Shown one piece after another: positions 1 through 64,000 of a DNA stretch of 64,000 nucleotides. Both the position numbers and the translations under genes were made by a program. Source of the DNA: Telopea speciosissima (lineage: Eukaryota; Streptophyta; Magnoliopsida; Proteales; Proteaceae); contig NC_057926.1 in assembly GCF_018873765.1 (NCBI RefSeq), positions 48,785,043-48,849,042 on the forward strand, given 5' to 3'. How positions within the stretch are numbered: the stretch's first letter is position 1; each line of letters begins with the position of its first letter. The notes beneath the pieces are model-generated. The model ran no database searches. It saw only the letters and a list, made by a program, of their open reading frames with translations, and was not told the origin of the DNA.

Positions 1-627
1 ATGAAAGAGATTCTTTCATAAGTATCTTATGGGAAAAAGTTACGCACAACGACAGTTCAAAAATGAAACTGCACATTCTCTCGAATATCACTGTTCATGT
101 GAAGAGGTGATATATCATAAATGCCACCCTATTATCAGATTCCAAAGTGGGTTTCCTCATTTGCCTAAAACTACACCCGGGCAATGTAGAGAACCCTCTC
201 CCCTTCTTATATGCATTGACTAGAGTTTCCCTTATCCATGATTTGATCTCATATGCATTAACTTGAGTTTCCTCGACGGTCATGAGGATAAAAATATCTA
301 TACGGCCCTAAATATTAAGGACATGGTAGCTAAGTTAGTGTCCAATTTTATACATCAAACCTCAAAGTATTTAACAGTTTAAAATACAAGACAGGACCAC
401 CAAATAGTGCATTATTCGTGAGGATAAAGCTGGATTGCCGATGTTTAGAATGTAATTCTTGTTTTTGGTCTTGTGTATGGGTTTTCCAGGGTGTCTTGTG
501 TGAGAATTATATTGTTCTTCTTGTGGTTTAGGGTTAGCCGGGTTATGTCCCCTCCATGTAATTGATTTTTTAATAAAATTTCTAGGCACTTGCCTGGGTC
601 CAGTGAATATTTGGGGGTTAAAAAAAA

Positions 628-1225
628 GGGTTTTTTACAAATGCCCCCTTAAAAATGCTCATTTGTCCCAATGCCCTCTTACAACTTTTCTAATTGTAAA
701 CTCCCCCCTATTTTCAACAAATTGTAGTATTTTGGTCCAGTCCGTTAATTTGGGACATTAGACGTTAGTTTTAGGGAATGTAATGACCAAAATGCTCTTG
801 TGACAAAAACCAACAAAAATTAAAAAGTAAAGTGACCAAATTGCCCTCATCTTCCTCAAATGCATCTCTCTTCGATTTTTCGATTTGCAGAAGAAATTAT
901 GATTGGATTGACGGGTGATTATAGGGTTTGATTTTAGGGGTCATCTTCCCTAAATGGTTTAGGGTTTGGTTTTCAGTTTCAAACCCTAAACCATTTGGGG
1001 AAGATGAGGGCAATTTGGTCACACTACTTTTTCATTTTTGTTGGTTTTTTTCACAAGGGCATTTTGGTCATTACATTCTCTAAAACTAACATTTGACGTC
1101 CCAAATTAACGGACTAAACCAAAACGCTACAATTTGTTGAAAATAGGGGGGAGTTTATAATTAGAAAAGTTGTAAGGGGCATTTGGACAAATGGACATTT
1201 TCAAAGGGGCATTTGTAAAAAACCC
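628..1225. mobile_element. Mutator-like MITE with about 200-bp terminal inverted repeats
   Basis: The ends GGGTTTTTTACAAATGCCCC and its complement pair for roughly 200 bp on each side (including CAAATTGTAG, TCCGTTAATTTGGGAC, TGACCAAAATGC). A-runs flank both ends, compatible with a 9-bp target duplication. No coding capacity. Confidence 0.8.
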
Positions 1226-1429
1226 AAAAAAAAAACAGGACTACCAAATGGTGGGCCATATGGTTTAGACGGGTTATAAGATTTTGGACAATCCAAGGTA
1301 TGCCTTATCTATCCAATGGGTGGTTTGACCCGATCAACTTACCACATAATTTAAAATGACGAGGAAATGCCAATAGTCTCAGCTTTACATGGACATATAA
1401 GTGATATTCTCTCTAGCTACATGCAACTA

Positions 1430-1573
1430 GGGCAAGAGATCTGTACTTGGTGGTGTTTCCTATGCCCTCTCACTGGGCACCGTGAGATGATGCCTCTGCC
1501 CCCAGGATAGATACCCAGGCATGCTCCCCCATTAAAGAGCATAGGAAACACCACCAAGTAGAGATCTTTTCTC
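1430..1573. mobile_element. Mutator-like MITE family M1, copy 1
   Basis: Inverted ends GGGCAAGAGATCTGTACTTG / CACCAAGTAGAGATCTTTT and CTTGGTGGTGTTTCCTATG inside. Same family as 36130-36284 and 47290-47433. The target duplication is not clear at this copy. Confidence 0.75.
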
Positions 1574-1688
1574 CATACAGGGAAAGAGAAAGCTACTTGG
1601 GCGCCTGCGGTACATTGCCCCTACGCCCAGACACAACAGAGAACTAATTTCAATTTCTCTTATTTCGTTGGGAGAACAAATAATGTTT

Positions 1689-2041
1689 GGGTAAATTACA
1701 CATCATCCCTTGATTTTCAAACAAAACTCAAATAACCCCTTGGTTTTTTAAAATACTCATCCGTCCCCCTTCTACAGTAACGATGTTAGTTTGTTGTTAG
1801 TTATTGGTGTGAAATGACTATTTTACCCTTATACTAAAACATTAGAATTAAATTTACAATACTACCCTTCAAAATCTATGTTTTGGTGTCAAGGGTAGTT
1901 TAGGGATTTATATTTATTCTGGCCGACATAATCACTTAACAACATAAAAATTAACGGTAGGGACTAATTTGTCATATTGGGGTCTAATACAAGAGGTAAT
2001 TTGAGTTTCGTTTGAAAACCAGTGGGTGACGTAATTTATCC
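1689..2041. mobile_element. Mutator-like MITE family M2, copy 1
   Basis: Ends GGGTAAATTACACATCATCC and GGGTGACGTAATTTATCC are inverted repeats; the interior (TTGTTAGTTATTGGTGTGAA, CTATTTTACCC) is shared with 29472-29825. Confidence 0.75.
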
Positions 2042-2070
2042 ACAATATTTTTATTTTGGGGGGTTGGGGG

Positions 2071-2480
2071 TAGGGATGTAAACAAATTGGATTCGGCTCG
2101 GATACAAATCGAATATGATCGGATTCGGATATTCCCTGACCAAATACGAATACCTCTAAACAGATTGGAATGGATTCGGATGCGGATCGAATTCGGATTT
2201 TTAACCATTCGTTTACATCTTTGCTTTGAGTAACCCAGACCTTCCTCCCCTTAGCGCATATAAGTCGCTCTCAATCCATATCTCTTAGATCATGATTCTC
2301 TTTTCCTCTATTCTAGAACCTGTTGAATCTTCAAAAACCCTCAAGATCATTATTAATTTAATTTTTTATTATTAAATATTTGGATTTTTTTCTAGATATC
2401 TCTAAATGAATACGGATGCCCTCTAAATGAATACGGATGCGGATCGGATTCGAATTTTCGATTATACATTTACATCCCTA
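2071..2480. mobile_element. hAT-like MITE family H1 (TAGGGATGTAAAC), copy 1
   Basis: Ends TAGGGATGTAAACAAATTGG / CATTTACATCCCTA; interior rich in GGATTCGGAT. The 8-bp duplication GTTGGGGG / GTTGGGGA (one mismatch) at 2063-2070 and 2481-2488. Confidence 0.8.
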
Positions 2481-2488
2481 GTTGGGGA

Positions 2489-3049
2489 AGGGGGGTAATC
2501 AATATTCAGAGAAGTCTACTCACAATATTTGATCCTTATTGTACTCTATGGTCATGCACTCTCACTGGGCTCTAGGAACTCGGAATCAAACTACAATCTA
2601 ATCAATGGACAATTCAATTTCATTCGAAGCCATTAAAGTAGCATGATACATATATAGAACAATAACACCACAGATTAGACCTACAAGCTTATGGCAACAT
2701 CATAAAAAAAAGTACCTTTAAAACATGAAACTGGCCAGGTACATTCCCAATCAATTTGAATCCTGTAAATTCAGAAAAATCTTTAATTTGCCAGTATACC
2801 CATCAACCATGCTAGGTGAAGAGTCATGTAAAGCATCCATCAAGAATTTGGGGTTGCTGCATTCCATGACACAGATCAACATTTCCACTATCGTTTACGA
2901 CCACTTCATAGCTTCTCAATCCAGCAGCAAGTCGCCAATTTGGATACATAAGTCAGAGAGTGAAGATCTCACCTAAGCAACAACAGAGCGTGAACGGGTC
3001 CTAATTCTGTTAGGGCTAGGCAACATTGCCAAACCATCAAGTATCGATT
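2489..3049. other. 3' flank of the THUMP gene
   Basis: No gene, structural RNA or transposon recognised. It presumably holds the 3' UTR and polyadenylation region of the gene ending at 3050. Confidence 0.5.
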
Positions 3050-5563
3050 TCAAACCTTGTTCTTGCTCTTGGTTTCTGAGACCAATGCCTTAATGCAGAG
3101 CCGTGGCTTGGTACTAACAAGATTATTTGGAAGAACTGAGACAGCAACCACTAAGGACCCATTGGGTAATCCAGAAACAGGTAGCAACTCAACAAGAATG
3201 GCAAACTGTAGTGTCATCAATATGGTTAGCTCAGTCAGCATTGAAGAGTATATCATGATAAACAATTAAAGATGGAAATTTATAAGTATGGCCGGAAAAA
3301 TTGTGACCACAGTACACTGCAGAAATGATAAAAGGAAATCATTTTAAATAGCCAAAATGTGAAAGTTCATGGCTTTGTACCTGGGGAGATTTGAGGTCAA
3401 CGACTGAATCTGCAACAACATCCTTAACTGCACCAGCCACAACACTGAAGCACTTGTTGCGGTCCAATAAATCAACTAAGATCGAACCTTCTGCAGTTCT
3501 CTGGGATTTCATCTCTGTCTCCTCAATTCCCCTTCTATTATATCCAACTGCAAACTAAAAGACTAAATAAGAAAGGCTCCACAAAATCTGAAAACAAATA
3601 ATTGCAGGACGTGATAACTAAAATAGTGGTAGCTTGAACCTAATATTACATATTTGTATAAAGCCACCATATGCATCATTGTTAAAAAACAAACCACCTG
3701 GAAAAAATATGCAGCAGATGACAAAGGTAGAATTAAAAGAAAATATCCATTGTCGTAACAAATAAATGATGCATGCAAACAGATGAAAGACGTTTGACCT
3801 AGATTTCATATCAATAATGATCACAATAGATGGTGTTCACTCGTACATTTTTTCCTTGGTTACACATCATCTCTTCTACTGACTACTCAAAGAAGTATTC
3901 ACTATATCAATTTGATCTCTGTTCTGCAAAATTCCCCCAATTGATCCATTGGATCCATTTAATGGCAGCTTTGTTCCAGCATGTGTGCCATGTACCTGTA
4001 CCCTTTCCATTCCTTGATGTCAACCCTAGATCTTGGCTTTCCCCTTTATTTTATTTTATTATTTGTTTTTGGTTGGTGCTACTACAGGCTTTCCCTATTT
4101 AATGGAATAAAAAGAACATGTTCTTTTTCAAATTGGCCACAAGCGTAAAACTGTAGTATTGGTATATCTCTGATGCGGATCCGGGGTTCAAAAACCCAAT
4201 TCGGAGCGCTTGTGGACCCACCCAACTAATGAAGAACTCAATTGATGTGTGTAATGGCAATCCCGTAAATAGATGGAAGTTTAACCATAAGAGAAAGGAC
4301 CACAAGGGAAAAGTAACATACAATATGGGGAAGGGCAGATTTGGAACTAAAAAGAAAATAGGGACAAACAGAAATAACGATGGAAGGAAGGGGTATTTTA
4401 GGAATCACAACTCAAAGATAAAATCGTGGAAAGGGGGTATCGACTTCTACCTCTAGCACAAACCAGAGGCGGAAACCAGATTTGATTCAAAGAGGAGAAC
4501 TCCTTCGATAGGAATCCACTCGACCTGAAATTACAAGGGCAAGATCCCTACTACTGGCCCTCCTAAATGAGATCCATATCAAGTTGGAATAAGAAACAAT
4601 AGAGTAGTAGGTCAGATATGAAGCCAGACCAGGCAATCTTCACAGTTGCAGGTTTCTACAAATGCTCGATTCTCACAGCAAGGTAAGCTTCTGGGCATGA
4701 GTCTCTAACGTGTGAATTGCTTAAGGGTGAGGATTCAACAGCCCAAAAACTCAAGGTCAATGGATTGGGGACAAGGGGTCAGCAATGGCATATCCAGTGC
4801 ACGAGGGTCCCGGCACTGCAGGGTCTAGGGAGGGTTATAATGTATGCAGCCTTACCCCTGTTTCGTGGAGAGGCTGTTTCCAGAGACTCAAACCCGTGAC
4901 CACTTGGTCACAATGCAGCAACCTTACACCAAGGTCCACCCTCAAGGGTCAGCAATGGGTTTCTTTTAAATCTGGTATTGTTGCCTGATGGTGAAGAATA
5001 CAAAACCATTGGAAAAGTAGAAGGATAAGGAGGAAGAGGGGAAAGAGTCTTGCTGTGAAGGATGAGAAGAAGAAGAAGAGAGAGGGAGAAAGAGAACGCA
5101 AGAAGAGGGGGGTGGGGGGACGCTTGCACAAGCACGCTAGGCAGGCACTCACAATTCAATCTACTATTCCAATCATCGGTTACACATCTATTTATAATAC
5201 CCAAAAATAAAGACTCCTAATTACTTCATAAAACTTAGACTAACAAAAATAGAAACTCAATAAAACTCCAATTGGGAATTTCCTTAATAGCTACCCAAAA
5301 TAAATAAATAAAAAATATCCTAAATATCCTACTGAACCAGAACAAGGTTGGGACCCAGTTCATCTTCATATGGGTCCCCCAACAGGTTTAGTCTGGTCCA
5401 AGGAATTGCCCCTGCATCAATCTCATTCAGGACTAATAACCCTATCATACTCATATCTGGAGTGTATTAGACTATGGCTGAAGAATGTATGGCTAGCAAC
5501 CCCACCAACTCTAGTCAACACCGAACAAATCATGGGTCTACCACTCTCCTATCTCATTTAACA

Positions 5564-5600
<37 letters not shown>

Positions 5601-8600
5601 AATCAAGTCCACAAGAAGGAGACATATCATCTCAAGACCCTACTTTGTGAACTCGCATATTATTCATGAAACATATTTTCAGTGTGCGACAAAACCTTAA
5701 CACCAAACCCTGTGAAGAAGAAGAAGAAGCAAACCAAGAGAGAGAGCGAGAGAGAGAGAGAGCGAGACAATGGAGAAGGAGAATAGTCTAAACCCAGTGA
5801 TAGATTCAGAGTGATCTACCGCCAGGCCCCTTATTTATATTAATCAAACTGAAATATAAAAGTAATAGGAATAGAAATCCTAAGATCCTAGTCTAACTAT
5901 AATTTCAGTACTAGACTAACTAGGAAGATAAAAGGGAAACTAAAGATATAAACCAAATATATCATGTTGGGACAAACCCCCAATGGTGACACATATCTTA
6001 ACACAGCGTAAGACTCAAAAGTTTGGGAGGGGGAGGCATTTTTCATTGTAATGTATTACACACATACTATAGGCGGATTTCGAACATAAATTTTATATGT
6101 TAAACATGTTTCACATTTCAGAAATTAAATGAATATCTATTTTCAACTTAAATATGCATTAAAAAATTTTCACGTACGTTTGGCAGAACTTTAATTTTTA
6201 CTTCCAAATTAAATTATCCATGAACTGTCATACAGAAACTTGAGAAAAAAATGGATAAGCCCATAGCCCTTGTACATTAACTCCCAGCTTCACAGACTCA
6301 CTGAAGAATAAGGGTAAAAGCATACACATAGAAGCAATGGTATTCAGAATTGGATAACTCCATGTCCTTCAACTGGAAGACCAGTTGAGCATACAAAATC
6401 AAGAAACATTACAAGCAAAGAATCAAAGATACAACATTTCATCAAATCAATAGAATTCTTTTGGGTAGTCAGGCATATCAGACACTAAGAAAGATTTTCA
6501 TTAAGGCCATTAATACAAATGGTACCTTTATAGGCTTTTCAAGATTATTCTGCTTATCATTCAAAAATTGTTGAACAAGCTTTAACACAACTATGCGGAG
6601 GTCCTTCTCATTTAGAGCACAAGTTGCTTGAATAGGAAAAATGCGATTGCACCACCTACACCAAAGAAATGCCACACCATTTGAAACTGGACGATAAAAT
6701 TATTCTAGATTGATAAATCAAGTTCAAGACCTTAGAAGAAAGGAGTCAAATGTATACACTGACAAGCACTTGTACAAGTAAACAAACTAAGTTTCGAGAC
6801 AAATTATCTATCAACAAATCAAGTGGTCTTGTGGTGAACCACATAAATTAAGACAAACACAAAAGGATGACTATCTGTGCAACAAACTTGCCAAAAGTTA
6901 GAGAGAGAGCCTAGTTATGTAGCATATATTCTGACAAATGTACAAATTACCCATATCAACACATGCTTGTCTTTGACTGCCTACTGGCGTCAATTGTTCA
7001 GCAGCTCCACTTCTATTCATTTGTTACAATTGCACTTGACCTGGGACACCATCAGACCTCAATTTTTCTCTATCTGGAAACTATACAAGTTACACAAGAA
7101 GGGGTGGACATAAGAACAGTGTCTCTCCAACAAATCCCTACCTAATTTTGAATTCTCTTTTTTTACTTGATTTGTCAATCTTAATGGTTTGGCTACCTAC
7201 CTATCCATGACTTTGGAAACAAACTCAACTGTCACTCTGATAATTTAAGTTTAGCAACTAGAGAACCTAGGCATAGTTAGAAGTGTAAGATTTGACCACC
7301 TGCCAGGTACTTCTCTTTTAACTTCATGCAGCAGATTTATTCATGCTCTTTTTTATCGTTGTTACAAGTTCATATAATATTCTTTTGCCATATGTACTTT
7401 AATAATTATGGCTACTATAACACATTAGCATTATAGATAAGAGTCAAATAGCTTCATGTTTATTGAAAACTGCATATTTAGTTTTTGCAATGTTGTATTA
7501 GTTAATGTACTCATATCCGATTGTCAGACCCTATGTAGCAAGTCCTAAACTCTAGATTCAGGGTCACAAACAGATCCAACACTAAAATAAATATCAGAAC
7601 CAGATCACCATATTCGAAACTATTATATAGATCCATATAACAATGCTGGTCTAGCTTTCTTATAAGATTTACCTTGTAGTTTGATAGAATTTGTATGCAT
7701 TCTAGAAGCACCTGGAGGAGTCTCCATTTCATCTCCCAGTTCTATTGGGCAACATCTTCTCCAACCTCTCCCTCCTTACTATTGCTTGAAACAAGATACG
7801 AAAACTGGTCACCCCAGGGTATCACTTGGTCTTCAATCTAAAATCGTTACATAACAAATCCTATTTCACTAAATTGCATAGGATTTTATCTCATTTGGTC
7901 AGGCCATCTAAAAACCTCTTGGTTCTAAAGCATCTTCCGTACTTATGAACCTTAAACCCCCAAAATTCCTCTTCCTTCCTTTTCCCATTGAGAAAAAAAG
8001 AAGTGTTTTTTCCCTGTATTTTGCACTGAATCCTTCCCCAACCAAGCCAATTTAGCTCTACACTTCTACTTTCATTGAAGCACCCTTTGCACAAAGACAC
8101 ACTGTTTTCCCTTACTAATTGGATGTCAATCTTCTCTTTGCTTTATGTCTTATAACCAATAAGGGAAAAAAGAAAAGTACTTTTTTTCCTTTACTAAAAT
8201 CTAGGGTGCCAGCCTTTGACCTTTAAATAAAGAGAAGGCAGTTAGAAATGTGAAATAGATCCTTTTATAAATCTTAGTAATTATTCTTACTTAAGTTTAT
8301 CATATTTATCTTAAGGAGAAAAGTTCCCCGCATGGGACGCAGGGGCCACACCCAGACACATTGGGGGACGGAAATGACCGTCGTGCCCCCAATGTGCCAG
8401 CGCACATGCGTGGCCCCCGTGGTCCCATGCAGAGAACGGTTCCCCTTATCCTAATTAAGAAAATGTATCGGCTCAAGACTCTAACCTTGAGGCAAATTTA
8501 AGCTTTCACTACATAAAATTACCTTAGTTATTAATGTAGCATTATTTCGCAAAATTTTGGCTGAAATTTGTGTTTTGGTCACCTGACCAATATGCTTAAT

Positions 8601-11600
8601 TAGAGGGGGAAGGGGTTGAGTGTTAATTTCATTCCCAGAAAATGAAAAACAAAAATCATTCACAAAAATGAGAACATACCAAGATTTTTACCTAATGTGC
8701 TGAAGTTTCAGGCCAAGGATGCGATACCAACTCATTTTTACGAAGTTTCTCTAAGCCCAGACCTAAGAGACAATCACAATTTAAGATTTTATCCTAGGAT
8801 CTTTAGACATATGAAAGAAATTCCCAGCCCCCTTCAAGTTACAATTTAGGCAAGAGGAGGCTCAGAGCCTTGGTTCATTTAATTTTAGATATTAAATGGT
8901 ATTCTCTTTTTCACCCTTTTGGATGAACTGGAACATGTACTTTTGAAGTTGACTATTGACACATGTGTATCATGCACGGATGTATCCCAACTCAATGGGG
9001 TCAGCTACATGTATCTTTTTTCTTCAATCAACTCTATTCAAAGTCATAATTGTTACTAGTCCTAAGGTACACAGATATATGTACATATATACATATATAT
9101 TTATAGTTATATCAATAATACATCTGAACGCTTCATTTTGGTCCCTCGACCGAAATAGCATCAAAACGAAAATTACAGCAAAAGGTCCTAATCACATCAA
9201 AATAAACTGCAAAACGAGTCACTCAAAAATTGAAGGAGAATAAGGAAAATATGACAGCTGGATAAAATTTGAAAAAACCAGAAGGATTGCATAACAAGTT
9301 TCCAACCAAATAAACAAAAACTAATAAGCAAACTTACTGAGGTGGCTTTAGATTTCCAGAATCTAGAGAATGAAATATATTAGAGACAATACGAATACCA
9401 TCAGAAGAATTTCCCTTCGGAAAGATAAAGAGAAGCAAACCACTCCTTGTCAGCTTCACCAGTGAAAGGGAAAGATTTCTTTCCGTATCCGCTTCTGTCC
9501 TGGCAGAGGACAAAGTAGTTGGTATTGAAGTTTCACCTGCTTTCCAAAGTTATCAGTAATTCATGTACAAAGTAAACAACCAATGCTTGTATCTCCAAGA
9601 TTCAAAGTTAGGCTTCAAGAAAAAATTTAATAGTACTTTGTTTACAAAATCACTACCAGAATCCTCTAAATTGTCAGTGGCTTTCTCACATTCCGCACTA
9701 CTCAAACATTTCCCACCTATTTCCTCAGAGGATATCTTCCTTCTCTTCACAGCCACATCTGCATCTATGGTTTCCACATTTTTTTTGCCCAAAGTCCCGA
9801 CATACTGCAAAAAGTTCTGAAAGACTTACGGGATCGGTATAAAAGAACAAACAAACACTTGGCTCATTAAAAAGAATTCCAGACTAAAACCAAACCCAGG
9901 CAATATTTAGAAGATCTGCCAAAAAAAAATGGTTTAACAAAGATAAAATTTAAATAATGGAAGTTTGTAATTTTTCTTATAAAATATACAATTGATTGAA
10001 ATATATGTCAAAAGGGGGGGGGGGGGGAGAAGAATAGGACACCATCAGAATCAATAAGGAATAAAATATTTTGAAATATTTTAATAAATTCTAAATGTTT
10101 ACTGGTTTATGTTTTACTATTTTGTCAGCCCACCTTTGCACATATAAAGTTTTAGACACTAGGCCCACTACATTCAACCGAACTGGACGCAGGTCTCAAC
10201 GGACCATGATATCAAAAGGTTCAGTGTCCTTTTTACAACAAAGTTTCCATAAAGAAAAGAAGAATGATAACATCCTCCCTTTACATAAATCTTCACCAAT
10301 TTATACCTACCCTCCCCCACCCCCTGCCAACCCCACCCAAAAAAAAAAAAAAGACATAAAAGGGCAACAATATCAATCTTCCATCAAAATAAACGTCCAA
10401 TTTACGCCAAACTTGGACCAGTCAACCTTTTCAAATTCCTTCCAAAATCCAAATGCTACATCAGTCACATAGCTCCGGCGATCCCCCGATCTCTAGAAAT
10501 TTTGGTTTCGGTCAAAACATTTCGCTCGAAACTGAAACTTGGAACCTTGCATCTGAGTCAACCCATAGTGAACCCAATTAGGGTTTTCAAACCCCGGGTT
10601 CCGCATCAATTGGTATCAAAGACGAGTTTTCTGGCAGTTACTAATCATGACAAGTCAATCTCACATCACCAATCTTGAGTTACATAAGTTATATCGGAAA
10701 CTAGCTGAGAGTCATCAGAAGACTGAGGCCAAGCTTGACAAGTTCATATAAAAACTCAAGGCGCTCTCACTGAGACTCTCACCTTTATTAAGAGGGCTGA
10801 AAAGCAAGATGAAGCAGGACCATCTACACTAGTTCCTCAGTTGGGTACCTTACAGATCGAAGATACACCTCAACGATAGCAACTCGATCTAGCTATACCC
10901 CATAATATTACACGGCAATTTTCAGACAGAGACTATGGCATCAAGACTGAAGTTCCAAAGTTTAGTGGTGAAAAGGGACCAAAGGATTTCCTTGATTAGC
11001 TTACTAGAGTTGAAAAGGTTTTCACTTATAAATTCTCTCCGAACGAGAAGTGTCATACTCACCGAGTTTATTGGATATGCATGTTCATGGTGGGATGGCG
11101 TATTACATTTGAGACTTATCAGACGACTCAGACCTATTACAAATTGGGAGACCACGAAATAGATTATGAACGAGATATTCGTCCCTCCTAATTATGAGAA
11201 TGTATTATTTCACAAACTGGTTAATTTTCAACAAGAAAGCAAGGATGTGGATTCCATAACGATAGAATTCCACAAATTGTCTTCAAGGGGCTGAGTTCAG
11301 GATACAGACCAGCAATGGGTTTTGAGATATATCAATGGGCTGAATACCGAGATTCAACTAGAGTTTGCCAACAGTAATTTTAGTCAGGTCAATTGATGTG
11401 GCAGATGTTTATGCCAAAACATTTGAAGAGAAGTATAGTTATTTGAAGAACATGATCAAACTTCTTCAGTTTACAGACCTCCACCCCAGAACAAGGACAA
11501 GAAGCCTCAATCTCATGGAATGGAAGAAGGAAGTTGGAGGTTATCAAAGACAATGATTGGTTGAAGAGCACTGTGTGTCACAATTGTGGCGAGAAGGGTC

Positions 11601-14600
11601 AATTCGGAAAAAAATATCCCAATAAGTCTAGTCCCGTGAATGTAGCAGAGACGCAATCGACAAATAAGGATGACGATGATGCAGATAATTTATATGGTTA
11701 TCTTTTAGAGGATATTAATCATAATGATGAGAATGGAGCTCATTCACCAGTCTTACATCACTCTCAAATAGAGTAGTCGAGAAAGCTCCCCTGTACAGAC
11801 AGAAAGGTATTCTTCTACATGGTGATGGTCATACGGTCATTGATACCGGAGCAAAGAAAATTTTATCTCTGCTGATTTTCTTTGAGCGCTCAACCTTCCA
11901 CAGAAGCAGCTCTTAAAGAAGATTCATGTATGAGGTTTTGGACATACACTTCGAGAACAGGCCACTACAGTAGCTTGAAAACAATATGCTGGCATTCTCT
12001 ACGACGGTGCATGGAACACCATCAAAGTTAAGCAAGGAAGCTGAACGTACTTGATGTCATCACACGCATTATCAGACATGCCTTGTCAGACACAGTTTCC
12101 TCTTTTGGTTGTGGATCACTCTCTCCTCCCCACTCATGGAGTTGCGATTCAACCATCTTACCCGAGATACATGCAACCCCAGCATTGAGATAATTACAAG
12201 GGCATCTTGGGTTCACTTTGCTTCTCTAAATTCTTCTCTCGTTGCTCCCGTTTCAGGTGTGGTCTCCTGCATTTCCAGTTTTATCCCTCATCCTGTTAAT
12301 TTACTAAAAGGAGTTCAGATGATGTAGATTCTGGCCAGAAGAAGAAACAGACGAACCAAGGTGGTTCGAGTCAGCCTCATGTGGACCAGCTTGGACCAAG
12401 TTCGAAACAGCCAAGAAGATCAGCTCGAGCCAGCCAGCTGACCTTCTAGAAGAGGCCTTTGTTGGCCACGATTTTGACAGGAGATCTAGTCTCTGACCAG
12501 TCACATCTCCAACTGCCTAGTTGTTAATTTAATTAGTTTCTATTTTATTGTCCTTGTTTGTTTTAGAAGGCTGAACTATAAAGCCTAGTAGTTTCTAATT
12601 TTAGTTACCTTCTATTTTAATTAGGTTTTAGTAGTTTCTATTTTTCGTACTTTCTATTTTAGAAGTTTCTATCTTTATTGTAAGCTTGCCTAAGCTATTA
12701 ATAGGCCTCCTATTGTAAGGAAGGAACACAATTTTGAGAATAGAATTTTTTGGCCAAGCTTGCCATCAGTTATGAGAGAACCTCCTTGTTTCAACAGCTG
12801 GGATAGCTGTGGGTGTGAGAGCCATTCCCATGGTTTTAAGTATCTTAACGTACCGATACTAACCGATACGTATATTATTTTTAGGGTACCGATACAATAC
12901 ATAAAAAAAGTATTAACTGTATCGGGTCAATACGTGACCCAATATGGTTGATACTTATTGATGCACTTGATACATCTCTTATAAACTATAACTCGATTAA
13001 TGACTCAAAACACTTACCAAGAGCTCTTAGACAGCATTATAATCAATTTTGTTTTGGCAAAATCCACTTGTTTTTCATTATTTTTATTAGTACAAGTAAG
13101 AAACTTCATCCTTTATACATAGTCAATTGAATGCATTTGTCTAGTCATACTTTGTTCCCTTTATACGTGATATATTCTATATATTACTTATTTATGTGTT
13201 TTATGCTTTCAACACTGCATTTGGCATATATCCTTAACAGTTCAATGTGTATCTTTAGTGTGCCTTGCGTCTCTCCGATACGTCTCTTAAAATCACCTTT
13301 CTGATACGATACCCGATACCAATACTTTAAACCTTGGCCATTCCCCTACCCCCCTTCTCTTCTATCTTCTCTTCTTCTCCCACTCGAACTCCACATTCTC
13401 TGTTTCTTGAGGCCACAATCGAGTGCTGCTGCTGCATCAGTGAAGGACCAGAATACAACCCCATATTCAACTAGAAACTGCTGCAGCTGATCACAACCAC
13501 AGAAGGATCGAGTCACCCCCGCAGATCAGCTTTCTGCCCAAAAATTCTCCAGCAACTTCAAGCCTACACTTCTCTGCAAATGAACCTTGTTTCAGTAGGG
13601 CTTTGGAGGGCTGAACCCTGTCAAGGAGAGCTACACTTGATCCCTGTTTGGAGTCCAAGTTGCTGCTATTTTGCAAGATCTCAACAAACCTTCTAATTTT
13701 GATTCTAGTTCATATCTCAGCAACCAGCCATCATAATAGTTTGAAATTTGGAGCACAAGGCCCCCTCCTCATACCCTCCACTCGATCCAAGTCTGAATCC
13801 AAATTGCTGGCTGGTTTGGTTTTTACACCCAGCCCTATACTTTCTAATTTTGGTGTTCTGTTGGTAGTCTAGTTTCTGGCCATTCAAATCAGCCCCTACT
13901 TGGAGGGTTTGCTGAACATCTCTAGGCCTGCACTCGACATTGATTTCAGTCCCATTACTTGACTGAAACCTGAGTTTCTGTTACACCCTAAATCTGAATT
14001 TAGGGCCTGGTTTGTATCCTGCTGTTGGGGTTAATATTAGTTGTATTACCGTATGAGTCTTCATAATCTGCTGACTAGGATGATTGATTGTATATTCATT
14101 GTATAGCTTGATTCTAGGCCTAGGATAGTTGAGAATAACTTGATCTTAGGAATCATGTTGATTGTATATTCATTGTATAGCTTGATCCTAGGACTATGTT
14201 GGGTATTTGAATTTTGTATCTCTTGTATATATGGACACCTCCATATCAATAGAAAGTAACCTATTCCATTCAAATCCTTGTCTTTAGTATTTCCATATTG
14301 TACAACTTTAATATGGTATCAGCCTAACCACGATCTTCCCATTCCCCATTTTCAATTTTCAATTTCCTTTTTCAAATTTCCATTTTCAAATTCCTTTTTC
14401 AATCTCCACGTATTGCTCTCTCCCAATTTCCAAAACTTCATTTCCAATATCCACTTTCAATCTTCATTTTCCTCCAACCATGGCTAATGAAAATGCCCAA
14501 ACCGAAGCTGCTCCTTCCCTCCAACCAGCCATTCTCCTTCACTCTACATACTTTCTCCATGCATCCGACCAACCAAGCACACCTCTTGTTACCCCCCTTT

Positions 14601-17600
14601 TCAATGGGAACAACTTTCCGACCTGGCATCGCGCCATGTTAATGGCCCTTGAAGCAAAAACAAGAACCCGCGAAATAATTCTAAGGGCACTTTCACACCT
14701 CGCGGCAATACTGCCCCACCCATGGCTGCAACCGTGACAACAGGACCACCTGCTTCGATCTCAGGGCCCACGCTGCCTGCTGACCAGATTCAACAACTTC
14801 TAGCATTGCTCCCTGTTGGTAATTCCCATCCCCTGGAAAATGTTGCAGGTAAGATTTCCATTAATTCTTCAATTGGAACCGCCCCATGGATCATCGATTC
14901 AGGGGCTACTGATCACATTTGTTCCGATTTGACTCTCTTTTCACAAGTTTCAGTCCCACCTAATTTATTACCTATTACTTTGCCTAACGGCACTCACACA
15001 CCGGTCGTTAAAATTGGCACTATTTGTTTGTCTCCGTTGATTACCCTTGAAAATGTTCTATATGTTCTGACATTTAATTACAATCTTCTTTCTATTCCTA
15101 AATTTACTTCTAATACTTCTTGTGAAGTACTAATTTCCAAACTTTCTTGCATTTTTCAGGTCCCACGTTCGAAGACGATTATTGCGAGGGGTAAACGACA
15201 TGGAGATCTTTACTTTCTGGACCTTCACAGTCCATCTGTCGCTACTGCTAATCATAAAATATTGGACCTTTGGCACTGCCGCCTAGGTCACCTTGGTTCA
15301 TCCATTTTATCTTCTTTGAAACATTTGGACTCTAATATTAATTTTCATAAGGATTGTTCATGTATTGTTTGCCCTATGGCAAAACAAACACGCTTACCAT
15401 TTCCAAATAGCTCTATTTCAACTACATCTATTTTTGATATGATACATCTTGACGTTTGGGGATCGTATAGAACTCCAACCTTATCCGGGGCACGTTATTT
15501 TCTAACCATTGTGGATGATTTTTCTAGAACAACTTGGGTTTATCTTATGCAGCACAAATCTGAAGTTCCTTTGTTGATCCAATCTTTTTTTTCAATGGTT
15601 GCAACACAATTTGGCATCCAAATTAAAATCTTTCGGTCCGATCAAGGGACAGAATTTTTAAACCACCCTACATTTCAACATCTACAAACCTTAGGGGTTC
15701 TCGACCAATACAGTTGTGTTGCCACACCATAGCAAAATAGTGTGGCGGAACGCAAGCACCGCCACTTTCTCAATGTGGCTCGTGCTTTGCGCTTCCAAGC
15801 CCATTTACCCATTAAATTTTGGGGTGACTGCATCCCAACAGCCACCTATTTAATTAACCGTTTACCTACCTCTGTTTTTCAAGGAAAAACCCCATATGAA
15901 TTACTTTTTGGTAAACGGCCTTTTTTTTCCAACCTAAGGGTTTTTGGGTGCCTATGCTTCGCAAGAAACACTTCACCTGCTCATAAGTTTGATAAACGTG
16001 CCTCCCCGGGAGTTTTTATCGGTTACCCATTCGGGCAAAAGGGGTATCGTGTCTATGATCTTCAAACAGGAAAAATCATAATTTCTCGGGATGTCACATT
16101 TCATGAACATGTATTTCCTTTTGAAAAAATTTCAGATTCCACCGAGCAATCGGTGCGCCCTCTTCTACCCATTGGTAATGAGGAGGATGAGTAATGTAGT
16201 CCTAGAATAGGAAATAATCCTACTAGGAGCCAGGTAGAATCAAGCTCTGGTTAAGCCTGCTGTTTAGGGCTGATTAGGGGCTGTTTTAGGGCCAAATTAG
16301 GGTTTAGGATGGGAATTTGGGAATGGGGTTTATAGGGTTTTAATCTGCAGGTTTAGAGGGTCATTATGATATAAAAATATCTGGATTTGGTTAGGTTTCA
16401 AAATTCTGCAGATTTAGGGTTAGGGTTCCGGGTTTTTAAAATTAGGAAAATAGCCAAAACTGGGGTTTACAGTAGGATTCAGGGGCAGGGCTTAAGGTCG
16501 AGTGTTAGAGGGACTAGGGGGAAGGTTCGGCTGCAGCAGGGAGGTTTTCTGATGGCTGAATATGTCCCAGCAGAAAATTAGGGTTTTTTAGGGTTTGAAG
16601 GATAAGAGGGATTTTAGGGTTTGGCTGGACAGAATGGGCAGCAAGTCTGGTCGAGTGGGGGAGATGGTATGGGAAGGCTGTGCTCTGATTTTGGTGTAAA
16701 ACAGAGGTAGGATGATGGCTGGATAATGCCTAGATGATCTAGGGTTTTGGAAATTCAAATAGAAAAACAAGAGGGATCGAATGGGGGAGGGAAGGAAACT
16801 AAAAACAGAAATTTAAATCTCAACTTACTATAGGATTCCACCGGCAGCAAGTTAAGGGATGAAGGATGAAATCACCTTCGAAGAGAGACCCTCCCAGCCA
16901 TCACAGCGTAAGGAGTCGCAGGATTCCACCCACCCTTCCACCTTGATGTACCCACAAGGATGCAAACACTCTTGAAGAGCAAGGAGCAGCAGCAGCAGTC
17001 AGCCAGCAGCAGAAAACAGTCTTTTAATTCCAATTTCAATTGTGGGGGAGCCTACCACGATCTCTTATATTTATAATAAGGCCATAGGCTAATTCCTACT
17101 ACAAATTAAATGCCTCTCCTTCACAAAAACGTGGAAGGGAGAGGTTTAAGTCTAATTAATTACTTAAAACAGTATAATGACTTAACTACCCCTACTAACT
17201 TAAAAATAAAAGAATCTAACTTAGAACAATTAACTTAAGTGAAGATTCCATACTAGCCAATAGGATATAAGAACCTATTAGCCAATGGGAACATTTCACT
17301 TAAATTAGACCAATTGAACCAATTGGATGCAACCAATTTAAGCCGGTTCAATCTAAAAAACAGAAAAATAACTATGGAAAAATAGAAATCCTAGCCTACG
17401 GCTCCCTATTTAAACCCTAAGTTTAGGGTTTCTTCTTCTTCTTCTTCCTTCTTGGAGCTGCATCAATGAGGCTCTAGCTCCATTAACCAACAAACTACCT
17501 GTCCCACCTCCCATTGCGCCTTCTAGTCCACCATCACCACTACCACCACCCACCACCGACCCTTCACCACCTCCTGCTCCACCACCACCCCCAACCGTAC

Positions 17601-20600
17601 CACCACTTGCACCAACAAATCCTAGACCGCAACGGATTAGACTCAAGCCCAAACACCTCAATGATTATCAATGCTCGTTTACATACTCGCAATTGCCGTC
17701 TTCAACAACGGTCCAAGGTACCTCTCATCCACTTCATCCTTACTTACAATACAATCATTTTTCCACAAAACATATTGCTTTCCTTTCCTCTTTGATTAGT
17801 ACCACAGAACTTGTTACATTTACAGAGGCAATGAAATACCCGCAATGGCGCGATACAATGAAGGCAGAAATTTTGGCTCTCTCTGAAAATCAGACATGGT
17901 CCCTAGTCCCATTACCGCCTGGCAAGAAACCCATTGGATCAAAATGGGTGTACAAAATCAAACGGCGTTATGATGGTTCAATCGAACGCTACAAGGCTCG
18001 CTTAGTGGCTAAGGGTTACAATCAAGTGGAAGGTATTGATTACACCGATACCTTTGCACCTGTCGCAAAACTAGTAACAGTTCGCACCCTCATTGCCTTA
18101 GCAGCTGTGAAAAGATGGGTCCTTCACCAAATGGACATTCATAATGCATTTCTACATGGGGATCTCAACGAAGATGTCTATATGACACCCCCCCGGGCTA
18201 TCGTCGAAAGGGGGAGACCCTTGTTTGCAAGCTCCAAAAATCTCTACATGGCTTGAAACAAGCGTCTCGACAATAGTTCTCCAAATTTTCAACGGCTCTA
18301 CTCACATTTGGATTCTCCCAATCAAAGGCAGACAATTCCTTATTTATTTTGAACCAAGACACCAAAAGTGTCTACATTCTGCTCTACGTAGACGACATTA
18401 TCATCACTGGCACAGATAGCACCTTGATCGACACAGTGAAAAACTTTCTCTTCAACAATTTTCACATCAAGGACCTTGGCCCGTTAAAATTCTTCTTGGG
18501 CATTGAAGTTGCCAGAGCACACCAAGGGATTTACCTCTCACAGCGGAAATATGCCTTAGACATCCTTCAAGACAGTGGTTTCACTGGAACTCGGCGATTG
18601 ACACCCCTATGGAGCTCAACTTGCGTCTCACGATTCCCAAGGAGAGCTCCTCATGAACGCTTCTTATCGCAGCTTGTTGGGCGATTAATATATCTCACAA
18701 GAATGAGATCGGATATCACTCACACTGTCAATATTCTAAGCCGTTCATGCATGCTCCTCGGCAACCCCATTTAGATGCCACGCACAAGTTCTGCGGTTCT
18801 TGAAAGCCACCCAGGCCAGGGAATTTTTTTCCCAATACCGAGCTCAATATTAGTGGTTCTGTGACTCGGACTAGGCAACTTGCCCCATGACCCGGCCGAT
18901 CCATGACAAGCTCACGCATATTTCTTGGATCCGGCCCAATCTCTTGGAAGACCAAGAAACAAACCACCTGTCTCACGTAGTTCGGCGGAAGCGAATATAG
19001 GGCCATGGGCTGCGCAACCTGCGAACTCACCTGGATATCCTATCTACTACATGATTTGGGCATTGTTCCTACCTCACCAATCCCATTATCTTTGTGACAA
19101 TCGGGCCATTCACATCGCCTTGAATCCGTTTTTCATGAGCGTCGAAGCATATCGAGATTGATTGCCATGTTGTTCGTGACAAACTCCAACAAGGCTTTCT
19201 CCGTCCGGCAAAGATTGCAAGCTCCGCCCAAATTGCCGATCTCTTTACCAAATCACTTGGTCGGGAACAATTCAACGGTCTTGCTTCCAAGTTGGGCGTT
19301 TGTAACCTACACGCTCCAACTTGAGGGGGAGTATTACCGTATGAGTCTTCATAATCTGCTGACTAAGATGATTGATTGTATATTCATTGTATAGCTTGAT
19401 TCTAGGCCTAGGATAGTTGAGAATAACTTGATCTTAGGAATCATGTTGATTGTATATTCATTGTATAGCTTGATCCTAGGACTATGTTGGGTATTTGAAT
19501 TTTGTATCTCTTGTATATATGGACACCTCCATATCAATAGAAAGTAACCTATTCCATTCAAATCCTTGTCTTTAGTATTTCCATATTATACAACTTTAAT
19601 AAGTTGACTGCTGTAAATTATTGTGGATTTAATTGGGACTGGGTTAACCCTAACCTAGTCTTACATTACCAGAATTTCCACTTAATTACAGCATTACCAT
19701 TATATTCCTATACTTGGATTCTTGTCATCTGAGTGGTGGCCCATAGCAAACCCAATTAGGGTTTCCAAACTCCAGGTTCCGCATCAGCAAGGCTTGTTTA
19801 ATCTACTGGAAAATTAGGAAGCAGAGGGGAATGAAGGGTGAAAAAGACCTGGCTTCACCACCAAGGCCTGCGGGAAAGACATCACCACCAGTCCCAATGC
19901 AAGGATTCACCACCTTGGAGTTGTTGCTGCTTCACCATAGTAGCCATCAACTTCACATTGAAGAAGACATAAAATAGTATTAGCCAAAATCGTGGGCTGT
20001 AGTAGCCCTCTTGTATTTATAAAATAAGAAGTATGGGTTAGAAAAATAGAAAGTGATTGTTATTAAGTAGCTTTAAAAGATGGCGTACCCAGTGCACAAG
20101 GCTCCCGCCATTGCGGGGTCTGGGGAGGGTCATAATGTATGCAGCCTTACCTCCGCTTCATGGAGAGGCTGTTTCCAGACTCGAAAGCACGACCACTAGG
20201 TCACAATAGAGCAACCTTACCATTTCGCCAAGATCCACCCTCTATTGCTACTTCGTAAAGCATTAAAAGATGAGTTATGGTCTTCTAACTGATGCAGATT
20301 CATCACCCAAATGGGCTTATTTTATTAGGAATAAGTCTAGGGTTGGGATACATACATGTTGGGCCTTTGTTCCCAAGGGTTTTCTATGTATTAGGCCACT
20401 TTAGTGGGCCTGAAATAGGGGTATATAGGTTGCATACGGGATTAGCCCAATACTTAAGTCTTATTTTTGTGTTTTTAATTGAACCGGTTTAAATTGGGTG
20501 CATCCAATTGGTTCAATTGGTCTAATTTAAGTGAAGTGATCCTATTGGCTATGAGGTTCTTATATCCTATTGGCTACTAGGGAATCTTCTTTATTTTAAG

Positions 20601-23600
20601 TAGTTTAAGTTGTTTTAAGTCATTAGGACTCTATTTTGAGTCTATTTGAGTTTCCTAGTCAGTTTAAGTTGCCTAATAGGTTAGGAATAAAGTTAAGCCA
20701 TTCCTTTTTAGTGTCTAAGTCTATTTTTGAGTCTTCTATATAAGTTTGTAAGGGAGGCCAGCATTGAACACGAATTTGATTAATAAAAAAGCTTTTGTTT
20801 GCTGCCATAGCTGCTGCTCTGCTCTGTTGAGTGTTGCCTTGTGAGTAATATCAAGGTTGCCTTGTGTGTAATATCAAGGTGAAGGGATTGGTGGACTCCG
20901 ATCGACTCCTTGCATCTTGTAGATCGGGAGGTTTTTTCTTCAATTCAAGCTTCTTCAAGCTGCTGCCTTATATCTGCATTATAGTAAGTTTCTTGCTGCC
21001 CTTTGCTCCCTCTTACACAAACCTGATCTATACTCTTCTTCCATCACCATTAAACCTCACTCAAACCTCCATTAAACCTACAACTTAATTCTGCCCCTAT
21101 AGCAGAATTTGAAACCTTATCCAAACCCTAGCCTCTTTACATCATTAGAACCCCCTAAGCCTGCTTATTAAAACCCTATAAGCCTTTTTCCTAGATTCTG
21201 CCCCTAAACCCTAGATCCCACAAACAGCCCATTTTCATAAGGCATCCTACCCAAAACCCTAGATTTCCAACTTCATCCAAATCAAACCAAATTTACATTA
21301 ATAGACTCCTAAAAATCTGCACATCATTACCAAATAAAACCCTAGCTTGAAACCCTAACTATAGCCCTAATTCTGCCCTAATCAGCCTAAGCTGTCCCAA
21401 TCAGCCAGCCTTGTTAAGTGATCCTATTACCGTGGCTCCTAGTGGGACTATTCCTACCTAGGACTACATTACTAACATTTCTCAAGCAACAAGCAGCACC
21501 TGTTTGCCCATCCAACTCCTCTCTTTAACTGATCTATAGTAAAATCCATGTCAAGCACACCCACCCAGCAGGTGGGCCCAACCCTAACAGAGGCATGAAC
21601 AAGCCAAGAACTAATGCAGCCCCTAAGCCTTCCCCACCCCCCAAAGAATAAAAATTAAACCAAATACATATGCAACAAAGCTAACACAATCTGATGCAGG
21701 GCCATCGGCAGCCCTTGCCAAGCCCAGCCCAGGCCCAGTCAAGCACCCCACGAGGTACCAGCTTAGGCCCAGGCCCAGGCCCAGGCCTCCTTGGCCCCCT
21801 AACTAAGCCTGCAGCCCAGGAGAACCAGACCAAGTCCAGACCTTGTGTTGTTTGGCCAGGCCTAGCCAAGAACTAATACAGCCCCTAGTTAGGTGTCTTT
21901 TCATGTTCCTAGGCAGTTTTAATGTTTTCTTTAATTATTTTTGTTTGTAGTTCCTATGTCTTGGGAACATTTTTCTATTTCTTGGTTTTAGTTTCTAGGT
22001 CTAGGTTTTATTTTCTATGCATTGGTTTTTGTTTTCTAGGTGTGGGAATTCCATCTAATTTGGGAATTCCAACAGTTTCTTTATGTCAAATACATGTATC
22101 TCAAGAGGATGCTTAGTCTCCTCTTCCCCTATAAATACCAAATCATGGAGGCTGATTCAGCAGCCAGAATTTCAACAAAAAAATAAAAACAGAAATCTTC
22201 TCTTCAAGGACTATATCCTACGGACTCAGGTGGGCTGTGGATTCAACGTTTATATCCAAGGTTGATGTCCTTGGTGGATCTCCAAGAGCTGGGCACTAGT
22301 GGATCTCTAGTTGCCAAATATCTATCTTCATTTACCTTCATCAAGTTCATCACATCAACCACTTCATCCTAAACCTCCAACATCAACAAAAGGTACTTCA
22401 AATCTGAACCTGAACTTCAACCAAGGATCTACCCTACTCAACCTATCTTTATACTATCTAAACCAGTCTATACCAGTTCTATACTTCATATTCAGCCTGT
22501 CCTATACACCTTAACCGAACCAGAACTGGGTGTGTGTTTCCTTCACCAGTGGGAACCCGGTTGCTTGAATATTAGTCTTGCATCACAATCAACCCATGCC
22601 AGTCCTCTTCATAGTAGGAGGGACTAAGCAAAAGCAGAAGGTGGAGGAGAACACCATTAGATTCCCCTAACAAAACTGGTCAACCAGACAGCAGAAAACA
22701 AAACTTCCACTAGACAAATATCTTAGTGTAAGAAACAGAAATACACACCAACCAGGGTTGACTACAGAAAACTAATATAAATGGATCAGCTCCTTCCCCT
22801 TCCTCTTTGGCCTTCTCCCTACCCTTTGGATTATTTACCCTATGCTTATTGTCAGCTCCACATTCATCCATTATAGAAAACCCAAACAGTAAGAAACTAG
22901 ACACCAAGTGTTATCAACGAATGACAGTGAGAAACTTGATAAATACCTTTTCAAGGATGCACATGCCTTCTTTCGTGGCACTTTTCTCCCGCTCTGACAA
23001 GGGGGAAAAAGATGTTTCAGTTCCATAAGGAATAGGAAAGAAAATACATGTCCGTGTCAAGATTAACCCTTTCCACATGCCGGAGGTCCACGTCAAAAAG
23101 GGTTTTAGAGATTAAAAAGGCAAGTATTGCTTACATCAAGACACCACAGCATGTAATTGTAACTCAAAATAAAGGCAATAATATGCAACAAAACAAAGGG
23201 ATTCTGTGAATGCAACAGGATGGATGAGAAATGCTCTTGGCCAGCTGTGAAGACACTCCCACTTGATTAGATGCATTCAACACCTCTATTATACATTAAC
23301 CACATGTTCCATAGGAAGCCTAAATGTGCCAACCATGTGCCAGGTAATTTGGAAAAACAAGGGGTAGTCCATCCAAGGATGTGTTTTGGAGATGAATTAC
23401 CTTGTGAGTTATAACTTTTTTGAGTAGAGAATTCCTTGTACTAATATGTTCTTGAGTCAGCTAGTTAAGCTGCGGCCTGTTCAAGCATTGTACTTCTATG
23501 TCTCTCCTCATCCATAAAGTGCTACACATATAAGAGCTAAATTTACTTGCTACTTATTACTGATTCTAAGCTTACTAAGTAACATAACAAACTCATCTAT

Positions 23601-24375
23601 CAATCACCCATTTACTAAAACATGTAACCATGAATCATTAAAAGCATACTCATCATGCTATCTGAAAAAACTCAATAAAGTCCATCCCAACTATCAAATG
23701 TTTAGAATAAAATGAAAATTAGAAAAGCCCATTTTCTCATAAACAAAGAGTTAGTGACCTAAATAAAGAAGCAAAGAATGTGCAGCGTTGAGAATTATCC
23801 TTGCAGATTGTAATTAGATTGATGTGGTTGTATCAGACAGCTGATACTGAGAAGGTTTTTTACTAAATTAGTAGTGGCTAAAGCTAATACAAAATTTGAA
23901 GATGAAGATACAGACACAACACCTGCATATAATATTAAAATTAAAATAAGTTCTCTAATCCTGCAGAAAAGAGTTTCGTCTACAAAACGTGTAATACCCT
24001 CACTGAATTTCATTAATGGTAATTCAGCCATATAACAAACTAGAAAAGGAACCAAACTCCACTTTATGAATAGAAACCAAATCCCAATGAACTAATTAGA
24101 TTAGCATAACTATAAAACACAAAAAAACACAGTTGTGTAAGGGTAGTGTAACAATAACAGTTTCGAATCAAGGTGAAGAACATACTAATGGGGCAGGTGA
24201 TGAGGAACCCAGAATGGAAATTCTCGAGAAGCGAAGATGGAGCATTGTAGTTGAAGCGAGGAAGGTTAATCACAGCTGAGTGCTGCTCCCAGGGGGTTAG
24301 TATTAGACCCTCTGTTTTTTCTTGCCCTGATACTAATGGCTGTGGTGCTTCTACATTTTCTTCTTCTTCAGCCAT
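3050..24375 (-). CDS. THUMP domain-containing protein (THUMPD1/Tan1-like tRNA acetylation adaptor), 7 exons, 347 aa
   Basis: Exons in transcription order: 24375-24186, 22993-22947, 9804-9657, 9536-9338, 6655-6526, 3554-3381, 3205-3050. All introns are GT-AG and the phases join cleanly (1,044 bp including TGA). The ATG at 24375 has a strong context (A at -3, G at +4); an in-frame upstream GTG is not needed. Recognisable blocks are [16 protein letters not shown] across exons 1-2, [10 protein letters not shown] in exon 4, [15 protein letters not shown] in exon 5, [13 protein letters not shown] opening exon 6 and [14 protein letters not shown] in exon 7. These match the plant THUMP1 family from memory. 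Family knowledge: Tan1/THUMPD1 binds tRNA and guides the NAT10/Kre33 acetyltransferase to make ac4C at C12 of Leu and Ser tRNAs. The THUMP fold should lie roughly in residues 140-300. No frameshift or stop is seen, so the gene looks functional. Intron 2 (9805-22946) is 13.1 kb and packed with transposons. Confidence 0.93.
4789..4945 (+). mobile_element. Au-type SINE, copy 1, in intron 5 of the THUMP gene
   Basis: Same family as 20083-20262 (CCAGTGCACGAGGGTCCC, GGGAGGGTTATAATGTATG, GAGAGGCTGTTTCC). Flanked by the 13-bp perfect duplication GGGTCAGCAATGG (4776-4788, 4946-4958). Antisense to the host gene. Confidence 0.87.
8312..8449. mobile_element. GC-rich hairpin MITE family G1, copy 1 (THUMP intron 4)
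   Basis: Inverted ends (AAGGAGAAAAGTTCCCCGCA / CATGCAGAGAACGGTTCCCC) around a GC-rich core with CACACCCAGACACATTGGGG. Confidence 0.65.
12829..13336. mobile_element. hAT-like MITE family H2 (GATACCGATA-rich)
   Basis: Ends CATGGTTTTAAGTATC / GATACCAATACTTTAAACCTTG, flanked by the perfect 8-bp duplication GCCATTCC (12821-12828, 13337-13344). It is inserted in the 3' LTR of the gypsy remnant. Confidence 0.85.
14044..14313 (+). repeat. 5' LTR of the copia element
   Basis: 270 bp, ends TATTACCG...CTTTAATA, containing two internal copies of GATTGTATATTCATTGTATA and a TATATA promoter-like stretch. It matches 19332-19601 at 268 of 270 positions by eye. Confidence 0.93.
16192..17465 (-). mobile_element. 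Solo LTR (TGATGCAG family), nested in the copia element
   Basis: A 1,274-bp reverse-oriented copy of the element at 20290-21471, running from TGATGCAGCT at its right end to ACTACATTA at its left. The perfect 5-bp target duplication ATGAG is at 16187-16191 and 17466-17470. Copia coding similarity stops at its left edge and resumes after its right edge. No coding potential is seen. Confidence 0.82.
19332..19601 (+). repeat. 3' LTR of the copia element
   Basis: The near-identical partner of the 5' LTR, preceded by the polypurine tract and followed by the 5-bp target duplication AGTTG. Confidence 0.93.
20083..20262 (+). mobile_element. Au-type SINE, copy 2
   Basis: It contains the Au SINE signature ACCCAGTGCACAAGGC, GGGGAGGGTCATAATGTATG, GAGAGGCTGTTTCC and GACCACTAGGTCACAA. 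A 10-bp target duplication TTAAAAGATG flanks it (20073-20082, 20263-20272). The A- and B-box-like parts of its tRNA-derived head are recognisable. Confidence 0.85.
20290..21471 (+). mobile_element. Solo LTR (TGATGCAG family), copy B
   Basis: 1,182 bp from TGATGCAG to ACTACATTA with the perfect target duplication CTAAC (20285-20289, 21472-21476). It contains a TATA-like CTATATAAG near 20737 and a polyadenylation-like AATAAAAAA near 20783, as expected of an LTR. It is the inverted relative of 16192-17465. Confidence 0.82.
21692..22585 (+). mobile_element. Solo LTR, third member (TGATGCAG...TTGCATCA)
   Basis: 894 bp with inverted ends TGATGCA/TGCATCA and the perfect 5-bp duplication CAATC (21687-21691, 22586-22590). 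A promoter-like CTATAAATACC lies near 22130. The first 200 bp are rich in GGCCCAGG repeats. Its body differs from the other two solo LTRs, so it is a separate family with the same kind of ends. Confidence 0.75.
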
Positions 24376-24475
24376 TTTTCTTGCTTTTGTTAATTCCACA
24401 TTAACCGATAAAAAAGTTGAACACTTTAAGAGAAACAGAAAGGAATCATTAAAGCCGATCCACAGAGCTCTCTGA

Positions 24476-24484
24476 AAACCCTAA
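24476..24484 (-). promoter_or_regulatory. Telo-box (AAACCCTAA) upstream of the THUMP-domain gene
   Basis: A perfect AAACCCTAA lies about 100 bp upstream of the THUMP gene start codon. In plants this element is enriched near the start of ribosomal-protein and other translation genes, which would suit a tRNA-modification factor. The site is read directly; the role is inferred. A 9-mer in a short promoter can occur by chance. Confidence 0.35.
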
Positions 24485-24577
24485 TATTGATTGCAGTTGG
24501 AGAAGGAGAGCAAGTAATACATCGACTGACTAAAATACCCTCCCTTCGATAACAATTACCAAGACTAGCATCGTTTA

Positions 24578-24832
24578 AAATATCAGTATCGGCCTATCCG
24601 TATCACTATTGGCTGAACTTCGATACCGATACTTGGCCGATATATATTATCGTAATGGTTTGTAATATCAGTGTCGCCCTATCCGTATCATTATTGGCTG
24701 AACTTCAATACCGATACTTGGCCAATATATATCATCGTAATGGTTTATAATATCAGTATCAGCCTACCCGTATCACTATTGGCTGAACTTCGATACTGAT
24801 ACTTGGCCGATATTATCGTAATGGCTTGAACT
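24578..24832. repeat. 85-bp tandem repeat, 3 units
   Basis: Three consecutive 85-bp units, each with ATATCAGTATCGGCCTATCC, CTATTGGCTGAACTTC, GATACTTGGCCGATAT and ATCGTAATGG. It lies 200 bp upstream of the THUMP gene start. Its sequence resembles H2-type MITE ends, so it probably grew from a MITE terminus. Confidence 0.85.
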
Positions 24833-25268
24833 TTGTAGTAAAAACAAATTTTAAGAAAAACAAAGGTAAAATCATTTGATACATACCGAAACTGATACTG
24901 AGGAGGGAGGAAAATCTATAAAACCAAGAGAGGGACCATTTTTTTTAACCCAAATATGAAATAAGGAGAAGTCGAACCCTTACACTCAACTAGCATGCCA
25001 CGGACAAACCGAACTACTAGTTAGTTGCACTATGTAGCATACTTGAGTCGTCAAGAAATATCTCTCTTGATAAGCAATCCAAAACCCCTCCCCTTAATTT
25101 TTATAAAGGAGGGGCAGTGTTTTGCATGTGTCCACTTCAATTGCCAACAATTGCCATGTATTTGTTAGCTTTGAGATTGTCAAATTCATGTGCTAATATA
25201 TAATATGAGAGGGTATTACTTATCCACGTCAAAATTATCAAATCATCATTCCATATGGCAGATTTAAG

Positions 25269-25903
25269 TAGGGATGTAAACGGATCGAATTCGGTCGGAT
25301 AGTGGCATTATCATATTCGTATCCGTTTATATTCGGACGGATTCGGATAATATCCTATTGGTATTCGGACGGATTCGGATAATTTTTGGATAATGATTTT
25401 TTGAATACAGGTTCTCCTAAATGGATATGAATACAGATCGAATACGATTTTTCGACTATCCGTTGACATATTTACCTTTTTTATGATGAAGGTTAGGGTT
25501 GAAACTTGAGAGTTCATTTATTAACCTTTCTTCTACTCTTCTTAGTCTTTTATTCTCTTATATTTTTTACTTTTGATTTTTTAATAGATATGTAATTCCA
25601 TGTAGCACATTGCATAAAATAATATATATATAAACTAATAACAAATCTAGAAAAAGAATCACATTATCTTAACTTATAAATTTATAAAAATAAGATAACA
25701 AAATCCAATAAGGTAACTTAAAAGGATAGACAAACACAGAGTTATATTTCAAATATTTTATTATCGTTGGACTGCTAAACGAATCGGATAATAATCAATC
25801 GGATAGGGGGATTATCATATTCGTATCCGATTAGTTTCGAACGGATTCGGATTCTCCTAAACGGATACGAATACGGATTTACGAATATACATTTACATCC
25901 CTA
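25269..25903. mobile_element. hAT-like MITE family H1, copy 2
   Basis: Ends TAGGGATGTAAACGGATCG / CATTTACATCCCTA, 635 bp, with subterminal GGATTCGGATAAT repeats. The 8-bp duplication GATTTAAG / GATTTAGG has one mismatch. Confidence 0.8.
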
Positions 25904-26188
25904 GATTTAGGTTTACTTGTTCATAGATACTTGATGGAAGTTTTGCCATAAAATTAAAATAATACCTAATCATTTTATTTAGGAGATGCATTCTCTATCC
26001 AGGAGCATGGCCCCGTGTTGCAAATGAGTGTGTGGGTAGCATCAACAAGGGTGGAATTTCTGTGGGGGTGGTGCAGTTATTTCTCCTCATATTGTGTCAA
26101 GGCATAGAAGCCATGCTTCTGGACAAAATTCTTTTTTAGTGTCATTCATTATGAAACTATACATAAACATAGACTAACAAGTCATTGA

Positions 26189-27017
26189 CACCCTTGTGCT
26201 TTGCCTAAAGTAATAATAAACCCGAATTTAAAAAAAATGCACTTGTACAAGTTTTTCAAAAAAATGCAAAATTAATAGTCTGTTAGAAACTCGCTGTTAA
26301 TTGATGATGTGAGATATGACTTGGACTTAAAATGACTCTTATACCCTCGTCTTTCCCAAACCTATTCTCTATTCTACCCTAACCCTATTTCTAACCCAAT
26401 CCTAGATTGCTCCTACGCTCCTCCTCAACCCCTTCAAGCTCTTCTCCCCTTAAATCTCAACCTCTGATACAATCTCTCTCTCCTTTGAATCCCTATCTCA
26501 AACCACTATTTGAATCGTCAAAAACTTCATCAATCTCCCTCAGCCCAACCTCAAATCAGTTTCTGATCTTCTTTATTCTGCAACTACTTAGAGGAGAATT
26601 CTAAAACAGGGAAGAATCTCACGGTCGAGAATCGAATCCATCAAAACTTTTCTTCTCCAATGGCATGCTCTCTCCAGGGTTTTTGTTCTCCGAGCATAAC
26701 TTTTAGACCTACCCATCTCACTCCTTCCTCTGACCTTGAATCCTTCAAAGCTTTTAAAAGTGACATGAATCTTAGGATTTTCATTATTCCTTTCATTGTA
26801 ATTTCTTATGAGAAATCTGAGTTTGGGTTAGAAATAGGTTTTGAGGAAAACGAGGGTATAAGAGTTATTTCAAGTGCAAGTTATATCTCACATCATCACT
26901 TAACAGCCAATTACTAACGGAAGGTTAATTTCACATTTTTTGAAAAATAGATAAGGCCTACAAGAGCCTTTTTTCACACTTCGGAATTATTATTACTTTA
27001 CGCATAGTACAGGGGTG
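26189..27017. mobile_element. Long-TIR Mutator-like element with captured-looking interior
   Basis: About 220-bp inverted ends (CACCCTTGTGCTTTGCCTAA / TTTACGCATAGTACAGGGGTG; shared GATGATGTGAGATAT and CTTATACCCTCGT). The interior carries a plus-strand frame at 26660 starting MACSLQGFCSPSITFRP, like a plastid transit-peptide start. No target duplication is clear. Confidence 0.65.
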
Positions 27018-27303
27018 TATGCATAATTTTTTTTTTTGAATATTAAAAAAGTGCTCTCAGACATTGGGGCAGCTGGGCAAATATGCTAGTACCTTTGTGT
27101 CTTTATCTCTCCTCTTCACATGAAATGACTTCAATACCCTTTATTGTACGACATCATTTTACCACACTTCATTGGTGTGCTTCTCTATGCCGCTTACGAA
27201 CCCTCTCCGATATTTTGGGGTTCAATTGTTCAGTATAGTTTAATGGGAGAAGATTTATGCGGGTGTCTGAAATCTCCCCATTCCGAATCTTCAAATACAA
27301 TCG

Positions 27304-27477
27304 AGATCCTCTACTTCCACCTGCCCCTATTGCTGTTTGCGTCCCACACAAAAGCAAGGCAGAAAATACCGCCTTACCCCTGCCCGAGTGCTTTACCCAA
27401 GCAGGGGTAAGGTGGTATTTTCTGCCTTGCTTATGTGTGGGGCGCACATAGTAGGGGCAGGCGGAAGTAGAGGATCC
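27304..27477. mobile_element. Foldback/hairpin element, 174 bp, upstream of the small membrane-protein gene
   Basis: The arms (27304-27383 and 27401-27477) are nearly complementary: GATCCTCTACTTCCACCTGC / GCAGGCGGAAGTAGAGGATC outside and CCGCCTTACCCCTGC / GCAGGGGTAAGGTGG inside, with a 17-nt loop. Roughly 75 bp per arm. Confidence 0.75.
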
Positions 27478-27643
27478 GGATCCAAGAAGAAGACAGGCAT
27501 TTAATACATATCACGGTATCACCTCTCACATGAACATTTATCACATAGAATTGCAATTTGCAACAAGATAAGAGTTAAGAGTCTCTCAGAAAAAGCAGCA
27601 AAAACGCCATCACAGACCGAGAGAAAGAAAGAAGAGAGACGCG

Positions 27644-27922
27644 ATGAAGCTCTTCGGAAAGCACATATTTCCTCGGCAGATCATAGTTGCTGCAACTGCG
27701 TAAGTCAATTCTTTCCTGTGTCTTGTTTATAGATCTAATCTCCAAAGAAGAAGAAGAAAGGAAATTAATGATTCTTTGTAAACAAAACAAGACAGGCTTC
27801 TGTTCTTGGCATCAACGACGTACGACGTCCATAGAGGCATAAAGAACAATGACACTCCTCCTTCAAAGGAACAAATTGAAGCCCTTCAGGATTACATCAA
27901 GTCTGTTCGCCGATCTCCATAG
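27644..27922 (+). CDS. Small conserved plant protein with one membrane segment, 2 exons, 60 aa
   Basis: Exon 1 is 27644-27699 and exon 2 is 27796-27922, joined by a 96-bp GT-AG intron (donor GTAAGT) in phase 2. The protein starts MKLFGKHIFPRQIIVAATA and ends with an acidic-basic tail (KEQIEALQDYIKSVRRSP). Residues 13-25 (IIVAATALLFLAS) form a short hydrophobic segment after a basic N-terminus, so it is probably a single-pass membrane protein, perhaps organellar. The central TTYDVHRGIKNNDTPPSKEQ resembles a small plant family of unknown function that I recall, with similar length and start. The intron phase and absence of stops support a real gene. An inverted-repeat element sits about 170 bp upstream. 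Biochemical role unknown. Confidence 0.75.
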
Positions 27923-28253
27923 ATAATGACAGAAAGATCAATGGAACATACCCTCCTTAATTATCGATCACTCCATTTAAAGTTTCTATTGTATTCAGTT
28001 CTTCCTCTGCTAAGGAATATAAAATCCACTTCGTTTCACAATAATTGATAAAATAAGATGTAAAAATGATCTCGGTGCATAAGAAGCAGTGTTTCCTAAA
28101 GAAATGCACTTGAGATGTTTGTGAATTTGATTCTGAAAGGCTAAAGTACTCCAAACTTTTCATTAGGATAACCTCCAAGGGAGAAGTTTGTTCCGCTGGT
28201 TCAATGCTGCCCAGCCATTTCCATTGCTAAACGGTCTATAATCATGGTGCAGT

Positions 28254-29007
28254 TAAGGGTGTCAATTGGGATGGTTCTCTGTATTCGGGATGGGTCTGTA
28301 TCGGTACCGATACCAAAGGAGCCAATCCCAGTACCGCCCCATTAGGTTAACGAGACCAAACCTAGGTCCTGGTCCCGATTATCAACAGGATGGGACAGTA
28401 TTGGTTCCTAACCAGTTCTAAGCCTGGTAGAATGAGGGAGAAAAACTTTAATGGTTTCTAACAAGATGGTTTCGTTAGTAGTGTGGTAGATCTATTCACT
28501 ATTATGAGATCTAAGGCATTCTTTATTTTTCAAAGCAACTTAGAATACGAAATCATGATGAGTTGAATTTTTCCTTAAGGTCACATATATGCTTCTCAAA
28601 ATAACGTTTAAGAATTAATAAAGATGAAATAAATAAGTCCATATACGATTTTAGTGCTATCACAAAACAAATTATAGAAATAGAACTGAAGGTCTTTCAG
28701 CGGAAACCTTCATAAGAGAAATTGTCATCCAAATACATCAAACTACAGCCATAAACTTAATCAAAATAACACGAAATATACTCTTTGAAAGGGTATTGAT
28801 AGTTACGGTCTCATCCGGTACCTAATCGGTATTTCGGTATTGGTACCATTGGGAATCCTGTCCCAGAACTGTCACATCCCATTTATTATTCAGTACCAAA
28901 ATTAGATCCCAGTACCATCCCGTTTATTAATGGGACGGTTCGATACCAAGTTTTAGCGGTACAGTTCTAGGATGGTTCCCGATTCTGGTCCCAAATTGAC
29001 ACCCTTG
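28254..29007. mobile_element. hAT-like MITE (GGTACCGATACC-rich)
   Basis: Inverted ends TAAGGGTGTCAATTGGGA / CCCAAATTGACACCCTTG with GGTACCGATA-type subterminal repeats. The 8-bp duplication GGTGCAGT / GGTGCAAT has one mismatch. Confidence 0.78.
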
Positions 29008-29471
29008 GGTGCAATGACTAGAGAGAGAGAGGAAATAAAAGAATCAATTGATTTCATCATCTTTTGGGGGTTAAATAACATAACAATTAAGGATCGAAAC
29101 TAGATTTCTTGCAGAACAATTATTTATCTAAAGTTTTAATTTTTTGCTCAAATTTTTTTTTCAATTATTTTGTTTTATGTTTTTGCAATTAATCACTAGA
29201 TTAGTAAAAAACAATTTGAATGATAGCAATGAATTAGGTTTTTTGTCAATGATATATGCATCTAAACCCTAAATCCTTCTCAAACTAAAAGTGACAACTT
29301 TTTGTTTTCTTCGTATTAATACATGTAAGAAACTTGGATCTTTATCCCGTGCAATTCTCTGCTCGCCCAGTTCCCAGTGCCTCTAATGAAAAAGAGAGGT
29401 TTAGGCATATGTAAAAAAAAAGTTTTATTATATGTAGAAGACAAGATCATATGCTTTTACAAATTTAACTT

Positions 29472-29825
29472 GGATAAATTACACATCACCCCCTGATTTT
29501 CAAACAAAACTCAAATCACTACTTGATTTTTGATAAAACTCAAATCACCCCTGGTTTAGACCCCAATATGGCAAATTAGTCATTACCGTTAGTTTTATGC
29601 TGTTAAGTGATGATATTAGCCAGTTAAATAAATTTAAATCTCTAAACTACCCTTGACCAATGTTGAAGATGAAGGAAGGGTAGTATTGTAAATTTAATTC
29701 TAATGTTTCAATACAAGGGTAAAATAGTCCTTTCACACCAATAACTAACAGCAGACTAACACCGTTATTGTAGAGGGGGTGATTTGAGTTTTTTCAAAAA
29801 CCAGGGGGTGACGTGTAATTTACCC
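29472..29825. mobile_element. Mutator-like MITE family M2, copy 2
   Basis: Ends GGATAAATTACACATCACCC / GGGTGACGTGTAATTTACCC, 354 bp, flanked by ATTTAACTT (29463-29471) and AATTAACTT (29826-29834), a 9-bp duplication with one mismatch. Confidence 0.78.
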
Positions 29826-29883
29826 AATTAACTTTAATTGAGTTTCAATTTTAACTCTTAAATTTTGCAAACATACTCATCAG

Positions 29884-30050
29884 GGATCAAGTTCTCTGCA
29901 CCAGGGGCGCAGAGTGTTCCCAGACACGTGGGGGGTGGGCAAAATGATTGGCTCGCCCCCTTGGATGACCTAAACCCCACCCATGTCCAGCCCCATGTGT
30001 CTGGGCGTAGCCTACGCCTAGATACGCTCCCAGACAGAGAATGTGCGCCC
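29884..30050. mobile_element. GC-rich hairpin MITE family G1, copy 2
   Basis: CAAGTTCTCTGCACCAGGGG... pairs with ...CAGACAGAGAATGTGC; the core has CCCAGACACGTGGGGGGTGG and CATGTGTCTGGGCG. Confidence 0.6.
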
Positions 30051-30053
30051 TAT

Positions 30054-33000
30054 TTACTTCCGCCGTCCATTTTTAATGGGATTCATCAAGAAGGTTGGGC
30101 TCAAGTACTGGTGTCAAAACCTAATCAGAACCTACAGAAATCAATATGAACTTATCGGATTATGTTTTAGATTGGGGTTTTGTGAACCGAAATCAAATCG
30201 GATCATCTCAACACCGATAAAGACACCGAACAAAACTTAAAAAATCGGATTGAAACGATGTAACCTGAAGAGAAACTGATATCAACCCAAAATTCATTAA
30301 TAAAACACACATTTTTGTTTCATACTTCTTAATATATTGACACGATAAACCAAAACCAAATTGTAAATCCATAAGAAATCGAAACCAAATTGGAATTAAA
30401 ACCTGATTTGATATGATTTCTATTTTATTTTCATGGGGTATTTTGTATTTTGTAAATTGTTTGATTTGATTTTTACACTTTATTTTAGTGAAATAGAAAT
30501 TAAATGGAATAAAAATTCTGATATAGCAGAGGAGCTATTTCAATTTTGAGATTGAAATTGATTTCACTTTTGAACACTTGGTTAATTTGGTGAACAAAGC
30601 AGTAATTTCTTGTTAAATATAAGACACCACACTTCTTCTTCCCCTGATGCTCCATGCCATCACCAACACCAGGGATTCAAATCCTCTCCTGCATGGAAGA
30701 GGCACCAGTGCACATCCAACGGATGGGCTGTCACGATACGCACGGCAACACACATCTCAATGCCCATCATGTCAGCTCATCCATTGGAGGTACGCTAGAG
30801 GGGAAGGAAAGTCCAAGTTACATAAGTCCAAAAAGATTTGATTCACATCCGTATCCATTAATACCTATGTCGATCACATTGGATCCGTTTACATCTCTAA
30901 TTGTGAAACCTCTCCCATCCAAAAAAATTGGGAGGGGAATAACAAACAAACAAATTACATTAATTGAATGAAATAAAGGTGATCATGGCAATTGTCGGCC
31001 AAATTAAATGTGCTTGGTTGGCTCCTTGCACCTTCCAGACCCATAAAACGAATGAATATAAAAGCTCCCCGTGGATCTCTTTCCATTTATATATTTGAAT
31101 CTTTGAATTAGTATCTACTTTTTCCATTGTTGTTACCAAATTCCCTTTCTCCGTCTCCTCTGCTTTGTAGTCACGATTCACGATTTGCAACCATAAAAGC
31201 GAAATTTAGTGTACTACTTACCGACGTGTGTCTTTTTCACAGCCTGGATTCGTCAATTTTGGAAACAGAGCTAACAGGGATATCCGTGGGGTTAAATGTG
31301 CTGATAAGAGAGGGTTGAAACTAAAAGAAGTTTGATGCTACAATAAGTTGTTGCCTAGATTTTTTTCAATTCCATCCCAATCTTCTTGGTCGTCCTAACC
31401 TATTTTTTGCAGATTTCTAATAAATTCAAAGACATTATTTACCGGCCAATTCCAAACAATTTTTTACTAACATGTCTCAAATCCCTAGCTTACCCGGCCA
31501 ACTTAGTCAAATTACCTTTTGTTTATGAGCATTGTAAAAATTTGCCATTTATATAATTTTTCTCTTATCTTTCCCATAAAAATAAAAAAAACAATTGTAT
31601 GATCAAATGATTGCTAAATTGTGGGCCAAGGAGTAGAAATACAAGGTCATAGGGATCCCTTTTCCTAAATTTGATATATAAGCAAGAAACTTATACAAGT
31701 ATGGAGAAAGATTTCCTTCGCCACAAAGTAAAAGGTTTTTGTTTTATTCATAAGCAATGTGTGAAACTCATCCATGGATTAGAATTGAGCTAAACAATCT
31801 ATACGTTAACGATGGAGCCTTCCTTGCCAAGGAGTCAGCTAAGTTGTTGGTACATAATTGAAAGTACAAGTAACTAATCTAGAAGATAAATACAAGATAT
31901 TTTCTAGAATATAATGAATTATTAGAGGTGAATTTGTAGTATTCCTATGGAGATATGTCACCACATCCTTGTTATTTAATTCGATAATTAATGACGTCAT
32001 TACATCCTTCAGATATTGACTCCAATAGTGTCATTTGAATTGTCCTTAACTTGATATATCATTTCACCAAAAAAAAAAAAAAAAAAAAAACTAAAACTTG
32101 ATATATCATGGAAGTGTTGAAAGAAGTTGGGGAAGAAATAGCAATCCAAGATGATCACGTCTAATATACCCAAGTCCTCTTCTGTTTGTATCTGGAATGA
32201 ATCTGACATCACAATTTATTTTACAGATATGAGGTGGTGGTGGAGATCAGACGTGAACATTAGTGTAACTATCTTGGATAATTATCGTTGAAGAATGGTT
32301 GTTATATGAAGTTGTAGCGTTTTGGAACTCCTCTTGTAAGTATTTGTGGCAGTACCAATGACTTCTTCTGGCCGCCATGACCTTCGTCCAAAAAGCCACA
32401 TCATTCCTAAATAACCACAAATACCAACAACTAAAATTGCACTGAGTCATCAGCTATTGACATACTTGCTTCCCTTGACGCATGAAAATATTCCAGTCCA
32501 ATAGCCATCAATGGAAATAGGTATTTGATTATTTTGAAGCAAGATATCTAACAACACATTTTTTTGAAATAAATTGAAAGTGACATATCATTGTGTCATT
32601 GTTATGTATATTTTTCGAGTACACATATGAAATAACATTATTATCATTTAGAAAAAAATGTGTGGTTCACAAAAGAGGTCAAAAAAAGTTTACAAATATG
32701 GAGAAAAATTTCCTTCACTATAAATGTGGTGAAGGTTAACAACATCATTCTAGCGGTCACAAACCCCTATAAGATTTTAATATATTCCCCAAAATACCTT
32801 CCCATATACATTTGAAGTCTCGCAATGAATGGATTTCCCCATTCATCATGGTTTAAGGAAAACTCGATACTACAAATGTAGATGGCCATATGAAGAAACC
32901 CTTTTTTTAATCGTCTACCATTTTGAGTCATATGGATAGCTAATGTGATCAAATTGACTAAGTGTAAGTATGTTAAACCCCTTGTTTACCATACATAGTA

Positions 33001-34027
33001 AAAACTCAGCTTCTTTTCAATGACATGGTCTACCATGTGTTGAAATTTAACTTTTATTTTCAGTTTGCAATAAATCTATAAAGTTGATTTTTCAACATTT
33101 TTTTGAGTTTCATATAAGCACATGGGAAAATGCATTTAGATTGATATTTATCCAATGGATAAACGGTGATATAGATAACATCTCCAAGGAATTTAAACAT
33201 CAACTAAACTGCTATGTCAAAAATATTTTAGGGTTTTTAGGAAATCTTCTCCTACTAAACCATGGAGGAAATAGCACCGTATTTATATTTGTTTAAGTAA
33301 ATATAAGACTTTAATACTCGCATCTATTTTGAACTCTTCTTATGGTTCTCCTACTTCTCATTTGTTTGTTCCCCCTATCTTCTGAAGTTACTATAGCTCC
33401 ATTTTCAGCTTCCTCTTTTGTTCTTGCAACCATTTTAGTTTTTTTGATTTTTCTTCTTTCGACATTTTTTATCTTTATATCTGTTCACTTTACTTTGACC
33501 TTTTTCATTATAGCTATGTTTGAAAGGCAAGAAAAGAAAACAAAGAATTCAAAAAAGTTTGAATTTGAAGAGAGAGATAGAAATATAAACCAATTATTGT
33601 GTCAGCATAGTTTTTGTTTCATTATGTTTTTTTTTTTCTTCTCTTTTCTTGGTTTCCAAATATAGCCTATAGCCCTACTAATAATAGATCTGGTGCTCTT
33701 TTTCTTATGTGAAAGCAAAGTCATTAGTGTACACACATGCTTTTTCCCTGTTTTTCAACTACAAATCATGGCTTTTATTTGGCGATTGGAATTGTTATCT
33801 TTTCCATTCGAAGAGGATGTACCTCAAACATAATAAAGAAGAGAAGGGTCTCCCCCGGCTGAAAAACTATAGGGCATGCTAGCTAAAACTTGCACCCTTA
33901 ATAATAATATATATTTTTTTTATTATTATTATTAGTAATAGACTAGTAGCTAGTCTTTTATACAATCGTGGATAATGCACGACTGTATACAAATAATAGT
34001 ATCTGTGAAACCTCTCCTTTATAAGTA
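30054..34027. other. AT-rich stretch without a recognisable gene
   Basis: Only short, compositionally driven reading frames. A minus-strand stretch at 32247-32450 (WLFRNDVAFWTK) faintly resembles the tail of a plant LINE-type polyprotein but is too short to call. Poly-A/T runs at 32067-32091 and 33900-33935. Confidence 0.5.
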
Positions 34028-35477
34028 GGGAAATATATGTTTTCCACCCTTGTAGTTTCAAATAATTATATCTATCGCTCTTGAAAATTTTTTAATTGCA
34101 TCCGTACCCTTGAGTATTAATTCTATTAGTTTTAATTTGAAAAGACAGTTTTGCCCTTTAACATTTGTTATTAATAAATTGACAAAAACCCACCCCTTTA
34201 TCGTTGCATACGGACTCACCTGGAGCGAGAAGGGTTTGAGAGCACCTACTGCTCTGGCGAGGCGACCACCTGCTGCTCTGGCCATGACCACTTCTGCTTC
34301 GGCGACAAGTATCTTCTTCTTCTTCTCTGCTTCTCATTCTCATTATTATCCTATTATTTAATTTAAATATAGCATCTTTGACCACCTCCTGCCATTGTAA
34401 TTTGTGTTCATCAACCCATTTTATGATTAAGGGGAAACTGCAATTCCATCCTAGAAACTATACAAGAAGACGTGAGAGGACTGTAAAGGATGACGGAGTA
34501 ATCTGATTTTTGACAACCCTAGAACTCAATTGATGTCAAATAGCAAATGGAATCGAAGGGAAAAGCTTACCTTTAGTCCCAGTTGGTAGAAACGCAGTTT
34601 TACACCTTCATGAGAGTTGAGGAAGAGTAGCTATATCGACTCAGATAGGTGAGCAGTTTGTTGCGTCAGGAAATCATCTGCGGTGATAGGCTTTTAGTGT
34701 TTGAGTCCGTCTAGGTGACGTGACCTCTAGGCGGTGGCCTAGAGTCCTGGAAATGGCGTGTGTCTGCTGCGATATAATCGGTGCGTGGTGAGGTGACATC
34801 CACGGAGGTCCCGTTTGGAGAGGCCGCACCCAAGGTGAAGGTCGCGCCCGTGTGGAGAGGCCGTACCCCAAGTAGAGAGGTCGCGTCCAAGGTGGGGGTC
34901 ATGCCCAAGGTGGAGGGGCCACGCCCATGTTTGCATCGGATTTCTTCTGGGCCTATCACGGTCCATTTCCTTGGGCTGGTTCACTGGTACACGTGGCGCC
35001 TTCTGATTGGCTTAGATAATCTTGGGCTCATCACAATTCAAACCCGCAAAGGAAGAGTGGCCATGGCACAGTGTGAGGGTAATGGCAATGGTGGCGTCGG
35101 TTGATCAAAGATGGGAATGGAGGCATAGGTTCTTTTGGTTGTTCAACGGTCGTTCAGTAGCAATGGAAGTTTTCTCTCCTCTGATTTTCCTTTTTTTTTT
35201 TTTTTTTCATTTTGAGAAGATGATGTTTTGGAGGTAAAAAAGTAATGTCACTTTATTCAAATTGGGGGTAAATAAAGAATGGGGTGTGATTAAAGGTATT
35301 TTGGGCATTTAGATTAAAATTGGGTGATGACATCATTACTTAACTGTTCTAATCTAATGGTAGAGGTACGATTGTAAGATTGTTTCAAAATATAAGAGAG
35401 GCTTTTGAAATAGATGAATTTTTAGGGGTGATAGACATAATAGATTCAAACTACAGGGTGGTAAATGTAAATTTTTC
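34028..35477. mobile_element. Long-TIR Mutator-like element with GC-rich interior
   Basis: Ends (TTCCACCCTTGTAGTTTCAA / TTCAAACTACAGGGTGGTAAA) are inverted over about 80 bp. The interior (34660-35110) is much more GC-rich than its surroundings and contains a short minisatellite with GAGAGGCCGCACCCAAGGT-like units at about 34810-34925. No transposase frame found. Confidence 0.65.
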
Positions 35478-36129
35478 TTATTATTATGAAGGAAAATGAT
35501 TTGTGGGGGAATTTGACGCTAGCATCCAACCACAAGACGGGGGAGAAATGATCTCTCTGCCCCTATGAAATGCGAAATGACTACCCATCCTGATGCTTCT
35601 ACATGTGCTCCCATTGATCCACGCCCAACCCCCTCAAGAACCACAATTATGTGAAATCTTGATGTTAACCCTCAAGAACAGCAGCACATGACACTATTGA
35701 AATCATTGGGGATTCTAATCCAGCAGTAGACATTCTGCACAATTACGTGCGGAGAGACGTTAGGTGGGGAGTAGTCCCTTTCAAGGATTTATTGGCCAAG
35801 AAAGCATCATAATTACTCAACCCGCAATAGTCTTTCTGGGCCCATATCACTAATGCAAAATATTTTCCAAGTTCTGATTTTCTTCATGTCCCATTGGGAT
35901 GGAAATCCATTCTTTGGGCATGTGAGAACTACTTTAGTTAGATCCATGGATTCCTAGGATTTTCTCCATTCCTTGCTCCTTTTCCATTACCGCAGGATGC
36001 GCCAGTGTTTGTTGCAGATTTAATTGATCATCCCTCTCAAACGCGTTTACTGGTTTCAAACATAATAAAGAACAGAAGGGTTTCGTCCGGCTGAAAAACT
36101 ATTGGACGTTGTTATTATTATTATTATTA

Positions 36130-36284
36130 GGGTAAGAGAATTTCTACTTGGTTGCAGGTCTTTACACAAGCATCTGGGCCAATGGGTGAGCACGTCTGGG
36201 TATCTATCCCCAGGGCAGAGGCATCATCTTATGGTGCCCTGTGAGAGAGTCTAGGAAACATCACCAAGTAGAGATCTTTTTCCC
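36130..36284. mobile_element. Mutator-like MITE family M1, copy 2
   Basis: Ends GGGTAAGAGAATTTCTACTT...AGTAGAGATCTTTTTCCC with the perfect 9-bp duplication TTATTATTA at 36121-36129 and 36285-36293 (the target is itself a TTA repeat). Confidence 0.8.
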
Positions 36285-36493
36285 TTATTATTATTAACTA
36301 AAAGGTTTTGTATACAATCATGCATGATGTACGATCGCATACGATACCTTTTGGATGGCATAATAAAAGTTGAAATTATCAGAACCCCTTATTTTAGGAA
36401 TTGTATAATGCCCCGATTTTATTTGGCTGTCTACGAAACCTCTCCTTTATTATTATTATTAGGGAAAATAATTTGTTGGGGGAACTTGAGTGG

Positions 36494-36913
36494 TAGGGAT
36501 ATAAATGGATAACGAAAATCCAAATCCGATTTGCATACGTATTCATTTAGGGACATTCGTATTCTTTAGAGATATTTGAAAAAAAAATCCGTCCAAAAAA
36601 ATCTGAATACTTAATAATAAAAAATTAAGTAAATAATGATCTTAAGTCTTTTTGAAGATTCAACAAGTTCTAGAATATGAGGAAAACAGAATCATTATCT
36701 AAGAGATATGGATTGAGAGTGAATTGTATCCGCTAGGAGGAGGAAGGTCCGGATTACATAAGGCAGAGATGTAAACGAATAGTTAAAAATCTGAATTCGA
36801 TCCGCATCCGAATCCGTTTAGAGATATCTATATTTGACTAGGGAATATCCGGATCTGATCACATCCGATCCATATCCGTATCTGTATCCATATCCGATCC
36901 GTCGACATCCCTA
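36494..36913. mobile_element. hAT-like MITE family H1, copy 3
   Basis: Begins TAGGGATATAAATGGAT and ends GTCGACATCCCTA with ATCCG-rich subterminal repeats. It interrupts the second copy of a segmental duplication; the first copy (35509 onwards) shows the uninterrupted site. Confidence 0.75.
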
Positions 36914-37280
36914 AATGTGACGCTAACATCCAAATACAAGAGGGGGCAAAATGATGTCTCTGCCCCCATGAAATGCAAAATGACTACCCCACCCGATGCT
37001 TCTAAATATGCTCCCATTGACCCCGCACAGACTCAGGGCTCCACCCCCACCCCACCCCACCCCACCCCACCCTACCCTAAGTAACACTTCCTCTATTATT
37101 ATCATCTGCAACCCTCAAGACCAGCAGCACATGTTACCATTGAAACTATTGGAGATTCTAATCCAGATGTTGAAAGATTGCACAATTACGTGTAGGCCCC
37201 GACTATATATAGAACAAAACTTAGAAGTGAACTCACGTGACAACCCCCATTTTCATCCCATTGTAAGTGTGGAATTGGGT

Positions 37281-37290
37281 TATAAAAAGG
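37281..37290 (+). promoter_or_regulatory. TATA box of the GST pseudogene (TATAAAAAGG)
   Basis: A strong TATAAAAAGG lies 83-92 bp upstream of the GST ATG, giving a predicted start site near 37315 and a leader of about 60 nt. Its conservation suggests the locus may still be transcribed. Confidence 0.5.
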
Positions 37291-39348
37291 GTTGTAGGTG
37301 ACCCTGAGAAGAAGGAAAGAAGCGAAGCCTCTTGTTTTGTTGTTGAAACTTGAAAGAGTACTAGAGAGAAACATGGTGGTGAAGGTCTCTGGTTCTTTTG
37401 CTGCAGTTTTGTTTCCGAGGGTAATGGCGACCTGACTTATGAAGAAGGATTTCGAGTTTGACGTCATCCATCTCTCCTTCTAACAAAAACCACTAGAGTT
37501 CCTTCCTCGTCAGGTGAATCTTTGGGCCACGATGGGTATTTCAACTTTTTTTTTTTTGGGGGGGGGGGGGGGGGCGGGTAAGACGGGAAAAATTTTTATT
37601 GCTAGACTTGTAGAAGGAATATTTCTGCTACAAAGCTGGAAGCCAAAAAAACAGAATAATTCATTTCCCTTTTGAGTTCATAAATACTTTCCTAGGTTTT
37701 ATTATTTTCTAAAATAACCTTTAAGATCTCATTTCCTTGGCTGCTGGCCTACAAGAGTTTTTTTTTTTTTTTTGCTAAAGATCAACAAGGTATATATTAT
37801 GAACATAAAAGAGAGTGATACAATCCACCCGGTGACTATCCCTACTTATTCAGTGGAATAGAGAGATAGGCACAAAACATCCACCGTTTTGTAGTGGTTA
37901 AAACCTGTAATATGGGCGGCCTAGAGCCTCCCATACAATGGAGTGGGCTATACAATTCGGTGTTGTGGACCATGTTTATGATTCTTTATTCCTTGCTGCC
38001 TTTTTTGCTAGCACATCAGCTATGGTGTTAACTTCTCTAAAACAGTGTCATTCGCCATTATATGGAGTCTAGGTATCCTGCTACCGTCCTCCAATGTTGT
38101 AAATAGTTCTAGGGTAGATTGACTTACAATATAGATGACACCACCGCGACAGAGTCACACTCTACCCAAAGATGCCTACAAGAGTTATTAACTTTGTTTT
38201 TATCTCTTTTATCTATGTGTGGGTGTGTATGAGAGAGAGAGAGAGAGAGAGAGAGGCGCTGGCTCAGGTTTACATACGTAATTTGGATTTCTTCTATACG
38301 ACTCAAGAGCTTATGAGAGGCTAGCTCAGGTTTACCTATGAGAACCATCTCGTACGCTCAAGAGCTTATGATATGATTTTTAACAATAGCTATCTAGCGT
38401 AATTGATGAACTGTGGTGCACATCATGCCCATGCTCACCAGGAGGTCTCTGGATGTTGCCTGTCCCCTCCCCAGTTCCCCTTGTAAGAAAAATATATCAA
38501 ACCTCCCAATTCCCAAAAAACCCTGAGCTGGACTCAGAGGGGGAGGTTTGTTAGCTTTGTATTGTTCATGCGTATGACAGAGTAACTTTGTTTTTGTCTT
38601 TTTTACTGTGTGCGGGTGCGTGGGAGAAAGATGAAGAGAGAGAGAGAGAGAGGCAGGTTTGTTTGTTACTGTTTATGTATATGATGGAGTAACTTTGGTT
38701 TTTGTTTTTTTTGTCCTGTGTTCGTGTGAGAGAGATTATACCCAAAAAAAAAAATGAGGGTGTTCATAAAAAAAAGGAGAGAGAGAGAGAGAGGGGGTTG
38801 GTCAGTTTTGATACTGTTCATGTAAGACAGAGTACCTTTGTTTTTGTCTTTTTTTTGTTTTTTCTATGTGTGCGTGGAATATGGATCGTGTTTTTGTACA
38901 AATACAGTTGAAGGCCCTCTAGGATCACTCGCATGAAATCTAATGTGAAACTCACAGAAGGAGTGGATTTCATTAGAATAAGTGTTTCTTAAAGGCCTTG
39001 TGTCTTACAGTTACACGCAGGGCTGCGCTCCCCTCTCTCTCTCTCAACACTTCCTCTATTATCGATATGAACCAGTTGCCTCATAGCAGCTTAAGATTTA
39101 TATATATATATATATATATATATGACAGCCTTTTTTCTGTTTCAGTCTATCTTGAATGCCATGACATTTCTAAGACTAATCCCATGATAATTTCTATTTG
39201 GAAGCTTTGAATCCACCTTCCCTCGTGGTTGGAAATCTGAAGCTACCGACCTATGCATGCACATGAAGGATCTAACTAGGAGATCGAGTTTTAGCACATA
39301 TTTACACACTTATCCATCCCATTATAATTACTCTTAGGGAGAGGGATG

Positions 39349-39445
39349 AGTATGCTAGCAGCCTATGTGTTTATCTCTCTCTTCCCCATTTCAAAAGGGG
39401 GAAGAGAGAGATAGACACATAGGGTGCTAGCTCACTGTATATACA
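39349..39445. repeat. Hairpin MITE family T1, copy 2 (in GST pseudogene intron 1)
   Basis: GCTAGCAGCCTATGTGTTTA and CTCTCTCTTCCCC pair with GGGGAAGAGAGAGATAGACA and CATAGGGTGCTAGC. Confidence 0.6.
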
Positions 39446-40498
39446 CCACTAGCATATCCAGCCTTTTCCCTTACTCTTAATAAGATACTTCTTTCGAACA
39501 AGTTATATGATCAGGTGAATTAGCTTTAATTTGTGCTTAGTTATAATCAAATTTATGATTCATCTCTTTTCTTCTTGGCTTCTAACTACAGATTTGTTGG
39601 TGTTTTGTAGCTGTTTGGGAAAGCTCCTGTGATAGAAGATGGAGACATGAGGCGCTTTGGTAAGATCTTATTTACCAACACACTACATTGTGGGAAAGTC
39701 ATAAATGTTCTGCCATACAAAAATTATAGAGAAACGCTCATACCCGGCCACAGATAGAGGGAGGCAAAATGACTCCCCCACCCTCATGGTAGGTGGAAAT
39801 TAATTCCGACCCCATGATGCCAACGTATGTACTCTCATTGGCCCCACACACGCATAGGGGCTACACTCTCCATAGAAAACGTCAACGCAAAATTTATTAT
39901 TGTTGTCCAACACCTTAACGTCTTGTTTGGATAATTGGAATTCCCGCCTGCATTATTATTGTAGTTGTTTTTGTTAAGAGGGTGGTTTATTTAGAAAAAC
40001 CATTTTAAATGACAGTTTACTTTGTCTACAATTTAAATTCTCGCAATACATGAGCATTTGGTCTTTCGTTGATTTTTTTATTATTATTTTTTGGTAGAGA
40101 TCAATTTATTCATTACTCGTGGCCAAATTATCTAATTTGTCACCGACAACACCTTCCGAGCTAGGGAGTTAACTAACGTGTTAATCTCCTTAGTCATACT
40201 CTAATTAAACTCAAAAAGTAGGAAAACTGATTGTGATTTAAGGGCCTTCCTTCTTAGCTTTCTTTGATTAATTAGATAGTAACCTAATATTGTCATCTCA
40301 TGTCGATGTGAAGGATTGATTGTGAACCAATTCATTCAGCAAACTAAGTTTCAAACACCCCAATGATAATGACCCCTTAGGGATCTTAATTTTTTTAACA
40401 ATCCATGCATGCATCTTCGAATTTCATTTCCCCACCTCCTATCTAAAGTCTGTTGGCAATATATATTAAGGACTGAGTTCCCTGTCTGGCTGTGTAGA

Positions 40499-40612
40499 AT
40501 ACGATAGCACCTCCCTGTGTCTATCTCTCTCCTCCTACAATAAGAGGCGGCCGATATATCATTTCATAGGAAGAAGGATAGAGAAACATAAGGAGATACT
40601 ACCGTATGCTAT
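40499..40612. repeat. Hairpin MITE family T1, copy 3 (in GST pseudogene intron 2)
   Basis: ATACGATAGCACCTCCCTGT ... pairs with ...ACATAAGGAGATACTACCGTAT; more diverged than the other copies. Confidence 0.5.
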
Positions 40613-41948
40613 GCAGCTCGTCAACATTCTTCTTCCCATCAATTAAGTTATAACAAACCATATCCATAGCTGACAGGAATGATATTCACAAAATTTGAGA
40701 AATGCAAAAGGGAAAATTGCCACATCATGGCCTAATCCCTAAACTTATCTGGTCAGCCCAAGTAATCTATCATGTGGCAGCAGGATGATGTGGTGATTCT
40801 GATTTTCAAACTGAAAGGGCAACATTTGGATTGGTATGTAGCTCCCATAGTCCTTTTATAGACGTAACTCTTGTCAGAGTTTTATTTTATCACTTAGTGC
40901 TCTAATTGGGCCAAAACTTAACAGGTGGCCAGTGGATCTTGGTATCCACCAATTCACATTATCTAGCATGTCACATGGTAGATTTTTTAGCCAATCATAT
41001 AAAGTAATCTGGGGTGAACCAAATATACTTTACCAAATAAGAGATTAAAAAAATGTAAAAACAAGTTTTGGTATATATACCAAAAGAGTTAGGAGAAACT
41101 TTTCCTTCACCATGTGTTGAAGGTTCATCATACAATCCTAGGATTCACAAACCCTTAAAAGGTTTTAGCATGTTTCCCAAAATATTCTTTTGCTACCCAA
41201 GCCCTGCAGTGAATGAATTCCCATTCACCATGGCATAAGGAAGAGAAAACTTTGATCATGTCGTCTAAGTCATAGCGACAACCAATGGAGTACCTTAAAC
41301 TTTGGAGGGAAGATGGTGACTTCAAGAGAGAGAGAGAGTTTTTCAACACTTAGATAGGGTAAGCGAATAATGACGAGTGAGGGTGTGTTAGTAAGCTGTG
41401 GAGCCCTCTCATCTAAGGATTTGGATCCTCTGCGGCCTGGGGTTAAGCGGGCATCATGCTGCGCTCAACCCACAGCCACCACTAGAATTTTATACCAATC
41501 CAACTGTTGGTAAACGAGTTCAATTCAAAATTACTACTCAAAATTAAAAAATGTCAGGCATCCATCTACCGCTCAACTCCAGGCCGCAGAGGATCCAAAT
41601 CCCTTGTCCAAGGCCATATTAAGGCTAGAATTTCGTACATTATCGAGCCCTTATTAGAACTAGAAATTAATGAAAGTTTTATCTTAGCAATCAATTGATC
41701 AATTTTCTGTTTATGCTTGTCTCAGAGTCAACAACAATCATAAGATACATTGCAGCGAAGTACACCAACCATGGTCCTAATCTGCTAGGGAACATACTGA
41801 AGGAACCAGCTTTAGTCGATCAATGGCTCAAAGAAGACATCAAAACGCACAACTTCGATGACTTGGTCTTTACTTCGGCATTGAAGCTCATCATCCTTCC
41901 ATGGATCGAGAAGGTGTTCGATATTTACGGAGAGCAGATGTTAAAGAT

Positions 41949-42230
41949 ATGTCCTCCCACCATGAATTGACATTCTTCCTTCCCTTCACTATATCACTCA
42001 TTCCGAGTTTATCCGTTATTACTCGAATGCCGGGAAGGTGACTCATATCAGCGAGTGTGAAGCTGTCTCCGGCAAGAAAGTTGCTTTTCGACGACTAATG
42101 GAGCAATTATCTTGCCAGAGACAGCTTCATTCTCGCTAATATGAGCTATCTTCCCGGCATTCGAGTATTAATGGTTAAACTCGGAATGAGTGAACTAGTG
42201 AAAAGGGAAGGAAGAATGTCAATAAATGGT
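41949..42230. repeat. GST inverted repeat 1 (hairpin)
   Basis: The minus-oriented arm 41949-42085 and plus-oriented arm 42102-42230 are reverse complements of the GST last-exon end, separated by a 16-nt spacer (42086-42101). By eye about 15 differences over about 127 aligned bases, so near 88% pairing. The minus arm starts exactly where the normal GST reading frame breaks off. Confidence 0.9.
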
Positions 42231-42455
42231 GAGTTTTATCCGTTATTACTTGAATGCCGGGAAGGTAGCTCATATCAGCGAGTGTGAAGTTATCTCCGAC
42301 AAGAAAGTTGCTTTTTGACGACTAATGGAGCATCTATCTTGCTGGAGACAGCTTCATTCTCGCTAATCTGAGCTATCTTCCCGTCATGCGAGTAATAATA
42401 GATAAACTTGGAATGAGTGAACTAGTGAAAGAAAGGAAGAATGTCAATGAATGGT
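42231..42455. repeat. GST inverted repeat 2 (hairpin)
   Basis: A shorter minus arm (42231-42312), a 16-nt spacer (42313-42328) and a plus arm (42329-42455). The spacer is nearly the same as in unit 1, which shows that the units arose by duplication of one hairpin. Confidence 0.88.
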
Positions 42456-42470
42456 GGTTGATAATTATTC

Positions 42471-42815
42471 TGGGTTTTATCCATTATTACTTGAATGTCG
42501 ATATATTGACGTATATAGGAGTTTCACTCATATAGAAACTCCTATATATGTTAATAGCCGGGAAGGTGGCTCATATTAGCGAGTGTGAAGCTGTCTCCGG
42601 CAAGAAAGTTGCTTTTTGAAGACTAATGGAGCAATTATCTTGCCGGAGACAGCTTCATTCTCGCTAATCTGAGCTATCTTCCTGGCATTCAAGTATTAAT
42701 GGATAAACTTGAAATGAATGAACTAGTGAAGGGAAGGAAGAATGTCAATGAATGGTGGGAGGACATTTATAACAGGACTTCTTGGAAGACAGTCATGAAG
42801 CTTAGGGGTTGATGC
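42471..42815. repeat. GST inverted repeat 3 (hairpin) with small palindromic insert
   Basis: The minus arm (about 42471-42613) is interrupted near 42498-42558 by a roughly 60-bp insert that is itself palindromic. The spacer is 42614-42629 and the plus arm starts at 42630. The plus arm runs past the repeat into unique sequence encoding WEDIYNRTSWKTVMKL and a stop, the normal C-terminus of a phi GST. Confidence 0.88.
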
Positions 42816-43327
42816 ATAAGCCTTTTGAAGCTTGAAGCCTCTTCTATATGATCCAAGAATAATAGGCTCAAGTGAAATAAGATATGATATGATATGTGAG
42901 CATAGGATCCGACTACTTGAATTATTTGCTGTAAAACCTGTTTCAGATTATTTGAGAGTGAATGTAATGGGAGGGTGGAGTTAGATTACTTTCTAATAAA
43001 ATTCAGAATTTCTTGAATTGATTAAGGGTCATCATGGATTTCCACTATACTGATTTGAAGGAGGAAAAGAACTAAGAAATTAACAATCCTCTATGGGATG
43101 GAAATTAAATTATCGTCGCTACCAACTTTTATTAGAGACAAATAAAAATTTCCGTCTCTAAAAAACATCGCTAATACACTTTTCTGTTTAGTGTAAGTTG
43201 ATTCAGCTTTCAGTAGTTGTTTTCAACTTAGTTCTCTGCATGTTTATCAGATGTACTAATTATTACCTCAAACCCTTTCTTTTGTAAAACATGGGAAAGG
43301 GGTTAAAAGTGATGTATTTAAAATGAG

Positions 43328-43462
43328 GCCAAATGTTCTCCGTGTCGAGGGCACAGGCTGCGCCCAGACACATGGGGGTGGGCGAAATGACCATCCTACC
43401 CCTTGAATGGCAGGCCCATGTGTCTGTGCGCAGGTTGTGCTGCGGCATAGAGAACATCAGTC
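43328..43462. mobile_element. GC-rich hairpin MITE family G1, copy 3
   Basis: CAAATGTTCTCCGTGTCG pairs with CGGCATAGAGAACATC; the core has GCGCCCAGACACATGGGGGT and CCATGTGTCTGTGCGC. Confidence 0.65.
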
Positions 43463-43505
43463 CTTAAAATGATTTAGTTTTTCTGGAGAGGAGAACGCTG
43501 CCAAA

Positions 43506-43608
43506 CTGCATAGCAAACGCTAGCGCCTCCCTATGTCTATCTCTCCTCCCTCCTATTGTGAGAGGAGAGAGATAGACATTGGGAGGCGTTAGCTATTGCA
43601 ATGCAGCT
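43506..43608. repeat. Hairpin MITE family T1, copy 1
   Basis: CTGCATAGCAAACGCTAGCG ... TGTCTATCTCTCCTCC pairs with GGAGAGAGATAGACATTGGG ... GCAATGCAG. Related hairpins at 39349-39445 and 40499-40612. Confidence 0.6.
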
Positions 43609-43628
43609 GAATAGGGAAAATCTGAGGA

Positions 43629-44027
43629 CATGTTTCTTTTCAAGAGCATAATGTACACTAGTACTCCTTGTGAAGTACAACGTTACACTATTTGCCACGT
43701 GATAGTACATGAGTTAGTTCAAGTGATAGAGGACCTCACAAACATTTTAATGGCAAAATTTTAATACAAAGTAACCAAGGAAAATTGTTCAAACTTTGAT
43801 TCAAAGTTTTAGGAAAATTACCCGAAATGTCATCAAATAGACATGAATATAGAATACAAACCAGCAGCTTTTGTAATTTAGCTACCTCTACTCATTCTAA
43901 GTTGAAATTGTACCAATGAGATGTTTGTCAGGTCCTTTATCATATATATGGAATGACCAATGTATTATCATGTGACAAATAGTGAAACGTTACACTTCTC
44001 TGGGCATAATGACGGAAAAGAAAACCC

Positions 44028-44028
<1 letters not shown>
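43629..44028. mobile_element. Inverted-repeat MITE family I1, copy 1
   Basis: Ends (ACGTTACACTATTTGCCACG / ATGTGACAAATAGTGAAACG) pair over about 50 bp. The interior shares AATGGCAAAATTTTAATACA with 59135-60310. Confidence 0.65.

Positions 44029-44031
<3 letters not shown>

Positions 44032-44073
<42 letters not shown>
44032..44073. repeat. (GA)n microsatellite
   Basis: About 21 GA units. Other GA tracts lie at about 5568-5597, 5740-5766, 38231-38255 and 46956-46979. Confidence 0.9.
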
Positions 44074-44076
<3 letters not shown>

Positions 44077-44794
44077 ATGTTCAATAACTTCCTTACCCTT
44101 ACCATAAACCTGGTACCAGCTGGAATCAAAGTTTGGCAAAGTTAAGGAGAGAGAATTCTTATTGTGATAACTCCAGTCAACATCTTCCATGAGAGAGAGA
44201 GAGAGAGAGATCCCTTTTTTTTTTGTTTCTTTTCTTTTTGGTGAATTAAGGAAATTAAATTACTTAGGTAAATTTATAAAAGAGGTATGATACAAAAAGA
44301 TTGTTTTCCAAATAATGTACAAAATGCTTAATACCGCATAATTGAAACCAAAGGATTATCAGGATGATGTTGCATCGACATAGCAAAAAAATGAAATAAG
44401 GCGGGCATGAGAGAGACTTCTCTTATTCAAATAGGGTTGTAGGAATCAATTGGAATCGGATGAGGCTCACTTGATTCCGATTCAAGTTGATCGATTCAGC
44501 CAATTCAATTCCAATTCCTTGAAACACGGAGCTAGCAGGACATAATTTCTTTATAATATATTAGACTTTAGACATATTCATGTATTTATAGAGTGCACAA
44601 ATAGACATAGCCCACCAGCTAAAATATAGTCTGGACCAGACAATGAAAGTCTAGGTTCCATTGTTTTGGAGCTGCTTATTATTAAAGAACAAGTTAAGAA
44701 TAAGCTCCACACGTGCTCTTTATTCATACCATTTCACACGTGCGATTCTATATAGATAGATATAGAGCATCATCAATTATTCAATGTTTGCAAA

Positions 44795-45312
44795 TCAGGA
44801 ATTTTGTTTTTCATCACAGCAACCTCTCAGGCAGAAAAAAAAGGGTTTGTACCCTTTGAGAGATTTGGTGATGTTCGCATGCTTGACACTTATGAGCCCT
44901 GCAAGTGTTAAAGTTAAAAGAAACAAATAAAAAATTAGGGTTATCGGTCCCAAGATGAATTTTTATTCTGTCTGGTTCCCTCTTGTCCGGTACAGTTGTA
45001 CAATTCCTCTCATAGGGAATAAAAAATGACGACTTAACCTCACTCGGACAGTGTGTTCGGGCAAGGGGTTAGCTCGTCATTTCCGAACCCCCATGAGATC
45101 GGACAACTGTACCGAACAAAAACTAGAGAGAATAATGATCCAAGACTAGAGAAAAGTCAAAGTATTAAGGAAGACCAAGAGATGAGGTAGAAAGGATTAC
45201 TTCTTGTCTTTTTAGTGGAAATCTCATCTAATTCGCGAGCTATCATCTCTGTAGGGATGAATAGAACAAGAGCCAGAACTAGAGTCAAAACTAGGAGAGC
45301 CCTTGAACCCAT
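44795..45312 (-). CDS. Possible small secreted protein with GRP-family-like signal peptide, 2 exons, 71 aa
   Basis: Exon 1 (45312-45201) encodes MGSRALLVLTLVLALVLF followed by IPTEMIARELDEISTKKT, a classic signal peptide plus the ARELxE start of mature plant glycine-rich cell-wall proteins. A GT donor follows, and an acceptor (TTGCAG) at 44899-44904 opens exon 2 (44898-44795) in matching phase, ending ...CLRGCCDEKQNS and TGA. The tail is neither glycine-rich nor a known cysteine pattern. A TATA box lies upstream. The 302-bp intron contains an inverted-repeat element (44955-45140). It could be a small secreted cysteine-containing peptide or a GRP gene that lost its glycine-rich exon. Exon 1 is well supported; the exon 2 choice is uncertain. 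Confidence 0.5.
44955..45140. repeat. Inverted repeat inside the intron of the small secreted-protein gene
   Basis: CTTGTCCGGTACAGTTGTAC pairs with CGGACAACTGTACCGAACAA; ATTATTCTxTCT also recurs at both ends. MITE-like. Confidence 0.6.
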
Positions 45313-45432
45313 TTTTCCTTCTTCACTGGCCAAGTAATGTTTCTGTTTTTTTTTTTTTTTTTTTTTTTTCCTTCTATGAAGACAATACTATATGGAAGGG
45401 TGAGGAAGGCCAATAACATATCATCCTTATTT

Positions 45433-45441
45433 ATAGGAAAA
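45433..45441 (-). promoter_or_regulatory. Candidate TATA box (CTATAAATA) of the small secreted-protein gene
   Basis: On the minus strand CCTATAAATAAGG occurs about 125 bp upstream of the ATG at 45312, a normal spacing for a plant promoter with a leader of about 90 nt. Confidence 0.45.
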
Positions 45442-45534
45442 CATACACTAATACCCTACTTATTGCCCTTAAAGCAAAGGTGATGTTAGGCAATCACTTG
45501 GACCAATCTATGGCACAGAATAGTGTTGGTAGTG

Positions 45535-47280
45535 TGCCCATTAAATTCATTAATTAAGAGTTTATTTATATTTATGATTTCATGATATTAATAAGATTCA
45601 ATTGTCCATAGGTCTTAACTTAAAACTGTTCATAATCAGGGATAGAATTGAACATTTTTTTATACGATCATCATATTGTGTATTCTCAAGAATGTTGATT
45701 CTGAAACACAAGTAAGTGTATATTGAACTAAATCAAATGAGAATCTTGAATAATGGACTATCATCAGATGTTTTGAGGAACACGATTCTCATCAGTAACT
45801 TATGATTGGTCTTCTGACCTAAAAGGTCCTTATCATTGTAGTTAGGGATTATAAGGGTTTTGTGTACCAACGATTGATGTCTTCCTGACTATTATCAATG
45901 CACTAGGTTCATGGTGTTTGCCTGTGAACGAAAAAGATCCTCAACAAAGAATCTACTCTCCTCATAGAAAATATTAGAGAGAAAATCTGTATATAATTAG
46001 ATGAAATTCGAATCTGGTGGCCATTTTGTAAATAGTATACAAAAGGTTTTGAAAGTTATTAATCAGTATTAATATTTATTTTATAAATCATTTAGAAACA
46101 TTTAGAGGTCCAATCAATGGTTCATATTCTCTACATGGAATTGCGATAGACTAGGATGATGATAGTAATTATTTCAATACCTTAAGAGGCTAAGATCCAT
46201 TATGTGATATTATTAAGTGGAGAGATCTAAGCATAATTAACTACTTCTTTGGGAGATATAAGAGTTATATTTACTAGAGGTGTACTTATTGATAAATATT
46301 TAATAGATAATTGATGATATTTTCTAGATAAATATTTGGTATGTTATCCCAATGGGATCCTAAAAGTGTTCACGACTAATAGATAAATGTTGAAAGTTTG
46401 TCCATCAAATATAATAATTAAATTATGGGCGGAAGTTCGTTGTGCAGCAGTGCAGGCTGCGCCCAGACACATGGGTTGCCCATTTAGGGGGGCAAGGTGG
46501 TCATTTCGCCCACCCTCATGTGTCTGGGTGCAGCTTGCGCTACTGCACAGAGAACATTTGGCCTTAAATTATTATTCATTTTAATACACATGATATTAAC
46601 GGGCCATGGTTGTCTTTCGATTTTCACCTAAAAGTGTTCCCGACTAGGGATGGAATTGGGCATTCTGTTCATACATTTGTCACACTGTGTATCGTATGGA
46701 ATGATGATTCCAAGACACAAGTGTGGGTGTACATATGTGTGCATATTAGACTGTATCACATGAGAACTTTAAGTGATGTATTATCGGATGTTTAAGCAAG
46801 ATTCTCAGAGATAGCTTACGATTGGTCCCTTGACCTGAGAGATACTTATTGTATCAGCTAGGTATTATGGGTTTTGGTGGACCAACATTTGATGTCTCTC
46901 TAACTATAAATCGATGGCCAACAGGAAATCTACTTCTTGTAATGGAGAATATCAAAGAGAGAGAGAGAGAGAGAGAGACTGTGTGTGTGTGTGCATATGA
47001 TTGGACGAAAACAAGATTCAGTGGCAAGTTTTGTAAATAGTTTACAAATTTTTTTGAAATTATTCAATACTTTCTAATTGTTTTGAAATATTTTTATTGG
47101 TCCAAGTACAAATTCTTTGTGCATGTTATTACGACGGTCTAGGGTGGTGACATTAGTTTTACCATATCCTAAGGGATGTTTAGTTAATATTGTTAAGTGG
47201 AGGAACTTAAGTGTCATTAACTATTGTATTAGGAGAAATAAGAGTTATTTTACTTTTGATGCACATATTGGTAAATATCT
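45535..47280 (+). repeat. Diverged direct repeat, two copies of about 0.7-0.8 kb
   Basis: Copy 1 (about 45535-46400) and copy 2 (about 46575-47280) share CATGATATTAA, AAAAxTGTTC, GGGATxGAATTG, ATGATGATTC-like, GATTGGTC, TTGATGTCT and AATAAGAGTTAT blocks in the same order, roughly 70-75% alike by eye. Probably an old dispersed-element terminus duplicated in tandem. No gene seen. Confidence 0.5.
46432..46562. mobile_element. GC-rich hairpin MITE family G1, copy 4
   Basis: GTTCGTTGTGCAGCAGTGCA pairs with TGCGCTACTGCACAGAGAAC; the core has GCGCCCAGACACATGGG and CCTCATGTGTCTGGGTGC. It sits between the two copies of a diverged direct repeat. Confidence 0.65.
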
Positions 47281-47289
47281 TTAAAATTA

Positions 47290-47433
47290 GGGCAAGAGAT
47301 CACTATTTGGTGGTGTTTCCTATGCCCTCTCACAAGGCATCGTGAGATGGCACCTCTGTCCCTGGGTAGATACCCAAGCGTGCTCAGCCATTGGAGAGTG
47401 TAGGAAACACCACCAAGTAGAGATTTTTTTCCC
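47290..47433. mobile_element. Mutator-like MITE family M1, copy 3
   Basis: Ends GGGCAAGAGATCACTATTTG...AGTAGAGATTTTTTTCCC with the perfect 9-bp duplication TTAAAATTA at 47281-47289 and 47434-47442. The 9-bp length points to Mutator transposase. Confidence 0.85.
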
Positions 47434-47814
47434 TTAAAATTATTATGCAATATTATATTAGAATATTTTAGCAAGTTGAGATTTTTTACTAGCATGGTAT
47501 TAGAATTTATATTTCAATGTGATTCTAAATGGCAATAAAGGAGGAATAGATAATTGGATTTTTCGTTTGTTTCGACATAAAATTTTACCTGGAAAATTTT
47601 CTGTGGCAAATTTTACTCTGTAAATGTAAAATTTTCATGGTGAAATTTTTTTTAATGTTCGTTTCCATATAGAAAAAAATATTGGAACACTTTTCAACAT
47701 TTATAATTTTACTTATAAAATTTTTTGAAGTAAAAATTTTCAACTAAAATTTTACGTCAAAACAAACGGTACAGGAAACTATTTTATCCATATATTAAAT
47801 GGGAAGAGAATGCT

Positions 47815-47985
47815 ACCTCGGCGTGTGCGCTATCCCTGTGCCCAGACAAGGAGGTGGGTGAAATGACCATCGCGCCCAATGGAAATGTGTAATATCTCGG
47901 CGGCGCAATGGTCATTCGCCCACCCCTGTGTCTTGGCACAGGGGGCAGCACACCGCACACCCAGGTAACGTTCTTTCTCTTATAT
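47815..47985. mobile_element. GC-rich hairpin MITE family G1, copy 5
   Basis: TACCTCGGCGTGTGCGCT pairs with GCACACCGCACACCCAGGTA; the core has TGTGCCCAGACAAGGAGGTG and ACCCCTGTGTCTTGGCACA. Confidence 0.6.
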
Positions 47986-48243
47986 TAAATATATGTGGGT
48001 GCGAAAAGAAGAATGGCATGGCCTTCTGTTCTCTTCCCCACTAGGAAAGCTCTCTTTCCTCTCTCTATCTTCATCTCTCTTCTCCCTCGCCCTTATACAT
48101 CAACTAGGGTTTATACACTAGCAGTGTTGCTCATCTTTTTGGGCTGTGAGAATCAGGGTTGAGAATTCTGATATTGATTGGGAGAGGATATTGCAGTCGC
48201 ATTTGCATTAGAGTCATCCCTACCATGCTTGGTAGCCAATTTG

Positions 48244-48412
48244 GCTCTCCTCCAGCCTGTGGCGGGAGCTGGAGTATCGAGCCCAGCAAAACAAGGGGGA
48301 ATTTTATCATTTCACAGGTCGGATCCAAGTGGGTCCCCCTGTGAAATGACCATACCCCCCACTGATTTTGCTGGGCTAAAACCTCCAGCTTCCGCCACAA
48401 CTGGAGGAGAGC
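48244..48412. repeat. Inverted repeat, about 75-bp arms
   Basis: GCTCTCCTCCAGCCTGTGGC at the left pairs with CCACAACTGGAGGAGAGC at the right; CCCAGCAAAA and CATTTCACAGG are also shared. A MITE-like hairpin lying 0.7 kb beyond the PSY stop codon. Confidence 0.7.
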
Positions 48413-49133
48413 AGATCCCTTGGTAGCGGAAGAGCTAAGTTTCCTCGACAGCACTACACGTGTAGTTTTCAAGTAGCTGTTATCCCTTTCCAACAGTAAA
48501 AAAAATTTTATACGCTACACCAACATGAGGACTGATCATAGGAGATCAGTTGCATTAAAATTTATTTTTCCACTGCGTTCTTGAACCAGCTCTATCACTC
48601 CAATTTTATCCTTCATATATTATTTTATTTTACATCATACATACATTATCCAATCAGGTGGAGTCATAAAAAATTGAAATCCAATTCAGGTGTCTCCTTC
48701 CCTCTCCCCCTTCCCTACTGAGAGGCTTCTGCAATCAATCCAGATTCTTCTTCTTAAACCTGTCTTCGTTTTACCTCATGCCTATGGTCGATTCACTGCC
48801 ACAGTTTGTAAGGATTACAAAATCTACTCAGAAAAGCTTCTTGCATGTAATGATGATCTTCACAATGTTGAACCCAATTTATAAATTGGTTTGTGTGCTG
48901 AATCTTTTCAGGATAATGTTCAAAGAAGTAATGATAGATGAGAAGATAGTCCCCCCACTTACATAGAGCAGCAGGAGGTAGGAAGGGAACAAGGGAAGTT
49001 GCTATATTAACAAGAATGATTTGAGTAATTGGGAAATTTATCTTTCATTCTCATATACAAGGAAGATCAATTTTGTTTCCCTCGCTTTCTAGCTTTTACA
49101 TTGGTATATACTAATTATTGTCTGCAGTTGTAA

Positions 49134-52100
49134 TCAGGCTTTTACCAGCTCCGATGGAGCTTTCGACGGGCGAGCAAGCGATCTGGTATATGCCGCAGGC
49201 AAAGCCAAGATCTTCTTAGCTTTGCTAACAAACGCCCTCTTGGTGAAGTTATCATAGTCATTAGCTTCAATTTCATCCAGTATTTTACAGTACAACAGCA
49301 AAGAAGCCCACACCTGCAACCATATCAAAATGTGTTCTTTTGATCATGAAACTAAACATAAAACCAGCATAGATCAAGATGGATTGATGACGTTAACTTC
49401 CTTCTGTCATGGTCATATAACAATTGGACTGATAGAAATTTGGGACCATTACAGCAGTTGCTGAGGATAAACATTAGGCAACTTTAAATGCTTTCATATC
49501 AAACAACTGCAAGAGAAAGAAGGCATGGTACTGACATGCCTCCATTGGAGAGGGTGTTGAGCTGAACATAAAACATGAAACCCTCATAGTCTGAAGTTTC
49601 AGTGCAGTATGATGACTAACTGAACAGTTCAAGTCACTCTTTAAACATCTTACAATCCTCGTCCTTTTCTGCTTCTGTTACTAGGCAAGTTTCCATCAAT
49701 AAGCGATAGACTGTAAGATTAAATTCCTACAACAGGACAACCAAGTCATGATAATCCTCTTTACTTCAAGCTAATATCTTCTACATTTGAGATTGGGATG
49801 CAATTTGTGTAGGAACAACTCAAACCATGCTAATCAACCCAACCTTACACCTCCTCACTAGAGTCTGTTGTCTATTGGTTAATGGTTGCATTGTGGTATG
49901 TGAGATTTGAGAGACATATTGAACTTAAATCATATTTTAGCATGTATGACATTGCAAATTAAGCCATAGTGGTGGGGTTTGAGAATATTAGGCCCAGGAA
50001 GCACCCTGGTTGACCTCTAGGACAGGCTTTGGATCGACTCCAAATTTAGCCCAACCTTACCAAGCATAACTTGACTAAAATACCATGTCCAGATGCCACA
50101 GGATCTGAAGTCCAACATTCTACATTCTTATCATTGCGATTGTATTATGGTAGCGCATTTTTCATTACTGATATTTTTATGAATAATCCAAGATAATTCT
50201 CATCAGTTCAAAGAAATTGTAAGATTTTGATATTTTCAAAACATTCGCTCTTACCGGCCATCTACTTGCAGAACTGAGCTCTGTAACTCCCTTCTCTGCT
50301 TCATCAAAGAACATCCTTGCCCTCTTGATTTGTTTCTTCATGAAATTCCTCCATTTGTCTGTTACCCTCCCTGCAAATATGTCCTCTTCCGAAAGCCCTG
50401 CCTGTGCTAGCTCATCTTGTGGTAGATAAATTCTCCCTCTTCTTGAACTGAATCAAAGGAAACTTGTGAGAACTACAATAAAAGATCAGGTGTTTCTTCA
50501 AGGGCATTGAACCAACCAGTTAAAATTGTTCAGATGGTAACCACGTTGAACTAATTTTTGGGGACAGGAGCATGCCTCTTAGCATGGTCTTAATGATCAG
50601 TCTAAGATCGGTCAGATCACCCGATCCATCTTGGTAATGGAGGGAACCAATCAGACCTATCATTTATGGTGGTTTGGCTAATCCAACAGCAATGCCAGGA
50701 TCTTTCCCACTGGATCTTCCAAACCAGGCAACAGTCCAGGTTCCAATATCAATCTTTAAATCCTTGCTTCTTAAGGCAAGAGAGAATGTAAGAGCCTAAA
50801 TTCCACTAACTAATCACCCCAAACCCACTGCCCCCACCCCCAAAAAAAAAATATAAAAACACTAGAATTAACTAAGTTGAATTTCAATAAAAAAAAAATT
50901 AGACTCATAAGCAGCAAAAGAAATTTCTGCAGGTCCATACTTACTCTTCTCCAACATCCCTGAGTATGTTGGTTAGCTGATTTGCAATTCCTAATGCCAA
51001 GGCAGCATTGTACACGCTCTCTGTTGTTGCCTGTGACTCAGGAGCAATGCCCATAACTGGGACACTCATTAATCCAACAGTCCCAGCTACATAGTAACAG
51101 TAGAGATAGAGTTCATCAAAGTTCTCGTATCTGGACTTCTTGAGGTCCATCCTCATTCCTTCAATCATGTCTTTGAATGGCTGGAAGGTGAGAGACAATA
51201 GTTGCATGAGTAGTGTATGAAGATCAAAGGCCTCACGAATGGCAAGCATGATTAAACAGATAAAACAATGTGGTTATAGTGTTCTCAGATAAAGCAATAT
51301 GGTGGCAAGAAAAACTGTATGTACTGCGAACCTGAATGTCAACAGGAAATTTTGCAACTGTATCCGACAAAGCTGCATCCATCATATCAAATGGACGACC
51401 AGCAAAAAGATCCTCCAATCTTGATTCCCACCTGTCCAAAGCAGTAGGTGTTATATGCGAAGCATTGGGCCCATCAACAAGTTCATCTGTCCTCCTGCAC
51501 CACACTGCACAAAAAGGAATTCAAAAGAGCTGAATGAGGCAACAAATCCCTTTTAACGTATCCCAGATTGACTTTCAGCAGACATGTATCATCACCACAG
51601 ATAATAAGAAGGTAAAAAGTAATAAACTTAAAACTTTCAGTGGCTTTCTGGTATTAAAATATATTTAGCTGATAGCAAACGTATTGTCATCAACCCAAAG
51701 AAACTGACAAAAATTTACTTTCAGGTATGATTCGATTTATGCTTCGAGACTTGAGTGGGATATATCATCACAATGGTCAGAATAATACTTGCAGTTTTCA
51801 CATCCATTGATGAAGGAAGTGGGAACAATGCCATGAGGATCCTCATCATAGGCCAAGATTCAAGTGAATCGATTGACAAAACAATGCTCAAAGTCCTGGT
51901 TTCTCCTTTTTCCAGACTTTACTTTGTATCTTTGTTCATGTAAGTTGTTTTGGGTCAAGGAAGGAAATGGAAGACGATTTGGATCATCGATGTGGTTGGC
52001 ATTTAGTATATTTGAGACTTCATAGTTTCTTTTTTGAACAGTTTCTGTAGTCCAAATGATGATAGGTAAGAAGGTTAAGAAGCAAAAGAAGAAAGAAAGA

Positions 52101-53693
52101 AAAATTCTAAGAACAGATAGTAAGCATAGCAGATTCTCAACAGTACCCAGTAGTACATTGGTATGAGGTATAAAGTATCTATCTGCATTACAAGGACTTG
52201 GTAATGTGAGAAGGGAAACTTAGGGTCCCAACCAGAATATGATCCCGAAAGTTAAAAGCATAAGATAGTAATCTTGGATGTCATATCAACAAAGTGTAAG
52301 ACACTTCCAAGCAATATGCTGATTGAATTAAATAACCTGATGCCACCCACTTGCAGATAAAAAGATATGGTTGTCCAGATAACACAAAATAGAAAATACA
52401 AAGTTCAATATTATGCTAGGACTAATTATTTAAATATGGATTTGGTGTAACTTATTAAGAGATTTCAAGTTTTGAAACAGCAATGAGAGAATGGTGTTAT
52501 ATGTATTCTTACATTTTCTACATAAAGGAGGCAAAGTTTAATCGATCAATAGAGTTCCAAAAGGGTGAAATTCTTAGCTCTGTATTCTGAAAAATCTTCT
52601 TATCATTTATTCCCAATTACATTTTCTATGTTGCCATAAATATTGAGAATCAGGTCAGGAAGTAGCTTTACAAATTGGAGATAGTTACCCCCCCCCCACC
52701 TTCTTACAAGTTCTCAGCTGGAAGCATTTTTTATCGATTTAACTGAAGGATTACATAATGTAATGCACCAACTAATTCAGCATTTAATTAATAATAACAA
52801 AACATCAAGCCACCCACCTAACAACCCAAAGTTTCAGACGGGCATTAGCGCCCTGTCCTACTACAAGACCTAATCATAAGCCTCTCCCTTCACAGATAAA
52901 TAACTATTCATAAAAATGACCAATCCGTATACATTTGATATGTCTACTCTTAAAGATAATTATCTGGTAAACATATAAATTTCCATTTATATTGAATTAT
53001 AGCCCCTTACATGTAATTCTGCATTTACTACAAGGCATCCTGTTACTAAGGAAAGACTACAGAAATATCAGTTATAGTCAGTAGTCACACACCATAGATA
53101 GCCCAGATAGCTTTTCGCCTCTCAGGTGTCATAAGCAGAGTCCCTGAAAACAAGAAATCAATTCCATTAAGATGCCCAAGTAAAATCCTGCAAGTTAAAT
53201 GCTAATTAAGAGAAGACTAACCCAAGTAAAATGTCTTGGCATACTCGGCACAAACTTCACCACATCGATCATAAGCTTCATTCAACAAGCTCAGAGTCCC
53301 CGGAACAACCATGTCTGGTTTCACATCGAGGGCCTGTTTAGACCGCAACTGCTCGTTAACCAAAGCTGCCTGCTTAAGTACCACATCATAAACCTTTTGC
53401 TCTGAAGAGACTGCAATTTCTCCAGCAGGGTTTGCAATCAAGCTAGAGAGAACAGGGAAGTTCCCAGTGCTCTCTGACCCACCCAGACAAGAATACTTAA
53501 AATCTGAATTGAGAGAGCAAGAATTCCATTTTGATTTCTTGCCTTTTAGTCTCCCACCAGCCCTTAACCCCAGAGCTCTAGTTATGGACCTTGAATCATG
53601 AAACCGGCCTCCCTCTCTTATTGACCCCACAAACCCAATGCAGTTAGAGAAGTCTGTGTTGGTTGTGACAACCCATAACAGAGTAGCAGACAT
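49134..53693 (-). CDS. PSY: Phytoene synthase, plastid-targeted, 6 exons, 434 aa
   Basis: Exons in transcription order: 53693-53222, 53143-53093 (51 bp), 51504-51332, 51180-50945, 50447-50255, 49313-49134. All splice sites are GT-AG and phases agree (1,305 bp including TGA). The enzyme condenses two geranylgeranyl diphosphates to phytoene, the first committed step of carotenoid synthesis, in plastids. The start MSATLLWVV is typical of plant PSY, followed by a roughly 80-residue Ser/Arg/Gly-rich transit region. Both Asp-rich metal/diphosphate motifs are intact: DELVD at residues 181-185 and DVGED at 307-311, the second split by intron 4. The blocks [38 protein letters not shown] and [16 protein letters not shown] are family hallmarks. 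The 51-bp second exon and six-exon layout match plant PSY genes. No disabling change is seen. Intron 2 (51505-53092) is about 1.6 kb and contains no recognisable gene. Confidence 0.97.
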
Positions 53694-54412
53694 CCTCAAA
53701 ACTTCAACTTCTGATGCTCTAACACTACTTGGAACTTCTTTTTCACCTCTTTCTTTCCTAACTCATTAGACAGAAGAGCATCTTGACAGAATTTTACTAT
53801 GAGCTGAAGTTAAGATGACGAAAATGAAAGAAGGAACCCCTTAAGAGCCCAACAGATACACATAAACCCTTCTATGAGAGATTAATCTAAGCAAAAGAGA
53901 AAAAAGTAGAATTTAAATCAAAACAAAGCAAATAAATTGTCCAAGAACTACTCAATTGGTGCAGAGTTCTGTAAAAGTAACCACCCTCCGAATAATACTA
54001 AATTTTCAGGAACCTAAAAAAGCCCCCAAAAGGCAAAACAATAAAACCCAGAACCAAAAGGCTTAGGAAACTTTTCCTCAAATAAACCCAGAACCAAAAC
54101 GCTTAGGAGACTGTTCCTAGGATCTTCTTCTTCTTCTTCTTCCTGGAGATTTTACCTCAGTTTACTGATAACAGAATCACTCTTCCAATCCTGACCAATT
54201 TATGTTCCAATCGCAACAAAAAATGACAAAACAATCAGTCACAAGCAATAGAGCAGAACCCACCTGTTCTTCTTACTAACCACTCAAAAAAACCTCCATT
54301 AAAACCAAACCAAGCTTCTCTAACAACACCAGAAGACAAAGATGAAGCTCCTCAGAATTAACACCCACTCATTCCTCGATTCTCTTAGGATCTCACAATC
54401 TTTTCATCTGTT

Positions 54413-54420
54413 CTATTTAT
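54413..54420 (-). promoter_or_regulatory. Candidate TATA box of the phytoene synthase gene
   Basis: On the minus strand the sequence reads ATAAATAG inside an A-rich stretch, about 720 bp upstream of the PSY start codon. This leaves a long leader that could contain a 5' UTR intron, as several plant PSY genes have. The leader is CT-rich on the plus strand (TTC repeats near 54122-54142), common in plant leaders. The transcription start is not proven. Confidence 0.4.
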
Positions 54421-54520
54421 TTTTATTTTTTTCTTCTCCACCATTTCCCTCTCCCCTTTTTAAGTTTCAACGGTTACAGTCCACTATCCACACACTATGC
54501 TCGGAAATCTAACCGATCAG

Positions 54521-54530
54521 ACACGTGGCA
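54521..54530 (-). promoter_or_regulatory. G-box/ABRE-like element 1 (ACACGTGGCA) upstream of PSY
   Basis: A palindromic CACGTG core at 54522-54527 in an ABRE-like context (ACACGTGGC), about 100 bp upstream of the candidate PSY TATA box. In Arabidopsis, PIF and HY5 factors act on PSY through G-boxes, and ABRE sites confer abscisic acid response on some PSY genes. Function here is inferred from position. Confidence 0.5.
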
Positions 54531-54605
54531 CAGCCTTCCAATAGATTGGAAGATAACGTTATCACTCTTGTAACCCATTTTAAAGAGCTGACAAGTGTCA
54601 TTCCT

Positions 54606-54615
54606 ACACGTGGCA
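54606..54615 (-). promoter_or_regulatory. G-box/ABRE-like element 2 (ACACGTGGCA) upstream of PSY
   Basis: An exact second copy of the same 10-mer, 85 bp from the first, with core CACGTG at 54607-54612. Two identical G-box/ABRE-type sites in one proximal promoter fit the rule that ABREs work best in pairs. Confidence 0.5.
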
Positions 54616-55427
54616 GGTAAAAGGTGTCCTTAATGGTGGTTTCTGTGGGGCCATAATGGGCAAGTAGTGGGGCTTTTGTCGTCATTGCCCAGATTGCTAA
54701 AGGGCATAAAAGACTAAAAGGTGTCGGAAGGACCACATCCTTTCCTCGTGTCCACACGTTTTCTTGAGTGGTTTTGGGTATTGCCATTTGACACGTAAAA
54801 ATTGCACTTTCTTCTTTGTCTGTTCTGTTATAATGGTGTTGGAGAGGGGTCAGATCAGACATAGCTGGTCCGTGAAAAAAGTTTAGCGCTATCTAGAGAG
54901 AGGGACACTTGTGCATTGAAGGTGTTCGAAGAAAGGACCCAGTGAAAAGAAATTGGGAATTGAAATTTTTTACGGCACTTTGGTCTTTGGTTGAAGAGAA
55001 AAGGACCGGACAATAGGGGTCAATTTTTGTATGGTTGGTGGTTTTTGGTCTGCTTGTGTCATGTCATGGAATCAAGAAAATTCCATTTATGAATAGGAAT
55101 TGTTCGTTCAAGATTAGAGGGAGCTAGTTTTGGCTAATTTTGATGATATTAGTTTAAGGCGCTGATTGGTAACACTTTTGCTCTCAATTCCAAGAATAAT
55201 TCGGATCGAATTTCTCTACGGTGCAAGGGGAACTTTTAGCCCCAGAGGTATGTTGATTGGTCCGATTTTGCGGTTTCTCTCATAAAGGGGTTGAAATGAC
55301 TATTCCACCCCCTAAATAATCATGCTGTCCGAATGGGTCCACCCCCTTTTTATTAGAGCCACTAGGGAATCGTACTGGACAGGGGAACCGTAGGTGATAA
55401 AAATTCGGTGCAAGGGTGCGCTGTAAG

Positions 55428-56381
55428 CATAGAACAAAAACTCGACCGAAACTTGTCGAAACCATCGAGTTAACTCAGTTTCCCAGGTTTCCAAGACGAG
55501 TTGAAGGATGATTTTATAAAATCCCTGGATTCGATCGAGTTTCGATCAGTTTCGACCATATTTCGATGGTTTCAACACTTATGCCCATTGAAACGAGGGA
55601 AAACTTTGCTCAAAACTAGGACAAACAGGTATTTTATTTACTTAAGATATTATTCATAAAAAAGCAAATACCCCCTATTTGAATCTAATAAAAATAGTTA
55701 AAAAATCAAATTCCAAAAGAAAAAAAGGTCAATCCCCCAGTTCAAAAACAAAAACTGGATTTTCGACGATAGGTGCAATTCAACTTTCTAATGTTGGGGT
55801 TTTTCTCAAATCTAAAAATTTCATAAATTTTAATATGGTAAAACATTGCTAAATACCAAAAGTGCGGTAAAATATTCATTTGTTTTGATGTTCAAAAAAA
55901 TATTTTTATTCAGAGCGATTTTGACAGCATTCGCACACATCAAATTAAGTTTGACCTGTATATAATTCCTTCAATATAAATCAGATTTAAGCAATCTTGG
56001 ACTTATTAGAAAGCTATCAAAACAAAGGTTTCTAACAAATCCAAGATTGCTTAAATCTCATTTATATTAAAATAGTTATGTTCCAGTCAAACTTTATTTG
56101 ATACCATGTCCAAGAACAATATACAATATCAAACTTGGATCAAAACCACAAGTAATATTTTAGTGTTCTCTATGTGAAACTAATGAATGGATTGAGTTTA
56201 AAATGTCAAAAATAGGTCACACAACAAGAATCAGGGCAAAAAATTAACTTTGGGCCTCGAAACCAAGGTTCGAGTTAGCCTGGAGAAAATCCCAAGTTTC
56301 GATCGAGATATGGTTGAAATCGAGACAAACTCGTTTTCTGGCTGATCGAAACCTAGTCGAAACCCGAGTTTTAGAACCTTG
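55428..56381. mobile_element. hAT-like element, 954 bp (CGAAAC-rich ends)
   Basis: Ends CATAGAACAAAAACTCG / CGAGTTTTAGAACCTTG, with subterminal TTTCGA motifs, and the perfect 8-bp duplication GCTGTAAG (55420-55427, 56382-56389). An internal inverted repeat (TTTAAGCAATCTTGGA, about 55984 and 56040) is present. No transposase seen. Confidence 0.85.
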
Positions 56382-56417
56382 GCTGTAAGACATCCGATGC
56401 ACCCCTAGAGCTTAACA

Positions 56418-56556
56418 AGTGGCCGAGATGCTATTCAGATGGCAAGGATGGATGCGCATCACTGAACTGGAAATCATGTTCTCAATTGCATGTGCATCCA
56501 GCTCGATGGTGTGCATCCATTCTCACCATCCGAATAGCACCTCGGTCACGTGTCGA
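56418..56556. repeat. Inverted repeat with about 45-bp arms
   Basis: GTGGCCGAGATGCTATTCAG ... GGATGGATGCGCA pairs with TGTGCATCCATTC ... CCGAATAGCACCTCGGTCAC. Confidence 0.6.
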
Positions 56557-56953
56557 GTTCTGGATGTGCGCCGGACATCTTTCAATGCACCCATAAGATG
56601 TAGAGGAGCCCAATCTAAATAGCCCAATCCAAATAATTCCATTTATGAATAGGAATTGTTCCTTCAAGATTAGAAGGAGCTATTTATGGTTAATGATGAT
56701 ATTAGTGTAAAGCACGTGATCGGGTATTGGTCACCTCGAAAACTAATATGGTATTGAAGCGGATCGGCATAGTTTTTTCCTTAACTCTCCCAAAAAAATT
56801 GGGTTCTAGGACAATTTTACCTCGGGTCCATACAATTCCACAAATATAGAATCGATCAGGTATCAAGATTGGCCTATACCAACATTGATATGGATCACCG
56901 ATATTCATACCTCAAACCATATTAGAGCAGCCACTACAAAGCCTTTTTTTTTT

Positions 56954-58768
56954 GGGGAAATTTATGAAACACCCCTTGAAAATGGACTGATACTCAGGTC
57001 ACCCCTCTTATTTGAAAATACTCAGATCACCCCTTGCATGAGAGCTCTATACTCACATTAGTCCCTACAGTTAGTTTTACACTGTTAAATATATTTAAAT
57101 CCCTAAATTACCCTTGACTAATGTAGAGTTACTATTTTACCCTTAATCTAAAACCCCCCAATATCCATCTTCTTCCTCACATGACCTACAACTTAATCTC
57201 TGCAACTTATAGGGTTTCAACTTATGGAGCGACATCCCTTTCCGCTACATGGCCGACTGCTTCGATGACTTCGACGGTGAGACTGGAAGGAGAATTGCTT
57301 CGTAGACCACCGTTGTCGGTCTTTAGGGTTAGGGTTTCTTATGTGAAAAAGGGTTTCGACAATCGAAGGTTGTACTGAATGGTTTCGCTCTTCTCTCTCC
57401 TTCTTCCCCAAATTGCTAAGCCGATAATGGAGAAAACCCATTTAGGGTTTTAACAACTACCACCGTTGTCTCTTGCAGCGACCGAACCAGAGGCCGGCGG
57501 CCAAGCTCAGACACGGCGAACTGACTGTCAGGGTGTATGATAGTTGACCAGGTTTTCACCATACTTTGCGGCATCCTCCTCGGCTCTTCAGACCTGTTCT
57601 TCGAAGCGACAAATCCCAGGCAGATTCATTCATTCTCTTCTAATAACCCTAGCACCAACCCGATCAAGCTTGTGAACCATTGCAGAAGCCTTCAAACCTC
57701 CTCCATTGTCGCCTCTTGCATCACTTCAAAACCAAGAACTAGTGGCCCACATTGTCTCCGGTACTCAGTCGGCGACATTGCCAAACCAGAACGAGAACGA
57801 AAATCTTCTTCTTCTTCTTCGCACCACCTTGATGTGTTTCCTTCATATATGCCATCTCTAGTTTACACGATTTCCCAATATCGATTTCTGGGTTCACAAA
57901 AATGAAAAACAATTCTTTCTCAGCCGGAAATTCAAGAGGACTTATTTCAAGACGTCGGCATTTGTGGATCATCACAAAACCTCCCATGATCGTTGTCAAT
58001 AAATTACCGTTGATGACTTGACAATCGCAGTCCTCCACAGATTCCTCTGTATCTGCCGCAAATTTCGCTGCATCGACACCCCGCTTGAATTAATTCCGAG
58101 ACGGACAATTTCCCGCCAAAAATCTCATTAACAGCAACAACAACTGCAACAGTAGTAGCAGCCAACGATTCAATACTCCATAACGGTGCTAATCCCTTCT
58201 CGATAGAGAGGGAAAGACTGGCGGATTTGATTCCCTACATTCTCATGACTTCTTCAGCGGCAAAATTAATTTCAGGATAATCTCCCTTTTGAGTGCAACG
58301 TCATTAATGGCAGAGATTGCTGCCCTTCTAGGAATAACTTCTGGATCTATACGAATGGAAACATAATCGCCTCAGATCAATTTCTCTATTGATGGAATCA
58401 AGGACCTCGAAACCAATTCTCTCTACCCCGACATCCCTTTCCATTCCATGGCCGATTGCTTCAATGACTTCGACGGTGAGAGTGGAAGGAGAACCGCTTC
58501 GTAGAGCACCGTCGTCGGTCTTATCAGGTTCGAGAGGTGTGGCAGGGCGAAGCAAAGGTATAGCAGTATTTTAGGTTGAAGATGAGGGAAAGGGTAATAT
58601 TGTAAATTTCATTCTAAAGTTTTAGTACAAGGCTAAAATAGTCTTTTTATAATAATAATTAACAGCAAACTAACACCGTTACTATAGAGGAGGTGATCTA
58701 AATATTTTCAAATAAGAAAGATAATCTGAGTATCAATCTATTTTTAGGAGGTGTCTCGTAAATTTCCC
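56954..58768. mobile_element. Pack-type inverted-repeat element related to MITE family M2, carrying host gene fragments
   Basis: About 80-bp inverted ends (GGGGAAATTTATGAAACACC / GGTGTCTCGTAAATTTCCC). The outer sequence matches M2 MITEs (ACCCTTGACTAATGT, TTAACAGCAAACTAACACCG). The 1.3-kb interior carries homoserine-kinase pieces on the minus strand and two copies of a 130-bp GC-rich segment (57225-57340 and 58425-58520). T-runs at both edges (56944-56953, 58771-58779) and a 19-bp direct repeat outside them (56925-56943, 58782-58800) complicate the duplication call. Confidence 0.72.
57830..58340 (-). pseudogene. Homoserine kinase (GHMP kinase) fragment captured in a transposon
   Basis: Minus-strand translation gives separated blocks resembling plant homoserine kinase: IRIDPEV, GIKSASLSLSIEKG, AVNEIFGGKLSVSELIQAG, IMGGFVMIHKCRRLE and FPAEKELFFIFVNPE. 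In the family these surround the ATP-binding GLGSSAAS motif, which is lost here. The frame is interrupted several times, the N-terminus and C-terminal half are absent, and it lies wholly inside the inverted-repeat element. Not a working enzyme. The identification rests on remembered family sequence. Confidence 0.7.
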
Positions 58769-59447
58769 TTCTTTTTTTTCGGAGCAGCGACTACAAAGCT
58801 ATGGCGCAAAAAACTTTGAACTTGTGATATGTGGCGCTTGAGACTGTTTTGGAATGTAGGAACGACCAATGAATGGGACAAGAACCTGTCAGCACTTTCA
58901 GTTTGCTTGTTGGGGTTTGGCATCAGCTTGATAGGTTAAAACTTTCTACATCTAATATCAATTGAATTCTCCTTAAATTTTATGAACCGAATAATACCAG
59001 CATCTAAATTTGTCTCTACTTGATATATTGTGTGTGCGTGTGTGGAATTGATATCCTTGGATATTCGAAGTCATATCTGATGCTATTATGTAATTTAAAA
59101 TTTTTTCATCTCAGTAAAATGTGAATGAGGAAAAGCTCTTGGCACTGACAATACTTTTCATTTTTCTTTCTGGGTCCTTCTAGGTATCACTATGTTTGAT
59201 GAAATATAACACTTCACTTATTTGCTAGAGTACATGGATTAGTCTATGTGATAGCAGACCAAGCAAACATATCATTGGTACAATTTTAGTATAAAATGAA
59301 TATAGACAATAGCTGAAATTACAGAAGACGTCATTTTGTATTTTATATTCTTCTTCATTTAATGGTATTTTGGTAATTTTATTAAAATTTTGAATCAAAG
59401 TTTAAGCAACTTTCCTTGTTTACTTTAGACTAAAATATGACCATAAT

Positions 59448-59450
<3 letters not shown>

Positions 59451-59507
<57 letters not shown>
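59451..59507. repeat. (TA)n microsatellite, about 57 bp
   Basis: Uninterrupted TA dinucleotides just before a hAT-like MITE. Shorter TA tracts occur at about 39100-39122. Confidence 0.95.
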
Positions 59508-59510
<3 letters not shown>

Positions 59511-59527
59511 GGGTCTTCTATCACATG

Positions 59528-60224
59528 CAAGGTTCCTAAGCTTGGGATCGGTCAGCACCGATACCGATCCGATACCAATTTGGATCGGTCAGAATTGCCT
59601 TAGATCGGCCAAAAACGTTTAAATTCCAGGTTTTATTGGATCGGTTGTTGTATCGGTCATAAAAATAATAAAAAATTAAAAAAGAAGGCTTAATAAACGG
59701 TAATCACTTCCTAATCCTATGTTTTAGGTTAAGCTTATTCTTTCCACCTTCTCAACCTCACCCACTACCACCATTATCTTAAAAACTCCAAATTTTGTGG
59801 GATTGAATCAATGTTTTTAAGGAATGAAGTCAAATGTCTAAATAATAGATTCCTAACTACCCCCCTTTTCACTGGCGGATTTGAAGTCAAATGTCTAAAT
59901 AATACCCTAACTACCTTAAGAAGATCAATCTTTAAATGGAATGAAATATTCCCTCAATCGATTCTGGTAAAAAAGGGTAAGATTTTCCTTTTTTCTCACT
60001 TATTTGAAACCCCAATCGTATGATTCACAGCTTCAAAGGCTCGGGATCAAGAAAAATATGGGTTTTAAAACCTCAAAAAATGGTAAATATCGGATCGGAT
60101 TGGCCGATCCAAGGAACGATCCATCATAACCTTGTCGTATTGGTCTCATCTCGGGATCGGCCTCGACCGATACAGATCTGATCTGGCCGATATCGCCCGA
60201 TCCTATCCGAGATTACGAACCATG
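59528..60224. mobile_element. hAT-like MITE (GGATCGG-rich ends)
   Basis: Ends CAAGGTTC / GAACCATG, subterminal GATCGGTC and GGCCGAT repeats, and the perfect 8-bp duplication ATCACATG (59520-59527, 60225-60232). It lies inside a larger inverted-repeat element (59135-60310). Confidence 0.85.
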
Positions 60225-61550
60225 ATCACATGGACTAACCCATGTACTCTTAAATGGCAAATAGTGAAGTGTTATAGTTACTAGGCTTAGTGACTAAGAA
60301 GAAAAACCCTTTCTTTTAACAGTGAATGTTGGTTTTGCTGGTAAATTCTTGATTATTGGATACATTAAAAATTGCATGGAAGGATTGCTATAGAATTTAT
60401 TTATTTATTTATTTATTGGTAAATTAGAAATCTATTGATGATAACAGTGTCTAGTAGCCAAAGCTTTATTTACACACAAATAATCAAGTCAAGGAGTGGA
60501 ATTAGGTCAAACCGTCACACGCTTTAGTTATAGGGTCTTCCTAGCAAGGTAATGAGCTACACCATTTGCTCCCCTTGGAAGAAAAGAAAAATTACATTGA
60601 TTAAAAAAGAAGGAAAACAAGACTAATTTGATGTGTATTAAAGGTTGAAATCAATTGATGAGTTTTAATCGTTTGATAATCAAAACCTACTTGATAAACT
60701 TTGAAGTTTGTGATCAATTGATGAGTTGTAACTGTTTGATAAACAAGATCACTTGATGTGCATTAAGGGTTGAAATCAATTGATGAGCATTAAGGTTTTT
60801 AGCGGTATCGTCTTCATCTGCAAGTGCTACCGCCAAAGAACAATTCAGCCTTGACGTGGATTTCGATTAAGGTTCTTTATAGTTCCTATAGTACTCGATT
60901 TCATCAAAATAGCAAAACATATGCAATCTTTCATACTTGATAATGAGTTCAACATGAATTTCAAAACGATGACGAAACGAGAAGAATAGCTTGAAAAACA
61001 AATCTTGGGGAGCAACGAAACAGATATTTGACATTGGCGATCCACCTCAAAATTGAATCACCCATGATTTTACAAGTTTTTCGCTACCTTTCCTCGATGA
61101 TCTTTGTTCCAAGCAGAATTTCTTTTTTCTAAGGGACAATGTTTTTAAGGCGCTTGGACTAAAAATGTTTTCATTGAGCTATGTAAAATGATAATTTGGC
61201 GATCTAAATGTCGAATAACTTTAGAAACCTCTCTAATAAGTCATTTGTCATTTTTTGTGATCTATCTCAACCATATATGTATACAAACTTTAAGTTTTTC
61301 TTCTTATTTTTCAACATCAAATATAATTATATACCTTCCCATGTGATAGCATGTCCTCTCATGTATATATACATGCATTCGTTTTATAATCCTTATGGGA
61401 TGTTAGGTTCATATGAAAACAATGACGATACCAACAGCCTTCATTCTCGGTTCCTGTCTCTTTCCCTCTTCTGCGCAACACATGAACAAAAACAATGACG
61501 ACGATAACAACAACAATAATAAAATGGTCACTATTGTATTCTATTAATTT

Positions 61551-61680
61551 CTCAGTCCCTCTAGTCAGGTGGGCGCCGACCGGTCTTTTGGCCTAATCCC
61601 CCTAAAAACCCTATGTGCGGGTCTCCCCGCATGTGGCTCACGCCATTCGAGGTGACCCAGCCTAGCTACTGAGTTGTTAT
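61551..61680. other. GC-rich segment of foreign-looking composition, possibly organelle-derived
   Basis: The run from CTCAGTCCCTCTAGTCAGG to CCCAGCCTAGCTACTGAG is GC-rich and non-repetitive in an AT-rich surround, with a style reminiscent of plant mitochondrial DNA. I cannot assign it to a gene. Low confidence. Confidence 0.25.
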
Positions 61681-62229
61681 AATGATTTTTTTTTATTCTA
61701 ATACAGTTATGCATAACAACACTCCTAGCGTCTATTCTGCTCGTGAGCGTAATGGTATAAGCCTGCCTGACTATGAGCCCACTACGAGAGGAGAGAGTGA
61801 TTCAACACGTCCTTCCTTCTCAATGCCCGAGCATTCATCCAATGCATTCTTTTCGATACAATACGGTACACTATCATTAGAATTCGTCTAGGGAATGTGT
61901 TTTTCTATTTCCTCAATTGAAGTTAGGGAAAAGGAAGGAGAGGTGAGGGTTGGGAGTGGAAGGAGTGGGTTGGGGTTGATTGCTGTTTTTGTTCTCGATT
62001 TTCCTCTTTTTCACTCTTTTACGCCACACATGAACAAAAACAATGACCATGACAACAACAACAACAACAAAATGTTCACTTCTATTTCCTCAATTGAAGT
62101 CAGGGAAAAGGGACAGGTGAAGGTTAGGGGTGGAAGGAGTGGGTTGGGGTTGATTGCCGCTTTTGTTGTAGCTTTCTCCTTTGTCTAGGTTTCTCTCCCT
62201 CTTATGTCCAACACATGAACAAAAAAAAT

Positions 62230-62251
62230 ATGTTGAGAGTGGGATTTGAAC
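62230..62251 (-). pseudogene. 22-bp copy of the tRNA-Leu 3' end
   Basis: Identical to 62348-62369, that is, the 3' acceptor strand and T-arm side of tRNA-Leu plus 2 bp of flank. It then diverges into the AAC-rich repeat. It was evidently carried along by tandem duplication and is far too short to be expressed as a tRNA. Confidence 0.75.
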
Positions 62252-62333
62252 AACAACAAAATGTTTATTTCTATCTCCTCAAGGAAAAGGGAGAGGTGAA
62301 GGTGGAAGACATGAACAAAAACAATGACAATAA

Positions 62334-62346
62334 AAAAACTAAAAAC
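62334..62346 (-). terminator. RNA polymerase III terminator of tRNA-Leu
   Basis: On the minus strand, a T5 run and then a T7 run follow within 20 nt of the tRNA 3' end, as expected for Pol III termination. Confidence 0.7.
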
Positions 62347-62349
62347 TAT

Positions 62350-62356
62350 GTTGAGA

Positions 62357-62389
<33 letters not shown>

Positions 62390-62429
62390 ACCTTAATCTG
62401 GCGCCTTAGACCAACTCGGCCATCTCAAC
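62350..62429 (-). tRNA. tRNA-Leu (anticodon AAG)
   Basis: The 80-nt minus-strand sequence folds as a cloverleaf: acceptor GTTGAGA pairs perfectly with TCTCAAC, the anticodon stem CCAGA/TCTGG encloses loop TTAAGGT with anticodon AAG, and a variable arm typical of leucine tRNAs follows. Box A (TGGCCGAGTTGG) and box B (GGTTCAAATCC) are intact. No CCA is encoded and there is no intron. T-runs just past the 3' end (TTTTT, then TTTTTTT near 62334-62346) form a Pol III terminator. C12 lies in a CCG at positions 11-13, the ac4C12 motif recognised by Tan1-type proteins. Confidence 0.97.
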
Positions 62430-62539
62430 GTGTGTCAAAGGGTTATATTTTTATTTTTAGTACTAAAGATATAATGAAGCAATACCGGTCCCACACCGAC
62501 AAGAACGAGCGAACATTCTCACCAGTCACCATCTCAAGG

Positions 62540-62663
62540 ATCGCGCCTTAATAAATACCGGCACTGGCGAAGACATCGAAGATCTTAGAGATCTCGCAAC
62601 GTCCCAACCGACCAAATTTGCCGGAGAAACTGTCCAGCGAAGGAGTTCTCTCTACTCGGACAG
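62540..62663 (+). other. Possible 5' UTR exon of a gene extending past the right edge
   Basis: CT- and GA-rich, GC-richer sequence ending CTACTCGGACAG followed by GTACTTTCTGACC, a good splice donor. The following 1.3 kb is T-rich like a plant intron, and no coding exon is seen before 64000. Inferred only from composition and the donor. Confidence 0.3.
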
Positions 62664-64000
62664 GTACTTTCTGACCTCCCATTGGTTTTTTTTTTTAAAT
62701 TTGTGTTTGTTGGAAATGTTTATTGCTGGAAAATTCAGAGATTAGTTTTAATGTAGATGAATTCATTGGTTTCTTCAATGAGGGCCCTCCGGATCTGGAG
62801 TGAGTAAACCGAATTCCTTGAGACAGATGAGGGATTTTATAGATTTTCATGAAGATTGCTTGAATCTGGAAGTTTGTCTCGGTATTGGTGGTTTTGTTTG
62901 GATGGATGGATTGGTCTGCATGTTAGGATAGATTTATTAGTTCTTCTTTTGATGATTTTCTTTGGTAGATATCAAGTAGTTCCCCCTTCCACCCCCATTT
63001 TGTTATAGGAGCTCTGGTGGCAGTTTGAAGAACTTTTGTTTCTGTTTCATATTTATAAATGGAATATTTCGGATGGGCTTCTGTTTTTTTTTTCCTTTCT
63101 TATGTATCAGTGCAGTTTGTGCCGTTTTAGAGATATTCTGAGCTTATGGTCTTAATTTTGTCTATGGTGATTCAAAGTGTTTAGCGTTGGTGCTTCTGAC
63201 CCCCTCCCCCCCTCAAGTTAGGGTCACTTGCTTCCATGGATTTCTGGGTTCTCAAGTTTAATGTGCTTTAACATTCAGAATTTTAACAAATTTGATGGAA
63301 ATTATAGGCGTTCCATTGCAACTTTCTTCGCCTAAATCTAACTTTTCTTTTGGTTTGGTTTTGTCCTCATTTATGGGTTTTCTTTTCTCCCTGACTGTTC
63401 ATTGTTTGATCTTTTTGTTATTTCTGGAAGTTTCTTCCGGTCTTACTTGAATGCCTTGCTGCTGTTCATGTAAATGTATTAAACATGCATCCCATTTGAT
63501 TTCCTGCGGTGAATAATATTTTACAATTTGGAGATTGGGCTTCCTAGCATACATGTGTTATCTAGGAATTTGGAGCTAGGTTCACCAATCTTAAGACTTT
63601 TGATAGTTGATGGCTCCAACCAAGGGGATAGGTCAAGAGTAGATCTCTCTAACATCCAATTCCAAGATTCCTAGAGCTCACTTGAATCATTTATTCTCTA
63701 GCTTGCTGTACCGTTATTTTTCATAGAGAAACTGGGAGGAAACATTGATTAATAAATTGAAGATTATCAGAAATACAAAAGGTCTTTCAATGAAATATTG
63801 GAACAAATGTAAAGATTTGTGTTCAATCAGTACCCATGAATGCCCATCCATCCATGGTCCTTCCAAAATCTTCAATAATTGTGTTCCTCAATCTTGCTCC
63901 TAATTTTTGTGTACTATGGATAGCCAAAACTAAAAATGCTGATGACTCATGAGTCATGCCAATTGAGAGCTTCTTTGTTATATACAACAAAATGGAGCCG

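Follow-up and report, generated by a model that had tools for sequence, protein, structure and literature searches.

Plant Dicer-like enzymes cut long RNA duplexes into siRNAs, and the origin of plant MIRNA genes by inverted duplication is said to have been set out by Allen in 2004. The soybean I locus (GmIRCHS) consists of inverted repeats of a chalcone synthase (CHS) pseudogene, for which RNA silencing has been reported (PMC13051633; PMC3804491). A rice inverted pseudogene pair forms a 185-nt duplex of 83% identity around a loop of 1,283 nt, with mapped small RNAs (PMC2708354). Two further sources describe inverted duplication as an origin of plant MIRNA genes (PMC3237417) and the creation of RNA hairpins by template switch mutations (PMC8794818); homogenisation of arms by template switches is named in PMC8604942.

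The locus described here lies in the window (C11:48785043-48849042), the 64,000-nucleotide stretch of Telopea speciosissima DNA that was analysed, and consists of alternately inverted (M) and direct (P) copies of sequence from the terminal part of the last exon in a phi-class glutathione transferase (GSTF) gene. The array is like GmIRCHS in being an inverted repeat of a pseudogene from a family that it could silence, but it is built of three short tandem units in one exon, and its arms are 78-87% alike. As in the rice siRNA pseudogene pair, the hairpin is made of pseudogene sequence; there, however, two separate pseudogenes enclose the 1,283-nt loop, whereas in the array a single exon holds every copy and the loops are 16 nt. 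With the inverted-duplication origin of MIRNA genes it shares the head-to-head duplication of target-family sequence; it differs in having three tandem units. Like template switch mutations, it places a reverse-complement copy beside its source, but here the copy spans about 140 nt, comes with a 16-nt spacer that has no homology to the gene, and was followed by tandem duplication. Among the matches listed in open-licence PMC, at the level of titles and abstract openings, no GST-derived inverted-repeat locus was described. We consider it probable that the array arose by template-switch inversion and tandem duplication in a dead GST gene, and that it is mainly a neutral relic without clear selection on its hairpins.

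A GSTF pseudogene and its intact relative on C6

A search of the genome (822,943,500 bases in 1287 contigs) returned one close relative of the window GSTF among the matches listed, an intact gene on C6 whose three exons total 642 nt and form an open frame of 213 aa, with exon 3 uninterrupted. The remaining GSTF matches listed have at most 52% protein identity; the protein-level search scores the best candidates only, so that this list of GSTF loci is a minimum. A blastn search with the C6 gene recovered exon 1 of the window gene at 67% identity over 247 nt, with two in-frame stops, and exon 2 at 79% over 141 nt including its flanks, along with both halves of exon 3 and the 3′ UTR. An apparent absence of exons 1 and 2 from the window, where tblastn had found neither, was overturned by this result. 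The window gene is a pseudogene (Table 1). A three-exon structure is typical of phi-class GST genes, and the pseudogene has both this layout and a phi-class C-terminal sequence; in a comparison of the last plus copy (P3) with PDB, the matches were glutathione transferase chains (best E 1.8e-18), with chains named as phi class from 1.2e-12. A Pfam scan of five separate fragments of the gene returned no family, and we take the fragments to be too short or too diverged. A preserved TATA box had been proposed for this gene, and the TATA-like box at 37280 is indeed identical in the C6 gene.

Downstream of both GSTF loci, at ~8 kb in the window and ~20 kb on C6, lies a minus-strand gene, putatively phytoene-synthase-like. 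Given this shared neighbour, the two loci are homeologous or form a segmental duplicate; in our best reading, the window GST is the dead member of a duplicated phi-class GST pair, probably the homeologue of the C6 copy. Synonymous divergence from C6 (dS by NG86, few sites) was 0.50 in the first half of exon 3, 0.34 in M1, 0.71 in P3 and 0.17 in a phytoene-synthase-like exon, and values as uneven as 0.50 and 0.17 do not show that the two gene pairs are equally old. The phytoene-synthase-like pieces in the window lie at about 50177-53762 on the minus strand and have relatives on C6 and C2; C9 holds a short piece of the same kind with a stop.

Table 1. Parts of the pseudogene and of the array, in window coordinates.
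Feature	Position	Strand	Remarks
TATA-like box TTATAAAAAGGGTT	37280..37293	+	identical in the intact C6 gene
Exon 1 remnant	37373..37513	+	ATG, two in-frame stops, GT donor
Exon 2	39611..39659	+	open; AG acceptor and GT donor retained
Exon 3, first half	41726..41946	+	open; 48-nt gap and 6-nt gain relative to C6; acceptor CAG retained
M1, inverted copy of most of the second half of exon 3	41945..42085	-	left junction GTTA(A/G)AGA microhomology
Spacer S1, 16 nt	42086..42101	.	
P1, plus copy, shortened	42102..42232	+	
M2, partial inverted copy, 80 nt	42233..42312	-	
Spacer S2, 16 nt	42313..42328	.	
P2, plus copy, shortened, including junction to next unit	42329..42470	+	
M3, partial inverted copy, 88 nt in two pieces around insert	42471..42613	-	
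Hairpin insert within M3, 53 nt	42504..42556	.	22 internal pairs
Spacer S3, 16 nt	42614..42629	.	
P3, last plus copy, natural C-terminus and stop	42630..42812	+	
3′ UTR segment that aligns with C6	42813..42891	+	further piece at 42959-43030

Anatomy and origin of the array

The original prediction described six copies of the C-terminal coding segment in minus/plus alternation with nearly identical 16-nt spacers, beginning where the normal frame stops and ending in a plus copy that restores the natural C-terminus. All six copies are present at 41945-42812 in the order M1, P1, M2, P2, M3, P3, each derived from the end of the GSTF last exon; their completeness needs amending, M2 (80 nt) and M3 (88 nt) being partial and P1 and P2 shortened. 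The spacers (TTTCGACGACTAATGG, TTTTGACGACTAATGG and TTTTGAAGACTAATGG) differ from one another at one or two bases. Comparison with C6 agrees on both boundaries, since exon 3 ceases to be collinear with C6 at the start of the array and P3 brings back the C-terminus, the stop and the 3′ UTR. As had been proposed, the array is an inverted duplication that lies inside a pseudogene from the same family as its putative target, with a conserved TATA-like box upstream. Its inverted arms measure 137, 129 and 101 nt, with 84-86% complementarity, and it can also be read as three direct 219-nt units, two of which are 81% and 88% identical to the reference unit. The core of the insert in M3 matches 18 other places in the genome among the matches listed; in two of these 18 that were compared (L007 and L008), the insert resembles the end of a longer dispersed repeat.

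Copies of the same orientation resemble each other most (M-M 90-93%, P-P 86-92%, M-P 78-87%). Since the copies group by arm type, and not as M1 with P1 and so on, as three independent inversions would have it, there was one inverted insertion, followed by tandem triplication. The inner copies stop at nearly identical points, in M and in P alike, as expected if an internal stretch of M, spacer and P had been duplicated in tandem. The array had also been called self-amplified, a description not supported by this pattern, which fits a single inversion and ordinary tandem duplication.

The inverted insertion sits between codons that are adjacent in C6, and the reverse-complement copy adjoins its source; the copy is missing from C6, whose exon 3 is uninterrupted. 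C6 carries the 8-nt sequence GTTAGAGA twice, once at the insertion point and once on the minus strand, where the copied segment has its far end. The first junction in the window reads GTTAAAGA and continues along the minus strand. Such an inverted microhomology of 8 nt is the trace expected from a template switch. The second junction counts against this reading: no homology was recognised at the switch point there, and the 16-nt filler that forms the spacer has no homology to the gene. Based on the first junction, we infer that a replication template switch at the short inverted microhomology placed a reversed copy of the end of exon 3 within that same exon, which would have yielded a minus-spacer-plus unit and severed the C-terminus from the reading frame. 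This unit would later have been tandemly duplicated to three, and one arm would have acquired the small dispersed hairpin insert.

We weighed a separate source for the M copies, namely a GST neighbour in opposite orientation that became fused to the gene by a deletion. The divergence of M from P (13-23%), the lack of homology between spacer and gene, and the reading SSKSNF on the M side of spacer S1, a plausible GST stretch, would all fit such a fusion. It is nevertheless quite improbable, given that M1 begins at the exact codon of the insertion, that the first junction carries the 8-nt microhomology, that no second close GSTF besides C6 appeared among the matches listed (the next having at most 52% protein identity), and that at 15 sites M and P share a base that C6 lacks, although three sequences cannot separate out the changes on the C6 branch. 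An assembly artefact is scarcely credible. Palindromic read chimeras do exist, but the units differ by 12-19%, with arm-specific substitutions, indels of their own and an insert, none of which would be expected from chimeric reads.

Folding, divergence and possible action on the C6 gene

The array is a long inverted repeat able to fold into double-stranded RNA, as a hairpin-siRNA locus would be. A putative RNA covering 41945-42818 was predicted to fold at -485.8 kcal/mol, whereas 20 shuffled sequences averaged -231.6 (z -28); the three local hairpins folded separately sum to about -449. Up to three consecutive hairpins had been foreseen, and the long inverted arms that they call for are there, but the minimum-energy fold is not a series of three: 85 pairs join M1 to P1 and 41 join the outer end of M1 to the distal end of P3, with 72 between M2 and P3 and 75 between P2 and M3. 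Watson-Crick pairing averages 0.826 in the three local pairs of arms and 0.820 in the six non-local ones; with G-U pairs included, the means are 0.897 and 0.896, and the local hairpins are 86-93% paired. These properties bear on a nascent MIRNA gene under the inverted-duplication model, for which the inverse duplication of the family's own sequence and arms antisense to a family member would speak. We regard this reading as very unlikely: the long stems contain many mismatches, local arms pair no better than non-local ones, divergence between the copies is considerable, and no Rfam family reached the gathering score in 37000-44500.

With C6 as outgroup, 10 of the 15 sites at which M and P agree against C6 are third codon positions, a set that also includes changes on the presumably constrained C6 branch. 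The changes since the M/P split number 20 (12 in P, 8 in M) and are spread 7/7/6 over the three codon positions. The third-position share thus stands at 10/15 before and 6/20 after the split (p 0.044), and from these comparisons coding constraint seems to have been lost roughly when the inversion occurred. The M arms were not significantly slower to change than the P arms (8 versus 12 changes of 141 sites, p 0.49). Local pairing no better than non-local pairing, together with the even spread over codon positions, argues for an old array with no clear sign of selection. The original prediction had taken it for an early example, which fits poorly with M and P arms that differ by 13-23% and copies within an arm class that differ by 8-14%. 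We call the array old on the strength of this divergence between copies; dS (NG86, few sites) was 0.31 for M1-P3, 0.13 for M1-M2 and 0.18 for P2-P3, and because the dS values disagree and involve few sites, we attach no dates.

Tests for kept pairing in the hairpins were negative or weak. Leaving out three of the 20 polarised late changes, which lie at the ragged edge of M3, 17 were scored: nine break a local pair, three make a G-U pair, four restore a pair and one leaves a pair broken. The four restored pairs exceed the 1.2 expected (P 0.023, in a post hoc test on a small number), which counts against the relic reading and hints at exchange between arms or weak selection. Scored by strand, the 17 changes give nine breaks and three G-U pairs on plus and seven breaks and five G-U pairs on minus. 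An asymmetry of wobble pairs between strands was considered as a sign of selection, the plus strand folding at -485.8 and the minus strand at -423.8, but was rejected, as the plus strand breaks more pairs. Examined for a methylation footprint, the polarised singletons include 14 of 24 that are C>T or G>A and one that is T>C, an A+T bias without clear context (changed sites: CG 3/52, CHG 3/56, CHH 8/201).

As would also be expected of a hairpin-siRNA locus, the arms show complementarity to an intact gene in the same genome. Complementarity to GST mRNAs had been proposed in general terms; among the GSTF loci compared, it held for the C6 gene. Scored against that gene, 110 of the 854 plus-strand 21-mers had values of 4 or less, and the one perfect antisense 21-mer seen, GAATGCCGGGAAGGTGACTCA, lies at 42025-42045. 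An extension to GSTs at large is not supported. Of the 14 GSTF loci, C6 alone shows more than 12 nt of uninterrupted antisense identity; the other 13, compared by their longest exact antisense run alone, have runs of 10-12 nt, so that any action in trans would fall mainly on one gene. Within the array, 106 of 218 21-mers from the M arms (inner 57 nt only of M3) scored 4 or less, compared with 51 of 341 from the P arms read antisense, an excess in M that counts against the relic reading. Outside the hairpins, the corresponding counts were 85/203 in the other half of exon 3, 17/30 in exon 2 and 4/121 in exon 1. The M arms thus match C6 about as well as does the non-hairpin half of the exon, and they are not clearly better kept.

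These observations are those on which a working trans-silencer would be argued. Here the old promoter would transcribe the pseudogene, the spliced RNA would end in hairpins, and siRNAs from the M arms would lower the C6 GSTF mRNA, by analogy with the soybean pseudoCHS repeat and chalcone synthase. The retained TATA-like box and splice sites, which count against the relic reading, would suit this role, as would the perfect 21-mer at 42025, the number of C6-directed 21-mers and their excess in the M arms, the pairing of the local hairpins and the excess of pair-restoring changes. Against it stand the absence of any local preference in pairing, the M arms' failure to evolve significantly more slowly than the P arms, their match to C6, about as good as that of the non-hairpin exon half, and the nine of 17 late changes that break pairs. 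We therefore judge a working silencer unlikely. We give still less credence to a fuller version, in which a single replication error made one GST duplicate a hairpin silencer of the other, with the promoter kept, dose gained by triplication and the arms partly re-matched by exchange.

The best reading of the sequence is that the array is a mutational relic and, at the same time, a potential hairpin-siRNA locus. Transcription from the remaining promoter, if any, would give an RNA that folds into long imperfect duplexes, and siRNAs diced from these could target the locus itself and, through guides from the M arms, the C6 gene. If it functions at all, its mode of action would by analogy be that of natural loci built from inverted pseudogene repeats, as in GmIRCHS and the rice inverted pseudogenes. 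With the intact sister gene and the point of insertion identified, and the microhomology and tandem steps in view, the locus offers a traceable case of a duplicated gene becoming an inverted repeat against its sister. Should small RNAs be found, decay after gene duplication would be generating a silencer of the surviving copy; should there be none, the locus would show that even conspicuous arrays of hairpins can survive as relics, which would call for caution in predicting new MIRNA and siRNA loci from sequence only.

Other inverted repeats in the window

The window has four other places where inverted repeats of 60 nt or more lie within 600 nt, so hairpin-forming DNA is not in itself rare there; among the inverted-repeat places listed for the window, no second alternating gene-derived array was seen. 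The inverted repeat at 629-1225 has arms of 234 nt that are 84% complementary and 129 nt apart; no arm in the GST array is as long. In the intron before exon 3, a 34-nt inverted repeat at 41417-41602 (94% complementary, 118 nt apart) is probably a small foldback element. A palindromic MITE-like element with 47-nt arms, 83% complementary, lies at 43506-43606; one of its arms is matched at 40505-40558 (78%, inverted), which suggests that a second, decayed copy probably lies at about 40490-40620, before the last exon.
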